From positions 1 through 64,000 of the forward strand of contig JAGLON010000023.1 in assembly GCA_023138975.1 (NCBI GenBank): a stretch of DNA of 64,000 nt. Direction: 5' to 3'. Shown piece by piece: positions 1-64,000 of the stretch. Source of the stretch: Candidatus Zixiibacteriota bacterium (GTDB lineage: Bacteria > Zixibacteria > MSB-5A5 > GN15 > JAAZOE01). The notes beneath the pieces are model-generated. The model had not been told where the DNA came from, searched no databases, and saw only the letters and a list, made by a program, of their open reading frames with translations. The translations under genes and the position numbers were made by a program. Numbering within the stretch: position 1 is the stretch's first letter; each line of letters opens with the position of its first letter.

Positions 1-84
1 TGGACCTAAAATAGGGGGCTGATCATAAGTATTTGCTAATACTACAGATTAGTGTCTGGTGTTTTCTGTTGTTCGGACAACTGA

Positions 85-117
85 GCAAGCTCATAACCCG
101 AAGGTCAGGGGTTCAAA
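85..117 (+). pseudogene. tRNA-fMet-like fragment (anticodon loop to T loop)
   Basis: The segment reads CTCATAACCCGAAGGTC followed by GGGGTTCAAA. This matches the anticodon loop (CAT), the 3' anticodon stem, the variable region and the T loop of bacterial initiator tRNA. The 5' half is absent: the 5' anticodon stem should read CGGG but reads GCAAG. The acceptor 3' strand is also not recognisable after the T loop. It is a fragment and not a working tRNA. Fragments that begin at the anticodon loop are typical of integrase crossover sites in tRNA genes (known biology); that origin is inferred here. Confidence 0.6.
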
Positions 118-497
118 CAATAAATCTGTTAGCTCCTGAGTTTTTTGTTGATTAAAGCACTCTAAATGAGTACACTTGCACCCATGAAGACTGTAGCTGT
201 CAGAGGTCATCTGAAAAATATAAGCTCGAATTCAGGCAGAAGTATAGCCTCTGATTTTCTATGGAAATACGATAATCGTAGCACCTTAAGTTGTTGTCTC
301 GACTTCGGCCTTTTATTGACACTAGGAAAAAGGCTCTATAAAAATCCACAGCTCTAGACAATTGCTCAGAAGGATGTGTTCGTTATTGTATAAAATGGGT
401 GCCATTTCACTAGGTCACCTGATAGCTATTTGGAAAGTCGATTATTGGGTAGCGTAAGTCGTTGTGACACAACGACCACACCGAAAAAGCAAGCCCC

Positions 498-545
498 CTG
501 ACTGTTAATCAGCGGGTCGTTGGTTCGAGTCCAGCCGGGGGAGCA
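498..545 (+). pseudogene. tRNA-Asn(GTT) 3' half, copy 1 of a tRNA-tail array
   Basis: Anticodon stem CTGA/TCAG (498-501, 509-512) encloses the loop CTGTTAA, with anticodon GTT. A canonical T arm follows (GTTGG, TTCGAGT, CCAGC at 519-535), then the acceptor 3' strand CGGGGGA (536-542) and GCA. The partner acceptor strand TCCCCCG and the D arm are missing upstream, so this is a 3' half only. A strong terminator follows 30 bases later. Decayed relatives of the T-arm/acceptor part recur near 2672, 5613 and 8764. A 62-codon minus-strand frame (426-614) reads through it and should not be taken as a gene. Confidence 0.75.
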
Positions 546-573
546 AAATTTTGTATCGGTTTGATACACAAAG

Positions 574-603
574 GGATGCGTCGTTTTGACGCATCCTTTT
601 TTT
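574..603 (+). terminator. Rho-independent terminator after the tRNA-Asn fragment
   Basis: GGATGCGTC (574-582) pairs with GACGCATCC (588-596) around a five-base loop and is followed by seven T. The same GGATGC/GCATCC stem occurs after copies 2 and 3, showing that tRNA tail and terminator were duplicated together. Confidence 0.85.
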
Positions 604-691
604 ACTTTAGGCACATAGCCTTATATGCATCCAAAACGCCTATCTTAATGCAAGATTAGCGCTTACCATCTATGGCGGGGATCAGTATACT

Positions 692-708
692 AATTTCGCA
701 ACTTTTTA
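692..708. repeat. Left arm of 17-bp inverted repeat
   Basis: AATTTCGCAACTTTTTA at 692-708 is the exact reverse complement of TAAAAAGTTGCGAAATT at 2671-2687. The two arms bracket the YCF48-repeat gene. The right arm is part of tRNA-tail copy 2; similarity stops outside the 17 bases. Confidence 0.7.
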
Positions 709-770
709 AGGTATGAATGGGTTACTACAACTGTAAATGAATCTTTTGTCCCCGAGAACTACAGTAACTG

Positions 771-2387
771 CTAATTCCCTCCACCATCGGTTGTCCGTAA
801 TATTGTGCCACCAAATCCAACCACAGTGCCGTTGGTGGCATCGGTGAAACTTACTCCATAATAAGAATTATTTGTCGTGCTGCTTGTCTGGCTCGTCCAG
901 TTTGCTCCCCCGTCGGCTGTCCGTAATATAGTGCCGCTAGCCCCAACCACAGTACCGTTGTTGGCATCGGTGAAACTAACGTTATACAGAGAATTTGTCG
1001 TGCCGCTTGTCTGGCTTATCCAGTTTGTGCCGCCGTCGGATGTCCGTAATATTGTGCCAGACACCCCAACCGCAGTGCCGTTGTTGGCATCGGTGAAACT
1101 TACTCCAAACAACCAGTTTGTTGAACCGCTTGTCTGTTCCGTCCAGTTTGTACCGCCATCGGTTGTCCGTAATATAGTGCCACCAACCCCAACCATAGTA
1201 CCGTTGTTGGCATCAGTAAAACTAACGCCATGCAAAGATATTATCGTACCGCTTGTCTGGCTAGTCCAGGTAGCGCCTCCGTCGGTTGTCCGTAATATTG
1301 TGCCAGACACCCCAACCGCAGTGCCGTTGTTGGCATCGGTGAAACTTACGCCATATAGATGACGTCTCGTGCCGCTTGTCTGGCTCGTCCAGTTTGTACC
1401 ACCATTGGTTGTCCGTAATATTATGCCCCTGAGCCCAACTGCAGTACCGTTGGTGGCATCGGTGAAACTTACGCCAAGCAACCAGTCTGTTGAACCGCTT
1501 GTCTGTTCCGTCCAGGTAGTGCCGCCATCGGTTGTCCGTAATATAGTGCCGCCAGTCCCAACCACGGTACCGTTACTGGTATCGGTGAAACTTACTCCAG
1601 ACAATGAATTATTTGTCGTGCTGCTTGACTGGCTCGTCCAGGTAGCGCCGCCATCGGTTGTCCGTAATATCCTGCCATCATACCCAACCACAGTACCGTT
1701 GGTGGCATCGGTGAAACTTACGCCAAGCAACCAGTCTGTTGAACCGCTTGTCTGTTCCGTCCAGGTAGCGCCGCCGTCGATTGTCCGTAATATCGTGCCA
1801 TATCTCCCAACCGCTGTGCCATTATTGGCATCGGTGAAACTTACGCCAAGCAACCAGTCTGTTGTGCCGCTTGTCTGGCTCGCCCAGTTTGTACCGCCGT
1901 CGGCTGTTCGTAATATTGTACCACTATCTCCAACCACAGTACCGTTGTTGGCATCAGTAAAACTAACGCCATTCAACCAGTTTGTTGAACCGCTTGTCTG
2001 GCTCGCCCAGTTTTTACCCCCGTCGATTGTCCTTAGAATAGTGCCACCAAATCCAACCACAGTGCCGTTGTTGGCATCGGTAAAACTTACGCCAAGCAAC
2101 ATGTTTATCGTGCCGCTTGTCTGTTCCGTCCAGGTAGCGCCGCCGTCGATTGTCCGTAATATAATGCCATTATCCCCAACCGCAGTACCGATGTTGACAT
2201 CGGTGAAACAGATATCATTAAGAATATTCCCTTGTGGAAGAGGATTTTGCCAGAACCACCCCGTTTGCCCCTCTCCAGAATTGACCGGGCCAGTCGGGCC
2301 AGAATCTGAACAGCCGAATTGTAATGATAGAATTAATACTGAAAGAATGAACGATAACACTTGATGAAATCTTAAACGAATATACAT
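771..2387 (-). CDS. YCF48-like repeat beta-propeller, probable secreted or lipid-anchored protein
   Basis: A 538-residue protein built almost wholly from 12 tandem repeats of about 41 residues, each of the form GVSFTDANNGT.VG..GTILRTTDGG.TW. This is the YCF48/BNR-like propeller blade pattern known from photosystem assembly factor Ycf48 and many secreted proteins. The N-terminus (MYIRLRF, then a hydrophobic stretch ending QFGC at about residue 27) is a signal sequence with a weak, non-canonical lipobox. I chose ATG at 2387 because GGGGATAAGAAG lies just upstream; the frame is open 22 codons further but those lack a signal peptide. The DNA repeats (about 123 bp) are highly alike, pointing to recent expansion by unequal crossover. 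The last repeat stops abruptly at TTDGGGN. It stands alone between tRNA-tail copies 1 and 2. The ligand is unknown. Confidence 0.85.
   Translation of the reverse strand: MYIRLRFHQVLSFILSVLILSLQFGCSDSGPTGPVNSGEGQTGWFWQNPLPQGNILNDICFTDVNIGTAVGDNGIILRTIDGGATWTEQTSGTINMLLGVSFTDANNGTVVGFGGTILRTIDGGKNWASQTSGSTNWLNGVSFTDANNGTVVGDSGTILRTADGGTNWASQTSGTTDWLLGVSFTDANNGTAVGRYGTILRTIDGGATWTEQTSGSTDWLLGVSFTDATNGTVVGYDGRILRTTDGGATWTSQSSSTTNNSLSGVSFTDTSNGTVVGTGGTILRTTDGGTTWTEQTSGSTDWLLGVSFTDATNGTAVGLRGIILRTTNGGTNWTSQTSGTRRHLYGVSFTDANNGTAVGVSGTILRTTDGGATWTSQTSGTIISLHGVSFTDANNGTMVGVGGTILRTTDGGTNWTEQTSGSTNWLFGVSFTDANNGTAVGVSGTILRTSDGGTNWISQTSGTTNSLYNVSFTDANNGTVVGASGTILRTADGGANWTSQTSSTTNNSYYGVSFTDATNGTVVGFGGTILRTTDGGGN
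780..2230 (-). repeat. 123-bp tandem repeats encoding YCF48-like blades
   Basis: Twelve tandem units of about 123 bp with strongly conserved segments such as GGTTGTCCGTAATAT and GCATCGGTGAAACTTAC on the plus strand. Two units carry an extra codon (the STTNNS variants). The high DNA identity between units suggests recent expansion. Confidence 0.9.
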
Positions 2388-2670
2388 CTTCTTATCCCCG
2401 AGAGAATTGTTGATATAAGCTAATATAAATATATATAACACCAAAACTGCCAAACGTCAATACTCAGACCTCTATAAGCTTATACTACCAACTTTCTAAA
2501 AGGATTCAGATAGTTTCTTAGGTTGAGTACTCATTGGTATCCACGCAGTTCAAGACTAGAGTACCCTATTCCTTAGAAGTCTATCTAATCACTATTAACA
2601 CGTTGTTACTGATTTAGATACTGAACCCTAAACCTTGTAATATAGGTGCGAATTGATGAGATGAACATTG

Positions 2671-2710
2671 TAAAAAGTTGCGAAATTCGTCCATTAGGGG
2701 GAGCTTAAAT
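2671..2710 (+). repeat. Decayed tRNA-Asn tail, copy 2 (with right inverted-repeat arm)
   Basis: AAAAAGTTGCGAAATTCGTCC is followed by GGGGGAGCTTAAAT. This aligns to the T arm and acceptor end of the tRNA-Asn fragment at 519-545 and closely to copy 4 (8764-8799). It shares with copy 3 a stretch running through AGC.TAAATATTG into the same GGATGC terminator stem. Confidence 0.65.
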
Positions 2711-2720
2711 ATTGTTATGC

Positions 2721-2752
2721 AAAAGGATGCGCTAGTACGGCGCATCCTTTTT
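2721..2752. terminator. Bidirectional terminator of tRNA-tail copy 2
   Basis: AAAAGGATGCGC (2721-2732) pairs with GCGCATCCTTTT (2740-2751), giving A-run, stem and T-run. It can terminate in both directions and lies about 80 bp beyond the stop codon of the minus-strand S9 peptidase. Confidence 0.8.
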
Positions 2753-2833
2753 CTGTGTGCAGGACAAAGTGATTTATTCGAAGTCTATTTCAACAATGCA
2801 TTATTAGACCGATAACTCAATATCTCTCAAACC

Positions 2834-5329
2834 TCATTTTAAATCAGAGTTTTGAGATGTGGTCGTCTCACTTCCCTTTACATGTATGTCAAACCATCGG
2901 AGCTGCTCCCAAAGCACATGCTCCACACTCTCCCGAGCCCGATAGCCATGATCCTCGAACGGCAGTAATACCAATCGGGCCGTCCCGCCCGAACCACGCA
3001 CAGCCTCGAAGAAAACCTCAGACTGGAACGTAAGCGTACCCGGGTTGGAATCATCGTTACCGTGAATGACAAGGACTGGCTCGTTGACCTGATCTGCAAA
3101 GAAAGTCGGTGAGAGCTGGATATAGACATCTCTTGCCTCGAAGAGAGAGCGACGTTCGGATTGGAAACCGAAAGGCTGATTAGTCTTGTTGTATGAGCCG
3201 CTGCGCGCGATGCCAGCCCGAAACAGATCGGTATGGGCCAAGAGATTGGCCACCATAAGCCCACCGTGACTGTGGCCGATGATGCCTATCCGCTCCGGAT
3301 CGGTCACGCCCATATCGACAGCCTTGGACACTGCGGCCTCCGCATCTGCTACCAGTTGAGGCACGAAGGTGTTGTAGGTCGTCTCGGGATCACCGAGCAT
3401 CGGCATAGCTGTCCGGTCGAGTACTGCATATCCATTTAGCAAGAAGTAGAGATGTGATGGGCCATATAAACGCATGAATCTCTGAGCCGAGCCACTGACC
3501 TGCCCGGCAGTTGCTGCTCCTGAGTACTCGAGCGGATAAGCATAGATTACCGTAGGCAGCGGTGTGCCTTCTTTATAGCCGGGAGGAAGATGCAGCTGGA
3601 AGCTGAGAGGGACACCATCTTCACGCTCATATCGTACGATGCGCTTCTCTATTTCTCGCAACTGGGGAGTAGGATCCTCAAAGCGAGTGATCGGTTCGCG
3701 CTCCAAGGTCCGGTTGGCTTCACCCTCATCCGCCTTGATATCTTTACCAAATGTGGCTAGATAGTAATTTGGTACGTCGACGGCAGACTCGGAGCGCAGC
3801 ACGAAATGGTTCTCGTCACCGGCGAATGCCACAAAGTACTCATAACGGTTAGGATCACAGCGGAACAAACGCTCGGTCTCACCGGATTCAAGATGACGCA
3901 GATCCAAGAACGGTCGGTCCCCCTTATCAGTAGCACCACTTCCGCGAAAATAAACGGCATCTCCGTTTTGGCGCAACACCCAGCGGCCGTTTTCAAGCGG
4001 TCGAAACATGGGATTACCAGGGTTTCCGTATCGGTCGCCCTCGTCGAGATCATACCACTGGCGAGATGTACCTTCGTCTACATCCAATAGCCAGACATAG
4101 CGCCAACGGCGTATCCGTTCGCGCTCGGTTAGCATAAGCATACCGACCTTGGAACCCCAGGCATTCTTCCAGGGCTGGATCCGGTGTTCTGCTCGGAAGA
4201 CTTCCTGAGGCTTACTCGTGAAGGGTGCATCCAGACGCATGAGCCGATCACGATGAGATACTTTGGCTACCGGATCTCCACCATCGAGTGCCTCAACCCA
4301 AAAGAGCATATGGGGAGCGGTAGGACGCCATTCTACCGAGCGCGGACCCTCCGCCACTCCGTGGATAGGGATCTCGTTGGCCAACGGCAGGGAAGCAATG
4401 TTCGCTACTAGATCGCCTTCGTTATTCCATACCTCGATCTCGGTTGCAAAACGCCACCAGGCTACCTCATGGGACCACGGAACGACAAGACGTTCGATGA
4501 GGATAAATTCCCCATTCGGTGAGAACTCAGCTTTTATATAAGGTGCGGGTTTACCAATGACATTGACCTTACCTGTCCCCGGGTCAACTATGACCAACTC
4601 ACTGGTTGTGTAATACTCAAAAAGCGCATCGTCGTGAACAGTCGTAAGCAGGTTGCGCGCCTCGTATGTGGAACGGGCTGATGCTCCCACTCCTTCAAGG
4701 ATTTCCGGACCTACCGGTATTACCGGTGGTTCGGGAGCCGGTCCACGCGACGGAATGCGGCTGATTAGTAATTGCTTTTGATCAGGAAGCCAACTCACTG
4801 AACTACCCAGCAAAGGGTTGAGAGCAAGATTCTCAATCTTGGTCACATTACCATCCACCGAGCCAATCCACAGGCCGATATGATCAGAATGCCCGACAGT
4901 GAGTGCGAAATGTTGGCCATCCACGGTCCATTCCACATCGTGGACTTCACTACTCTCAGGTAAGTTTAAAGGTGTCGTAACTCCGTCCTTTACCCTAACC
5001 AGGCGAGGAGAAGTCCCCCCATGTCTTCCATGATTTCCGTTGATGGCAGGATTGACCCTAATACCGGCAAGCTTATGCATTAGTGCAGCAAACTCGGCAA
5101 GAGGGGGATACAGGACAGGATCGGCAAGGAACATGTATTCGCCAGTTGGAGCCGTCCACACCCATGGGAGTTGGGGTGCGTGGAGTACTTTCATTATCTC
5201 ATCTGATGGAGACTGCCACGCGGAAGCTGACTCCACTTTGTCAATGGATATCTGTGCGCTCGCTGATGACACACAAAGTACCGCTGTGATTACAAATAAT
5301 ATCGCTCCAGTCGCGATTATTCTCTTCAT
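2834..5329 (-). CDS. S9 family (prolyl oligopeptidase-type) serine peptidase, S9D glutamyl-endopeptidase-like
   Basis: 831 residues. A signal peptide (MKRIIATGAILFVITAVLCV, cleavage near SASA-Q) indicates export. An N-terminal beta-propeller region (about 40-560) precedes a C-terminal alpha/beta-hydrolase domain. The catalytic triad is visible: nucleophile Ser687 in GHSHGG, Asp760 in HGNDDSNPG and His794 in FEDHGYR. The stretch after the nucleophile (NLLAHTDLFRAGIARSGSYN, then PFGFQSERR) is the pattern of the S9D glutamyl endopeptidases known from chloroplasts and cyanobacteria, and the length fits that family. It probably degrades peptides in the periplasm or outside the cell. A strong AGGAGGT lies upstream of the ATG. 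The gene stands alone between tRNA-tail copies 2 and 3, facing away from its neighbour at 5919. The substrate is inferred from the family. Confidence 0.9.
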   Translation of the reverse strand: MKRIIATGAILFVITAVLCVSSASAQISIDKVESASAWQSPSDEIMKVLHAPQLPWVWTAPTGEYMFLADPVLYPPLAEFAALMHKLAGIRVNPAINGNHGRHGGTSPRLVRVKDGVTTPLNLPESSEVHDVEWTVDGQHFALTVGHSDHIGLWIGSVDGNVTKIENLALNPLLGSSVSWLPDQKQLLISRIPSRGPAPEPPVIPVGPEILEGVGASARSTYEARNLLTTVHDDALFEYYTTSELVIVDPGTGKVNVIGKPAPYIKAEFSPNGEFILIERLVVPWSHEVAWWRFATEIEVWNNEGDLVANIASLPLANEIPIHGVAEGPRSVEWRPTAPHMLFWVEALDGGDPVAKVSHRDRLMRLDAPFTSKPQEVFRAEHRIQPWKNAWGSKVGMLMLTERERIRRWRYVWLLDVDEGTSRQWYDLDEGDRYGNPGNPMFRPLENGRWVLRQNGDAVYFRGSGATDKGDRPFLDLRHLESGETERLFRCDPNRYEYFVAFAGDENHFVLRSESAVDVPNYYLATFGKDIKADEGEANRTLEREPITRFEDPTPQLREIEKRIVRYEREDGVPLSFQLHLPPGYKEGTPLPTVIYAYPLEYSGAATAGQVSGSAQRFMRLYGPSHLYFLLNGYAVLDRTAMPMLGDPETTYNTFVPQLVADAEAAVSKAVDMGVTDPERIGIIGHSHGGLMVANLLAHTDLFRAGIARSGSYNKTNQPFGFQSERRSLFEARDVYIQLSPTFFADQVNEPVLVIHGNDDSNPGTLTFQSEVFFEAVRGSGGTARLVLLPFEDHGYRARESVEHVLWEQLRWFDIHVKGSETTTSQNSDLK

Positions 5330-5612
5330 CTTGACCTCCTGAGCTTAGTGTCCGATTTAGGACTATATGGACTTACTAATGAAAGTTAAAAGACAGATTG
5401 ATTTATTGCAATAGCCTACCACCAGTTTTTTCACAAACGAATCTTAACAAGATAGCAAAATGTTTTATCAGGAGAGATATCATTACACTTGGAAATTAAA
5501 GCGAAAGTTCTGAGTTCTGGACAGTCAGGGGAGATAATTTTTCACAAAGTCCTATTGCTACTCAAATTGAGGATAATTGCTCAATAGCGATATTCGCTTC
5601 GTCAGTAGCACA

Positions 5613-5649
5613 AAAGTTAGTAAAGTCGTCTAATAGAGTGAGCCTAAAT
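5613..5649 (+). repeat. Decayed tRNA-Asn tail, copy 3
   Basis: AAAGTTAGTAAAGTCGTC then GAGTGAGCCTAAATATTG. It differs from copy 2 by scattered substitutions and runs on into an equivalent terminator. Resemblance to the tRNA-Asn fragment itself is faint; it is recognised mainly through copy 2. Confidence 0.6.
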
Positions 5650-5660
5650 ATTGCTACACA

Positions 5661-5692
5661 AAAGGATGCATCAATTGACGCATCCTTTTTTT
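5661..5692. terminator. Terminator-like hairpin of tRNA-tail copy 3
   Basis: AAAGGATGC (5661-5669) pairs with GCATCCTTT (5680-5688), followed by a T run. It matches the terminators at 574 and 2721. No gene ends just before it. Confidence 0.75.
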
Positions 5693-5802
5693 GTTTGTAA
5701 ATCAATATAAACAAGCAACAAGCATCGGCCGATCATAGGTTCGCCATTGAAGATATGGCTAACCCTCATCCATGTGAAGCCTTTCCTTTCCACGCTTTCA
5801 GA

Positions 5803-5830
5803 TTGCATCTGGTTAGATTTGTATTATACT
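5803..5830 (+). promoter_or_regulatory. Candidate sigma70-type promoter for the C25 peptidase gene
   Basis: TTGCAT (5803-5808), a 16-base spacer and TATACT (5825-5830), about 90 bases before the ATG at 5919. The boxes are near consensus but the match is by eye only. Confidence 0.4.
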
Positions 5831-5918
5831 ATAACTATTGTACTCAAACTGTCCGATGACATATTATGCACGAATTGTAACAAGTATACTCCAACTTTCT
5901 ATTTAATGGTAAAATGAT

Positions 5919-8621
5919 ATGAAAAAAACAACTCAGCTTTTTATGATTCTTATCGCGCTGGCTCTTGCCGCTGGGACAACAAACGGTGAAACAGATACCA
6001 CCAGGGAATCTCAATCCAGTGACAATATTACCACCTCTTCCATCCCCCCGAAACAGGACGGTCGAGAGATTAAGAGACTCGAATGGCATGCTCCCCATGG
6101 TATTTTCCCCGGTCAATACGCTGAATATCTGCAGATGCATCCGCTTGAAGCTCCAAAATTCAAAACAGTTGTGACTGATAAGAATCAGCTCGATGCTAAC
6201 ATTTCTATTTTGGTTGATGCGTCTTTGTATACGCAAATCACAACCAACCTTAACCAGTACATTGCCGATATCGAATCCGAGGGCTACACGGTGTTTTTAA
6301 GTACCGTTTCAGGCGGGTCTCCCCAAGATATCAAAGATTGGGTGATAGACAGGTACAATGCCGGAAGTGAAGGTTTCTTCTTTATCGGCGACATTACCGC
6401 TGCCTGGGCCGAAGTGTCCGGCTCCCAATTCCCTTGCGACCTGTTCTATATGGATCTTGATGACAACTGGCAGGATAACGATTCTGATGGCATTTACGAG
6501 GTTCACACCGCCGGAACCGGCGATATGGCGCCAGAGGTCTATATCGGCAGGCTTTATGCACATTCACTCTCTTATGGCAGCGAAGCCGGTATGGTCAATG
6601 ATTACTTCACCAAAGCTCACGCATATCGGCTTGGTCAATTGACCCAACCCTGGCGCAGCCTAGAATATGTCGATGAGGACTGGTGGAGCATGCCCGTCAA
6701 TCTCGATCTGGTGTATGGCGACAGCGTGGTTCGGTTCGATTATGGTTATTACACAACCGCCTCAGATTACCTCGACCAAATGGATCATGGTCGGCATTTC
6801 GTGACAGTTTGTGCCCACAGCTATTCCGGCGGTCACCACTTTGGAACCCGCCCCACCGAATCGGTCGCCTATGCCCACGTCTATGTATATAGCCCGACCA
6901 CACGAGCAGCCAAGCTTCTCCTGGGCAGCGACGATGGAATCAGGGTCTGGCTCAATAGCTCTCTTATATATACCAACGACCGCTATGGAGATTGGGTGGA
7001 AGACGCTTACGAGGTTGATGTCACCTTACAAGAAGGCTGGAATCAGCTGCTGTGTAAAGTTAGTCAGGGTGGTGGAGGTTTTTACTTCTCGGCCCGGTTC
7101 ACGGATCAATCGTACTGGACATTCACTGATCTTGAGTACCAGATCAATAACCCGGCAGGCTACCCGGCGGAGGCAGAGTTTATCCGGGGATGGCTGTTGA
7201 ATGGTTTCCATGAAGATATCTCGGACAATTTTTGGAACTATCTTAATACCAATTATCTCGGTGTCTCCGAGAGCGTGATCAATCCCACCGAAGGGGAAGT
7301 AATGGGCGGTAATACATGGACAACTGTCAGTTCCGGCGGTCCTTATGTGGATATGTCCGCCCACGAAGCCATGAACTATGGTGCCTGCTATTCATTTGCA
7401 AAAGTTTACTCGTCAACTGAACAAACCTGTCAGCTCTGGCTGGGATATGATGATGGTGCCCGGGTATGGCTCAACGGCAACGAAGTGTTGTATGACAATG
7501 TTTACGGTGGCTTTGAGGCTGACATATCCAAAATAGGCATTACATTGAATGCCGGAGAAAACCGCCTGCTCGTGAAAGTGTCTCAATGGATGGGTTCTCA
7601 CGGATTTAGCGCCCGGTTCTGTCAGCCTGATGGCAGCCCGGTGAGTGGTCTTTCTTATGATCCTGAGCCTACACCCATTACGCACATCGGCAGTTGGCTG
7701 ATCAACGGTCCCTATCTCAATCCCGATGTCGGTACTCGCCTAATCACTGACTATCTTGAGGGAGAAGAAACGATCACCCCCAGCGAAGGAGATACTGCCA
7801 CTCTGGGCACCTGGGAATGCAGCCTGAATAATGGGTGTCCATTCGATTTCGGCACTTATTACGACCGCGAGGGCGAATGGGTGTATTCCTCGACTATCCA
7901 GAATTGCGACCCGCCGGTTTTGTTCTACAATCTTTTCTCGTGCGGACCCGGCCGTTTCACCGACGACGACTATCTGGCGGGCTCGTATATTTTCAACACC
8001 TCTACCGGTCTTATAACAATCGCGTCTTCAAAAAGCGGCAGTATGCTCAATTTTCACGACTTCACCGGTCCGCTGTCCGAGGACAACAAAACCATAGGTC
8101 AAGCCATGCTTGAGTGGTTTCAAGCCCAGGCTCCGTTTGAGCTTTGGGAACAGGAATGGTACTATGGTCTGGTAATCAATGGAGATCCGACTCTGCAACT
8201 GCTGGTCTGCGTCGACAGTGACGGTGATGGTTTTGGTGATTCTGGATATCCAGAAAACACGTGTGCCACAGACAATTGCCCCTATATTTATAATGCGATG
8301 CAGGAGGATTTTGATCAGGACGGTATCGGCGATTCATGTGATAACTGTATTGAAGTTTATAATCCTGACCAGTTGGATACTAATGGAAATAGCATTGGCG
8401 ATATCTGCGAATATATCTGCGGCGACGCAAACGGCGACGATGAGTTGAACCTCGGTGATGCGGTCTTTATCATTTCGTATGCTTTCAAAGGCGGCCCGGC
8501 CCCCGAGCCAGAAGCTTCCGGCGATGCCAATTGCGACGGCGAAGCGAACATCGGTGATGCTGTGTATCTGATCAATTATGTCTTCAAAGGCGGCCCCGAC
8601 CCGTGTGAGGGGTGTGAGTAA
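5919..8621 (+). CDS. C25 (gingipain-like) peptidase with two PA14-like inserts, TSP3 and dockerin-like modules
   Basis: 900 residues with a signal peptide ([20 protein letters not shown]). Residues about 90-310 are C25-like ([35 protein letters not shown]) and end at candidate catalytic histidines in [11 protein letters not shown] (His300, His306/307). Two related beta-sandwich modules follow (about 315-400 and 485-570), each with a [12 protein letters not shown]-type motif as in PA14-like or carbohydrate-binding domains. The C25 fold then resumes, with candidate nucleophile Cys675 in [10 protein letters not shown] and a family-typical [11 protein letters not shown] ending. TSP3 calcium repeats (about 765-830) and a two-repeat dockerin-like module (833-900) close the protein. 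It probably cleaves proteins at the cell surface. The inserts between His and Cys are unusual. The gene stands alone between tRNA-tail copies 3 and 4. Confidence 0.8.
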
Positions 8622-8650
8622 TATAGTAAGTGCAAACCAGCAGTTAATCT

Positions 8651-8679
8651 AAAGGCCGACAAATATCGGCCTTTTTTAT
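8651..8679 (+). terminator. Terminator of the C25 peptidase gene
   Basis: AAAGGCCGA (8651-8659) pairs with TCGGCCTTT (8666-8674) and is followed by T-rich sequence, 30 bases after the stop codon. Confidence 0.85.
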
Positions 8680-8763
8680 TGTTGATAAAACGTCATGAAT
8701 TCTTAGACGGTAATTAGTTTTGTCAATTCAGTTGTAGGTTTCACATCCGGCTCATGCTGCATA

Positions 8764-8799
8764 TAGTTGCGAAACTCGTCCAGCCGGGAGAGCTTAAAT
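8764..8799 (+). repeat. Decayed tRNA-Asn tail, copy 4
   Basis: AGTTGCGAAACTCGTCC then AGCCGGGAGAGCTTAAAT. The part GTCCAGCCGGG.GAGC matches the tRNA-Asn fragment (529-544) at all but one base. The 5' part matches copy 2 with one change, so copy 4 links the recognisable tRNA fragment with the more decayed copies. Confidence 0.7.
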
Positions 8800-8809
8800 G
8801 TACAAGAGG

Positions 8810-8840
8810 GCCCTTTGTCCAGATAGACGAAGGGCTTTCT
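8810..8840 (+). terminator. Hairpin after tRNA-tail copy 4
   Basis: GCCCTTTGTC (8810-8819) pairs with GACGAAGGGC (8826-8835) with one G-T wobble, then TTTCT. It occupies the place of the terminators in copies 1-3 but has a different sequence. Confidence 0.6.
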
Positions 8841-8939
8841 GTATGTGGGGCAAAGAGTTTCATCGGTAAAAGTGCCCTCATAACCGGAGGGGAAGGGAAA
8901 CAACCCTTCCCGCATCCGACTTCCCCCAGGCATCCCCCA

Positions 8940-11816
8940 TTAGGGACAACAGTTTAAGAGTGCGTGATCTCGAAAGATGTAGTTTATGAGCCCCACGACA
9001 TCGCCCATATTTACATGCCCATCGCAGTTGATATCAGCATGCCCCATATTCACCGGAGGAGATCCTCCAAAAAAAGTGTATTGTATCAGATAAATAGCAT
9101 CTCCCAAATTGACGTTTCCATCATCATTAGCATCACCGCAATAAACATCAACACCGATATCTTTGAGCGCCTGTAATAAAACCCGGTAATTCTCAGGGCT
9201 TCTCATTAGTGTTAAGGGGAAATTAAGGAGAACAAATTTATAATCCTCACCCAGATATCGAATACCGTTTATCTGCCCGGAGTTAATCGTATCTGGTACG
9301 GATGATTCATAAGTAAAGAGCGGTTCGGCATCCTCACGCGGGAATAAAAACCCCGTTGCCGGTAAGAAGTCTACAAAAATATCCTGTGGAACCAGTTTGG
9401 TCATATCTGCAGTAAGTGAGTCGTATTCAGAGTTAAGTGAAACACAACCAGCCAAATCACCGTGAACACCAAGTCCATCATACACAAAGTTTCGACTGAC
9501 ACAACTGTCCATCTTGAAAATATCATACTCGATATCTCCGGGGCTATATCTATATGTTTTATCCGTAGTACCCTCAAAACCAGCATTTGAAGCTGTAATG
9601 ATAACACTCCCGCCGTTTTGCATGAAGAGTGCGATTGAATCAAGGCGGACTTCAGAAATAGGTGATTTGATACTCGAACTACGACCTTCGAGAATAACAA
9701 CAAGATGAGAGTAGTCGGCCATTTTCTTGAACGTGCATGCTTCATACCCATCTGCCATTGTCTGGTGCAATTCTGCCGGTAAACGCGATGCAACTTGCGT
9801 ATACAGCTCCATGAATTCATTAGTATTAAACGGCATCTGAGCCGAGCTACTCATAGCACTGCTATGATCGATAAACAGCACACCCTTATCCATAGCCATG
9901 GGGATTTCAGAGACAATTTCAGAGGGCAACGATTCATTGCCGAAGAAGTTATTTGCCACTATGTAGTAGTTATATTTGACTCCGGATTCGGTTGTAACAT
10001 CAATAAAGTAATCCTGAGCCGTTGAGTCTAACTTCTCAAACTCACCGTTCCAGGTGGATCTGTAAACCAAATAGTATTCAATATCCGAATCCGAATTCCA
10101 ATCCCACTGAACCGCTATATTTAACCCCTGTACTATGGATTCTACACCAGTTACAGTATGAGGAGTATTCGGGACAAGGCTCACAATATCTGATAAAACT
10201 GATTCTTGTCCGATATCATTTACTATCGTGACCGCAAATTCATGGAGATGTAGAGGCATCGTTATGGGAATTGTATTAGACGTATTGGCAATAGGCGATA
10301 GATTCACCTTGTACCAAACATTGTCTCCCTCGGTGTCACGGTAATAGATATTATATCCGGCTAAATCCGGACGGGCACTGGCATACCAGGATAAATCAAC
10401 AAAGGTATCGTCGAAAGCCGTAATTGCCAACCCCACCGGCAGTCCGGGATTGGCCAGTGTATAACCGGACTGATAAACCTCCTCGGCTCGCTTGTGATGC
10501 AGGAGTAACTCGGAAAAGTCCAGCGTCTGATAGTAGGCAGTTGGATTGTCGGCATCGAAATAATCGTTGAAATCTGAGCCGTTGACATGCAGATTATCCC
10601 CGGCGACTAATGCCACCGTAAAAGTAACCGATTCTCCCGCAGGCACATCAAACGGACCACACGACAGTAAAAACCGAGTATCGTAGCCATCGGAAAAATC
10701 ATTAGCCATATTTGGCAACGGTGGTGGCAGCCACCCCTCAGCAGAATGATCGATTGCCGTAAACAGTTGATCATAATCAACTTCGGGATGAGAGAGTAAA
10801 AAGTATCGATCGGCATCAGAGCCCGCAGTACCAAGCGCACCATTGGTGAATTCATAAAACGGATCTTCTGGGGTTCCCAGTCGCCGGGGTCCAAAATCAA
10901 GGGAGAGTGAACCATTCGAAATCCACCAGTTGAAATTTGCATTATCAACATCAAAATCAGCCCCAAGTATTCGAAGAGATATCGCACCCCTAGGCGAAGT
11001 TTCACCCCATTGCAGCATCTCTGTTTCAGGATCACCGTCGTTATCAAAACTATAAGCGATAAAAGCTCTACTTGACGGGTCATTTTCGTCCAAGAGTGTA
11101 TCGAGTAATCCGGAACAATCGTCTTGATAGCCTTCGGTAGAAGACAAGTGAAAGACATCTGCATCAAGCAAAATTCCCACCCATCCGTCAGTTATACTTT
11201 CATCACCAACATTAGTTACCGTGTAATCGACTAATATAAAATCATCAAAAAGTGTATCTGCCCAGCTATAAGATTTCTGAGTTATTTCAAGATTCAATGG
11301 TGTATGCTCATATACTTCATACATCTTATCGGTAATGACAGTTACGAATTCATCGTCAGCAAAATCTCCGGTGCGGTGTGTTCCGCCAACATCTGGATTA
11401 TTCGGAAACATCTCCTGATTATACGGAGACATCTCCTGCGGTCCCGCCCATCCGTCATGCATAGTCGATACCAACGTATCATTGTTCACAATTCCACCAA
11501 CCCAGATTCCCCCCATAAAAATATATTCAATCTGACTATTGGCTGGGTAAGTCGTAAAGTTCAGGGTATCACCTGACTCTGGATCTATTGCGGGACTTCC
11601 AGAAAATCCCAATGAATAGAACCCGTCATAAAACGGAGTATATAATTTCCCCGCATCATGCACAGCGACATGCCGAAGATCATCCGGCATTATAACTGCT
11701 TGTGTATCAATGGCTGATAAGCTTTTGTTCTCGACATCTAATCCTCGCGACAATACGCTTCCACTAAGGATCAGACAGAGAGATAGAATAAGAAAAAGGG
11801 TTTGACAGCATCTCAT
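8940..11816 (-). CDS. Large secreted protein with fibronectin-III-like and dockerin-like modules
   Basis: 958 residues with a signal peptide (MRCCQTLFLILSLCLILSG). The N-terminal 440 residues (FYSLGFSGSPAID, YIFMGGIWVGGI, DGWVGILLDADVF) resemble uncharacterised FCB secreted proteins. Two fibronectin-III-like modules follow (about 455-645: DLAGYNIYYRDTEGDN, SDIEYYLVYRS). A region of about 240 residues contains HLVVILEGRSS and LFMQNGGSVIITASN, a pattern suggesting a GATase1-like alpha/beta fold (uncertain). The C-terminus (about 890-958) is a two-repeat dockerin-like module (CGDANDDGNVNLGDAIYLI, then INCDGHVNMGDVVGLINYIF). AAGGAGGG precedes the ATG. It converges with the C25 gene and diverges from the HYR protein. 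The specific function is unknown; an extracellular role is inferred. Confidence 0.85.
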   Translation of the reverse strand: MRCCQTLFLILSLCLILSGSVLSRGLDVENKSLSAIDTQAVIMPDDLRHVAVHDAGKLYTPFYDGFYSLGFSGSPAIDPESGDTLNFTTYPANSQIEYIFMGGIWVGGIVNNDTLVSTMHDGWAGPQEMSPYNQEMFPNNPDVGGTHRTGDFADDEFVTVITDKMYEVYEHTPLNLEITQKSYSWADTLFDDFILVDYTVTNVGDESITDGWVGILLDADVFHLSSTEGYQDDCSGLLDTLLDENDPSSRAFIAYSFDNDGDPETEMLQWGETSPRGAISLRILGADFDVDNANFNWWISNGSLSLDFGPRRLGTPEDPFYEFTNGALGTAGSDADRYFLLSHPEVDYDQLFTAIDHSAEGWLPPPLPNMANDFSDGYDTRFLLSCGPFDVPAGESVTFTVALVAGDNLHVNGSDFNDYFDADNPTAYYQTLDFSELLLHHKRAEEVYQSGYTLANPGLPVGLAITAFDDTFVDLSWYASARPDLAGYNIYYRDTEGDNVWYKVNLSPIANTSNTIPITMPLHLHEFAVTIVNDIGQESVLSDIVSLVPNTPHTVTGVESIVQGLNIAVQWDWNSDSDIEYYLVYRSTWNGEFEKLDSTAQDYFIDVTTESGVKYNYYIVANNFFGNESLPSEIVSEIPMAMDKGVLFIDHSSAMSSSAQMPFNTNEFMELYTQVASRLPAELHQTMADGYEACTFKKMADYSHLVVILEGRSSSIKSPISEVRLDSIALFMQNGGSVIITASNAGFEGTTDKTYRYSPGDIEYDIFKMDSCVSRNFVYDGLGVHGDLAGCVSLNSEYDSLTADMTKLVPQDIFVDFLPATGFLFPREDAEPLFTYESSVPDTINSGQINGIRYLGEDYKFVLLNFPLTLMRSPENYRVLLQALKDIGVDVYCGDANDDGNVNLGDAIYLIQYTFFGGSPPVNMGHADINCDGHVNMGDVVGLINYIFRDHALLNCCP

Positions 11817-12222
11817 AACGCCCTCCTTGCATTATTGTGCGATAGAATTTTCCCCTGATGTGCGTTAAAGTGATATCTCTATCGCTCCGTTACGCTCAGA
11901 CATGTCAAAGTATATAAGAATTATACCCAGCATGCGTGTTATTGATTCAATTTTCTACTTGAGGGGTCCTTTGCCGTATATGTAGGACGCATGTGAAGTA
12001 TAATTGTTTAAATGATTTTATATTACCTCAAATTATATTTTTAGTGCAGCATTTACTAACTAAGAAAGTAAATTCGAAACTATACTACCTAAATATAAGC
12101 ACCGATTTCCCGATTAAGTATATATTGACGGTAGCCAAGCGGTGTCTTGGCAATTGGTTGACCGCAATAAAGAAATTCTTTATATTATAAGTATCTGAGA
12201 AACCGCTATCTCAGGAGAGCAC
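11817..12222. other. Divergent intergenic region
   Basis: About 400 AT-rich bases between divergently transcribed dockerin-protein genes. The right half holds a strong promoter candidate for the HYR protein (12158-12186). A weak GTCCT/AGGAC hairpin lies near 11967-11988. Nothing coding is supported. Confidence 0.5.
12158..12186 (+). promoter_or_regulatory. Sigma70-type promoter for the HYR-repeat gene
   Basis: TTGACC (12158-12163), a 17-base spacer and TATATT (12181-12186), placing a start about 30 bases before the GTG codon at 12223. Both boxes and the spacing are close to the sigma70 consensus. Confidence 0.65.
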
Positions 12223-14598
12223 GTGAAAAACGCGTTATGCATCATTGGGTTATTTCTTCTTTTCGTCTCTCTCTTACAGGCATCTCCAGCTGTAAGAATA
12301 GACCGAATCAGTACAACCGGAAACGGACAGTTGCTTCAGATTCCTATCTATTTTGAAAATGAATTCGGAATACAATCGGGTGGTTTTGATTTTACAATTC
12401 AAATGCCGGATTACCTCAGTATAGATTCAATTTCCATGGGTCAGCTTATTCGCGACTGTGACTGGGAATTATTCACTACCAGTTATATGGGCGAGAACCG
12501 ATACCGGATTACTGCTATAGCCGAAACAAATAACGGCTCATCTCATCCCTCCTGTTACGCCGATAGTTCCGGTGAGCTGGCACTGCTGACTGTAAGCACA
12601 ACGGAAACATTCGGTATCTGTACCTTTTTACCTATCAAATGGATCTGGCAGGATTGCGGTGACAATGGAATTTCCACGATTTCAGGAGATACCCTGTATG
12701 CCTCTCTTGAAGTATATGATTTCGATGGGTATGCCGACATCGCGATTGCCAAAGACACTGTTTTCCCTACGATTTATGGTGCTCCGGATAGTTGCCTTCC
12801 CGATTCCCGGATGTTGGATTTTTATAATGGAGGCGTCTGGATAGTAAAAAACGATTTTGTTGATCCAGTGATAATCTGCCCCAGCGATACGACTCTTTAT
12901 AGCGACCATAATCAATGCGGCGCGGTAGTAGAATTTGAATTAGACGGTTGGGATGATTGCGGAGATGTTCTACTGTCAAGCAGTCCCTCTAGCGGATCCC
13001 TTTTCCAGATCGGTACTTCACGGGTATTCTGTCTCGCACGAGATATCAGCGGCAACGTAGATACCTGTTCTTTCTCCGTTACGGTTATTGACAATCAACC
13101 TCCGGAGATAATCTGCCTCGCCGATACGATTGTTGAAAGTCGACCGGGACAATGCTCGGCAATTGTGCAATTTTATCCTGAAATTATTGACAACTGCCCC
13201 AATACATATATTTGGTGTTCACCTCCCTCAGGATATAGTTATCCTATCGGGAATACCGAAGTGCTCTGTATCGCCACCGATTTGGCCGGCCTGACGGATT
13301 CATGCCGTTTTACTGTTACCGTTATCGATGCCGAGCCGCCTGTAATAACCTGCCCGACAGATATTCAACTCCCAATGGAACAGGATATGTGCGGAGCGAT
13401 GCTGGAATACGAACCGGAGATTACCGATAACTGTCCGGGAGTTTCCTATGAAATGATTCCCCCGGGAGGAACCGTTCTGCCAATCGGTAATAATACGGTA
13501 TTAGTTGCCGCGATAGATGCTTCCGGACTAACCGACAGTTGTTTTTTCAGCGTGACTGTAGAAGACAGTCAGGCTCCAGTCATTGACTGCCTCGACGATA
13601 TTATAATAAGTAATGATTCCGGAACCTGTGAGGCAACCGCTGTTTATACTCCGACAGCATCAGATAATTGTGGAAGCGTAACAATATCATGCATCCCTCC
13701 CAGCGGTTCGGTATTCCCTGTCGGGAGCACTCCGGTACAGTGTGTTGCCGTTGACTCATCGGGACATGCCGACACTTGCCTGTTCAATATTATTGTCTCC
13801 GATAACGACCCTCCGGTAATGACTCTGCCGGAATTTGTTTATTCGGCCAACGCTCCCGGAGAATGCGGAGCCTATGTTGAGTTTTCTATTCCCACCGAGG
13901 ATAATTGCGGAGAGGCATCGGTTATAACCTCTCCCGAATCAGGTTCCTTTTTTGTTCCGGGAGAAAGCTATGTCGATGTTATTGCCACTGATGAATCAGG
14001 TAACAGTGATACCGGCCAGTTTTTAGTCTTTGTTTTCGACAACGAGTCTCCTACGGTTTCATGCCCTGAAAACATCTCAGCCATTAGTGACAGCGGATTT
14101 TACGGGGCACATATTAATTTCTCATATAGCGGGCAGGATAACTGCGATTCAATCTATACTTACAGTGAACCAGAAAGTGGCAGTTTGTTTCCTGCCGGGC
14201 CAACGGAAGTTGCCGTAATCGCAGTCGATGATTCTAACAACCGCGACACCTGTTATTTCACAGTCGATATTACTTTGGATGATTCTGATAATGACAGCAT
14301 CCCTGACTGGGACGATAACTGTCCCGTAGATTATAATCCGGATCAGGCCGACAGTGATTTGGATGGTATTGGTGATATATGTGACTGGAGTCATGGCGAC
14401 GCCAACGGCGACGATGAGTTGAACATCGGTGATGCGGTCTTTATCATATCCTATGCTTTCAAGGGCGGTCCAGCACCTGAACCAGAACCTTCCGGCGATG
14501 CCAATTGCGACGGTGAAGCCAACATTGGCGATGCGGTGCACCTGATAAATTATATCTTCCGAGGCGGCCCGGCACCCGACTGCGGTGACGGACATTGA
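12223..14598 (+). CDS. Secreted HYR-repeat protein with cohesin-like N-terminus and dockerin-like C-terminus
   Basis: 791 residues, starting with GTG behind AGGAGAG. Signal peptide MKNALCIIGLFLLFVSLLQA. Residues about 22-195 form a cohesin-like module (GGFDFTIQMPDYLSIDSIS, CDWELF, AETNNGSSHPSC, ILWQDCGDN-type segment, SGDTLYASLEVYD). The same landmarks recur near the C-terminus of the giant protein at 49804-59403. Six HYR (hyalin) repeats of about 80 residues follow, each with P.I.CP.D.......C.A.V and DNC, ending F.VTV.D. A TSP3 segment (DSDLDGIGDIC) and a two-repeat dockerin-like module ([20 protein letters not shown]) end the protein. HYR modules are immunoglobulin-like adhesion domains. 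A surface or matrix role is inferred. Carrying both cohesin-like and dockerin-like modules could allow self-association. Confidence 0.85.
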   Translation: MKNALCIIGLFLLFVSLLQASPAVRIDRISTTGNGQLLQIPIYFENEFGIQSGGFDFTIQMPDYLSIDSISMGQLIRDCDWELFTTSYMGENRYRITAIAETNNGSSHPSCYADSSGELALLTVSTTETFGICTFLPIKWIWQDCGDNGISTISGDTLYASLEVYDFDGYADIAIAKDTVFPTIYGAPDSCLPDSRMLDFYNGGVWIVKNDFVDPVIICPSDTTLYSDHNQCGAVVEFELDGWDDCGDVLLSSSPSSGSLFQIGTSRVFCLARDISGNVDTCSFSVTVIDNQPPEIICLADTIVESRPGQCSAIVQFYPEIIDNCPNTYIWCSPPSGYSYPIGNTEVLCIATDLAGLTDSCRFTVTVIDAEPPVITCPTDIQLPMEQDMCGAMLEYEPEITDNCPGVSYEMIPPGGTVLPIGNNTVLVAAIDASGLTDSCFFSVTVEDSQAPVIDCLDDIIISNDSGTCEATAVYTPTASDNCGSVTISCIPPSGSVFPVGSTPVQCVAVDSSGHADTCLFNIIVSDNDPPVMTLPEFVYSANAPGECGAYVEFSIPTEDNCGEASVITSPESGSFFVPGESYVDVIATDESGNSDTGQFLVFVFDNESPTVSCPENISAISDSGFYGAHINFSYSGQDNCDSIYTYSEPESGSLFPAGPTEVAVIAVDDSNNRDTCYFTVDITLDDSDNDSIPDWDDNCPVDYNPDQADSDLDGIGDICDWSHGDANGDDELNIGDAVFIISYAFKGGPAPEPEPSGDANCDGEANIGDAVHLINYIFRGGPAPDCGDGH

Positions 14599-15459
14599 TG
14601 TCAATATCAAAATTGCCCACCTACTCTCTCAGTTCAATACCAGGCTATGATCCACGCAATGGGTAAGTTTTAGCCTACGGACTAATGGGGTTCGTATAGT
14701 GTACACCTTTCGTCATACCCGCGCACGCGGGTATCCATACCCAAGCAAAATCATACTCCGCATGGCCCCCTGCTTTCGCAGGGGAGACACTTTTCAAGGT
14801 TTTCAAATTGGCATTACCCGTAGGTTTAGAAAATCTTACGAGTGTTAATGAGTTAGATTATCTTAATCCCGCGTTTTAATGCGGGACGACGAGAAAATGG
14901 GTTCACCCGTCTGCGACAAGTACCATGGCGTTTTCCATTAGAAAATGGGTTCGTTTTTCATATTAACATATGTTTTTAAGAGCCACTTCCTCTAACAAAG
15001 AGCGCAAGCGCTAATCAGACAAGAGAATACAGTAGATTGTAATAGATTCCTCCATTTTAGGGTAGCCTCACTTTTTTTCGCTTCCGTGTGATGTATAACA
15101 AGATTACTTTCGGCCGGATTAGCTATATATTCCATAAATATCCTTTCATATTGTCTATATTCTATCGATTAATTCTGATTTAGTGGTATATTGGTAGTGA
15201 AAGTGTATGTCTCTCCCGGTAGGTCAAGATCCCTGCGATCTTGACGATTGCGCGAAGCGCGATAAGTACCTGTCGAAACCACTGGGGTTTCGACCTACGG
15301 ACTCATGAGACCTTTGGTCCAACCCCAGCTGTGCGGGACTAAAGCATTCAGGGTTGGGTTGAGATAAGTCAGTATCGCCTTACCCTGTTTTTTACCTTAG
15401 AACAATCAGCAGGTCAACCTAATACTTCGTACCCAGTGGGTGCGGTTCAGAGTGTCCAC
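14599..15459. repeat. Palindrome-rich intergenic region
   Basis: 860 bp with at least five strong palindromes: TACCCGCGCACGCGGGTA (14716-14733), CCCCTGCTTTCGCAGGGG (14767-14784), TCCCGCGTTTTAATGCGGGA (14866-14885), a GTCAAGATC/GATCTTGAC hairpin (about 15225-15247) and a GTCGAAACC/GGTTTCGAC hairpin (about 15272-15292). GAAAATGGGTTC occurs twice (14892, 14941), and CCTACGGACT twice (about 14674, 15291). These look like REP- or MITE-type dispersed elements. No coding sequence is supported. Confidence 0.65.
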
Positions 15460-16224
15460 TCAGTGACCCTTTATTTGATATTGACCGCTACTATCAATAG
15501 ATATTCGGGGAATTACCTTTAACGAATCAAACGCCTTATAAATCGGCATCAGTTCATCCCAGAAAGATTTGAGCTTAGGCTTATCAGTGGTTAGCCGTTG
15601 TATCAATTGCGAGTTTCCCTTATCGGTCATGCGACAGGGAAATATATAAACCGGGATTTTTGTTTGACCATTGGAGCGGGCATCAACTGCAATTGTGTAG
15701 AGTTCCTTGATAGCCTCATCCCCCAAAGGAATACAGCCAATCGTCACGGCATTGCCGTGAATGAAAATATCACCGCCGGAATCGGGAGCCGATTTGCGGA
15801 TACGGTCTGATTTATTCGGGTAATTAAGACCAAGAGAGAGATGAAAATTACTGGCCGGGTTGTAGCGGTCAATATGATAAACGCCTTCGGGAATTTGTAA
15901 ATCTCCCTGCCGCCGTTTCGGTCCCAGTGTTCCGGAAAAGGCGGTAAACGCATACGTCTTTATTAAAACATAAGTCTCAGCCGTATCGGTTTTGGCCCAG
16001 ACCTCAAGCTCCTTTTCTTCTTTTAGAATGCGAAGGAGTATTTCAAAATCTATATATTCAACACCGGCTTTAGAGAACAGCTCTTTGACAATTTCTAATT
16101 TCTCTTCACGAGCCTGCCTCGGCCGGGGGTACTTCTGCTGTTCATCGACAAAATTCATCGCCATATATTCTCCAATCAGGAGAAACAACAGTACTATCAA
16201 GAATAAGTAAAACTTTAATCTCAT
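15460..16224 (-). CDS. YafK-like murein L,D-transpeptidase (YkuD domain)
   Basis: 254 residues, with an N-terminal membrane anchor or signal (RLKFYLFLIVLLFLLIGEYM). The catalytic motif is HG....TIGCIPLGD: His156 and Cys164 counting from the ATG at 16224. EGVYHIDRYNPAS and LGLNYPNKSD upstream fit the YafK branch of the YkuD fold, which acts on peptidoglycan cross-bridges in the periplasm (family knowledge). I prefer ATG 16224 over the TTG one codon earlier. It begins 17 bases after the stop of the permease at 16241 and is therefore the last gene of a five-gene operon with the ABC system. The link between wall remodelling and the exporter is inference. Confidence 0.85.
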   Translation of the reverse strand: MRLKFYLFLIVLLFLLIGEYMAMNFVDEQQKYPRPRQAREEKLEIVKELFSKAGVEYIDFEILLRILKEEKELEVWAKTDTAETYVLIKTYAFTAFSGTLGPKRRQGDLQIPEGVYHIDRYNPASNFHLSLGLNYPNKSDRIRKSAPDSGGDIFIHGNAVTIGCIPLGDEAIKELYTIAVDARSNGQTKIPVYIFPCRMTDKGNSQLIQRLTTDKPKLKSFWDELMPIYKAFDSLKVIPRISIDSSGQYQIKGH

Positions 16225-16240
16225 CAAACACCGCTATATT

Positions 16241-17404
16241 TTAATTTGACCGAAGCGCCTCGACAATCTTCAAACGCGCCGCTCGCACCGCCGGTAAAAA
16301 ACCGCCCACGACTCCCATTACGATAGAAAACACCAATGCGGAAACCGCAATCTGCGAATTCAGCTTGAACTTAAACGCAATATCGGTAAAGGTGCTCCAG
16401 TTAGTTGTGGACACTTCGACCATTTGCAGCAAGTATGCGCCCACTACTCCCAATATACCGCCAAAGAATGAAATCAGGATGGCTTCGAGTAAAAACGACG
16501 TCAGGATTGCAGAACGCCCGAATCCAAGCGAGCGCAAAGTGCCAATCTCTTTGGTGCGGTTTGCGACGGCGGCATACATCGTAATCATGGCTCCAACAAT
16601 CGCGCCGAAACTGAAAATGATACTAATGATATATCCGGTTATTCCCATGAACGATGAAAATATTTGCGATTGATCTTCGTAATACTGTTTTTCCTTTTTA
16701 ACATCCAGAGGCAACCTGGGATCACCTTCAACCTTAGCCCTGAGACTGGCAAACTGAATGGTATCTGAGATTTTCATAGTCAGCGAAGAATATATCGGGC
16801 GACGGAAGGCATCCGACATCTGCTGACGCTCACCCCACACTTCTGATTCAAAACCCGACCCCTCGCTTTCAAAAACACCGACAATAGTCCAATCGCGGGC
16901 GCCAAAACGAACCGTCTCGCCTACACCGCAACCCTCGAATTTTTCAGCGATTTTTATACCCGCTATAATTTCCGAACCGGGGTCGGTCCACATTCGCCCC
17001 TGTGTAATTTTCACATGCGACCGTATTTCAAATGATTTATCTGTAACACCTCGAACGGTAATATTGCCCGCTTCGCCACTACTGCGGGTCGGAACCGTAA
17101 TAAGCACGACCGTTTCATTGGTCATAAGCGGCGAGCCATCGGAAGCCTTGGCGATTTCGGGAAAGGTGCTGACAATCTGCCCTTGCTCGTAATTTATTAT
17201 AGACATCATCTCTGCTTGAGAAGCCTTGCGAATCATAATCACATTATCATCGCCACCAGTCGCGACTAATGTTTCTTTCATGCCGTTAGTCAACATCTGT
17301 GACGCGGCAAACACAAAAACCACCAGAGCAATACCAAAAATGGTCAAAGACGAGGTGATTTTGCGATTCGTAATATTGCGTAATGTATAACTTGGGGGAA
17401 TCAT
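16241..17404 (-). CDS. ABC transporter permease, FtsX/MacB type (second permease)
   Basis: 387 residues. One N-terminal transmembrane helix (TSSLTIFGIALVVFVFAAS), a periplasmic MacB-like domain of about 220 residues (VIMIRKASQAEMMS to the ATG-distal MSDAF region), then three C-terminal helices with the FtsX signature (AAVANRTKEIGTLRSLGFGR; GFLPAVRAARLKIVEALR). ATG 17404 is preceded by GAGGA at good spacing; a TTG two codons upstream is less likely. It follows the other permease by 15 bases, and both probably form a heterodimer driven by the ATPase at 18577. A mechanotransmission or lipoprotein-release role is possible; the substrate is unknown. Confidence 0.88.
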   Translation of the reverse strand: MIPPSYTLRNITNRKITSSLTIFGIALVVFVFAASQMLTNGMKETLVATGGDDNVIMIRKASQAEMMSIINYEQGQIVSTFPEIAKASDGSPLMTNETVVLITVPTRSSGEAGNITVRGVTDKSFEIRSHVKITQGRMWTDPGSEIIAGIKIAEKFEGCGVGETVRFGARDWTIVGVFESEGSGFESEVWGERQQMSDAFRRPIYSSLTMKISDTIQFASLRAKVEGDPRLPLDVKKEKQYYEDQSQIFSSFMGITGYIISIIFSFGAIVGAMITMYAAVANRTKEIGTLRSLGFGRSAILTSFLLEAILISFFGGILGVVGAYLLQMVEVSTTNWSTFTDIAFKFKLNSQIAVSALVFSIVMGVVGGFLPAVRAARLKIVEALRSN

Positions 17405-17419
17405 TATCAAATCCTCATC

Positions 17420-18577
17420 TTAATCGATAACCCGCAGGCCATCTACTATTTTCGTACTCAATACCCGCTGAATCGGGAATATTGAAGCTATCAAACCAAC
17501 CAGAAGCGCGGTCACCATACAGGTAATAAAGGTAATCGGTTCAACTGCGAATCCGGGAAAGAAAGCGCTTAAAGCCACCGCCGCGCCTTTGGCCACAACC
17601 ACAAGAAGTACCAGTCCCAGTAGTCCACCAAGAATTGCGATAAAAAGCGACTCTCCTAAAATCAGGCCGGATAAATGATACCCCCGAAATCCGAGCGTTT
17701 TCATAAACGCATTTTCAGAGGTACGCTCACGAGCCGTCATTGACATCGTGTTTACAAGAATCATCAGAATCACTCCGATAATCAGAAATGATACTATCCG
17801 CAGCCCAAGAATAATCTGGCTCGACAACTCTATGAAACTCATCTGAAACTCTTTTTCGGTTTCCGTCTGGGTCTCAGCCCAGGAATTATCAAACCTTGCA
17901 TCAACCTGCGAACATATTTGAGCGGCCTGAGACGGATCTGCTATTTTTAGCGCATACCAGCCAACATTGCCCGCCCGTCCCGGAGATTCCTGCTTTATCC
18001 GCTCATCAAGATAGTCATATCGCATATAGAAAATCGTTTCATCGGTATCGACTTGTGCCCCGTTATAAATACCACGGATTGTAAAATCCCAGTCTCCCGG
18101 ATAAATCGTGCCGATGAGCGATATCTTATCGCCGATTTTCCAACTGAAGCGATCAGCGAGACCTCGCCCGACAATAACCGCATTGCGTTCGGCTTTAAAC
18201 GCCTCAAACTGATCCGGCGGAATCAAGAATTCCGGAAAGAGATCAAAATAGTTGGTGTGATCAATGCAAAATTGAGGGAAAAAATTCGATGCTTCTATAT
18301 ACACGCCCCCAAACCAGTTGGCATAAGTAACGTCTTTGACTCCATCAATTTTCAAAAGCTGTTCTTTATACGCCATCGGCAGCGTAAAGACAATCGACAC
18401 CGCATGACGGGTAATCAGTCGATCCGGCGAAGCAGCCCTGGCTCCGGCATACCAAGCCGAAATAAACGTCTGGATTAATCCAAACGCCATCACTGCCAGA
18501 GCGATTCCGACAATCGTAAGAATCGTCCTCAGAACATGCCGCAGGGAGTTCTTGAATATAAGTTTGAATAACTTCAT
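17420..18577 (-). CDS. ABC transporter permease, FtsX/MacB type (first permease)
   Basis: 385 residues with the same four-helix FtsX/MacB layout: helix 1 (LRTILTIVGIALAVMAFGLI), a periplasmic domain (about 45-265) and a C-terminal trio of helices containing SMTARERTSENAFMKTLGFRG. It ends SIFPIQRVLSTKIVDGLRVI. The start codon overlaps the TGA stop of the ATPase gene by one base, with GGGAGA upstream, so translation is probably coupled. It pairs with the permease at 16241. Confidence 0.9.
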   Translation of the reverse strand: MKLFKLIFKNSLRHVLRTILTIVGIALAVMAFGLIQTFISAWYAGARAASPDRLITRHAVSIVFTLPMAYKEQLLKIDGVKDVTYANWFGGVYIEASNFFPQFCIDHTNYFDLFPEFLIPPDQFEAFKAERNAVIVGRGLADRFSWKIGDKISLIGTIYPGDWDFTIRGIYNGAQVDTDETIFYMRYDYLDERIKQESPGRAGNVGWYALKIADPSQAAQICSQVDARFDNSWAETQTETEKEFQMSFIELSSQIILGLRIVSFLIIGVILMILVNTMSMTARERTSENAFMKTLGFRGYHLSGLILGESLFIAILGGLLGLVLLVVVAKGAAVALSAFFPGFAVEPITFITCMVTALLVGLIASIFPIQRVLSTKIVDGLRVID

Positions 18578-19251
18578 CAGCTCAATTCTCCCTTATTGAG
18601 ATGGCGAATAAGCTCAGCCTTTTCGGCCGCCATAGGGTCGTGTGTGACCATAATAATAGTTTTATTGAATTCCGATTTCAAACGCCCCAACAGCGTCATG
18701 ATTTCCTCGGCCGACTGTTTGTCCAGATCACCAGTCGGTTCGTCGGCTAAAATAATCGAAGGATCCGATACTATTGCCCGGGCGATGGCAACCCGCTGTT
18801 CCTGACCACCGGATAATTCCCGGGGGTAATGTTTTATTCGATCACCGAGTCCAACGATAGAAAGAGCCGTTTCGACATGTTGACGGCGATCTTTTTTGGA
18901 GAGATTAGTCAACAGTAGCGGCAATTCAACATTTTCAAAAGCGGTTAGAACCGGCAGTAAATTATAGAACTGAAAGACAAACCCAATATGATGCGAGCGC
19001 CATTTCGCCATTTTACTTTCGGATAGCTGAGTGATATCCTCACCCGCAACAGACAGGCTTCCGGAACTGGGTTGATCGATACCGGCCAGCAGATTAAGCA
19101 GAGTCGTCTTGCCGGAACCGGACGGCCCCATCAAGGCCAAAAATTGGCCTTCAGGAACCTCAAGATTAATACCATGTAACACCGGTATTTCCATTGCGCC
19201 CCGGAAATAAGATTTTGTAACCCCCGATAGTTTCACCATTGTCTCTGACAT
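18577..19251 (-). CDS. ABC transporter ATP-binding protein, LolD/MacB type
   Basis: 224 residues, the standard size for this family. Walker A is GPSGSGKTT (42-50), the Q-loop is VFQF (about 92-95), the signature is LSGGQEQR (146-153) and Walker B is IILADEPTGDLD (166-177). The H-loop is MVTHD. It should power the two FtsX-type permeases downstream. The SD AAGGA overlaps the stop of the adaptor gene at 19263, and its own stop overlaps the next start, so the operon is tight. Confidence 0.95.
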   Translation of the reverse strand: MSETMVKLSGVTKSYFRGAMEIPVLHGINLEVPEGQFLALMGPSGSGKTTLLNLLAGIDQPSSGSLSVAGEDITQLSESKMAKWRSHHIGFVFQFYNLLPVLTAFENVELPLLLTNLSKKDRRQHVETALSIVGLGDRIKHYPRELSGGQEQRVAIARAIVSDPSIILADEPTGDLDKQSAEEIMTLLGRLKSEFNKTIIMVTHDPMAAEKAELIRHLNKGELS

Positions 19252-19262
19252 AATCGCGTTCC

Positions 19263-20462
19263 TTATTGAGAAATCTCTACTTTATCACCTGTTTTCATGC
19301 CTCCGGGCGGAGATAGTATCACTTTTTGCCCAACTGTAAGGCCGGATAATATTTCTGTCACATCGGCTAATCTGCGGCCAATAGTCACCGGAATCATTTT
19401 TGAATAATCACCCTCAACAGCAAAGACTACTTTTTGATTGTCTCGGGATGTAATCGCAGCATGTTCGACAACCATCACAGGCTTGAATTCTTCTGTTTCG
19501 CTCTGTTCAGCGCTAATCGGAAGAAAGTTCACTCGGGCAGACATCTCAGGAAAGATTCGATTATCTAAGTTATCGAAAGCTATTTTAACCTGAATCGTCG
19601 CCCGGGCTCTATCCGCGGTCGGAACAATCTTTTTTACAAATCCGCTGTACTTTACTGTTTGATACGCATCGAGAATAATCTCGCATGGCGCATTTATTTT
19701 CACTTTTTGAATATTTGACTCGGACACATCCGCTTCAACTTCGAGAGAGCTCATATCAGCAAGCGTAACCACCGCTCCCTTTGAGGAGGCTGATGAGGCA
19801 AACGGAGTAACCATTTCCCCGACATCGGCGTTCTTGCTCAAAACTGTTCCATCGAATGGCGCACTGATAATCGTATAGTCCAAATCTACTTTGGCGGCTT
19901 TCAATGATGCTTTCATGGCTTCGACTGAGGCTTTAGCTTTTTCATAAGTTGCTGTAGCCACCTCTAGAATTTCTACTGTTGTATGACCTGATGCCAGCAG
20001 CTTTTTCTGACGCTCATAGTTTAAATAGGCTGCGACAGAATCGGCTTGGGAAATTCTTAAATTTGCCCTGGCAATATCGAGTCTGGCCTTGATATCCTCA
20101 TTAAACAGCTCCGCCAGAACCTGATCCTTTTCAACGACATCCCCTTCCTCGACATTGAGAACCTTTAATCGACCAGTTGCCTTTGATGCTACCGCCGCCT
20201 TAATTTGAGCAACGACATACCCTGTCGCGACTAACTCTGAAGCCGATTCAGTACCGGTCAGCATATAAACGGTAGCAGTCCGAACGCTAAGGGCTGGGGT
20301 AATCTTCTGTAATCCCGTTTGATAAAAAAAGTAGATTGCAATCGGCAATAATATCCAGAGTAGATGAAACCATCTCTTCCATCGGCCGGGAGGTTTGTTT
20401 TTACCGCTTCTATCGATTGTTAAGCCATTTAGATCCGCATTGCGGGCATTTGAGTCTGACAT
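19263..20462 (-). CDS. HlyD/MacA-type periplasmic adaptor (membrane fusion) protein
   Basis: 399 residues. One N-terminal transmembrane segment (RWFHLLWILLPIAIYFFYQT), a biotinyl-lipoyl-like half motif (VASKATGRLKVLNVEEGDVV), an alpha-helical hairpin rich in Ala/Lys (about 125-195) and the second lipoyl half (ISAPFDGTVLSKNADVGEMV). Beta-barrel and membrane-proximal domains follow, ending SPPGGMKTGDKVEIS. Such adaptors link an inner-membrane ABC unit to an outer-membrane exit duct. First gene of the operon with ATPase, two permeases and L,D-transpeptidase. No TolC-like gene is in the window. Confidence 0.92.
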   Translation of the reverse strand: MSDSNARNADLNGLTIDRSGKNKPPGRWKRWFHLLWILLPIAIYFFYQTGLQKITPALSVRTATVYMLTGTESASELVATGYVVAQIKAAVASKATGRLKVLNVEEGDVVEKDQVLAELFNEDIKARLDIARANLRISQADSVAAYLNYERQKKLLASGHTTVEILEVATATYEKAKASVEAMKASLKAAKVDLDYTIISAPFDGTVLSKNADVGEMVTPFASSASSKGAVVTLADMSSLEVEADVSESNIQKVKINAPCEIILDAYQTVKYSGFVKKIVPTADRARATIQVKIAFDNLDNRIFPEMSARVNFLPISAEQSETEEFKPVMVVEHAAITSRDNQKVVFAVEGDYSKMIPVTIGRRLADVTEILSGLTVGQKVILSPPGGMKTGDKVEISQ

Positions 20463-20702
20463 GATTATACCTATTACCCATATCTACGCACATATAGATT
20501 CATTTAGTTTAAGAAAAGAAATATTGCACAGCACACAATCACATATTGAAATCGTTACGTTATGAATAGGGGAAAGTTTCTTAAAATACAACTTTTTTAT
20601 CAGTCTTTTGTGACCGGTGTAAAATCACAAGCAGTGTTAGCTTATTGGCTCAGACAAATATAGTAACGTTAAAGCCCCGATCAGTGTGAGTTTATGGGGT
20701 AT

Positions 20703-23700
20703 CTACTTAAGCAACAGCATCTTTTTACACTCAACGAAATCTCCGGCCCGCATCAAGTAGAAGTAAATACCGGTCGCTACCGCATGCCCGTTATTATCAG
20801 TACCGTCCCATTGAACAGTATACGATCCGGCTGGAGCCTCGGCATCAACCAGCGTCTTTACGTACCGCCCCAGAATGTTATAGACTTTCATGCTAACCAT
20901 ACCTCGTGAAGTTAGACTATATTCAATAGTCGTGGCCGGATTAAACGGATTGGGATAGTTTTGAGAAAGATTATAGTTGATCGGAATAGCTGATAAATCT
21001 GTTTCATCATCTGCGGCAGTCTGGTCATACAGTTTATTGAGCAGAATTGAAAGCCCACCTCTTTCGTTGTAAAAAGAAAATCCGCCGTGACAGGCGACGA
21101 CCAGATCGTTGTCGCCGTCATCATCATAATCAAGAGCAACTATTGCTCGGGGTAGTGGGCCTACAGGATATTTGTTTTGAAAAGTAAAAGTTCCGGCGCC
21201 ATCGTTTATATAAAGTGAGATTTCATAGACAGTATAATGAATAACCGCCAGGTCGAGAAAACCGTCATTGTTCATATCAATTGTACAGAGGTCGATTGCC
21301 GTGGCGCCCGGAGAATAGTCATCGCGAAAATGGAAGGTACCATCACCATTGTTCAATCTCACCGACATCAACGCCGGACCACCACATGTCGCTATGTCCG
21401 ACCATCCATCGTTGTCTAAATCAGCAATACAAACACCGGTCCCGCCTCCCGATAATGTTGTTGCCGGTGATGCGAGCGTACCGTCGCCGTTACTAAAGAA
21501 GATTGATGTAGAGCTGGAGGCTATGACAAGATCATCGTATTCGTCATTGTTAAGGTCTCCGGCCTTGATATCTGTTGCGGTCCCGCTAAATCCGTATACA
21601 AGACTATCCGCAAAACTGCCGTCTCCGTTACTTATTTTGGCATACAAGGTGCCGGTAGCAATCATCAGGTCGTCATTGCCATCTTTATTAAGGTCTGCGG
21701 AGCACACTTTCCCTTTGATATAATTAACCGTTCCCTCTCCGCCAAAACTGCCGGTCCCCTGATTCATTGCCCGCAGCGTACGCAACATTTCAGATGCTGC
21801 GATATCGTTTGCCCCATCGCCATTGAAATCGCCGGCACAGAGATTGAAGAACGGGTTGTCATCAGCGTTATACCAGTTTCTGGCGTCATCCCATTCTATG
21901 TAATTCTCGTTGGTAAGTTGTTTAGAAATATCTCGAGTCAAAACCGTGATCCGATCCCGGAAATTTGTAGTGGGAGTTCCGGTAAGTATTTTATATGATG
22001 AAAAAGCCAGGTCGTCGAGCGTATCACCGTCGAAATCAGATGCTATTATATCATAAACTTCAGCGCCCTTACCGGACCACTCGTAGGGATAAAACAGCTC
22101 CTCGCGAGGAGTTTCTCCAATGGTATTAGGTAAGATGACAATGGCATCTACAGACGTATTAGCAATAGCCAGATCATTGTCTCCATCGCCGTCAAAATCA
22201 GCGGCACATACGGAACGAGGAGACCCGCCGGAGAAGACATTGACGGGGTCACGAGGATTAGCGGCGCCCGCATTGGGGAATACCAGCACATCGCCTGTGG
22301 CAACGATTATATCATTATCGTCGTCGGCATCCATATCAGCGGCATAGATTGCTTTTCCTATGCCAAAATCAATTTTGGAACGAAGGCTGAAATGACCGGC
22401 GCCGTCATTTTTCATTGTGGCCACATCATGATCATCCCAATCAAGTCCGTACATTGTGAAATCCAGATCACCGTCGCCGTCAAGATCAGAGGTGAAAATA
22501 TCATAATAATACGTGCCGGGACTGCCAACGGAGTACGAACTACTGCTAAATCCGGACTCACCGTTGCCATAATAAACACGAACGCCACCCATTAAAAACA
22601 ATGCGGCAAAATCAAGATATCCATCTCTGTTAAAATCGCCGGTACAAACACTGTTCGGATCCTGAGGATTTAACCCGTAATAATTGAAATTCCTCGCACC
22701 GGCAAAAGTACCATCGCCATTATTCATTAACAAAATGATCCGATCAGACGAGTACGCCCCTTCCACAATTTCATCAGTCAGGGGGACGACAATATCAGGA
22801 TATCCATCGCCGTTAAAGTCTCCGGCGGCAAGTTTTAAAGGTCGGTTAGTTCCGTGATCGTGACTTTGGATGGCAGGGTATTTCACTGGTGCCGCAAAAG
22901 TCGCATTTCCATTATTAATCAGGACGGATATGCTGCCTTCTGACCAATTGGCGACAGCCAAATCGAGATATTGATCACCGTTATAATCGGCGATTGCTAT
23001 ATCTCTGGGGCCGGAACCAGAAGTGTAGCTAGACGCTTCCTGAAACGTGAGATTTCCATTACCTAAAAGTACTGAAACCGTTCCGGAACTGTAATTGGCT
23101 GATACTAAGTCCAGGAGCCCATCATTATCCAAATCGGCGGAACGAACACAGTATGGATTATCCCCAACTGGATAGAATAGCGGGTCACCGAATGCCAATG
23201 CGCTTGAATCTATTTCCGACGCTGTGATCGTGACGGTTGTGCTGGGTGACCAGTTAGCCTCAATATTTGGGTGCAGTTTACAGCGAGCCTTAACGATGAT
23301 ATTGTAAGTGTTTTCGGTCATCCAGGAATGGGATGCCGAATCAATAGTTGTCCAGGTTGAAAAACTGCCATCTCCCCAATTGAATCTATATTGCAGATCG
23401 TGTCCGCAGCTGCTGATCGCACCGGAGACTTTATAGGTTAAGCTTCGGTCTTCTTCACCGGTAACCGGACCAATGGGGCTGTTTGCAATAGAAACGTATT
23501 CTACCGGACACGGGTCAGGGGTTAAGATTGTGAGTTGGGTGGCGGTAGACCAATTAGCCTCCACTGTCTTATGCTTGACGCATCGGGACTTAACGATGAT
23601 ATCATATGTACCCACTATGGGCCACATATTGGAGACAGTTGTCGAAGTCGACCACGCCGATAGACTGCCATCACCCCAATGAAATCGATATTCTAGTCCA

Positions 23701-24959
23701 TGTCCGCAGCTACTTGAAGAACCCGAAACCGTGTATTCCAGGTTTGTGCCGCCATCGCCCGTAGTCGGTCCTGCCGGTGCATCGGCAATAGTCACGATTT
23801 CATCGGGACAATTAGGCGGGGTCGTATTTTCCCAGGTACAAATATAGTTCTGATAGGCGGTTGCGACGGCAAGATCGTTGTCGCCATCACCGTCAAAATC
23901 TGCGGCACAGATCGACCGGGGCCAATCTCTGGTTATTCTTTCTGACTGAGGCCCAAGGTGAGCCAAGCCATAGTTGGGCAATATTCTAGCGCTCCTGGAG
24001 GCGAACAGTAAATCCTCATCACCATCACCATCCATATCGGCGAAGTTGATTTCCCAGGGGTCGTATAACCAGGACTCGCCGACCAATCGCGATTCTCCTG
24101 CAGTAAACTGCCTGCTTCCGTCATTTAGAATGATGTTTGCTCGCTGCGCACTTTCTGTTATGGTGGCGAAATCCAGATAGGAGTCACCGTCAAAATCAGC
24201 CGCGCAGATATCTACCGGTGTATTAGAGTCAGCATACAACTGTCTGGCAAAGGTAGTATCGCCATTGTTCCAAAAAATGTCCACCCAATCGCTACGACAC
24301 GCGATGGCCAAGTCGGTATGCCCGTCCTTATCAAAATCACCTGCACATAGACCTCGAGGATCGTCACTTACTTCCCAACTGGAATTGAATTGAAAAGTTC
24401 CGTTGCCGTTGTTTAGAAATAGGTATACTTTATCATTGGGAACTGCTTCGCCAAAGGTTCTATTGGTAACGGTTACTGCCAGATCGGGAGATCCGTCCAG
24501 GTTATAGTCGGCTGATTCAATATTCCATGGCTGGCAGCGACCACCGTCGTTGTCGTCGTGGCTGGCAAGATAATTGACGGTTATCGGGAATGTACCGTCG
24601 CCATTATTGAGAAGGACTGAAATACTGTCGGAAGCTTCATTGGCAACTGCCAAATCCAGCCAGTTGTCACCATCGTAATCGGCGATGGCTAAATCCCGAG
24701 CTCGGGCACCGGCGGGATAGGCGACACCACTCTGAAAAGTACCATCACCATTACCGAAGAACACCATTACATTTCCCTGGCCACGATTGGCCGAAACGAG
24801 ATCAATATGTCCGTCATTATTGAGATCGGCGGCACGAACACAATGTGGGCTTGCATCAACTTTAAGCCACCTCTTCGAAGTAAAGACAAAATCCCCAGCC
24901 ATAGCTTGGCCAACAAAAATCAAGATGCAGGCGCCTACTATAAAATATTTTGAACTCAT
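20703..24959 (-). CDS. Secreted VCBS/FG-GAP repeat protein with PKD-like modules and C-terminal sorting domain
   Basis: 1418 residues from ATG 24959, behind GGGGAAAG; the TTG four codons earlier is less likely. Signal peptide SKYFIVGACILIFVGQAMA. Many FG-GAP/VCBS repeats (D.NNDG..DL..AN....VSV..NNGDGTF) fill about residues 25-385 and 590-1325, and would form beta-propellers with calcium-binding loops. Between them lie two PKD-like modules (about 390-580: YRFHWGDGSLSAWS and YRFNWGDGSFSTWT). The C-terminus (about 1330-1418) is an NPF-type sorting domain: LSQNYPNPFNPATTIEYSL, then VYNILGRYVKTL and GIYFYLMRAG, ending KKMLLLK. This marks export by a type IX-like route. The function is unknown; surface binding is plausible. 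Confidence 0.9.
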   Translation of the reverse strand: MSSKYFIVGACILIFVGQAMAGDFVFTSKRWLKVDASPHCVRAADLNNDGHIDLVSANRGQGNVMVFFGNGDGTFQSGVAYPAGARARDLAIADYDGDNWLDLAVANEASDSISVLLNNGDGTFPITVNYLASHDDNDGGRCQPWNIESADYNLDGSPDLAVTVTNRTFGEAVPNDKVYLFLNNGNGTFQFNSSWEVSDDPRGLCAGDFDKDGHTDLAIACRSDWVDIFWNNGDTTFARQLYADSNTPVDICAADFDGDSYLDFATITESAQRANIILNDGSRQFTAGESRLVGESWLYDPWEINFADMDGDGDEDLLFASRSARILPNYGLAHLGPQSERITRDWPRSICAADFDGDGDNDLAVATAYQNYICTWENTTPPNCPDEIVTIADAPAGPTTGDGGTNLEYTVSGSSSSCGHGLEYRFHWGDGSLSAWSTSTTVSNMWPIVGTYDIIVKSRCVKHKTVEANWSTATQLTILTPDPCPVEYVSIANSPIGPVTGEEDRSLTYKVSGAISSCGHDLQYRFNWGDGSFSTWTTIDSASHSWMTENTYNIIVKARCKLHPNIEANWSPSTTVTITASEIDSSALAFGDPLFYPVGDNPYCVRSADLDNDGLLDLVSANYSSGTVSVLLGNGNLTFQEASSYTSGSGPRDIAIADYNGDQYLDLAVANWSEGSISVLINNGNATFAAPVKYPAIQSHDHGTNRPLKLAAGDFNGDGYPDIVVPLTDEIVEGAYSSDRIILLMNNGDGTFAGARNFNYYGLNPQDPNSVCTGDFNRDGYLDFAALFLMGGVRVYYGNGESGFSSSSYSVGSPGTYYYDIFTSDLDGDGDLDFTMYGLDWDDHDVATMKNDGAGHFSLRSKIDFGIGKAIYAADMDADDDNDIIVATGDVLVFPNAGAANPRDPVNVFSGGSPRSVCAADFDGDGDNDLAIANTSVDAIVILPNTIGETPREELFYPYEWSGKGAEVYDIIASDFDGDTLDDLAFSSYKILTGTPTTNFRDRITVLTRDISKQLTNENYIEWDDARNWYNADDNPFFNLCAGDFNGDGANDIAASEMLRTLRAMNQGTGSFGGEGTVNYIKGKVCSADLNKDGNDDLMIATGTLYAKISNGDGSFADSLVYGFSGTATDIKAGDLNNDEYDDLVIASSSTSIFFSNGDGTLASPATTLSGGGTGVCIADLDNDGWSDIATCGGPALMSVRLNNGDGTFHFRDDYSPGATAIDLCTIDMNNDGFLDLAVIHYTVYEISLYINDGAGTFTFQNKYPVGPLPRAIVALDYDDDGDNDLVVACHGGFSFYNERGGLSILLNKLYDQTAADDETDLSAIPINYNLSQNYPNPFNPATTIEYSLTSRGMVSMKVYNILGRYVKTLVDAEAPAGSYTVQWDGTDNNGHAVATGIYFYLMRAGDFVECKKMLLLK

Positions 24960-25218
24960 TGCTTTCCCCAATAATTCGAATAAATAATAGAATCAATTTC
25001 TCCAGATGTACCCTAAGATGTCTCACTGACCCACTATAAATATCGGCTAAATTTCAATAAAAACAAACGGTTTTATAATTTATTGAGATAAATCTATACA
25101 GGATGGAATTAATGATAATTACGGTTTGTAAAACTATACTGCTATGCCCATACTGAACTTTGATAAGAATACTTCAATTGTCCAAAAGCTGCATAATTCA
25201 AATGGAAAACCAGTGCAT

Positions 25219-26892
25219 CTAATCAGAATTAACAAACCAGTGAGGCGCCAGCTTTTCGGTAACTTCAACGATCTCACGGTTGCGCTCTCCGATAGCATCA
25301 CGCTCAATAAGACCATGAATAGCATTGTGGAGCAGCACCATTTTATCACGCACCGGAATAAGCGCCGGGTAGTATTCATTATTGAAGAAGATACGGAATC
25401 GTTCTGCCAAGAAATCATCATCAAGCATACCGCCGATGACTTTTTCAAGGTCCGGGCCGCTTAAATCGTATAGTAGTTCTTTCGGCGGCACCATCAGGCT
25501 GATGGTATAGTCAATACTCTGCTCGGCTTTAAATGTCATTTTCCAGCACTGCAGAATTCCTAGGGAGTTAATAACGACCACAGTTACATTAATAGTCCGT
25601 CTTTCACGGTCAGCCGTGACCCCTTTTGCCATTGGTAAATAATAATTGTCAGTAATAGACCCGAAAGCGCTGATGCCTCCGGCAAATGGATCTTCCATTA
25701 TATCATAAATTGTAAAATAAGGTTTACGTTCAAACCGGGCATCCTGAATTGTCATAAACTCTTCTTCGGTAAAATGGAACCGCTCTTTCCAGCGTTCCTC
25801 AGGAGACAAATTCGGGTTTGTTAAAACGGTCTGACTGGTAAGCATCCCTATCGCCTGACCGCCTCGCCAGACCAGCGGTAATACTCCCAGAGCCCATTCG
25901 GCTGAACCGCCGATTTCACCTATCATGGCATTGAGGTTGCGTCCATCGGGAAAAGTCAGACCATCAAGTCCCAAGACGATTCCCGGCATCAAATCACCAT
26001 CATCATCGACCGGAGTCGCGATTCCCCTTCTGTGAAGAACCTCAAAAGCCGGTCTGTGCCGAGCTCTATCAAGAAAAAACGCGCTTAAATCATCAACTGA
26101 TGACATATTATAAGAATTCGCTATTATCTCAGCGGCCCCTTCGGTTTTTGTTTCGCGAGGATTGAACTCATTAAAAAACTCACCACTGCACCAACGCTGA
26201 ACATAAATATCGGGCAAATGCCGCTTTACTCCGGATTCGGTGACAAACAGCGATGTCATGCTCGAATGAATATCCATAACTGATTTCGTCGTACCTTCAA
26301 CAACATCACTCCCCATCGACAGCAGAGTAACATTTTTTGGCATAGTTAATCCATACTGAGAACGATGCTGCTCTTTACCAAAGACCGCTCCGACGGCAAT
26401 CGTCGGGTTTCCACCCAGCTCTTTACCCGGCTTAGCTCGGGCGCCTTCGGTTAAAGTGGATTCAATTAAAACCTCTTCACCAACCGGCAGAGTTTCAGCA
26501 GTTGTCTGGAGAACTTCAGAAATAACCTGAGCGGCTGTTCGATCATTAGCACGTTTCAGTTTATTGGTAAGTTCTTTGGTAACGTGCTCTTTGGGCACCT
26601 CGTTCAAACTTCCCCGTCCATGCAGCCCGACTGCTACTGCCGATAGCGCGGCGGAGAGAATAACCGATTGACGAAGCTGACGGTTACGAAGCGCACCAAG
26701 ATTTGATTTGTGATTTATTTTATCACTGAGAGTACAGATAGTACAATCTTTCAGCTCTATATTATAATTACTCAATACCACTTTATGGCGATGATTAAAC
26801 TCGAATATCTGGTCTGAAGAAAACTTATCCTCAGCAGATGGGCCGTTATATTCCAACCGTTTATCCGCGACATTAAATAATAAATCACTCAT
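25219..26892 (-). CDS. Divergent GlpX-like protein (class II fructose-1,6-bisphosphatase family)
   Basis: 557 residues with no signal peptide, so cytoplasmic. Several GlpX landmarks are recognisable in order. LSAALSAVAVGLHGRGS matches the N-terminal helix. GSDVVEGTTKSV corresponds to the metal-binding DP.EGT motif, with Asp and Glu kept and Pro lost. FLDRARHRPAFEVLHRRG matches the DRPRH..L region, DDDGDLMPGI the DGD motif, and GEIGGSAEWALGVLPLVWRG the GGAPEG..AAA motif (Pro changed to Ser-Ala). The usual IGEGE..EAP motif is altered to IESTLTEGARAKP. An extra N-terminal segment and a C-terminal extension make it much longer than the usual 330 residues. A lithium-sensitive sugar-phosphate phosphatase fold is likely; activity on fructose bisphosphate is uncertain. 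Confidence 0.6.
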   Translation of the reverse strand: MSDLLFNVADKRLEYNGPSAEDKFSSDQIFEFNHRHKVVLSNYNIELKDCTICTLSDKINHKSNLGALRNRQLRQSVILSAALSAVAVGLHGRGSLNEVPKEHVTKELTNKLKRANDRTAAQVISEVLQTTAETLPVGEEVLIESTLTEGARAKPGKELGGNPTIAVGAVFGKEQHRSQYGLTMPKNVTLLSMGSDVVEGTTKSVMDIHSSMTSLFVTESGVKRHLPDIYVQRWCSGEFFNEFNPRETKTEGAAEIIANSYNMSSVDDLSAFFLDRARHRPAFEVLHRRGIATPVDDDGDLMPGIVLGLDGLTFPDGRNLNAMIGEIGGSAEWALGVLPLVWRGGQAIGMLTSQTVLTNPNLSPEERWKERFHFTEEEFMTIQDARFERKPYFTIYDIMEDPFAGGISAFGSITDNYYLPMAKGVTADRERRTINVTVVVINSLGILQCWKMTFKAEQSIDYTISLMVPPKELLYDLSGPDLEKVIGGMLDDDFLAERFRIFFNNEYYPALIPVRDKMVLLHNAIHGLIERDAIGERNREIVEVTEKLAPHWFVNSD

Positions 26893-27018
26893 GGTATTGT
26901 CCGTCCTATTACCTGAACTGCAAGTTAGTAAACAAAGAAATACGCACTGCTAATGAGTTAGTTTACGCATCATATCTTCTCTACCGCAATAGAAAAATGA
27001 TGATTATACGATTACTAC

Positions 27019-28197
27019 CTAAAAAAGATAAGAAAGACCTAAAACAACTCCAAAAACGACCGTTGCCGGCCCGGCCAGCCGGCCAACCATTAGCCTAACC
27101 GGCATTTTAAAATACTCACATGTGACAACCAGACAAGGGTGTGCCGGAGACATAATATACCCAAAATAAACCGAACTGTATAACAGTGCGAAAATTCCCG
27201 GGGTAATTATATCGCCCGATGCCAGATAGATCGGAATAACTATCGATGCCGGCAACTGAACCCGACCGGTAAAAAACCCCAATAAAAACCCGCCACACAT
27301 AGAAAGGGTAAGAATTGGCAAAGGAAGCTGACTGATAGCGGTCCCGGCATTTGTCTGCATAAAAATATGCTGATATAAAAACATTCCGATAATTATCAGT
27401 GAGAAATTCCATGGCCTCATCTTGAAAACTATCTTTTTCATATCAAACGACCGCCGCCGCAGGAGAATGGCCAATAATAATGCCGTTGACACACCTATCA
27501 GTGTTGAAACTGCGCCAATCCCCAGAAGCCGTTTTAACAAAAAATCTGTAATGGGTGCGATGGTAATTATAACCAGTGGAATAGATAAATCTATGGCTGA
27601 AAATCTCCCGATGAAATTCGGCCGCCCATTAACTTTTCTGAGAAAGAAAATATAGCCCAGAATCGCGGCAAGAATTACGACAGGAAACAAGTATAGCATT
27701 GCGACATATAAATCCAGATTGGACATTTTAGTCGCCACGATAAGTGCCGGTTCCAGCGGATAGATCAGGATAAACAAGTGCCGGAACCATACATTAATAA
27801 AACCTTTTAATTCACCATCAACGCCTTTCCCACCAGCCTTGTCGACTATCGGGGCAGATAAAAGCGCTCCACCCGGCATTGGCAGCAGCCCCATTATTGA
27901 AGCGGAAAACGGCAATAAAGTACGCTTGGGAAGTCTAACGTTGTTTATCAAGAGGTCAATCTCACCGCTTTCTTTCATCACACCGCCCAACAGCGGAATG
28001 ATTCCCATCGCAGCCGCAATAATCAACACGGTGGGATCTGACAACGTTTTGGAGATCTGATTAAGGACAGATGAAAACGGCAGAGTAAAAACGCCTAAGA
28101 TTATCGCCCCTCCAATCAGCCCAAGCGGGAGATTTCTTTTCGAGACTATGAGTATCGTTACAAGCGACACAATGAAGCCGGCCCAGGTCCAAAGCAT
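27019..28197 (-). CDS. DUF401-family integral membrane protein
   Basis: About 392 residues from ATG 28197. The frame stays open 63 codons further upstream, but that part is not membrane-like and has no clear ribosome site. Roughly ten hydrophobic segments, starting WTWAGFIVSLVTILIV. The motif GLLPMPGGALLSAPIVDKAG with INVWFRHLF is diagnostic of DUF401 proteins in the ion-transporter superfamily. PAHPCLVVTCEYF near the C-terminus also fits. Probably an anion or carboxylate permease; the substrate is unknown. It lies 126 bp upstream of the GlpX-like gene on the same strand, so they may be cotranscribed. Confidence 0.75.
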   Translation of the reverse strand: MLWTWAGFIVSLVTILIVSKRNLPLGLIGGAIILGVFTLPFSSVLNQISKTLSDPTVLIIAAAMGIIPLLGGVMKESGEIDLLINNVRLPKRTLLPFSASIMGLLPMPGGALLSAPIVDKAGGKGVDGELKGFINVWFRHLFILIYPLEPALIVATKMSNLDLYVAMLYLFPVVILAAILGYIFFLRKVNGRPNFIGRFSAIDLSIPLVIITIAPITDFLLKRLLGIGAVSTLIGVSTALLLAILLRRRSFDMKKIVFKMRPWNFSLIIIGMFLYQHIFMQTNAGTAISQLPLPILTLSMCGGFLLGFFTGRVQLPASIVIPIYLASGDIITPGIFALLYSSVYFGYIMSPAHPCLVVTCEYFKMPVRLMVGRLAGPATVVFGVVLGLSYLF

Positions 28198-28280
28198 AGA
28201 GATATCTATACCTAAAGCCTGAATAAAAGCAAGAGCAAGTTTCAAGATATACAGACAATGATGGCAGGAGACCCTTTGTA

Positions 28281-28308
28281 TTGACAAAATCGATAAAATG
28301 GTTATCTT
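28281..28308 (+). promoter_or_regulatory. Candidate promoter for the propeller/dockerin gene
   Basis: TTGACA (28281-28286), a 16-base spacer and TATCTT (28303-28308), about 175 bases before the ATG at 28485. It would give a long leader. The sequence overlaps the upstream extension of the minus-strand DUF401 frame, which argues for the shorter start of that gene. Confidence 0.4.
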
Positions 28309-28484
28309 TATTAAAGTTATACTTTTCTTCGCATGCAAGTTTATTGCCCAAGGGTTATAAGAACACTGCAAAATAGAGCACTCCAATAAAGTTAGATAAG
28401 GGGCATCTGAGTAGGTTTATCAAACTCTCATTTTTATGACCTGCTTGCAGATTTACTATAAATACTCACCCATCGGGGGATGTT

Positions 28485-31400
28485 ATGAGAAACCTCACTA
28501 TTATATCAGCAATCATGCTGTTGGTTTTGTTTTCTGTCGCAAATTCAACAGATTCACAATCAGGAAATCAGAACAATGAAGGCATAAGCATCGGCGAATT
28601 TCTAACGCCTGACGGTCGTTTTGACATCGAAGCGGCCCGGCAGGCCGGTTTTGAAGGCTCACTTGACATCGAGGGGTTTGATATCATACTCGACCAAAAT
28701 GACGGCGCACCTCTACTGAGTTCACAAGCGGCTAATTCTGTCCCTGATGATCAGTACTGGCATGACATAACCGCACCGGATGTCGGAATGAATAGTATAG
28801 TCAGAACTTTGGCAGTCTACAATGGTGACCTGATTGCCGGGGGACAATTTACGACCGCCGGCGGAGTTCCCGCCAATTATATCGCCTGCTGGGATGGTTC
28901 TACCTGGCAGCCTCTCGGCTCAGGGATGAATAACAGGGTCTACTCGCTGATTGTCTATAATAGTAATCTGATTGCGGCGGGTCAATTCACAACTGCCGGT
29001 GGGACTTCTGCCAACAGAATTGCCCGTTGGGATGGCTCGACCTGGCAACCCCTCAGTACGGGAATGAATAACTGGGTTACCTCATTGTGTGAGTTTAACG
29101 GCAATCTTATCGCCGGGGGATACTTCACGTATGCCGGCGGGTTTTCTTCCTTTTTTATCGCCAGTTGGGATGGTTCGATCTGGTCCCCAATGGGCTCCGG
29201 AATGAATGCCAGCGTTTGGTCGATGACGGAATACAACGGTGATCTGATTGTCGGGGGACAATTCACATATACCGGTGTGGATCCCGCCAACAGAATCGCC
29301 CGTTGGGATGGTTCGTCTTGGCATTCGCTTGGCTCGGGGATGAATGCCAGTGTTTTTGCTGTAACAGCCTATGGTGATGACCTGATTGCCGGGGGAGATT
29401 TTACGACTGCCGGGGGAGTTACTGCCAATTACATTGGCAGCTGGGATGGCTCTGCTTGGCAAGCGATTGGTTCGGGGATGAATGGAACCGTGAATTCTCT
29501 GATGGTAAACGGCGAATTGTTAGCCGGAGGATTTTTCACGACTGCCGGTGGGACTTCTGCTAACAGAATTGCCCGTTGGGATGGTTCGAACTGGCAATCA
29601 CTCAGCTCTGGATTGAATAGTGTCGCGTATTCGATGACGGTCTTTAACGATGAACTCACTATCGGGGGAAGTTTCACGACTGTTGGGGGGATTTCAGCCA
29701 ACTATATCGCCCGCTGGGATGGCAGTACTTTTAAACCACTCGGGTCAGGAATGGATGCACAGATATATGCCTTGGCAATTTATAATGATGATTTGATTGC
29801 TGGAGGTTATTTTACGTCAGCCGGAGGCGGACCGGCATATCTTATTGCTCGGTGGGATGGCTCATCATGGCAACCATTGGGCTCTGGGTTCAGCGGTGGT
29901 ATTTATCCCAATGTTTCGGCGTTAACGGTTTATAATGGTGACCTTATTGCAGGAGGTTATTTCACGAATGCAGGAGGAACAGCAGCGAACAATATTGCAC
30001 GATGGGATGGCTCGACTTGGCAACCGCTTGGAACAGGATTGAGTTCCATAGTATTTGCCTTTACAGTTTATAATGGAAACTTGATTGCCGGTGGCTCCTT
30101 TGAAACGGCTGGTGGTATAACAGTCAATAATATAGCCAGCTGGGATGGTGCGTCGTGGGATTCTCTGAGTTCTGGAACTAACCATACTGTTAAGGCATTG
30201 ACTGTTTATGATGGTGAATTAATTGCAGGTGGTCTTTTTACGCAATGTGGTATATCTTACCACTATTACATTGCCCGTTGGAATGGAACTATCTGGCAAT
30301 CAGTAGGCAATGGAATGAACAGTAATGGTGCAGTGGAGGATTTTGTTGAATATGAAGGAGATCTGGTTGCCGTAGGCCGATTTACGGGAGCCAGCAATGT
30401 TCCTGCCAACTATATTGCCCGGTGGAATGGAAGTGTTTGGGATTCTATTGGTTCAGGAATGGATTATACTGCTGCTGCATTGACTATATACAATGGTGAG
30501 TTAATCGCCGGTGGTTCATTCTCAACAGCAGGAGGAGGAGCCGCAAACAATATAGCTCGTTGGGATGGTTCGGTTTGGCAGCCGCTTGGCTCCGGTGCTA
30601 ATGAAATAGTCAAAGATCTTCTCATCTACAATGATCAATTAGTAATAGCGGGCTTCTTTACAACTGCCGGCGAAAAATCATGTCCATATGTTGCTCTTTG
30701 GGATAAACCGGCAACTGATACCGACGGTGACGGTGATCCCGACATGACCGATCCAGACGATGACAACGACGGTGTGGCTGATGCCTCCGACACAGATTCA
30801 CTTGACCCCTCTATTTGTCAGGATGCGGATGGCGATGGATGCGACGATTGTTCCATCGGCGCTGACGGGTTCTGCCCCAATCCTGATTACGATATAAATA
30901 ACGATGGAACTGATACTGATAGTGATGGAATATGTGATTCCGGTGACACCGACGATGACAATGATGGCGTACCCGACGGCTCGGACACAGATTCACTTGA
31001 CCCCTCAATTTGTCAGGACGTCGATGGCGATGGTTGCGACGACTGTTCCATCGGCGATGACGGTTTCGGACCCAATCCTGATTACGATGTTAATAACGAT
31101 GGTACTGATACCGATAGTGATGGCCTTTGCGATTTAGGTGACACCGACGATGACAATGACGGTGTGCCCGATGGAGCGGATTCCGATCCGTTAGATCCCT
31201 CAATTTGTCAGGACGCGGATAGCGACGGTTGCGACGACTGTTCAGTTGGTGATGACGGTTTTGGACCAAACCCTGATTACGATGTTAATAACGATGGTAC
31301 TGATACCGACTATGATGGTCTTTGCGATTCCGGTGACACCGACGATGACAATGATGGTGTGCCTGACGGAGCGGACACAGATTCACTCGACCCGTCTATT

Positions 31401-32006
31401 TGTCAGGACATCGATGGCGATGGTTGCGACGACTGTTCGATTGGCGATGACGGTTTCGGACCCAATCCTGATTACGATGTGAATAACGATGGATTAGATA
31501 CCGACTCTGATGGTCTGTGTGACTCCGGCGATACCGACGATGACAACGATGGTGTGCCTGACGGAGCGGACACAGATTCACTTGACCCCTCTATTTGTCA
31601 GGATGCGGATGGCGATGGTTGCGATGATTGTTCAGTTGGCGATGACGGCTTTGGACCCAATCCTGATTACGATGTGAATAACGATGGGACTGATACTGAT
31701 ACCGATGGTATTTGTGATTCGGGCGATAACTGTCCGGAGGATTTTAACCCCGATCAGGCAGACAGCGACGGTGATAATATTGGTGATGCCTGCGACTTCC
31801 TCTGCGGTGACGCTAACGGCGACGAAAGCATAAACGTCGGTGATGCGGTCTATATCATCAATTACGCTTTTAAGGGCGGTCCGGCTCCTGACCCAATTGA
31901 AGCTGGTGACGCCAACTGCGATGAATCGTGCAACGTCGGTGATGCGGTCTATATTATTAATTATGCCTTTAAGGGCGGCCCGGTGCCATGTTTTGAATGC
32001 CCGTAA
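28485..32006 (+). CDS. Secreted 14-repeat Rax2/kelch-like propeller with TSP3 array and dockerin-like C-terminus
   Basis: 1173 residues; signal peptide RNLTIISAIMLLVLFSVANS. Residues about 100-745 hold 14 repeats of about 45 residues of the form NGDLIAGG.FTTAGG..AN.IARWDGS.W..LGSGMN, which resemble Rax2/kelch-like propeller blades. About residues 745-1100 are five copies of a 65-residue thrombospondin-3-type block (DTDSDG.CDSGDTDDDNDG, then SICQDADGDGCDDCS), encoded by exact 195-bp periods. Asp-rich loops should bind calcium. A dockerin-like pair (CGDANGDESINVGDAVYII; NCDESCNVGDAVYIINYAFK) ends the protein. GGGGA precedes the ATG and a terminator follows. Extracellular; partner and ligand are unknown. 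Confidence 0.85.
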   Translation: MRNLTIISAIMLLVLFSVANSTDSQSGNQNNEGISIGEFLTPDGRFDIEAARQAGFEGSLDIEGFDIILDQNDGAPLLSSQAANSVPDDQYWHDITAPDVGMNSIVRTLAVYNGDLIAGGQFTTAGGVPANYIACWDGSTWQPLGSGMNNRVYSLIVYNSNLIAAGQFTTAGGTSANRIARWDGSTWQPLSTGMNNWVTSLCEFNGNLIAGGYFTYAGGFSSFFIASWDGSIWSPMGSGMNASVWSMTEYNGDLIVGGQFTYTGVDPANRIARWDGSSWHSLGSGMNASVFAVTAYGDDLIAGGDFTTAGGVTANYIGSWDGSAWQAIGSGMNGTVNSLMVNGELLAGGFFTTAGGTSANRIARWDGSNWQSLSSGLNSVAYSMTVFNDELTIGGSFTTVGGISANYIARWDGSTFKPLGSGMDAQIYALAIYNDDLIAGGYFTSAGGGPAYLIARWDGSSWQPLGSGFSGGIYPNVSALTVYNGDLIAGGYFTNAGGTAANNIARWDGSTWQPLGTGLSSIVFAFTVYNGNLIAGGSFETAGGITVNNIASWDGASWDSLSSGTNHTVKALTVYDGELIAGGLFTQCGISYHYYIARWNGTIWQSVGNGMNSNGAVEDFVEYEGDLVAVGRFTGASNVPANYIARWNGSVWDSIGSGMDYTAAALTIYNGELIAGGSFSTAGGGAANNIARWDGSVWQPLGSGANEIVKDLLIYNDQLVIAGFFTTAGEKSCPYVALWDKPATDTDGDGDPDMTDPDDDNDGVADASDTDSLDPSICQDADGDGCDDCSIGADGFCPNPDYDINNDGTDTDSDGICDSGDTDDDNDGVPDGSDTDSLDPSICQDVDGDGCDDCSIGDDGFGPNPDYDVNNDGTDTDSDGLCDLGDTDDDNDGVPDGADSDPLDPSICQDADSDGCDDCSVGDDGFGPNPDYDVNNDGTDTDYDGLCDSGDTDDDNDGVPDGADTDSLDPSICQDIDGDGCDDCSIGDDGFGPNPDYDVNNDGLDTDSDGLCDSGDTDDDNDGVPDGADTDSLDPSICQDADGDGCDDCSVGDDGFGPNPDYDVNNDGTDTDTDGICDSGDNCPEDFNPDQADSDGDNIGDACDFLCGDANGDESINVGDAVYIINYAFKGGPAPDPIEAGDANCDESCNVGDAVYIINYAFKGGPVPCFECP
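30720..31735 (+). repeat. 195-bp tandem repeats encoding TSP3 blocks
   Basis: The string CCTGATTACGAT recurs at about 30882, 31077, 31272, 31467 and 31662, an exact 195-bp spacing, in five copies of a 65-residue Asp-rich calcium-binding block within the propeller/dockerin gene. The copies differ by a few substitutions. Confidence 0.9.
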
Positions 32007-32053
32007 ATTTGGCTGATGCCAGATAGTGATATTTTGAGGTAGAGCACAAGAAA

Positions 32054-32091
32054 ACCCGGTGGAAAATATATTCTTCTGCCGGGTCTTTTCT
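32054..32091 (+). terminator. Terminator after the propeller/dockerin gene
   Basis: ACCCGG (32054-32059) pairs with CCGGGT (32079-32084), with GGAA/TTCT inside, followed by CTTTTCT. It lies about 50 bases after the stop at 32006. Confidence 0.65.
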
Positions 32092-32190
32092 ATTTTCACG
32101 ATTCTATTTCCGTCTTTACCTTTTGGAGAAAATATCTTACTTTCGGGTATAAGAGACAAATATAGACTTTATTTCAACTGGAGTTTTTTT

Positions 32191-33378
32191 ATGGCCCGAG
32201 CGTTAATACTGTTCTCTGTCGCCCTGCTGATATTAACCGGCATCAGTTTTGCCAATCCTCCGCAATCTCTCGAACAAGCAAAAGTGCTCGCCAAACAGAC
32301 CGGGAAACCGATCCTGATTGAATTTTACCGCGACGACTGAGAATACTGCGCCAAAGCCGCTCGTGAAGCGGAAAATGAACCATCCATGATCAACGCGCTT
32401 AAAGCGGTAGTTCATCTATCTTTAAGCGCACAATATGATGAGGGTCTTAAACTCTCCTCCGATTATCAGGTAGGCAATACGTTCCCGGTATTCATACTAA
32501 CCAATAGTCAGGGCGAAGTAATTTTTCGCTGGGACGGATTTGGCGGAGCCAAACGATTTGTCAATTCGCTCAAGGCTGGTATGGCTGATTTAACTTCAGT
32601 CAAGGAACGTCGGGCCAAAGTCGCCGTCAATCCTAATTACCGAGATGCTCTTCAACTGGCCAAATATTACTCCGATACCCGCCAGTATCTTGATGCCATA
32701 ACGTATTATAAACTGACACAAAAACTCAGCCCGAGCAAACAGGCTAATTACTCATATCAAATATTTTCAAACACTGCCAATGCGGTCTGGACTGACATCT
32801 GGCCCTTTGATTCGGCTATGACCGCCGCTGATGTTGTCCTTAATTATAAGATTAATAAAAATAATATATCTAAATGCGTCAAAGTTCTTGGCCGGGTTGC
32901 CCGCCGCTCAGGAAGAACCAATGACCTGAGGAACTACCTCTATGCCGCATTAGAAGCTACCGCTAATTCGACCGATTCAAAGCTAACCTTGGCTCATCAG
33001 GAATTTGTGATCGATACTATCTTATATATTACCGGTATCGAAGGTCGTGCGACTCGCTCCAAAGAAGCGACCCTCGGAGCCAACTGGCAAAATGACCCAA
33101 AGAAGTTTTACCCTTATGCCAAGTGGTGCCTGGAGAGGAAAGTCAATCTTAATAAAGCCGAAGCTTATGCCCGAACGGCCGCCGACAGAGCCGGTTCCGG
33201 GGCTTTCAAGGGACAGGTACTGCATACTCTGGCAAGTATTTTGGATGTCGTTGGCAAACATAAAGAGGCCGTTCGCATAATGGAAATGTCGGTCGCTGAA
33301 GACCCCACTAATCCGTATTATGCCAAAGAGTTAGATCGTATTCTTATCAACTGGTCAAAAGCGGAAAGTAAACAATAA
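32191..33378 (+). CDS. Probable selenoprotein: exported thioredoxin-fold protein with UxxC motif and TPR-like tail
   Basis: Read straight from ATG 32191 (GGAG eight bases upstream), the frame runs to a signal peptide (ARALILFSVALLILTGISFA) and thioredoxin-like KPILIEFYRDD. It then meets TGA at 32338-32340, continues EYCAKAAREAENEPSM and stays open for 346 more codons to the stop at 33376-33378: 395 residues in all. The TGA is at codon 50, exactly where the first Cys of the expected CxxC active site belongs, giving U50-E-Y-C53. A SECIS-like hairpin follows (32357-32371). After the thioredoxin domain (PVFILTNSQGEVIFRWDGF) come TPR-like helices (about 150-395). A redox role in the periplasm is likely. 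The alternative is a nonsense mutation or sequencing error of TGC/TGT. Restarting at ATG 32386 is unlikely: there is no ribosome site and it would lose the signal and active site. No sel genes are in the window. Confidence 0.75.
32338..32371 (+). promoter_or_regulatory. UGA codon plus SECIS-like hairpin
   Basis: After the UGA (32338-32340), CCGCT (32357-32361) pairs perfectly with AGCGG (32367-32371) around the five-base loop CGTGA (32362-32366). The loop begins 22 bases after the UGA and has G in its second position. Bacterial SECIS elements are known to place a small apical loop with an early G about 16-37 bases after the UGA, inside the coding region. The stem is short, so this is suggestive and not proof. 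Confidence 0.55.
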
Positions 33379-33602
33379 CTTTGCCGTTTAATAAACGGTT
33401 ACAGCAGCAGGAATTATAGGGTAATCATGTCCCAGATCATTCCACTGATGGGGCACATTTTCCCAAAAAAAGTGAATCTTTATAGGCAACCTGGCGTCTT
33501 TATACTACTAACTGTATTGTTTAAACTAATTGGACGAATATATTCTAACAATTGTTGTCCTGTGATAATATAATATTGAAGGCAATTTGGGGGAGGTTTG
33601 TA

Positions 33603-35948
33603 ATGCAGCCTAAAGGCGCTGGTTATAACAAGTTTATTTTCGGCCTCATCACCACTCTTATTTGTTTGGGTTTTAGTGTTATCTCATTTGCCGACGATGG
33701 TTATCCACCGGTTTTTAAACCGGAAGTAAATATTAGCCAGGCTGCGGGTGAGATTAAGATTGACGGTAATCTGGACGATGCCGGATGGAACAATGCGGCA
33801 ATCTGTGATCATTTTGTCGAGAACAAACCCGGAGACCAGATAAAACCTCCAGTCGAGACAAAAGGTTACATTGCATACGATGACAATTATCTCTATGTGG
33901 CGATTGTCTGCTATGACAATCCGGAAGATATTCGCGCGTCATTTTGTGAACGGGACCGCATTTATAACGATGATAATGTCGGCTTCTTTTTCGATACTTA
34001 CGGAGATGGATCCTGGGCTTATACATTAAACGTCAACCCTTATGGCATTCAAGCTGATGGCCTTTGGACCAACGGTTTTGGCGAGGACAGTAAATATGAT
34101 TTAATCTGGAAATCAGCCGGGCAAATTACAGATTCCGGGTATCAGGTTGAGATTGCCATTCCCTTTTCATCACTCAGATTTCCCAATAAGGAAAAACAGA
34201 ACTGGCGCATCGAATTCTGGCGTCACCACTCACGGGATGTTCATCACAATATATCCTGGTCGGCTTATGATAGAGACGAGCCGTGTTGGGCCTGCCAATG
34301 GGGTTACATGAATGGGCTCGAAAATGTCAAGCCGGGCAAGGGAATCGAAATTATTCCTTCATTTGTTGGCATTCAGTCCGGGGAAGCCACGGCTTTCTAC
34401 GACAGTACTGACACAATTATCGATTCACTCATATTCAACAATGACGATGCTGACGCCGATGTGTCATTAAATTTTAAGTATGCCATAACTTCGAGTGCGA
34501 CAATTGAGGCGACTTATAATCCTGATTTCTCTCAAGTAGAAGCCAATGCTGACCAGATTGATGTCAACACAACCGTAGCCTTATTCTTTCCCGAAAAAAG
34601 ACCGTTTTTCCAAGAGGGTCGTGATCTTTTCAGAACCCTGTTTAATACTGTCTATACCCGCTCTATAAACAAACCCGATTTCGCGGCCAAGTTTACTGCC
34701 CGAATCAACCGCACCAGTATCGCGTATCTCGGCGCACACGATGAAGTCAGTCCGTTTATCATCCCATTCGAAGAACACAGTAAAAGTTTCTCACTCGGAA
34801 AATCAACCAGTAATTTCTTCCGCATACGCCAAACATTTGGAGAAAACTCACAGGTTGGTGCATTGGTTACGGACCGGCGCTATGAAGGCGGTGGTTCCGG
34901 TTCGGTGTTAGGACTCGACGGTTCATTCCGTCTGCATCAGAGTCTGAGGTTTAAGATCCAGACTCTCGCCAGCTATATCGAAGAACCGAACGACACATCT
35001 CTGACCGCCAACAGGAAAACCTATGATAACATAAGTGAATCCAATGTCCTGCTAAGTGATTACACCTTTGGCTCGAATGATCAATACACAGCGGGATTCG
35101 ATGGAGAAGAGTTCTGGGGACATGCAGTTACAGGAATTCTGGATTATGAAGTCCGGGATTTGTATATCAGCGCGCGTCTATCACGAATTAGCGATGCCTA
35201 CCGAGCTGATAATGGATTTGAACCCCGTAATAACCGGCAACAGGTATTCTTTATAGCTGATAAAAATTTCTGGTTTGATGGCGGCCTTGTGGAACGTTTC
35301 TCGCCTCAGATATTTGCTGCCCGAATCTGGAACATGGACGGACGCATAAAAGACGAATGGGTCATGGCTGAGTTATCCTATGATCTGCGCAAGTACCAAG
35401 CAAGCTTCGACACCCGTTTCATGATCAGCCACGAAAACTTCGCGGACATTCAATTTGATGACATTTGGAACATCTCACACGATTTTGAATTCGTGCCAAA
35501 TGAATATATCTCCTTCGGTGGAACAATTAACTACGGCAACCGTATCGCCCGATATGCGAAAGTCATGGGTAAGGAGTTCAGTTTCCGTACCGGGATAGAC
35601 TTGCGGCCATTTGACCGCCTTCTTTCTGAGTTTTCTTACAATTATATACAGAGCCGTGCTAACGAGACAAAGGAATTGCTCTTCTCCGGTCACGTCCTGA
35701 GAAATAAAATAAGTCTGCAGCTAAGCCGGGAGCTATCATTCCGTTTTGTTGTCCAGTATAATGAGTTTGAAAAGACCTGGGACTTTGACCCGCTGATTAC
35801 TTATCGTCTCAGCCCGTTCTCGTTGTTTTATATAGGTTCGACGTATGATTATCAGGAGTATACCAACTATCGGCAACTGGGTACCAATGCAACCCGTCTG
35901 TTATCAAGACAGTTTTTCATGAAATTGCAGTATCAATTCCAGTTATAG
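33603..35948 (+). CDS. CBM9-like/DUF5916 outer-membrane protein
   Basis: 781 residues from ATG 33603, chosen because GGGGGAGG lies just before it; the frame is open 17 codons further. Signal peptide region KFIFGLITTLICLGFSVISFA. Residues about 35-240 form a carbohydrate-binding family 9-like domain (IDGNLDDAGWNNA, YDDNYLYVAIVCYD, VEIAIPFSSLRF). The rest is a DUF5916-type beta-barrel (SATIEATYNPDFSQVEAN, LFFPEKRPFFQEGRDLF, aromatic-rich strands), ending FFMKLQYQFQL as expected for an outer-membrane barrel. The family is widespread in Bacteroidetes and relatives without an assigned substrate. Confidence 0.88.
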   Translation: MQPKGAGYNKFIFGLITTLICLGFSVISFADDGYPPVFKPEVNISQAAGEIKIDGNLDDAGWNNAAICDHFVENKPGDQIKPPVETKGYIAYDDNYLYVAIVCYDNPEDIRASFCERDRIYNDDNVGFFFDTYGDGSWAYTLNVNPYGIQADGLWTNGFGEDSKYDLIWKSAGQITDSGYQVEIAIPFSSLRFPNKEKQNWRIEFWRHHSRDVHHNISWSAYDRDEPCWACQWGYMNGLENVKPGKGIEIIPSFVGIQSGEATAFYDSTDTIIDSLIFNNDDADADVSLNFKYAITSSATIEATYNPDFSQVEANADQIDVNTTVALFFPEKRPFFQEGRDLFRTLFNTVYTRSINKPDFAAKFTARINRTSIAYLGAHDEVSPFIIPFEEHSKSFSLGKSTSNFFRIRQTFGENSQVGALVTDRRYEGGGSGSVLGLDGSFRLHQSLRFKIQTLASYIEEPNDTSLTANRKTYDNISESNVLLSDYTFGSNDQYTAGFDGEEFWGHAVTGILDYEVRDLYISARLSRISDAYRADNGFEPRNNRQQVFFIADKNFWFDGGLVERFSPQIFAARIWNMDGRIKDEWVMAELSYDLRKYQASFDTRFMISHENFADIQFDDIWNISHDFEFVPNEYISFGGTINYGNRIARYAKVMGKEFSFRTGIDLRPFDRLLSEFSYNYIQSRANETKELLFSGHVLRNKISLQLSRELSFRFVVQYNEFEKTWDFDPLITYRLSPFSLFYIGSTYDYQEYTNYRQLGTNATRLLSRQFFMKLQYQFQL

Positions 35949-35972
35949 CCAAAAAATAGAATGCCTAAAAAG

Positions 35973-36000
35973 AAGGGCCGTCCGTTTTGGATAGCCCTTT
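35973..36000. terminator. Bidirectional terminator between converging genes
   Basis: AAGGGC (35973-35978) pairs with GCCCTT (35994-35999), with an inner TCC/GGA. The minus-strand reading is followed by CTTTTTAGG, so it best serves the permease gene ending at 36040, and also the barrel gene ending at 35948. Confidence 0.6.
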
Positions 36001-36039
36001 GTGATGTGGTGCAATAGGTAAGTGCACAAGAGATATTTT

Positions 36040-37293
36040 TTATTCGTAGCGCAATGCCTCAATCGGATCGATTCGTGCCGCTCGCCAGGCCGGATACATC
36101 CCGGCTATTACACCGGTACTGATAGATACCGTCAATCCAATCAAAATCCACAACGGCGAAAGATAATAATGCCATTCAAGCGATGTGGTAATTATTAATC
36201 CGATTACAGCCCCAAATATAATTCCCACAATTCCTCCGAGACCAGTCAGCGTCCCGGCTTCAACTAAAAACTGAAAAAGGATATTCTTGCGGCGGGCTCC
36301 CAGAGCTTTTCTGACACCGATCTCGCGAGTTCTCTGCGTAACCGCAACGAGCATTATGTTCATGACTCCGATAACACCAACCAACAATCCGACACAGGCG
36401 ACGGAGACGGCAACCATATGAGCAACGTCGGTTATTTCACCGACCTGATCTCTCAGTTTGTCCTGAGTTTCAATTCCAAAATTATTCTCTTCATGCGATC
36501 GAAGTCTCCGGACTCGACGCAGCGCATTCACAACCTGGTCCATCGCCTCACCGAATTGAACGCGAGAAACAGCGCTGACTAATAAATAGACTCGCTCTCT
36601 ATTCGGATACAAACGCTCAAAGGTTGTCATCGGAATATAGATAAAATCATTTTCGCTGATACCGAACAAATCATCGACTTCCTCCTGAACGCCAATGACT
36701 CGAAAATCATATCCGTTAACCCGAATTTCCTTTTCAAGCGCGTCCGGTCGGGTATCAAACAAGGCATCGGCTACTTCAGGTCCAATAACACACACCCGCG
36801 CGCTGCGGCGAAGATCATTTTCATCGATAAAACGGCCGTGCGAAACATCACGGTTAGTCACCACCGCCTGCTCCGGCCAACATCCTCGAAAATCATCAGG
36901 GTTCCTGATTTCTTTATCTTTATACTTGGCGACGTTGCGCCATGCCTTTTTCTCAGGCGATACCGCTTCGACCAGAGGACACATTTTTTGAATAGCATAG
37001 GCTTCGTCCATCGTGATATTCTTACGACGCCTTTGTTCCTCTGTTAAATTATCAAAATCGGTATTGTCATCCCACTTAGTGATATACATGACATTATTAC
37101 CGATTTTCTCAATCGACTCATCCACATAATGATTGAAACCATCCATAATTGTATTGACGATAATTACTGCGCCGACACCTATCATTACTCCAAGTATTGT
37201 CATAAAAGAACGGAATTTGTTCGCTCGAACTGAATCCAGCGCGAGCCGAACGCCTTCCTTAATTTCATCCAGTGATTCCAGCCATTTACTCAT
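36040..37293 (-). CDS. MacB-like ABC transporter permease
   Basis: 417 residues. Helix 1 (FMTILGVMIGVGAVIIVNTI), a MacB periplasmic domain (about 65-285) and C-terminal FtsX helices with QRTREIGVRKALGARRKNIL, ending MYPAWRAARIDPIEALRYE. No ATPase domain is fused, unlike classical MacB. Its start overlaps the end of the permease gene at 37286 by 8 bases. It is the last gene of an adaptor-permease-permease operon. Confidence 0.92.
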   Translation of the reverse strand: MSKWLESLDEIKEGVRLALDSVRANKFRSFMTILGVMIGVGAVIIVNTIMDGFNHYVDESIEKIGNNVMYITKWDDNTDFDNLTEEQRRRKNITMDEAYAIQKMCPLVEAVSPEKKAWRNVAKYKDKEIRNPDDFRGCWPEQAVVTNRDVSHGRFIDENDLRRSARVCVIGPEVADALFDTRPDALEKEIRVNGYDFRVIGVQEEVDDLFGISENDFIYIPMTTFERLYPNRERVYLLVSAVSRVQFGEAMDQVVNALRRVRRLRSHEENNFGIETQDKLRDQVGEITDVAHMVAVSVACVGLLVGVIGVMNIMLVAVTQRTREIGVRKALGARRKNILFQFLVEAGTLTGLGGIVGIIFGAVIGLIITTSLEWHYYLSPLWILIGLTVSISTGVIAGMYPAWRAARIDPIEALRYE

Positions 37294-38518
37294 AAGTCAG
37301 TGCCTTTATAGGATCAAGCTTAGCCGCTTTACGGGCTGGATAAATACCAAAAAACAGCCCCACTCCCGTAGAAATTCCTAACCCGAGAATTACCGCCAGA
37401 GTCGTCGGTGTAATGTAAATATCCATTACCGAATTTAATATCCAAGTACCTAATTGCACGCCCAGCAATAGTCCGATACCTCCGCCAATCATAGACAATA
37501 TCACCGATTCATATAAAAACTGGATGAGGATATTACCCCGGCTGGCTCCCAGAGACTTTCGAATTCCAATTTCCCGGGTCCGCTCAGTTACCGAAATCAT
37601 CATGATATTCATAATCACAATACCGCCGATAATTATAGACAACAACGGCAATGATATTAAGATCACTCGAAATGCTTGAGTTATATCGTTGATAAAACTA
37701 AGAATATTATCCGGGGTGAACATCGCGAAATCATCTTTTTCATCATAAGGTATGTGCCGGGCAGAGCGCAGTACTACCCGAACCTGATCCATAGCTTTTT
37801 CACGGCGTTCAAGTGACACTGCGCTGATGACAAAGTTAACCGGATTGCCGGGTTGCCGGTAAATTTTCTGATGCGTAGAGATGGGAATAATGGCGCACTC
37901 GTCCAGCCCCTGAACAATTTCAGTATCAAGCTTTTCGGCAACGCCTATGACCGTAAATTCTCGATTGCCTATTTTAATAATCTTCCCGAGGGGGTCCTCG
38001 TCTTTTTCCTTGAAAAATTTATCATAAACCTCATGTCCGATAAATGCGACCTGCCGCCTTCGTGCATCATCCTCATCTGAAATATAACGTCCTAATAAAA
38101 CATCAATCTTGCGAGTACTCAACAGGTTGGGCGTTTCACCTCGAATTTCAACCCATCGCATCCGGGACTTGCCGTATTTAAGGTGATCTGACTTATATGC
38201 CTCAGCCCCAACCTCGTCGCAATCGGGACAACCGCTCTTAATCGGCTCAATTAAATCGACCGTAAGCTTTTTCCGTTTCAAAAGCTTGAGATATTCGGAC
38301 CAGGTTACGTTAAAACCAAAACGGCTTACGATAAATGACCGTGGTCCCATAGACTCAAAAATATTCTCGATACTTGACTGCATCCCCTCCACTGCGGAAA
38401 CAATCGTTATAACCGAAGTTACTCCCATGACCATGCCCAGTATGGTCAGAAATGAACGCAAACGATTTGTCCAGAGAGCGGAAAAGGCCTCCGGAATAAT
38501 AGAAAGCATTACTTTCAT
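37286..38518 (-). CDS. MacB-like ABC transporter permease
   Basis: 410 residues from ATG 38518, with AGGGAAA upstream; a TTG 15 codons earlier would overlap the adaptor gene. Helix 1 is RSFLTILGMVMGVTSVITIV. A periplasmic domain follows, then FtsX helices with ERTREIGIRKSLGASRGNIL and FFGIYPARKAAKLDPIKALTYE. Paralogous to its neighbour at 36040 and presumably its heterodimer partner. The needed ATPase is not encoded next to it. Confidence 0.9.
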   Translation of the reverse strand: MKVMLSIIPEAFSALWTNRLRSFLTILGMVMGVTSVITIVSAVEGMQSSIENIFESMGPRSFIVSRFGFNVTWSEYLKLLKRKKLTVDLIEPIKSGCPDCDEVGAEAYKSDHLKYGKSRMRWVEIRGETPNLLSTRKIDVLLGRYISDEDDARRRQVAFIGHEVYDKFFKEKDEDPLGKIIKIGNREFTVIGVAEKLDTEIVQGLDECAIIPISTHQKIYRQPGNPVNFVISAVSLERREKAMDQVRVVLRSARHIPYDEKDDFAMFTPDNILSFINDITQAFRVILISLPLLSIIIGGIVIMNIMMISVTERTREIGIRKSLGASRGNILIQFLYESVILSMIGGGIGLLLGVQLGTWILNSVMDIYITPTTLAVILGLGISTGVGLFFGIYPARKAAKLDPIKALTYE

Positions 38519-38540
38519 AATGATATTTCCCTGCCTGCCA

Positions 38541-39908
38541 TTATTCCGAGTCCGAATCTTCAAATTCTTTCATTTTTTCCAGAGAATCATCGTCAATGAC
38601 GACAACTTCGCCTTCTTTAATTTGGCGCAGCGTCTGGTACGACCCGGAGACAATCGTGTCAGCCGGATTGAGGCCGGATAATACCGCTATATTTCGGTCA
38701 TCGGCAATACCGGTTTTAATCGCAAAGAATTTGGCTTCACCGTTTTCGACAACGAACACACCCTCTAACTTAGTTTTCTCTTTCTTCTTTTTCGGCCCCT
38801 TATTATTATCAGAGGTCTTGCTGTCAGAGGCATTGGTGGCTGTTGCGAATGATGCGTTTATTCCCTTGACTGGCTGGCTGTTAACTACCGGAGGAACATT
38901 GGCCGGCAAAGAATCGGGGTTAAACTCACGGGTCACTACTGCACCATAAGGAATCAATAAAGCATTTAGAGCTTGAGCTGTTGTTATATCTGTCGTAGCT
39001 GACATACCGGGTCGAATTGCAGTATTGGTTTCATCAAAGCGAATTTTGACCAGAAAATTAGTCGAGTAGTCCTCGGTTCCTTCACCCATGATCTTGGCTG
39101 AATTACCTATTTCAACCACTGTCCCCAAAAATGTTGTATCGCGAAAGGCATCGACTCTAATTTGAGCCTTTTGATTGATTCGCAGCTTCGCTATTTCTGT
39201 TTCATCAATATCGACTTCAACCTCAAACACTGACAAATCAGCTATTGTCATCAATCTCCTGCCCTGAGTGTAAGCTGTCTGAGCCTGAGCAATCTCCCCA
39301 ACTTCGACATTAAGATATGTGACAATACCGTCCATCGGGGAGGTAATCCTGGTTTTCCCGAGATTATCCCTGGCTTTATCCAAAATCGCTTGGCTAATAT
39401 TGACCTGGGCCTTACGAGCTTCGTAATTTGCCTTGGAGTTTTCCTGAATAAAAGTGCCATCCGCAAACTCGGTTTCAGAAATTAGCTTTTGATTAAACAA
39501 TCGTATTTGGCGTTCATACTCCCGGCTGTCTTTCTTAAATTGTGCCTTGGCAGAGGCAGTTCGGGCCAGTGTCTCATCGAGCGAATATTTGGCTTGGTAT
39601 AAATCAGATTTTAGCTGTACAGTGTCAAGCGTCAATAATAAAGCCCCCCGCTTGACAAAATCACCTTCCCTGATATGGAGTCCGATAATTTCAGCCGAAA
39701 CCTCGGCAGAGATATCAACCTTGGTTTGAGGCTGAATTCGCCCGGATGCCGTAACTTTCTCAGAGATATCATCAATATACGCCAAATCGGCCTGTACCGT
39801 AGTCTGCTCATCGCCATTACTTTGCAGACCTATAACAACTATGACGGCAATGATTATCAGTCCTGTGCTGCTAAACCATATCAATTTTTTACGCTTCTTT
39901 TTAGCCAT
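38541..39908 (-). CDS. HlyD/MacA-type periplasmic adaptor protein
   Basis: 455 residues from ATG 39908 (AKKKRKKLIWFSSTGLIIIA); an ATG five codons upstream is an alternative. Lys-rich N-terminus then one transmembrane helix. Lipoyl half motifs VSAEIIGLHIREGDFVKRGA and SPMDGIVTYLNVEVGEIAQA flank a helical hairpin (about 100-185). Barrel and membrane-proximal domains follow, with a Lys-rich insert (KGPKKKKEKTKLEG) of unusual charge near residue 380, and an Asp/Glu-rich tail. First gene of the operon with two permeases; it begins the same type of tripartite system as the one at 19263. Confidence 0.9.
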   Translation of the reverse strand: MAKKKRKKLIWFSSTGLIIIAVIVVIGLQSNGDEQTTVQADLAYIDDISEKVTASGRIQPQTKVDISAEVSAEIIGLHIREGDFVKRGALLLTLDTVQLKSDLYQAKYSLDETLARTASAKAQFKKDSREYERQIRLFNQKLISETEFADGTFIQENSKANYEARKAQVNISQAILDKARDNLGKTRITSPMDGIVTYLNVEVGEIAQAQTAYTQGRRLMTIADLSVFEVEVDIDETEIAKLRINQKAQIRVDAFRDTTFLGTVVEIGNSAKIMGEGTEDYSTNFLVKIRFDETNTAIRPGMSATTDITTAQALNALLIPYGAVVTREFNPDSLPANVPPVVNSQPVKGINASFATATNASDSKTSDNNKGPKKKKEKTKLEGVFVVENGEAKFFAIKTGIADDRNIAVLSGLNPADTIVSGSYQTLRQIKEGEVVVIDDDSLEKMKEFEDSDSE

Positions 39909-40240
39909 TATACACCTATCCATTTACCACATCTTTGGTTAATTTTGCCGGCCATAAGTTAAAGAAGGGAGGGTTTGACAAAAGTAAGTGCCGGTTCATC
40001 GGGTACCTATTATTATTTGACTTGAAAGTGGAGAAATTGTTGCACGTATTGTGTTTTAATTAATAAAGAATCGATTTTTTTATTTATTAAAGTTAATCTT
40101 AATGGCCGGACCAGAGCTTTAGACAATCATCTGGAACCTCTTGCCCAATTTTAGTTTCGCTCTTGAGCAATACTTGTTGCGCAAATATAAAAAACCTTTG
40201 TATCTATTAATTAAAGAAGCCCAACTCGAAAGGAAGAAAC
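39909..40240. other. Divergent intergenic region
   Basis: About 330 AT-rich bases between the adaptor gene (minus) and the small secreted protein gene (plus). It must hold both promoters, but I cannot pick convincing boxes by eye. Confidence 0.4.
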
Positions 40241-40801
40241 ATGAAAAAAGCGCTTATTTTTGCGGTACTGATACTCTTTGCCTTGTCCTCTGCTATTATT
40301 GCCACGGACGATGAAGAGGCTATGAAAAAAACCATGAATATCAAGGCTATCGACTGGAATAAACTGGCTGGATGTTTGCCGGATAAGGTTGAGGGCATGA
40401 AGGTCAGCGAACTTGATGGTGGAGAAATGTCCATACCTGACATGACTAATCCGGGAACAATGTTCAGCTATAGTTTCGCCGAACGAACATATTCGACTAA
40501 AGACAAGACCATTATTCTGCGGATTACTGATACCGGCTTTAATCAGATGCTGCAAATGCCGTTTATGATGATGATGGAGATGGAAACTCCCGAAGTATCC
40601 TTTAAAAACACGGAAATCGCTGGCAATCCGGCAAAAAGAATGATCAATAAGGAAAAGGGCAAGGTAATTAATACCCAGTATCTGGTTTTAATATCCGACC
40701 GGGTGCTTGTCATGAGTGAAACCGAGAATACCGATGCTGATGAGGTGGAAGCATTGATAAAACTAATCAATTTTAAAGATTTGGCTGTTCTTGCCAAATA
40801 G
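40241..40801 (+). CDS. Small secreted protein of unknown function
   Basis: 186 residues with a clear signal peptide (KKALIFAVLILFALSSAIIA) and SD AAAGGAAG. The mature part begins TDDEEAMKKT and contains LAGCLPDKVEGMKVSEL and a Met-rich patch (MLQMPFMMMMEMETPEVSF). It ends with ADEVEALIKLINFKDL. I do not recognise the family. The sequence SYSFAERTYSTKDKTIILRI suggests a compact beta-rich periplasmic protein. It is followed by a strong bidirectional terminator and converges with the response-regulator gene. Confidence 0.8.
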   Translation: MKKALIFAVLILFALSSAIIATDDEEAMKKTMNIKAIDWNKLAGCLPDKVEGMKVSELDGGEMSIPDMTNPGTMFSYSFAERTYSTKDKTIILRITDTGFNQMLQMPFMMMMEMETPEVSFKNTEIAGNPAKRMINKEKGKVINTQYLVLISDRVLVMSETENTDADEVEALIKLINFKDLAVLAK

Positions 40802-40820
40802 TTTTAGAGATGGAACAGAA

Positions 40821-40857
40821 AACGCTGTTGATTTTTGAACCAACAGCGTTTTTTTTT
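40821..40857. terminator. Bidirectional terminator
   Basis: AACGCTGTTG (40821-40830) pairs with CAACAGCGTT (40841-40850), followed by a long T run. It lies between converging genes and can serve both. Confidence 0.9.
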
Positions 40858-40859
40858 AT

Positions 40860-41213
40860 TTATCCGATAGCCTCTTTAACCGCAGCCATAAGTTTATCCC
40901 GGTCAATCGGTTTATCAAATACTGCCGCCGGCTTTTTTACAGCCAAATGCCTCCCAGGAACACCGCTGATGACAATCACCGGAATATTCCCGAATTTCTC
41001 ATTTCGATGCATCTTTCGGTAAAAATCAGTACCAGTATTATTAGGCATTTGCAGATCGAGAGTTATGAGATCAGGAGCTTCACTTTCGAGTGCTTTTAAT
41101 CCTTCGACACCATCAGTAGCCGTCGCAGTGACGTATCCTTCATTCTTAAACAGCGTTTCCAGATAATTTCTAATATCCAGCTCATCATCAACAATGAGTA
41201 TTTTCTTCGGCAT
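40860..41213 (-). CDS. Stand-alone response-regulator receiver domain (CheY-like)
   Basis: 117 residues, a single receiver domain. Acidic pair Asp9/Asp10 (LIVDDE), phospho-acceptor Asp53 (LITLDLQMPN), Ser83 (VIVISG) in the Thr/Ser position and Lys101 (FDKPID). No output domain. GGGAGAAG lies before the ATG. No sensor kinase is adjacent, so the partner is unknown. PNNTGTDFYRKMHR is an ordinary alpha3-beta4 loop region. Confidence 0.95.
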   Translation of the reverse strand: MPKKILIVDDELDIRNYLETLFKNEGYVTATATDGVEGLKALESEAPDLITLDLQMPNNTGTDFYRKMHRNEKFGNIPVIVISGVPGRHLAVKKPAAVFDKPIDRDKLMAAVKEAIG

Positions 41214-42174
41214 ATGCTTCTCCCAGACAGATATTTGCCTTTCGCCGTATGTTAATACAATCCGGCATACATTTCATCTAAAATACACGGCGAATTAAGT
41301 ATTCGCAAGCTATTTTGACCGATGTAGGCACCATTGTGGATATTAAAAAACACTTACTACACTTCTTTTAAATAAAAAAACAATTTCCTAACTCGCATAT
41401 TGTCAATCGCAAAATACTAAATATCTTTAAAAATAGATCTATATAGATAAGGACTATACGAATAATGCCGATAATTAGAATGATAAATGCGATGCGAACA
41501 GATAGGGAGTTACAAACTTCCTCCGCATACGGAATAAAAGCGAGTCGATTGATAGGATGCAGTCGGATAAATTGAAGCAGTCTAATCCTTAATTGCCGAT
41601 AGACATTGGAGGTCATAACGGCAACATAAACCACAGTCCCTCACAAGCTTACAATGCGACACCACACAGGCTTTTTACGGAGAATGGAAACATTAACTTA
41701 TATCTCAAGCAAAATTCTCGTATCACCTACTGCGATGAAATGATTGAACCCCCCTTAGGTATCACAAACCATGTCGGGAGTGCTAAGACCCAAAAGATTA
41801 TTAAACAATGCGCACGGATGCGAGATGAGCATGATTCTCACACAACATCAATTTCATGTATCCCGTTCATCGCTGAGGAAGCTGTTATTCTGTTGGATAG
41901 AAAATATTTAAATAACTTGGGAATGACCCTTTTTTTTGTTGACTTATATAGTAATTATTCCTGATTTTCTTATTGGAAGAGTATGGTCGGAAAAGGACAG
42001 GTATGTCTCGACTCAAGGATGATAAAAAAAATGTAACTTAACTTTAATCATACAAAGAATCTAATATTATTCTGCAAGTAGGTGGAAAGGAGAGTAGCCT
42101 ATGCGAAAAAATGATAATGAAAGGTTAAGGGAGATAACTTGTCAATACCACTGACAAAGGAGGAGTATTCTAGC
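41214..42174. other. Long intergenic region before the TonB-receptor operon
   Basis: 960 bp upstream of the receptor gene. Two overlapping frames, one per strand (41368-41634 and 41593-41964), lack ribosome sites and recognisable motifs, and I do not call them genes. An eight-codon frame with a good AAGGAGA site lies at 42101-42127, just before the receptor's own AGGAGG. The rest is AT-rich and may hold decayed sequence or a small RNA. Confidence 0.45.
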
Positions 42175-45102
42175 ATGAAGCCAAAAATTTTACTTGCGGC
42201 GTGCTTTATCGCATGCTTATTGGCTGGCCCGGTTTTTGGAGCGGTGACTGGTTCCATAACCGGTACGGTTATCGACTCACAATCAAAAGAACCCCTCGCC
42301 GGTGTTTCGGTGAGTGTCGATGGTTCTCGAATGGGCTCAAAGACCGATGCAAATGGACGTTATCATGTGCTTAACGTTCCCGTCGGTACGTATAAGCTCA
42401 TTTTCAGTTCCATCGGTTATGCCAAAGTCGAAGTTTCCAACGTTCACGTGTCCGCGGACTTGGCGACTTTCCAAAATCGTGAGCTTGAGCAGGAAACGAC
42501 TGAAACCGGCAAAATTATCACAGTAACCGCAGAACGCCCGATGGTTATTAAAGATAAAACGACGTCGGTTAACATCGTTGAGCGCGAACAGCTCCTGGCT
42601 ATGCCAACCCGTGGATTCGAGCAGGTCGTTGGCATTCAAAACTCGGTTGTCCGCATGAACTCAAACGTTGACATCAGTCAGCGCGGCGGCCGCACATCTG
42701 TTGCCACGGCCCCCTCAATCAACCTTCGCGGCGGCCGACCATCTGAGGTAGCCTATTATGTTGATGGATTCTCACAGCAGGATCCACTGTCAGGTATCTC
42801 AACAGCTAATATCAACAATAACGCTATCAAAGAGGTGTCTGTTACTACCGGCGCATTTTCCGCCGAATATGGTCACGTCGCTTCCGGTATCGTCAATGTT
42901 ACCACTAATTCCGGTACTGACGAATACAAAGGAAATGTAGAAGTAGTCAGCGATAACTTCGCCAGCCCGTTCGGATATGACAGTTTCGATCAGAATTGGT
43001 ATTCCGGCGATATCTCCGGTCCACTACCCGGCCTGGAACGCGCCTATTTCTTCTTCTCCGGTGAGCGTCGGTTCCTCAGAGATCGTTCACCTTCTCTCAA
43101 GACCAAGGAAGTCTTTGAGAAGTTCGGTTTAGATAGTAATTTTGAAGAACCGCAGCGTCTTCCTAACAACCACGTAAGCGGTTGGTCTTATCAGGGTAAA
43201 TTGAACTTTGACATTACATCCAACATCAAACTGATGTTAAGCGGAAATGGTTCAATTGATAAATGGCAACAATATCGCCATTCTTACATGAATCCTGATT
43301 TCCCGACTCAGGTTGCTCATTCACCGAAATACGATGATCGCAACCAGGGATTGAATGCCAAGATTACCCACACCCTCAGTCCGGAAACATTCTATAACCT
43401 TAGTATTTCTTATTTCCGTACTGAGCGTCATCGTGGTGATGGCATAGTCTTTGATGACTATCCTGCCTATGACCGTCCCCTGATTGGCAATCCGGAATTC
43501 GATGAGCATAATCTATTCCGTGAAGGCGATAGTCTTTTTCAAAGCGATATAGATGTAAATGTAGATCCAGGTGATCCAACCGATACATTTATAGCTTTCT
43601 ACGAATCGTATTGGGGTAATTTCATGCGTCGTAAAGCGACCTATATCGGCTTTAAGGGTGATCTTACACATCAGTTTAACACCTATAACACACTTAAGAT
43701 CGGTTTTGATTTCCAGCGTCATACAGTGCGATTTTTTACGAACTTGAACGCTACCCAGAATCAGGATCCCGCCTTTACAGGCACTAGATTAAACCGTTAC
43801 GGATATGATATTTACGGCATGGAATCAGATGCTGATGATTACAAAAATAGTACCAAGCATCCGATCAACCTCGGCTTGTATTTACAAGATCGTTTTGACT
43901 GGCGCGGATTTATCGTAAGTACTGGCATTCGATTCGATTACTTTGATTACAAAGCGCTACGCTTTAAAGATCTGGAAAATCCAATCGGTGACGGAAGTGA
44001 TGCGACGATTGATCCCGAGGACCTTGAAGAATCAGAGAAGTATATGCGCCTTTCACCGCGTCTGGGTATCTCCTTCCCTGTCTCTGACAAAACCCAGATG
44101 TATATTAACTTTGGTAAATTCTACCAGCGTCCGGATCTCAACCTTTTGTATACAGGCTATGACTTCTTTGAAGCACGAATTGACGGCGGTTCCTATTATG
44201 CGCAGGGAAGCCCCAATCTGGAACCTGAGAAAACTACTCAGTACGAGTTTGGTTTAACTCATGCACTTGCCGAAAACGTTGCATTTACCATTGCAGCCTA
44301 TTACAAAGACGTAACCGATCTGACTCAGATATTCCATCAGAAAGCTGAGCCGAAGTCATATGATTACTATTCCAATGGTGATTATGGAACCATCAAGGGA
44401 TTTGATTTTAGTCTGACCATGCGCCGGACGAATAATATTTCCCTGGATCTGAAATATTCACTCAGCTATGCAACCGGGACCGGTTCATATGCCGGTACGG
44501 CAAGAAACATTGCCTGGAAGCAGACCGATGGATTCCCGAAACAAACCTTCCCGCTTGATTATGACCAACGTCACAGTATCATTGGTATCATCCACTATAC
44601 GACGTTAAAGGGTGAAGGACCGAAAATCGGCGATACGTATATCCTGGAAAACTTTGGTCTCAATACTGTCATCCAGGTTTCCAGCGGTACACCTTATACA
44701 GCAACCGTACCGTATGATGCCGTCAGCCCGAATGCGTCTGTTCAGCAGATCCCAACCGGTTCTATTAATTCATCTAACCTGCCATGGTCATTTGTCATCG
44801 ACATGAAGGCTCAGAAGACATTCAATGTCGGGCAGTTTAAACTGGTTCCGTATATTTGGGTAAAAAACCTTCTCAACACCGAAAATGTTTATTCCGTTTA
44901 TGAAGGTACCGGTAAACCCAATGTCTCCGGTTATCTCGAAACAGAAGAAGGTCAAGTTCGCGTTAACGATACCAATATACTCCAATCAACTGGTCGTACC
45001 AGAGGTGAGGAGTATGCATTCCGTTACGACCTTGGTCAGCAGAACCCCAAAAACTATGCCAATCCGCGGATGATACTGGTTGGACTTAGGATGTCATTCT
45101 AA
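42175..45102 (+). CDS. TonB-dependent receptor with carboxypeptidase-regulatory-like N-domain
   Basis: 975 residues from ATG 42175, behind AAAGGAGGAG; the frame is open 12 codons further. Signal peptide KPKILLAACFIACLLAGPVFG. Residues about 25-105 form a CarboxypepD_reg-like beta domain (GSITGTVIDSQSKEPLAGVS). The plug (about 115-250) has YYVDGFSQQDPLSG and SAEYGHVASGIVNVTTNSG. A long beta-barrel follows, with PRLGISFPVSDKTQMYINFG and a C-terminal aromatic end (RMILVGLRMSF). It is an outer-membrane importer or a surface-protein partner; the ligand is unknown. First gene of an operon with a sorting-domain protein (19-base gap) and a PorV-like protein. Confidence 0.93.
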   Translation: MKPKILLAACFIACLLAGPVFGAVTGSITGTVIDSQSKEPLAGVSVSVDGSRMGSKTDANGRYHVLNVPVGTYKLIFSSIGYAKVEVSNVHVSADLATFQNRELEQETTETGKIITVTAERPMVIKDKTTSVNIVEREQLLAMPTRGFEQVVGIQNSVVRMNSNVDISQRGGRTSVATAPSINLRGGRPSEVAYYVDGFSQQDPLSGISTANINNNAIKEVSVTTGAFSAEYGHVASGIVNVTTNSGTDEYKGNVEVVSDNFASPFGYDSFDQNWYSGDISGPLPGLERAYFFFSGERRFLRDRSPSLKTKEVFEKFGLDSNFEEPQRLPNNHVSGWSYQGKLNFDITSNIKLMLSGNGSIDKWQQYRHSYMNPDFPTQVAHSPKYDDRNQGLNAKITHTLSPETFYNLSISYFRTERHRGDGIVFDDYPAYDRPLIGNPEFDEHNLFREGDSLFQSDIDVNVDPGDPTDTFIAFYESYWGNFMRRKATYIGFKGDLTHQFNTYNTLKIGFDFQRHTVRFFTNLNATQNQDPAFTGTRLNRYGYDIYGMESDADDYKNSTKHPINLGLYLQDRFDWRGFIVSTGIRFDYFDYKALRFKDLENPIGDGSDATIDPEDLEESEKYMRLSPRLGISFPVSDKTQMYINFGKFYQRPDLNLLYTGYDFFEARIDGGSYYAQGSPNLEPEKTTQYEFGLTHALAENVAFTIAAYYKDVTDLTQIFHQKAEPKSYDYYSNGDYGTIKGFDFSLTMRRTNNISLDLKYSLSYATGTGSYAGTARNIAWKQTDGFPKQTFPLDYDQRHSIIGIIHYTTLKGEGPKIGDTYILENFGLNTVIQVSSGTPYTATVPYDAVSPNASVQQIPTGSINSSNLPWSFVIDMKAQKTFNVGQFKLVPYIWVKNLLNTENVYSVYEGTGKPNVSGYLETEEGQVRVNDTNILQSTGRTRGEEYAFRYDLGQQNPKNYANPRMILVGLRMSF

Positions 45103-45121
45103 ACTGATGAGGATGCGTAAA

Positions 45122-48100
45122 ATGAAAATAAAATTGTTAGTGTGTTTGCTGATCTTCCTTTTTGTGATGCCATTGACGGCAGCCCCGCCAAAGGGAAAAT
45201 CCAGCAATATGGCGCTTAAGATTGATAACACAACATGGATTGATGCCAATAAGATCCTAATGTTTGTTACCAACCATGGTAACTTCGGACGAGATCTCTC
45301 CGATTATTTTGGCAACGACTACGGAACTTTCTATCCGTACGCAGGCGATCCCGATCCGATCTCAAATAGTGAAGCACTGGCGGTTCGTTCGCCTCTGTAC
45401 GCCGCCGGTCTATGGTGTGGTGCCATTGATTCGGCCTCACAAAGTATTCGAGTTATCGTTGCGGAATACAACGATGAATATGTTCCCGGCCCGATGGTAG
45501 GCGGTAGTTTTGTCACGGATAGTGCACACTTCCGGACTTATAAGCTTACTAAAAGCACATTGCCAACGGATCAAGAATACATTGATTATATGACCTACGC
45601 TGTTAATTATGGCGCACCAACTAAGGATGTTGGTGGTACACTTGTCCCGGATATTGTCGGTGACCAGATGCTATGGGCCGTCTATAACGATGCTGATCCA
45701 ACTCACCACATTAATAACTCTGGTGAAACTCTCCCAATGGGACTTGAAATCCAACAGACGACTTTCGCATTCAATCGTGAAGATCCTTTGGGACATATTG
45801 TGTTTTTGAAATGGCAGGTATATAACAAGGGTGGAAATACCCTACAGAACTGTTATTTCTCAATTTGGTCAGATCCGGATCTTGGTGGCGCAGGTGATGA
45901 TCTGGTAGGTGTTGATACAATTCTATCGCTCGGCTACACCTACAATGCTAATAATAACGACCAGTTCTACGGCTCAACTCCGCCTTGTATTGGATTTGAC
46001 TTTTTCCAGGGACCGCTTGAATTCACCGGTGACGATGCTGATACCGCGAGATTCTTTGGTTCCCGAATGCCGCAGTATCGTAATTTACCAGCGGCATCAT
46101 TCAACAAGTACATAAACGGAACTGACCCGGACGACGCACAGGAAACATATAACTATATGCGAGGTCGGAAAAAGGACGGTGAGCCATATGTCTATAATGG
46201 AGATACTCTCCTGTTCCAAACCTCCGGTGATCCCGTAACCGGTTCCGGTGATTTGGATATTGCCCCTAATGATCGTCGTATGATGATTAGCACTGGACCG
46301 ATTACTTTTCGTCCCGGTGACTCCACGGAAATCCTGGCTGCTATTATAGTCGGTATGGGTGGTGATAGAAAATCATCTATTCAGGTTATGAAATATTACG
46401 ATCGTTTTGCTCAGTCAGCCTATGATGTTGATTTTGAAGTTGCCCAACCACCAGAACAGCCAATTGTTACAATTGGTGAGCTGGACGGTGAAATCGCATT
46501 GATGTGGACCGATACTTCAGAAGTCGTTTCCGGTGATTATCCTTTCCAGGGATATTCAATTTTCCAAGGAGTGGCCTCATCCGGTCCATGGACATTGATA
46601 GGCAACTATGATGTTATTGACGGTACCGCCCAGATTCTGGACGAGGTTCTCGATCCGCTTACCGGCGCGCTCGAAATTCGCGCCACCAAACTCGGTATCG
46701 ATAACGGACTTAAAAGGTATTTTGTGGTTGATGAAGATTACCTTATTGGTGGACCGCTTCGTAATATAACCGAATATTACTTCCGAGTGGAAGCATATTC
46801 CTACAACCCGGTCGAGACTCCGCTGACCTTGACATCTGCCAATCAGTCTCCAATTGTGGTTCATCCACAGGAAGAAATGGCTGATGAAGAGTATCAGGGA
46901 GATCCCGGAGATATGTTCAACGAAGCCGCGGGTACTGTTACACACGCCGGTACTTCCGGTGGTCGTGTCTGGGTTGAAGTAATCGACCCGTCGATCTTTA
47001 CCGGTCACGATTACCGTGTTGTATTCCAGGATTCTCTGGCGTTCATGGTTGATACGACTTATGATCCGGAATACCCGGGTGATATCGCCCATGCAAGCAT
47101 TGACTCTGTTAACATAATCTGGCATCTCGATGATGCGACCACCGGTCAGCGTTTGATTGCGAATCAGTACAATCAGTCCGGTGACAACGATTACTTTACG
47201 GCCGCCGATGATGGCACTCAACTCGGATTTATCGTTCGTGTCGCTGGTCCCTCACCGGGATTCATCAGCTTCCAGGTTGTCGCCAACAATGCCGGCGTAA
47301 TTGATCCTCCGGAAGCCGGTGCCGCCGAATGGCGTCACTTCCCGGTTCCAACCGATCCGTCCGACGGTAGTAATCTACGCCCGACGGCTGCTCAGCAGTC
47401 CACAGGCGGTGGTCTCTGGCTGTTCCATACTGGTGATAATACATCGGCTACCGAAACTGGTACCCGTCCCACTTATGAGAACTTTTTGGCTCGGGTTCAT
47501 CGCGACGATCCAGCCCGTATCGCTCAAATTGGCGCTTATGAATTTGAGATGCGTTTTACTGGCTCTCCCGCCAGTCCGGGCGTAAATGGTTCCTGGGCCT
47601 GGGAATGGGCCACAGATGGTTCAGCCTACTGGGTTCCATTTGAAGTCTGGCGCATAGGCAGCGGAACAGAAGACGATCCATCTGATGATGTTCGTATGTA
47701 TCCGTATATCTATGGTGACGGTGCTGATGCGGCATATAATATGTCAGCATGGGGTCCGACTGAAGACGGTACTTGCGGTCCGGGCGGTTGTGAACATTCC
47801 GTATCCGGCGGCAGCAATGACCCGTATATGGATTGGATTTACTGGAAATTACCGGGTGACGTTACACCGGGTGAAGCTGGCTATTTGGCCTATGAGGCTG
47901 ATATGACATCCGATCCGGAGAACCATGTCGATGACGCTTCCAGCGTCATGGGACGTACCGTTCTTGTCAACTGGAACGGCCACACTGGAGCCGAAGAAGG
48001 TGACACACTAACGAATCCTCCGGTCTTTAACATGGATATGCCGGAAGAGGGAACAGTCTTTCGTCTGGTTACGGCAAATCCGAACTCACCGGGCGATACC

Positions 48101-48469
48101 TTCTCCTTTAACGCTCCGGCCCCGGTTCAGGTAGCTAAGACAGAAGACGTGCTTGAGAAAATTAAAGCAGTTCCGAACCCGTTCTACCTGTATGACAATT
48201 ATGATCTGTCACCAGGCAGTAAAAGACTGGCTTTCCATCATTTGCCAGAAGTTTGCACCATTAATATTTATAACCTTGGCGGTGACTTAGTCAAGTCTAT
48301 TGCAAAAGAGGATGATGGCTCTGCTATCGCTTATTGGAATCTGCTTACTGACAGAAATCTTCCAGTCGCTTCCGGTATCTACATTTATGTCGTAGATGCT
48401 CCGGGATTCGGCACGAAGATCGGGAAAGTGGCTATCTTTACTGAAGCGGAAGTTCTGAAGATATTCTAA
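45122..48469 (+). CDS. Large secreted protein with C-terminal sorting domain
   Basis: 1115 residues from ATG 45122 (GAGGA upstream); signal peptide KIKLLVCLLIFLFVMPLTAA. No known enzymatic domain. The N-terminal half (RDLSDYFGNDYGTFYPYAG, SPLYAAGLWCGAID, LGHIVFLKWQVYNKGG, RRMMISTGPITFRPGDS) belongs to a type seen in FCB genomes beside TonB-type receptors; the protein at 8940-11816 has a similar N-terminus. A fibronectin-like stretch lies near 460-570. The last about 95 residues form a sorting domain: KAVPNPFYLYDNYDLSPGSK, TINIYNLGGDLVKSI and LPVASGIYIYVVDAPGFG. Middle gene of the receptor / secreted protein / PorV-like operon, which suggests a functional unit. Confidence 0.85.
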   Translation: MKIKLLVCLLIFLFVMPLTAAPPKGKSSNMALKIDNTTWIDANKILMFVTNHGNFGRDLSDYFGNDYGTFYPYAGDPDPISNSEALAVRSPLYAAGLWCGAIDSASQSIRVIVAEYNDEYVPGPMVGGSFVTDSAHFRTYKLTKSTLPTDQEYIDYMTYAVNYGAPTKDVGGTLVPDIVGDQMLWAVYNDADPTHHINNSGETLPMGLEIQQTTFAFNREDPLGHIVFLKWQVYNKGGNTLQNCYFSIWSDPDLGGAGDDLVGVDTILSLGYTYNANNNDQFYGSTPPCIGFDFFQGPLEFTGDDADTARFFGSRMPQYRNLPAASFNKYINGTDPDDAQETYNYMRGRKKDGEPYVYNGDTLLFQTSGDPVTGSGDLDIAPNDRRMMISTGPITFRPGDSTEILAAIIVGMGGDRKSSIQVMKYYDRFAQSAYDVDFEVAQPPEQPIVTIGELDGEIALMWTDTSEVVSGDYPFQGYSIFQGVASSGPWTLIGNYDVIDGTAQILDEVLDPLTGALEIRATKLGIDNGLKRYFVVDEDYLIGGPLRNITEYYFRVEAYSYNPVETPLTLTSANQSPIVVHPQEEMADEEYQGDPGDMFNEAAGTVTHAGTSGGRVWVEVIDPSIFTGHDYRVVFQDSLAFMVDTTYDPEYPGDIAHASIDSVNIIWHLDDATTGQRLIANQYNQSGDNDYFTAADDGTQLGFIVRVAGPSPGFISFQVVANNAGVIDPPEAGAAEWRHFPVPTDPSDGSNLRPTAAQQSTGGGLWLFHTGDNTSATETGTRPTYENFLARVHRDDPARIAQIGAYEFEMRFTGSPASPGVNGSWAWEWATDGSAYWVPFEVWRIGSGTEDDPSDDVRMYPYIYGDGADAAYNMSAWGPTEDGTCGPGGCEHSVSGGSNDPYMDWIYWKLPGDVTPGEAGYLAYEADMTSDPENHVDDASSVMGRTVLVNWNGHTGAEEGDTLTNPPVFNMDMPEEGTVFRLVTANPNSPGDTFSFNAPAPVQVAKTEDVLEKIKAVPNPFYLYDNYDLSPGSKRLAFHHLPEVCTINIYNLGGDLVKSIAKEDDGSAIAYWNLLTDRNLPVASGIYIYVVDAPGFGTKIGKVAIFTEAEVLKIF

Positions 48470-48489
48470 ACAAGGAGGATGATATAAAA

Positions 48490-49482
48490 ATGAAATACAA
48501 AATTGTAGTATTAATTATGGTTCTCCTTGTTGTAAGCCTGAATCTGGCTTACGCGGGGAACGACCGACGCATAGGTACAGCGGGAGCTCAGGAACTCCGC
48601 ATACCAATTGGCGCACGCAGTACTGCTATGGGTGGTGCGGTAATAGCTGATGTATCCGGTGTCGAAGCCGTTTATTGGAACCCTGCCGGTTTGGCATCGC
48701 TAAACGGTACGGAAGCAATGTTTTCACACCAGCCCTACTTTGCGGCTATTGATGTAAACTTCGTCGGCGTCGCGACTCGTATCGAAGATTTTGGTACTAT
48801 CGCCGTCTCGGCAAAAATCGTCAATATCGGAGATATGGAAGAGACTACTGTCCTGCAGCCGGATGGCACGGGCCGTGTCTTTTCTCCCACCTTTTCAGTA
48901 CTTACTCTATCATACGCTCGTATTTTAACCGCGAACGTTTCACTTGGCCTAAATGCTATGTTTATCAATGAACAGATATTCGAAGCTTCAGCCAGTGGAA
49001 TGGCGTTTGATGTAGGTATTCTTTACGATCCCAACTGGAACGGACTTACTATGGGTATGGTCATCAAAAACTACGGACCGGAAATGGAATTCTCCGGCCG
49101 CGGTTTTGACCGTTCTGATGGCAGCCGTCCAGTCAGCGGTACCTCCGCATCATTTGACTTGCCCAGCTCTCTTAATATGGGTATCTCCTATCGTTTCCTC
49201 GATCAGGATAAAAACATGGCGAGTTTCAGCGGTAACTACCGCTCCAATAACTACTCGCTTGACTTGTGGCAGTTCGGCGGAGAATATGTCTATGACGACG
49301 TTTTCTCACTCCGCGGCGGCTACAACTATTCGACCCAGGAAGATTACATGTACGGTCTGACTCTCGGCGGCGGATTGAAGTATGGCTTCGGTTCTTCGAC
49401 CTTGAGCATCGAGTACACCTGGATGGAAACCGATGATGTGTTTGACGCTAACCAGTTCTTCACGGTTAAGGCTATGTTCTAA
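48490..49482 (+). CDS. PorV/PorQ-family outer-membrane protein
   Basis: 330 residues; signal peptide KYKIVVLIMVLLVVSLNLAYA. The pattern GTAGAQELRIPIGARSTAMG, GGAVIADVSGVEAVYWNPAG, then LASLNGTEAMFSHQPYF is that of PorV/PorQ (FadL-like barrel) proteins, which in Bacteroidetes act as shuttle or attachment factors of type IX secretion. It ends in aromatic strands (ANQFFTVKAMF). AAGGAGGAT precedes the ATG, 20 bases after the previous stop, and a strong terminator follows. Its position behind a sorting-domain protein supports a secretion role. Confidence 0.88.
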   Translation: MKYKIVVLIMVLLVVSLNLAYAGNDRRIGTAGAQELRIPIGARSTAMGGAVIADVSGVEAVYWNPAGLASLNGTEAMFSHQPYFAAIDVNFVGVATRIEDFGTIAVSAKIVNIGDMEETTVLQPDGTGRVFSPTFSVLTLSYARILTANVSLGLNAMFINEQIFEASASGMAFDVGILYDPNWNGLTMGMVIKNYGPEMEFSGRGFDRSDGSRPVSGTSASFDLPSSLNMGISYRFLDQDKNMASFSGNYRSNNYSLDLWQFGGEYVYDDVFSLRGGYNYSTQEDYMYGLTLGGGLKYGFGSSTLSIEYTWMETDDVFDANQFFTVKAMF

Positions 49483-49501
49483 GACCTTACCCGATTAGAT
49501 T

Positions 49502-49538
49502 AAACGCCGGATATCATTTGATATCCGGCGTTTTTTTA
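49502..49538 (+). terminator. Terminator of the TonB / PorV-like operon
   Basis: AAACGCCGGATATCA pairs with TGATATCCGGCGTTT across a short loop, followed by seven T. It starts 20 bases after the PorV-like stop. Confidence 0.92.
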
Positions 49539-49612
49539 CCCAAGATGAGAGACTAATAACATACTGCCTTATAATCTAAAACTGTCTCATTGTTATCTTT
49601 GATAAAGAACAC

Positions 49613-49649
49613 GAAAAAACCCGGAAGTCCCCAATTAAGACTTCCGGGT
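49613..49649 (-). terminator. Terminator of the giant surface-protein gene
   Basis: On the minus strand ACCCGGAAGTC (49649-49639) pairs with GACTTCCGGGT (49629-49619) and is followed by TTTTTCG. It lies about 155 bases beyond the stop codon at 49804. Confidence 0.85.
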
Positions 49650-49803
49650 ATTTCTCTCTCCCAAAGAACTAAACAAAGTTCCTCAGGTATCCCCCATATT
49701 CCCCCTCGATCCGAACTCTTAAAACCACCTCTTACTTCCGGGTCCTCCTCACCAGAAATTTCTCACTATCTGCTCTGTGGCAACAGAGTATATTTTCCCC
49801 CCT

Positions 49804-52800
49804 CTATTTTAGCAGAATCATCTTCTTAGATTGAGTATTGGCACCGGCTTTCAACTGGTAAAGGTAAACACCGGTCGCATATTGCTCAGCCTTCCAAACT
49901 ATATCATAGCTGCCGGCTTCGTTCGTACCCGACCATGTCTCCACAACCTGTCCGAGGATATTATAAACGGTCAAACTCCAGTCCGATGCTTCCGGTAATG
50001 AGAATTGTATTGTCGTCACCGGATTGAACGGATTCGGATAGTTTTGGCTTAGCTCAAATACTCTCGGTATATTTTCTATCGTAGTCGATAACGGTCGGCC
50101 GAAGTAATCAGCCGCTTCCACCCGCACCAACTCGGCCTTCCCGGAAACTGGAATCGATAGCAAACGTCCCTGGCCCGGTAAAATTGAGTTGGCTCCGATG
50201 TTGTAAATCAGAACTCTCAATTGCCCATCCTCTGCATTATAGACGACATCCATTGTGTTGGTTGTCTCGCTCAAAATCGGAGCACCGGATTCGGCATTAA
50301 CGTTGAAGATAAGAGCCATAGCTCCGATGTTGGCATTTGAGCTATAATCGACCGTAATTGATTTATTATCAGTATATACCTCAAGCGATACTTTCGCCCC
50401 CGGTAATGGTTTGGCCAGCGGTGCCGCATCACCAATGATTACCCTGATTAAATAGACCAAATCCGCGACCGATAGCGCTGTGCCGTCTCCGTTAACATCA
50501 GAGGCCGCGATAGAACCCTCTACATGCTCCCCAAAGGCGCTCAATCCCGAGATAAAGAAGTTCGTAAACATTACAGCATCCGAGACTTCATTGGCTATAC
50601 CGTTGAGGTTAACATCTCCCCGTGCATCGATTGAGTCAGGATGAATTATAACTATTCCTCCATTAGTGAAATCAACACACCTTTCCGGTCTGGTTTTAGC
50701 TGATTCATCAGGATCAAGACAATAATCCGGCACGCCGTATCCTCCAGGGAACCCGTAGGAATAATTGGTAATGTTATTCCACTCAATATCATAAACCACT
50801 CGCGATACCCAAAGAGTATCTCCCAAGATGCTTGAGAATGAATTATCAGCGCAATCAAACCAGAAGAATTCCACCGGCGCGAATTGACCGCCGTGCGTGT
50901 AATTGTTCGGGACATAAAACGTGACACTTGCGATTGTACCAATTTGACCCTGCCAAGTACAGCTTGGATGATAAGCGCCGTTATTTGTCTCGGCTAATCC
51001 AACTAAGCGTAGAATACCGGTGGGACAATTCTCACAATTACCACTTTCGCCAAAGCGATATGTAAAGTATTCCCAATCACAATTCTCGAACAGTTGGCCG
51101 GCTTCAGCTCCTGAGGCAATAATGACAGAGGGGTCATAAGCTATCAGTATATCAAATCCACCGAGGTCTTTGCCGGAGCCGTTCAGCGTGATATTCAAAT
51201 CACGATAGTGCCCCTGATAAACATTTGGCGCATACTCAATTTGTACGAATAAACACTCGTCAATCTCGACTCCCACTATAATTGTATCAACCGTTTCGGC
51301 CCCACATGAATCTACCGCTGAAACAACAATTGTATATACGCCGGTTGTGTCGGTATCAAAACAGATTTGACCGGTCGTCTCATTGTAGGCTCCAATCGGA
51401 GAAACTGAATACGATTCAAGATTACCGTTTTCATCCTCAATATCTGCTTCAAAGCAAATCTCTCCCATACCCAAAACCAAGGCCTGGAAATCGGACGGCA
51501 GAGTTATCGCCGGCGGGTCATTAAATTCAACTGTTAACCATGATGTATCCGTGTCTATAAGACCGCATGAATCGGTTGCCTCAAGAATAAACGCGTATGA
51601 GCGCTCAATTCCAGTCGCGACATAGAAACAGATTTCTCCGGTTCCTGCATCATAAGTACCATCGTCAGAGACTAACTCACAATTCGACAGGTTTCCGTCG
51701 GGGTCACTACAGGATGCCGCCCAGCAGTAAGTCTCACCGGGTGAGCAGAAGAAATGCTGCATATCATCGCCGGCATGGGCAATCGGCGCGCGGTTAATTT
51801 CAAAGTTGACAATGAACGTTCCCTCACAGAACGCCCCGCATTCGTCATGAGCCTGAACAACTATTGTATCGGACTCGTTACCGCTCGGCGTATGAGTCCA
51901 GTTTCCGGAAACAATTGCCCCCGGTCCGCTCACTAAAGTCCAGTGATCAAAGTTATTATCAGGATCAGTAACTCCCAATGGTAATGAGGCTTCAGTAAGT
52001 CCGCATTGGAACAGTGTTGTATCCGATGGGAGACTGCAGACTGGAGGAAGATTAATCGTCAACGACACTATCATGGTATCATCCCCGGTCAATCCGCATT
52101 CGTCCTCGGCTCGAATTACTATTTCGTATATTCCGGCAGTGTCCACATTGACGCATACCTGATTGCCAACCATCTGAGCATCTCCGCTGTAGATATAGCA
52201 TGTATCCAAATTATTATCCGGATCAGTACAGGTCACCGGGAAGCAATAATCTTCTTTCCCGCATTGGAAGAAGAAATGATCATCACCTGCATTTGCAATC
52301 GGAGCCGAGTTAAAGACAACTTCAATTTCAATAGTATCGACTCCACCGGCCAGATAGTCTCCGCATTCGTCTTTAACTCCAACAATAAACTGCCAAGTAC
52401 CGGCCATTGTCGGAGTAAAACAGAGACGATTATTAAGAGTGTCCAGAGTTCCGCCACCCTGAAGTATCTCTTCCATTACGATATTGTCATCAGGATCATC
52501 AACTGAGTAGTCAAAGCAAAATTCCTCAGGACCGCACATGAATACAGTTGTATCAAAGGGAAGAGTCAAGACCGGTGAAGTATTGATGATAACATTATAT
52601 TGCAGTGAAACGGTATCGGCGTTACCACAGGTATCGGCGACCAGCGCGCTGACCGTGTAACTGCCGTTTGCAGTAGCCGAGAAACACCATAGCCCTGAGG
52701 CGTCAACTGTTCCCGCACCCGATAACCTGCTCCATGTCAAAGCGCCGCCCTCGGAATCGATTGCGCTAAACTGATAACATATATCGTCCGTCGCGCATAT

Positions 52801-55800
52801 AAAGGTATCGACCGGACTCGGCGGATCAGTCGCTACGGGAATATCGTTTACTGTTGCATAAACGCGGAAAATACAACTATCAGAACCGCAGGCCGATAAC
52901 GCGGCAACGGTTATATCATACACGCCCGAAGTGTCAGCATTGAAGCAAACATTTCCAGCATCATAGGTACCAATCGGAGATACAGTTACAAGCGTATCAA
53001 TCGTTATGTCAACCGGACGGCAGATCTGACCCGGCTCACAAAGGAACATCACCGTATCAACCGGACAGCTAACGTCTAATGAGACACCAAACTGTACATC
53101 AATATTTATGATATCCTGACTAAATCCTCCGCACTCGTCAGTCGCCCGAACTATAAACTGGTATATTTCCGAAGCCGTCGGAGTAAAGCAAATTTCATTG
53201 GTGACCGTATCTATCGTACCGGTACCACCCATAAGTTCCTCGACTGCCACATTGTTATCCGCATCGGAAACAACATAATTGAAGCAGTACGATTGACCAT
53301 CACAAAGGAAGAGGCTGGTATCATTAGGCACCGTAACAATCGGATCAGAATTAAGGGAAATGTTGTAAGTCATGGATACTGTATCCGACGCACCGCATAA
53401 ATCGGAAACAGCGGTTGTCATTGTCCATATATTTGTACCGCTGGCCGTGAAACACCAGTTTCCGTCAGGCGTTATTGATCCATCTCCGGAAATCTTGGAC
53501 CAGGTCAACGCCCCACCATCAACGTCATTGGCGCTGAACTGGTAACAGATACTGGCCGCGGCGCATATAAACGTATCAACCGGCGTAGTCGGCATTACCG
53601 CTACCGGTGGACTGTTCAATACCACATCAACCGCAAAGCTGCAGTCGGTGCCGCCACATACCGAAGCGGCACTAACATTTATTACATAATGCCCGCTGGT
53701 ATCCGGTGTAAAGCACACCTGACCTGCGCTATAAGAACCAATCGGAGTCACAGTTACCAAGGTATCCAACGATATTGTCACCGGTCGGCAAATTTGCGTC
53801 GGCGTACATTGGAACACTGTTGTATCAGCCGGACAGGTAATGCTCAAGGGTAAACCGAAATCTACGGTGATATCAGCCGTATCAGTGTATTGTGCTCCAC
53901 AAGCGTCAATGGCCTGTACTATAAACTGATATACTCCGGAAGCGGCCGGAGTGAAACAAACGGTGTTGGTATTGATATCTATCGTACCGGTTGCGCTCAA
54001 AAGCTGCTCGGTAACGATATTATTGTCGCTGTCAGTTGCCGTATAGTTGAAGCAATATTGAGAACCTTCACAAATAAAGATAGCAGTGTCATTCGGCAAT
54101 GCCACCATCGGACCCGAGTTGATATCAACATTATATGTTAGTGAGACAGTATCCGCTGCCGTACAGCTATCAGTTACAACCGCGCTTATTGACCAACTAC
54201 CGTCTCCGGTAACGTCAAAACACCAGTTCCCCCCGGAGGTTATCGCCCCGTCTCCTGATAATTTGGTCCATATCAGAGTTCCGCCATTCGCGTCGGACGC
54301 GCCGAATTGATAGCAAATTTGATCAGAAGAACAAATAAAGGTATCAATCGGAGAAGTAGGAATCACCGCTACCGGTGTGGAGTTTATGACAATATCAGCG
54401 ATAATGTCACAGGTATCAGCTCCGCAATCGGTAGTCGCGATGATATTAATTTCATAATGCCCTGACGTATCAGCATCAAAGCAAATATTTCCGGCAGTAT
54501 AGGTTCCTATCGGTGTAATGGTAAACACCGCTTCGGGTGTCACGACCGATATCGGAACACAAATGTCTCCAGCTTCACAGATAAACAGACTCTGGGACGC
54601 TGGACAGGCAATTTCGGCTGCCTGACCGATATCTACATTATAGACTATTTCACAAGTATCAGATCCGCAGGAAGCATCAGCAATGATTTCGACTATATAA
54701 ATACCCGATGTATCAGGTGAGAAGCAGTGCTGTCCTCCGGAGTATGTGCCCAGTGATACCGAAACTGAAGCGGAAGCAGGAGTTATATCAAGCATGCGAC
54801 AAACTTCGACCGTATCACACAACGATACCGGTATCGGATCAACCGGACAATCTATTGAAGCAAACTCGCCGAAAGTAACCGAGACCACGACAGTATCTTC
54901 GTCAGTAGCTCCACAGCCATCTGTGACACCTATGATAAACTCATAAACACCACTGGCTGTCGGAGTAAAGCAAACAACATCATTATCGGTATCAATCGTT
55001 CCATAACCTGATATCAATGTCTCAATCAAACCCGGGGGTTCTTTTAGGCCATCAGCATCAAAAACAGTATATGAAACGCATATCTCCTGAGAGACACACA
55101 GGAACAAACTCGTATCGGCCTGAGCAGTCATCACCGGAGCCGAATTTATCGTGACATCAATATTGACGGTGTCATAATCTTCGACACCGCATGCATCAGT
55201 TGCCTTTAGAATAAACTCATAAGAGGCTGTAGAGGATCCCGGTGTGAAACATATCTGAGAACCGTTATAACTGCCGGGACCGGAGATTAAATCACAACTC
55301 GTCAGGTTTCCATCAACATCACTGCATCCTGCCGACCAGCATATCTCTGCCGGAACACACTGGAATATGTCATTGTCCGTGCCAGCGTCAGCCACAGGAG
55401 CGGTATTAAGCGTAACGTTAAATGTCACCGTACAGGTATCAGAACCGCATGACTCGTCGGCGATAACTTCTATATTGTAGGTGCCCGCACTTGAGGCCAG
55501 GAAGCGAATCGCACCGTCGGCGTAAATACCTTCGGATACGGAGACTGTTGCCGTTAACGGAGTTATGGTCAGTGGCTGAATTATCGAATCGGTCACACAC
55601 AGGAATTCATCAAAGGCTGAGGTCGGACAATCAATCGAAGCAAACTCGCCCATAGTAACCGAGACCACGACGGTATCTTCGTCGGTAGCTCCACAACCGT
55701 CAGTTACACCGATGATAAATTCATAGTCGCCACTGGCAGTCGGAGTAAAACAAACAATATCATTATCGGTATCAATCGTTCCATAACCTGATATCAGCGC

Positions 55801-58800
55801 CTCTATTAACCCCGGAGGTTCTTTTAATCCATCAGCGTCAAAAACAGTATATGAAACGCATATCTCCTGAGAGGCGCACAGGAACAAACTAGTATCGGAC
55901 TGAGCGGTCATCACCGGAGCCGAATTTATCGTGACATCAATACTGACGGTGTCATAATCTTCGACACCGCAAGCATCAGTTGCCTTGAGAATAAACTCAT
56001 AGGATGCCGTCGCTGCACCCGGTGTGAAACATATCTGAGAACCGTTATAACTGCCCGGACCGGAGATTAAATCACAACTGGTCAGGTTTCCATCAACATC
56101 ACTACAACCGGCCGCCCAGCATATCTCTGCCGGAACACATTGGAAAATAGCATTATCAACACCAGCGTCGGCCATAGGAGCGGTGTTAAGTGTAACATTA
56201 AACGTCACCGTACAGGTATCAGAACCGCACGACTCATCAGCTATAACTTCTATATTATATGTTCCCGCGCTCGAAGCCAGAAATCTTACAGCACCGTCAG
56301 CGTAAATACCCTCGGATACGGAAACTGTCGCTGTTGACGGAGTAATGGTCAGTGGCTGAATTATCGAATCGGCCACACACAGGAATTCATCAAAGGCTGA
56401 GGTCGGACAATCTATTGAAGCAAACTCACCAAAAGTAACCGAGACCACGACGGTATCTTCGTCAGTAGCTCCACAGCCGTCAGTGACACCAATGATAAAC
56501 TCATAGTCGCCGCTAACAGTCGGAGTAAAGCAAATTCTGTCATTGGCAGCATCAAGTGCACCGTATCCAGATATCATTGTTTCAACAAGTGTTGCTACAT
56601 GGGATGCATCGGCATCGGTCGCACTATAGGAGACACAAACTTCCTGAGAGGTGCATAGGAATAAACTCGTATCAGCTTGAGCGGTCATCACTGGAGCCGA
56701 ATTTATCGTGACGTCAATACTGACGGTGTCATAATCTTCGACACCGCAAGCATCAGTTGCCTTGAGAATAAACTCATAAGAGGCGGTCGCCGAACCCGGT
56801 GTGAAACATATCTGAGAACCGTTATAACTGCCCGGACCGGAGATTAAATCACAGTTAGTTAGATTTCCATCAACATCACTACATCCTGCCGACCAGCATA
56901 TCTCGGTTGGAACACACTGGAACACACTCTGATCCGCACCGGCATCGGCTACCGGAGCGCTATTGAAAGAAATCGAAACGGCTAGTGTATCAAATGCGGC
57001 CACACCGCATGAATCGGTAATACTGGCTACGAATATGTATGTACCGACAGTATCAGGTGTAAAACAAAGTTCGGATGACAACTCATTAAGAGTCCCAAAA
57101 GCCGATAACAGCGATAGAGTAGTTGACTGTCCGGCATCACCATCGGATGACGTAAACGGCAGACAAACTTCCTCGCTGGCGCATAAGAAAATTGAACTAT
57201 CTGCTCCGAGAGACAAAGCAGGTGCTTCATTAATATCAAATGTGACGGTAAAGGAAGATTCGCAATATGCCCCACAACTATCCTGGCAACGTAAAGTAAC
57301 GGTCACAGCCTGATCAGTAGTCGGGGTATAACACCAATCTCCTCCAACTAATGAACCGGGACCGGAAATAATCTGGCAGGACTGCAGATTATTGTCAACA
57401 TCAGATGCCGAATATGGAAGACAAACCTGAGTTGGAGCACATTGGAATATTGAAATATCGGAAGGTACGGTACAAATTGGCGCAACGTTAAGCGTTACCG
57501 TTATAAATGCCGTATCAGCATCGGTCGCACTGCAATCATCGGTAGCATCCAGAATAAATCGATATACACCTGATGTATCGGGAGTAAAGCAGATATTGGT
57601 TCCGTCATAAGTACCTGTACCAGCATTGAGGACACATGACTGAAGATTTCCATCAACATCTGTGCAGGATGCCGGCCAGCATATCTCCGTAGGAGTACAT
57701 TGGAAAAAAGACGCATCCGCACCAGCATCGGCCACCGGAGCGGTGTTGAGCGAATAATAAACTACTACCGTATCGAAGCCTTCCAGTCCGCAACTGTCAA
57801 CCGCTCGCATAACAAACTCATAATCAAGCGTTCCGGTGGGAGTAAAGCAGATCTGTGAACCGTCATATGTACCCGGACCGGTAAGCTTTTCGACCAATTC
57901 GAGATTCCCGTCAATATCACCATAGGTCACTGACCAGCAGATTTCAGAAGGAGTACACTGCGAAATCGTCTGATCCGCTCCGGCAGCTACTGTCGGAGCG
58001 TGATTTTCGCAAACAGGGAACGCGAAATGGCTGGTGGGCGCCGACTGCGGCAACGATACCGTTACCAAACCATCAGATGCGGTCACATAGTACTGAAGAC
58101 TGTCAGTGGCGCAGGTCAATTCAGATGAAGGTATCGAATAACAGTATAAACTGTCGGTCCGATTCATTGTTACTGAAGTATAACCGACCGTATCAGAGTT
58201 CCGGTAGAATAGCTGGACCGTCAAATCTTCCTGAGGAGTATCCAGGTCAGTTATATACGCGCAAATCTCAACTTCTGTATCCCAAAGTTGACAGGTACTG
58301 TCTAAAGAAATTGTCGGAGGTGTGCGAACTATAACCGGCGGAGCGACTTCCTGACACGAGGAAGTATCACACACGTCACTGCAGGAGCCATCAGGATTTC
58401 TCCGGCATATCTGAATCGTATGCCAATCGCCGTTCTGCACTGTATCAGGACTGTCATAGCATATCAAATAGCGGCTACAGAGACGGGTTTTAATCTCATC
58501 ATAAACAAATTCAATATCATCTCCCGTGGGAGCATGATTATATGTACCTCCGGTAGCATTAGCAAGTTTTATTAGATACTGCGGATCAAAACTGCTCCCG
58601 AGACTAATGGTATAAATCGGAATACTGGCGCCGTTGGCTAAATCGCAAATCAAAGTGGAGTCATCTCCAAAATAACCATCGCTTAAACCATCCGGAGTGC
58701 CCGAACCTCCACAGTATTGACTGCGATTTTCCATTCCGTCGGTAATTGCTATTACCGCTTTGCTGCCAAGCTCAGTAGTAGTCAGATCAACACCCTTCCA

Positions 58801-59403
58801 GATGCCGTCAAATGCGGCCGTCCAACCATAGGCGGAGAGAGTATTTATCTTACTGTGAAGCAGGGCTTGATCACTGGTAAAATCTTGAACGACATTGTAA
58901 CAACTGGCAAAGGTGACAATCGCGACCCGATCATAAATATCCATCTTATCAACAAAATCATGGGCCGCGTCACGAGCGGCTCCTATCTTGTTGTTAGTGT
59001 TCATACTACCACTCAAATCAATAACAAGGCATATCGATGTAATGCATGAATCCTGAGTCAACTCTTCGACTGTGAAAGAACTTATCGGCGTACCATCCTG
59101 GTAAACACAAAAACTATCTGAGGTCAAGCTACCGATAGGATCACCAGTCGAATCCAAAGCTTCCACGTAGGTGCACATATATGGAAACATCCCACAATCA
59201 AGCTGTGAGACTTGTAAGGAGATAATCGTCTGGTAGAAAAAATCATCAGGATTTACAAACATCCCCGGCGGCGGTGGTGTCGTCTCGATAGAATCATCAA
59301 CGATATAAGGATCGTCATCCGGTCCATAAATAATCGGATCGGCTACGATGTTCGAAAGAAGAACGAAAACCGCAATGAATAAAACATACAGCCAGCGTCT
59401 CAT
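49804..59403 (-). CDS. Giant modular surface protein: VWA, 26 Ig-like modules, cohesin-like, dockerin-like and sorting domains
   Basis: 3199 residues from ATG 59403 (AAGGGG upstream); the frame is open 44 codons further but only this start gives a signal peptide (RRWLYVLFIAVFVLLSNIVA). VWA domain about 122-310 with MIDAS DLSGS (Asp129, Ser131, Ser133) and AITDGMEN. From about 466 to 2715 there are 26 Ig/cadherin-like modules of about 85 residues, typically N.APV...AD.S.F.C...., IC...DVDGN and ICFTP...G.Y.F...A.D.CG, with paired Cys suggesting disulfides. Modules come in sets of three; one set is repeated as 780-bp DNA copies (about 54840-57175). A cohesin-like module (2716-2920), a dockerin-like segment (about 2926-2995), a second cohesin-like region (about 3005-3105) and an NPF sorting domain (3117-3199: LSQNYPNPFNPVTTIQFSL) end the protein. 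Probably an adhesin or scaffold; the ligand is unknown. Confidence 0.9.
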   Translation of the reverse strand: MRRWLYVLFIAVFVLLSNIVADPIIYGPDDDPYIVDDSIETTPPPPGMFVNPDDFFYQTIISLQVSQLDCGMFPYMCTYVEALDSTGDPIGSLTSDSFCVYQDGTPISSFTVEELTQDSCITSICLVIDLSGSMNTNNKIGAARDAAHDFVDKMDIYDRVAIVTFASCYNVVQDFTSDQALLHSKINTLSAYGWTAAFDGIWKGVDLTTTELGSKAVIAITDGMENRSQYCGGSGTPDGLSDGYFGDDSTLICDLANGASIPIYTISLGSSFDPQYLIKLANATGGTYNHAPTGDDIEFVYDEIKTRLCSRYLICYDSPDTVQNGDWHTIQICRRNPDGSCSDVCDTSSCQEVAPPVIVRTPPTISLDSTCQLWDTEVEICAYITDLDTPQEDLTVQLFYRNSDTVGYTSVTMNRTDSLYCYSIPSSELTCATDSLQYYVTASDGLVTVSLPQSAPTSHFAFPVCENHAPTVAAGADQTISQCTPSEICWSVTYGDIDGNLELVEKLTGPGTYDGSQICFTPTGTLDYEFVMRAVDSCGLEGFDTVVVYYSLNTAPVADAGADASFFQCTPTEICWPASCTDVDGNLQSCVLNAGTGTYDGTNICFTPDTSGVYRFILDATDDCSATDADTAFITVTLNVAPICTVPSDISIFQCAPTQVCLPYSASDVDNNLQSCQIISGPGSLVGGDWCYTPTTDQAVTVTLRCQDSCGAYCESSFTVTFDINEAPALSLGADSSIFLCASEEVCLPFTSSDGDAGQSTTLSLLSAFGTLNELSSELCFTPDTVGTYIFVASITDSCGVAAFDTLAVSISFNSAPVADAGADQSVFQCVPTEICWSAGCSDVDGNLTNCDLISGPGSYNGSQICFTPGSATASYEFILKATDACGVEDYDTVSIDVTINSAPVMTAQADTSLFLCTSQEVCVSYSATDADASHVATLVETMISGYGALDAANDRICFTPTVSGDYEFIIGVTDGCGATDEDTVVVSVTFGEFASIDCPTSAFDEFLCVADSIIQPLTITPSTATVSVSEGIYADGAVRFLASSAGTYNIEVIADESCGSDTCTVTFNVTLNTAPMADAGVDNAIFQCVPAEICWAAGCSDVDGNLTSCDLISGPGSYNGSQICFTPGAATASYEFILKATDACGVEDYDTVSIDVTINSAPVMTAQSDTSLFLCASQEICVSYTVFDADGLKEPPGLIEALISGYGTIDTDNDIVCFTPTASGDYEFIIGVTDGCGATDEDTVVVSVTMGEFASIDCPTSAFDEFLCVTDSIIQPLTITPLTATVSVSEGIYADGAIRFLASSAGTYNIEVIADESCGSDTCTVTFNVTLNTAPVADAGTDNDIFQCVPAEICWSAGCSDVDGNLTSCDLISGPGSYNGSQICFTPGSSTASYEFILKATDACGVEDYDTVNIDVTINSAPVMTAQADTSLFLCVSQEICVSYTVFDADGLKEPPGLIETLISGYGTIDTDNDVVCFTPTASGVYEFIIGVTDGCGATDEDTVVVSVTFGEFASIDCPVDPIPVSLCDTVEVCRMLDITPASASVSVSLGTYSGGQHCFSPDTSGIYIVEIIADASCGSDTCEIVYNVDIGQAAEIACPASQSLFICEAGDICVPISVVTPEAVFTITPIGTYTAGNICFDADTSGHYEINIIATTDCGADTCDIIADIVINSTPVAVIPTSPIDTFICSSDQICYQFGASDANGGTLIWTKLSGDGAITSGGNWCFDVTGDGSWSISAVVTDSCTAADTVSLTYNVDINSGPMVALPNDTAIFICEGSQYCFNYTATDSDNNIVTEQLLSATGTIDINTNTVCFTPAASGVYQFIVQAIDACGAQYTDTADITVDFGLPLSITCPADTTVFQCTPTQICRPVTISLDTLVTVTPIGSYSAGQVCFTPDTSGHYVINVSAASVCGGTDCSFAVDVVLNSPPVAVMPTTPVDTFICAAASICYQFSANDVDGGALTWSKISGDGSITPDGNWCFTASGTNIWTMTTAVSDLCGASDTVSMTYNISLNSDPIVTVPNDTSLFLCDGQSYCFNYVVSDADNNVAVEELMGGTGTIDTVTNEICFTPTASEIYQFIVRATDECGGFSQDIINIDVQFGVSLDVSCPVDTVMFLCEPGQICRPVDITIDTLVTVSPIGTYDAGNVCFNADTSGVYDITVAALSACGSDSCIFRVYATVNDIPVATDPPSPVDTFICATDDICYQFSAIDSEGGALTWSRLSGAGTVDASGLWCFSATANGSYTVSALVADTCGNADTVSLQYNVIINTSPVLTLPFDTTVFMCGPEEFCFDYSVDDPDDNIVMEEILQGGGTLDTLNNRLCFTPTMAGTWQFIVGVKDECGDYLAGGVDTIEIEVVFNSAPIANAGDDHFFFQCGKEDYCFPVTCTDPDNNLDTCYIYSGDAQMVGNQVCVNVDTAGIYEIVIRAEDECGLTGDDTMIVSLTINLPPVCSLPSDTTLFQCGLTEASLPLGVTDPDNNFDHWTLVSGPGAIVSGNWTHTPSGNESDTIVVQAHDECGAFCEGTFIVNFEINRAPIAHAGDDMQHFFCSPGETYCWAASCSDPDGNLSNCELVSDDGTYDAGTGEICFYVATGIERSYAFILEATDSCGLIDTDTSWLTVEFNDPPAITLPSDFQALVLGMGEICFEADIEDENGNLESYSVSPIGAYNETTGQICFDTDTTGVYTIVVSAVDSCGAETVDTIIVGVEIDECLFVQIEYAPNVYQGHYRDLNITLNGSGKDLGGFDILIAYDPSVIIASGAEAGQLFENCDWEYFTYRFGESGNCENCPTGILRLVGLAETNNGAYHPSCTWQGQIGTIASVTFYVPNNYTHGGQFAPVEFFWFDCADNSFSSILGDTLWVSRVVYDIEWNNITNYSYGFPGGYGVPDYCLDPDESAKTRPERCVDFTNGGIVIIHPDSIDARGDVNLNGIANEVSDAVMFTNFFISGLSAFGEHVEGSIAASDVNGDGTALSVADLVYLIRVIIGDAAPLAKPLPGAKVSLEVYTDNKSITVDYSSNANIGAMALIFNVNAESGAPILSETTNTMDVVYNAEDGQLRVLIYNIGANSILPGQGRLLSIPVSGKAELVRVEAADYFGRPLSTTIENIPRVFELSQNYPNPFNPVTTIQFSLPEASDWSLTVYNILGQVVETWSGTNEAGSYDIVWKAEQYATGVYLYQLKAGANTQSKKMILLK
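54840..57175 (-). repeat. 780-bp tandem repeat inside the giant gene
   Basis: Lines starting at 54841, 55621 and 56401 align base for base over long stretches (for example CAAACTCGCC, GTAACCGAGACCACGAC). This gives an exact 780-bp (260-residue) period, three Ig-like modules per unit, over about three copies. The third copy differs by a 3-base deletion and some substitutions near 56581-56660. Such repeats promote copy-number change by recombination and can also cause assembly collapse. Confidence 0.85.
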
Positions 59404-60022
59404 ATATGACCCCTTCTTAAGCCCGAAATGAAAATCCTCCGACGTTCCGGACATATAAGTAAATAATAGATTCTGTTTAAATGAATCAAGTAAGGAAGAA
59501 TTGACCGAACGCGCCCCGCTCAAACGATCAATCAAAACGGATATTTATCCGCTTAAGTTGTGACAGTACTTATAGTGAAACCTTTGCGGAACAAACCCCC
59601 GGCGGTGAAGTAAAAAGAATTTCCGGACGTTTATCGTTACCGATTCTTCCTCTCTCGTCCTCCTGTATACCCCGCTACATGCTTTGCCTGTGCGCTCAGA
59701 CAAACACCATGTCTCATGTTACCCAGACTTACTATGCCATTACATAACAAAACATGCAATAGCGGGTATGTTAAAAACTTACCCAGATGTCCTTCAAATG
59801 CTGTTAACTATATGGGGTGTGCTCTTTTTTTACATATTTCGTATGTACAATTCCAATATACTCTTTTTCTCTCATGAGTCAACGACTTTTTGTGGCAACA
59901 AGTCCAATAACTATATAAATATCAACCACTAACGTGGACATAAACCATCATGTTTCAGGCCTATACACATTAAGAACGAATCGCTGTGCGTCATTATGGC
60001 GCACGAGTCTGCCATTAAGCCG
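59404..60022. other. Intergenic region upstream of the giant gene
   Basis: About 620 bp between the giant gene's start and the stop of the MscS gene on the same strand. It must hold the giant gene's promoter. A GTGCG/CGCAC hairpin sits at about 59986-60004 without a T run. A plus-strand frame at 59684-59932 has no supporting features. Confidence 0.4.
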
Positions 60023-61087
60023 TTAACCGTCCGACTCCTTCGCATTTAAGAGATCTGATACATATTCATATCTCTTTTTAAGCCGTGTGAGTCGTTTTTT
60101 TAACTGGACCTCCGCATCCGGGCCGGGTGAGCCCTTCAGCTCACTTTCTACTTCTGACACTTCCTGAGATATTTGCTCTAGTTTTTCCTTTAGATTCTCC
60201 AAAGATTCCGCTTCGTCAGCTTTGTCGAAAGCAACCTCTTCCACTTCCGGTTCTGAGTCAGTATTCTCAGCTTTCGAAGGTTCCGACACCGGGATAAACC
60301 GTTTCCCATCGGAAAAGTCCCGAGTATTCATAAATGTCGGCGAAACTATTTCTACTCCGCCCTCGTGCAGTACGTCAAGAACTTTGCCTTTTAGGCGCGA
60401 ACGGCCCGAAATGATATGCTTAGGATCTTCCAACAGTCCGGCAACCAAGTACTTAACAGAGTAATCACCCAACTCCTTGACATGCACAAACGGTTCGCTC
60501 AATTCGGCCTGACCGGCTGCCTCAAGAAGCAGTTTTTTTATCTTTGACCGGGGGATATCATACCCGAGTGAAACTGATGCCGATATAATCGTTCCGCTGG
60601 AGCGGATAACCTCGACCGGATTTGAAGCCACATAAATATTCGGCAATGTGACCAAATCCCGCTCTTCGTTCTGGATCTCAATATGAAAAAGCCCCCGTTC
60701 GGAAATTCTGCCAAAATAATCTCCAACCGTAATAAAATCGCCCGCCTTAAAATTCCGGACTGCCCTCAGCATTATACCGGCCATCGCGTTTCCTACCAGC
60801 GTCGCTGATGAAAGCGCAATCACAGCGGTTATTAGTATCCCTATTAGCGAAAACAACTGCCCCCGCTGTGAATCTGAAAAAGGCGCTATCAAAATGATGA
60901 TAATCAAGCCAATAAACAGAATACATATAGTAATAACCTGACGCCGGAAACGATATCCCGGCTTGTCGGCAAAACGCTTATCTAGTATCAACCGCGTCAC
61001 AGATAAAACGACAATTACGATAACGATACCGATGGCCGAAGGAATATATTCTTTCAGGTATTCAAAAATTGAATTCAGGATTTCCAT
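60023..61087 (-). CDS. MscS-family mechanosensitive channel
   Basis: 354 residues. N-terminal helices at about 16-33 and 50-68, then the pore-lining helix region (LITAVIALSSATLVGNAMAG) and the MscS beta domain (IMLRAVRNFKAGDFITVGDY, FGRISERGLFHIEIQ, LVTLPNIYVASNPV), as in small MscS proteins. A C-terminal extension is highly charged, with a predicted coiled coil (about 305-350: ENLKEKLEQISQEVSEVESE). It would release solutes on osmotic downshock at the inner membrane. The ribosome site is weak. Confidence 0.9.
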   Translation of the reverse strand: MEILNSIFEYLKEYIPSAIGIVIVIVVLSVTRLILDKRFADKPGYRFRRQVITICILFIGLIIIILIAPFSDSQRGQLFSLIGILITAVIALSSATLVGNAMAGIMLRAVRNFKAGDFITVGDYFGRISERGLFHIEIQNEERDLVTLPNIYVASNPVEVIRSSGTIISASVSLGYDIPRSKIKKLLLEAAGQAELSEPFVHVKELGDYSVKYLVAGLLEDPKHIISGRSRLKGKVLDVLHEGGVEIVSPTFMNTRDFSDGKRFIPVSEPSKAENTDSEPEVEEVAFDKADEAESLENLKEKLEQISQEVSEVESELKGSPGPDAEVQLKKRLTRLKKRYEYVSDLLNAKESDG

Positions 61088-61200
61088 ATTCTTTTGGTAA
61101 GTATATCGACACTCAGTTTCAACAACAATTTACTTCAAGATGTAATCTCTTGCCTGCTGCACAACTTTAACTATTTGTTTTAACCTATAAAAACTCAAAC

Positions 61201-61229
61201 TTGACACATCTCTCTACGATTGATATCTT
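61201..61229 (+). promoter_or_regulatory. Sigma70-type promoter for the ZU5-like lipoprotein gene
   Basis: TTGACA (61201-61206), a 17-base spacer and TATCTT (61224-61229), about 45 bases before the ATG at 61277. The bases before the -35 box (CAAAC) are shared with the promoter of the paralogous gene at 63319. Confidence 0.7.
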
Positions 61230-61276
61230 TCTCTCAGTAAGAATCACTTCTATTGACTTTATCATAGGAGACCCTC

Positions 61277-62389
61277 ATGTCTTTAAAACATATTCTTTTA
61301 GTACTTTTCTCCCTGTCGCTTATCTTCACCTTAGCCGGATGTTCCGATGATGATACACCAACCAGCTCCGGTGGAGATACGACCACGACCGGAATCGGCC
61401 CAGCGGGCGGTACGATACAGATCGCAGGATCTGTCAGCCTGGTTATCCCACCCGGAGCATTGCCGGACACCATCGATTTTACCATTACAACCAACGGATC
61501 ACCAGCCGCAATGTCCGGCACTACCGGCCCGGTATCACCCTGTTTTACGATTGAGCCGTCCGGTACCAACTTTACTTCCCCGGCAACTATAACTATCAAT
61601 TACAATCCGGCCCTGGTAGCGAACGCTGGCGAACAGACCGTTGGGCTATACACTGACAATGGTCCCGGATGGGTTTTGCTTACGACTATCAGGGATACCG
61701 TCAACAACACGGTAATCGGTCCCGTCAGCCATCTGTCTGATTTCACTGCCGGAGGTGACACCACTCAGGCGTCCGGATCCGGTATCTTCGCCGAATTTGT
61801 CGCGGGCCGAACAATTTTCACCGATCCTGTTTTTATGCTGTTCGATGCCTATATCGCCCGACTTGACAGTGCCTATGCTCCATGTAATCCCCTTCAACCA
61901 ATCAGCGGAGCAACAATTACCTGCAATGACAGTACCTTATATTGGGTTTCGCAGGGGAATCAATATACCACCGCAGGAATGGGATTAGTTGCCCCCGGTG
62001 CTTCTTATACCTTCACTGTGACTGCCGGAAACGGCATACCGGCATTGACTCAGAGCATTACTTTTCCTACATCACAAACTCAATTGAGCTCTCCGGCAAA
62101 CAACGCTTCTATTTCTCCCACTTCCAATATCAACGTCTCATGGACCGGCGCGCAAGTCGGCACGATTGACATTGTCATCACTAGCATGGCCGGTGATTCG
62201 GTCTATTTTGTCCAAACCGCTAATGATGGTTCACATATAATTCCGAATGCAGAGTTGTCCAATCCGAGTGGTACTTGTTCCTTAATACTAAGTCATTACA
62301 ATCGCAACACCATCACAGCCGCCGGATATGACTCGAGAAGCTTTATTGCAGGCAGAGTTATGCACCCGATTACTATAACGTTCGAATAA
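61277..62389 (+). CDS. Lipoprotein with ZU5-like domain
   Basis: 370 residues. Lipoprotein signal SLKHILLVLFSLSLIFTLAG with lipobox LAGC (Cys22), followed by an Asp/Ser/Thr-rich linker. Residues about 40-150 form a ZU5-like domain (GPAGGTIQIAGSVSLVIPPG, then ALPDTIDFTITTNG and INYNPAL), as in many surface lipoproteins. The remainder (about 160-370) is Ser/Thr-rich and beta-like (ASISPTSNINVSWTGAQVG), of unknown function. AGGAG precedes the ATG. The signal peptide, ribosome site and promoter closely resemble those of the gene at 63319. Confidence 0.85.
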   Translation: MSLKHILLVLFSLSLIFTLAGCSDDDTPTSSGGDTTTTGIGPAGGTIQIAGSVSLVIPPGALPDTIDFTITTNGSPAAMSGTTGPVSPCFTIEPSGTNFTSPATITINYNPALVANAGEQTVGLYTDNGPGWVLLTTIRDTVNNTVIGPVSHLSDFTAGGDTTQASGSGIFAEFVAGRTIFTDPVFMLFDAYIARLDSAYAPCNPLQPISGATITCNDSTLYWVSQGNQYTTAGMGLVAPGASYTFTVTAGNGIPALTQSITFPTSQTQLSSPANNASISPTSNINVSWTGAQVGTIDIVITSMAGDSVYFVQTANDGSHIIPNAELSNPSGTCSLILSHYNRNTITAAGYDSRSFIAGRVMHPITITFE

Positions 62390-62403
62390 GAGAAAACTAA
62401 ACA

Positions 62404-62430
62404 GCCTCCTGTTCCGGCAGGAGGCTTTTC
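62404..62430 (+). terminator. Terminator-like hairpin that encloses the next gene's ribosome site
   Basis: GCCTCCTG (62404-62411) pairs perfectly with CAGGAGGC (62418-62425) around TTCCGG, then TTTTC. The 3' arm contains AGGAGG, ten bases before the ATG at 62435, so the hairpin masks the Shine-Dalgarno sequence of the CPBP protease gene. It may end the lipoprotein transcript, gate translation of the next gene, or both. Confidence 0.75.
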
Positions 62431-62434
62431 TATC

Positions 62435-63235
62435 ATGGAAACAGAAACAATACTAACATTCCTTAAGACTCACATCACGGTCACATACACTGCTGCTATT
62501 ATAACCTTTACCTTTACGTTTGCTTTCTTACGAAAAAAACAGATATCGTTTATTGAATGGAATCTTGGACCTCCCAAACAATCCGGTCTTCTGAGTCTGC
62601 TGGCTATCCTTGCGACCTTTCTATTAATGACACTTCTAATTAGTCTTGGTAGCGAAGCATCAGATTCTTCCACTCGTAAATATGCTGGCATTGATGCTCT
62701 AAGCCAACTCATCGGTTTACTTATTGTTTCGTTACCGGTCTTATCTATTATGAAGTGGCAAAAGGAACCTCTTGCAACGGCTGGTATCTCGAAATTGACT
62801 ATTAGGATATCTCTTATACTCGGCTTCATTATAGGCATAGGCGAACTCTTTATTGGCACCGGCGTTTCATGGCTTGGTAATCTCAATATGATGTATTTTT
62901 GGGCGCTTATGCAGTTTGTCTTTGTCGGATTTTTTGAGGAGTTCCTTTTCAGGGGATATTTGCAGACCCGCCTTATGAGGTGGCTCGGTACTTATAAAGG
63001 TTGGATTCTTGCTTCACTCATGATGTCCTTAAGTCATATCTCAATCATTTACGGATGGCACGGTAAATCTCTATCGGATGCGTTTCTACTATCGTTTGAA
63101 ACATTTCCAATTAGTCTAGCCCTTGGGTATATCTATATGAAGACAGGGAATATTACCGGGCCAGCGATTATCCATACTTTTATGAACTTCGCATCCGCCG
63201 TCAACGAGATAGGACAAATTAGCTCCGACATCTAA
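62435..63235 (+). CDS. CPBP-family intramembrane metalloprotease
   Basis: 266 residues, mostly hydrophobic with about seven membrane segments. The conserved CPBP/CAAX motifs are present: Glu168-Glu169 and Arg173 in FEEFLFRGY, His201 in MSLSHISI, and His247 in AIIHTFMN. Members cleave or modify membrane proteins or peptides in the inner membrane; some give bacteriocin self-immunity (family knowledge). The ribosome site AGGAGG lies in a hairpin arm (62418-62425). The gene sits between two paralogous lipoprotein genes. Confidence 0.88.
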   Translation: METETILTFLKTHITVTYTAAIITFTFTFAFLRKKQISFIEWNLGPPKQSGLLSLLAILATFLLMTLLISLGSEASDSSTRKYAGIDALSQLIGLLIVSLPVLSIMKWQKEPLATAGISKLTIRISLILGFIIGIGELFIGTGVSWLGNLNMMYFWALMQFVFVGFFEEFLFRGYLQTRLMRWLGTYKGWILASLMMSLSHISIIYGWHGKSLSDAFLLSFETFPISLALGYIYMKTGNITGPAIIHTFMNFASAVNEIGQISSDI

Positions 63236-63244
63236 AACACAAAC

Positions 63245-63273
63245 TTGACACTCCTGCCTGTGATTCATATTAT
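63245..63273 (+). promoter_or_regulatory. Sigma70-type promoter for the second lipoprotein gene
   Basis: TTGACA (63245-63250), a 17-base spacer and TATTAT (63268-63273), 45 bases before the ATG at 63319. Preceded by CAAAC as at 61196-61200. Confidence 0.7.
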
Positions 63274-63318
63274 TCTTTCAAACTAATTCATATTTGAATA
63301 TCTTTTTAGGAGATTTCC

Positions 63319-64000
63319 ATGTCACTGAAACGCGTTCTAATAGCACTCTTTGCCCTTTCACTTATCTTTACAATCTGCGGCTGTTCTGAGGACGATGATC
63401 CAATCAGCTCCGGCGGCCTGCAGGCTCCCGCACCTCCGGTAATTCAAAACGTTGAATGCCCCGTAGGAATGGCTGCGTCCACCAATCCGTACGCAACTTA
63501 CGCTGAGAACTATCTGTTATATTTAAACGCTTTCACCGCTTTTGACTCTTACATAACACCGGCAAGCAATGCTGTCGTAACTCAGGTCGGAGACACGGTC
63601 AAAGCAGTCTGGACCAGCGGTACTCTGGAGTATGATGTTCGCTTTGTTACTGATGGCGGATATAACAAATGGTTTGTATATTTAGACGGTAATGACGGAC
63701 CGTTGGTTTATTCCAATCAGCTCTACATTGAAGCCCGCATTGACCCCTCAAGCAACAACGACGGCTATTTCATGGCCCATCCCAATCCTTCAAATTTCAA
63801 TGAAGTTCTTTCTTGGTCCTGGGAAACTGTATCCGGTATCTATCGCATTACTTATACTAACAGCACAGCTAACTCTTACAAAGTGACCCGCGCCACAGAC
63901 GGTTCCGGTATTGTTGAATATCTTATCAATAGCGCTGCTTCCATAGTTGTCACCTGGGTTCCCGACGGTAACAGCGGAACCTGGAATAATATCTCCGGTA
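63319..64000 (+). CDS. Lipoprotein, 3' end cut by the window edge
   Basis: At least 227 codons, open to the end of the window. Lipoprotein signal MSLKRVLIALFALSLIFTIC with lipobox ICGC (Cys22), then acidic SEDDDPISSGG. The signal is nearly the same as in the protein at 61277, so the two are paralogs at least in their leader. The mature part (VIQNVECPVGMAASTNPYA, WTSGTLEYDVRFVTDGG) is different and carries no ZU5-like domain that I can see. AGGAG precedes the ATG. Function unknown; probably anchored in the outer membrane. Confidence 0.85.
   Translation, partial: MSLKRVLIALFALSLIFTICGCSEDDDPISSGGLQAPAPPVIQNVECPVGMAASTNPYATYAENYLLYLNAFTAFDSYITPASNAVVTQVGDTVKAVWTSGTLEYDVRFVTDGGYNKWFVYLDGNDGPLVYSNQLYIEARIDPSSNNDGYFMAHPNPSNFNEVLSWSWETVSGIYRITYTNSTANSYKVTRATDGSGIVEYLINSAASIVVTWVPDGNSGTWNNISG

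Follow-up and report, generated by a model that had tools for sequence, protein, structure and literature searches.

An in-frame UGA at a thioredoxin active site points to an apparently new family of exported thioredoxin-TPR selenoproteins in Candidatus Zixiibacteriota

Results

A thioredoxin-TPR gene contains an in-frame TGA at codon 50

The window, which is the whole stretch of 64,000 nucleotides that was analysed, lies on contig C25 of a 4.15-Mb assembly (G000) that consists of 108 contigs and is 93.6% complete. As described in an earlier note on this DNA, a frame begins at the ATG at 32191 with a sequence that resembles a signal peptide, and it contains a TGA at 32338 to 32340, which is codon 50. 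The open run that the note had reported beyond this TGA in the same frame is indeed long and intact, although it comprises 345 codons rather than 346, extending to the TAA at 33376 to 33378; at the local base composition, the probability of an open run of that length occurring by chance is ∼1e-8. GGAG stands 7 nt upstream of the ATG. The features of the locus are as follows.

32180 to 32183, + strand: probable ribosome binding site, GGAG, from the sequence
32191 to 33378, + strand: predicted selenoprotein gene, 395 aa plus the TAA stop, encoding a putatively exported thioredoxin (UxxC) and TPR protein
32191 to 32253, + strand: putative signal peptide, about residues 1 to 21 (MARALILFSVALLILTGISFA), with a predicted cleavage site, from the sequence and an AlphaFold helix at residues 2 to 17, then low confidence at residues 16 to 20
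32254 to 32583, + strand: thioredoxin-fold domain, about residues 22 to 131, active site U50-E-Y-C53, from PF13899/PF13098, invariant columns, the structural model and the fold search
32338 to 32340, + strand: codon 50, UGA predicted to be read as selenocysteine, from 38 UGA and 12 Cys at the aligned codon
32357 to 32371, + strand: putative bacterial SECIS hairpin, with a complete stem in 36 of 38 UGA genes and in 1 of 12 Cys genes, and with compensatory changes
32357 to 32361, 32362 to 32366 and 32367 to 32371, + strand: arm CCGCU, loop CGUGA and arm AGCGG of the hairpin
32599 to 33372, + strand: TPR-like alpha superhelix, residues 137 to 394, from Pfam TPR matches, the AlphaFold model (pLDDT 92.6) and best Foldseek matches to TPR superhelices

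Two Pfam domains, Thioredoxin_7 (5e-8) and Thioredoxin_2 (3e-6), both span the TGA, with TPR repeats downstream, and PF13098 matches 18 of the 19 family members in a Pfam profile search. The TGA does occupy exactly the first active-site Cys position (UxxC), where the earlier note had placed it. A terminator-like repeat found by eye (ACCCGG...CCGGGT, then TTTT, at about 32054 to 32090) parts the gene from the upstream dockerin gene, and the gene is thus probably transcribed on its own. The gene neighbourhood showed no conservation across the 16 related loci compared, the only exception being the downstream CBM9/DUF5916 gene, which is kept in genome G001; the neighbourhood therefore gives no clue to a partner or substrate of the Trx-TPR protein. 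Elsewhere in the window, positions 49804 to 59535 (− strand) form one open frame of 3243 codons for a giant protein.

Codon 50 is either UGA or Cys across the phylum

The close homologs in named records come from MAGs of Candidatus Zixiibacteriota. A search of 60 related genomes returned 21 full-length homologs, counting the one in the window, of which 18 contain one in-frame TGA, and a phylum-wide search found the family in 49 of 133 genomes. The alignment of homologs, proposed earlier as a check, gave a clear answer: among the non-redundant Candidatus Zixiibacteriota members with a readable aligned codon (n = 50), codon 50 is TGA in 38, the window's own counted among them, TGC or TGT in 12, and nothing else in any. 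Further, C53, P99 and, in the TPR part, Cys313 are invariant in a 19-member alignment, and P99 precedes the next strand, which is the cis-Pro position of the thioredoxin fold. When the U/Cys label was placed on a maximum-likelihood tree, 8 changes were counted, at least 6 of them forced by well-supported branches.

A conserved hairpin accompanies the UGA

Downstream of the TGA, the sequence CCGCU-CGUGA-AGCGG starts nineteen nucleotides from the U of the UGA and forms, at a distance of 21 nt from the UGA, a 5-bp stem with a 5-nt loop, CGUGA; the window copy is a perfect consensus without decay. Of the 38 UGA genes, 36 form all five pairs and the remaining 2 form four, compared with a full five-pair hairpin in a single one of the 12 Cys genes. 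The register (+19) is specific within the gene: the runner-up register reached 10/37 (27%), and the mean of all others was 0.6%. Compensatory changes convert U-A to A-U (L005) or to C-G (L007 and L084), the basal C-G to U-A, and G-C to G-U and A-U. When pairs were counted across 30 sequences, 99.3% of cells were paired, compared with 25–51% when the partner was slid, and 9 cells had changes on both sides compared with a shuffled mean of 1.8. Similarly, the covariation score was 0.328 compared with 0.207 after shuffling, with 0 of 500 shuffles as high; these shuffles ignore relatedness, though the pair changes sit in different tree clades. The synonymous sites of the hairpin are nearly frozen, as its codons are 94% modal, compared with 53% at other conserved residues.

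The published rules for bSECIS elements prescribe a stem of 4–16 bp, a loop of 3–9 nt and a distance of 16–37 nt from the UGA (PMC13188914, Fig. 2 legend), with a G in the first two loop positions and an MFE at or below −7.5 kcal/mol (PMC13188914). The hairpin agrees with these rules in stem, loop, G position and spacing. Over 45 nt the window copy folds with −7.0 kcal/mol, which is not unusually stable (z −0.1) and narrowly misses the limit of −7.5, and over 60 nt with −8.1; because the energy of this single copy is borderline, the case for the hairpin rests on the comparison and not on folding. Judged by this comparison of sequences, we assign the hairpin as a bacterial SECIS element and the family as a Sec/Cys family. 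The earlier reading of the gene as a probable selenoprotein is thus upheld by the 38 UGA and 12 Cys codons and by a covarying hairpin that belongs to the UGA genes, with one exception among the 12 Cys genes.

Three Cys-type members deserve mention. L112 (G113:C66) carries a relic hairpin with a fully paired stem and the loop CGTGA, and in L099 (G085:C35) the 5′ arm and the loop are intact and the 3′ arm is broken; both look like recent Sec-to-Cys switches as far as their sequences can tell. The third, L014 (G012:C42), lies in a genome that keeps selA, selB and tRNA-Sec (selC), so that machinery loss does not account for its Cys form.

Two other explanations of the TGA can be weighed against these data. 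UGA encodes Trp or Gly in some bacteria, and a reassigned code or plain readthrough would place another amino acid at codon 50, a reading to which we attach practically no weight because TGA terminates 4 of the 27 window genes, which argues against general reassignment here, because every non-UGA homolog has Cys and never Trp or Gly, and because a SECIS-type hairpin would be purposeless. A pseudogene or sequencing error, created when a Cys-type thioredoxin acquired a nonsense mutation or was miscalled, might be suspected from the single base that separates TGA from TGC or TGT, from the existence of Cys homologs and from the Sec machinery missing from the assembly (see below). However, TGA stands at the same codon in 38 non-redundant sequences from many genera and several families with intact downstream frames, and is therefore not a sequencing error, and hairpin constraint and covariation accompany it. 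We regard this explanation as refuted by the shared UGA, in agreement with the argument made earlier that a plain nonsense mutation would hardly land on this codon and leave the rest intact.

Selenocysteine at codon 50 is almost certain in our judgement of the aligned genes. The UGA would be decoded by SelB and tRNA-Sec, and the comparison supports a role for the mRNA hairpin at 32357 to 32371 in directing this decoding.

The Sec machinery most likely falls into an assembly gap

The search for sel genes that the earlier note had suggested succeeded in part: selD is in the genome and SelA is present in 20 of the 20 close relatives searched, but selA and selB were not found in the window's 93.6%-complete assembly, and neither was a tRNA-Sec (selC) above the cut-off. 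The selD gene (G000:C19:227318-228238, L043) carries its TGA in frame at the established Sec position (CAGUASK) and is a known type of selenoprotein. Three kinds of match in the assembly were rejected. Weak tRNA-Sec matches (at most 44.7 bits, with a cut-off of 47) are other tRNAs, rejected because sub-threshold matches of this kind turn up in almost every genome and in every control; a partial SelB-like match (C57:27-758) is a cut EF-Tu gene beside an elongation-factor G gene; and what Rfam reported as 'rox1' on C47 is a match by chance.

In the 60 related genomes, SelB was above the family cut-off in 53 and tRNA-Sec in 47, and among the 17 further genomes that carry the UGA gene, SelB was found in 15 and tRNA-Sec over the cut-off in 12. 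selB directly follows selA wherever the coordinates of both were compared. In G002 the block reads BshB1-like, selC, recG, murB, a large gene, selA, selB, amidohydrolase and glnA (names assigned by eye), and selC directly follows BshB1 in both G001 and G002. When this block was used as a joint query, the window's assembly gave BshB1 (80% identity) on contig C47, which ends 696 nt past the gene, and no close match to RecG, MurB, SelA, SelB, the amidohydrolase or the GlnA of the block. The non-coding final 696 nt of C47 (end of L060), after BshB1, do not contain selC, and therefore the local gene order is somewhat changed in G000.

Taken at face value, the lack of selA, selB and selC in the assembly, together with the absence of selC from its usual place after BshB1, would suggest that the lineage has recently lost its Sec machinery. 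The product would then be a 49-residue truncation, or translation would restart at ATG 32386 to give 330 residues without the active site. We consider such a loss very unlikely. The recG, murB and glnA genes of the block are missing too and C47 ends there, as a gap predicts; selD, which itself needs Sec, is intact; two further UGA genes in the genome, selD included, keep intact frames; and the window hairpin has not decayed. An assembly gap is the most likely explanation because recG, murB and glnA are also missing and C47 ends at a conserved position, and we infer that the lack of a single contig is much more probable than a bacterium that has neither murB and recG nor selA and selB.

Fold and predicted function

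The AlphaFold model of the protein (pLDDT as listed above, pTM 0.84) consists of a signal helix, a thioredoxin fold and a TPR superhelix, with U50 placed at the start of a thioredoxin-fold helix. Foldseek matched the thioredoxin part to Thermus thermophilus thioredoxin and to the DsbD C-terminal domain, and the remainder of the protein to TPR superhelices. Similarly, the matches in profile searches were to a putative disulfide isomerase, DsbC, DsbD and designed TPR proteins. With the DsbD C-terminal domain the protein shares profile similarity and a like fold (TM 0.66–0.71 by target length, 22–28% identity), but it lacks the membrane domain and the N-terminal domain of DsbD, has Sec for Cys and carries the attached TPR part; against the DsbD model NF001419 it scored 16.3 bits, well below the cut-off of 330.

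A selenoprotein with a role in thiol-disulfide redox chemistry is, in our view, very likely. Its signal peptide, judged by eye in the sequence, makes export of the Trx-TPR protein likely. Outside the cytoplasm, Sec50 would be the attacking nucleophile and Cys53 the resolving residue in disulfide exchange, in the manner that fold and motif suggest for the DsbD C-terminal domain. Fold and motif also favour a thiol-disulfide reductase, and this is probably the direction of the reaction. Somewhat less firmly, the TPR superhelix is proposed to be a docking arm, one that would most likely bind client or partner proteins.

The main rival to this function is a selenoprotein that acts mainly as a holdase chaperone with a redox side activity, i.e. 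an extracytoplasmic chaperedoxin like CnoX, and not as a thiol-disulfide reductase. In CnoX/YbbN, a Trx domain is followed by a TPR domain as in the window protein (PMC6282202), E. coli YbbN/CnoX (3qou) was among the fold matches, and the TPR part is the larger one and is conserved across the phylum. However, the first motif position is always U or C and the second always C, an invariance that suggests catalysis, and the global fold match to CnoX is poor (TMq 0.20). Further, CnoX/YbbN is intracellular, where it hands clients to DnaK and GroEL, and has CxxC or SxxC with no Sec reported (PMC6282202), whereas the Trx-TPR protein has a putative signal peptide. We therefore judge a mainly chaperone role unlikely and prefer the thiol-disulfide reductase.

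The family is apparently new, and a probable second one lies in the same genome

The kind of protein is known, namely a UxxC thioredoxin-fold selenoprotein with a bSECIS. A catalogue of May 2026 lists 119 prokaryotic selenoprotein families or subfamilies (PMC13188914, Table 1); this table contains no Trx-TPR family, and TPR is mentioned nowhere in the text of that paper, which bears out the earlier remark that the TPR tail is not a standard selenoprotein architecture. In NCBIfam, the window protein had no match near a curated cut-off, and the best E-value among 19 members was 9e-5, to DsbD. No YbbN-specific model figured among the profile matches of the family. Judged against the catalogue and the released NCBIfam models, the family and its TPR architecture are apparently new.

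Two entries come nearest, namely the UxxC thiol:disulfide interchange protein of PF13098, and Trx7/PDZ. The former (PMC13188914, Table 1) has the same Pfam domain and UxxC motif; it is set apart by the table listing, which gives the PF13098 domain only and does not mention a TPR superhelix of ∼260 residues. The Trx7/PDZ (seleno)protein, NF041199, is likewise a selenoprotein family with an N-terminal Thioredoxin_7-type domain, but has a C-terminal PDZ domain in place of the TPR part and its Sec listed at the second position (CxxU); the window protein scored 18.7 bits against its cut-off of 300.

A second exported Trx-TPR gene with an in-frame TGA (SPTUPWC) lies in the same genome at G000:C43:38915-39865 (L049:1416-2366, − strand), where it adjoins gcvP-like genes. 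Its family occurs in 56 of the 60 relatives, 32 of them with an in-frame TGA, and 31 aligned members have 16 TGA and 15 Cys at the same position. A hairpin with the loop CGTGA is found in rows of the same family, and the best selenoprotein model covers part of TsoB, far below the cut-off. The second gene probably represents another uncatalogued selenoprotein family. The two families share the exported Trx-TPR layout, UxxC, the CGUGA loop and the interchange of U and Cys, but they are 25% identical over 194 residues, and the second protein is shorter and its hairpin has another stem.

Discussion

Our results extend the bacterial selenoproteome by a well-supported family, together with a probable second one, from a candidate phylum; in the literature searched, no selenoprotein study of Candidatus Zixiibacteriota was found. 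Standard gene callers would end the protein after residue 49 or place its start too far downstream, and therefore database copies are likely to be wrong.

Tentatively, and with low confidence, the two paralogous exported Trx-TPR selenoprotein families may constitute a selenium-dependent system for extracytoplasmic folding or repair in Candidatus Zixiibacteriota, built on Sec chaperedoxins. If this were true, the repeated Sec-to-Cys replacements, some of them with the machinery kept, would mark shifts in chemistry. Overall, with at least 6 switches between U and Cys that are accompanied by loss of the hairpin, the family offers a natural experiment that can be traced base by base.
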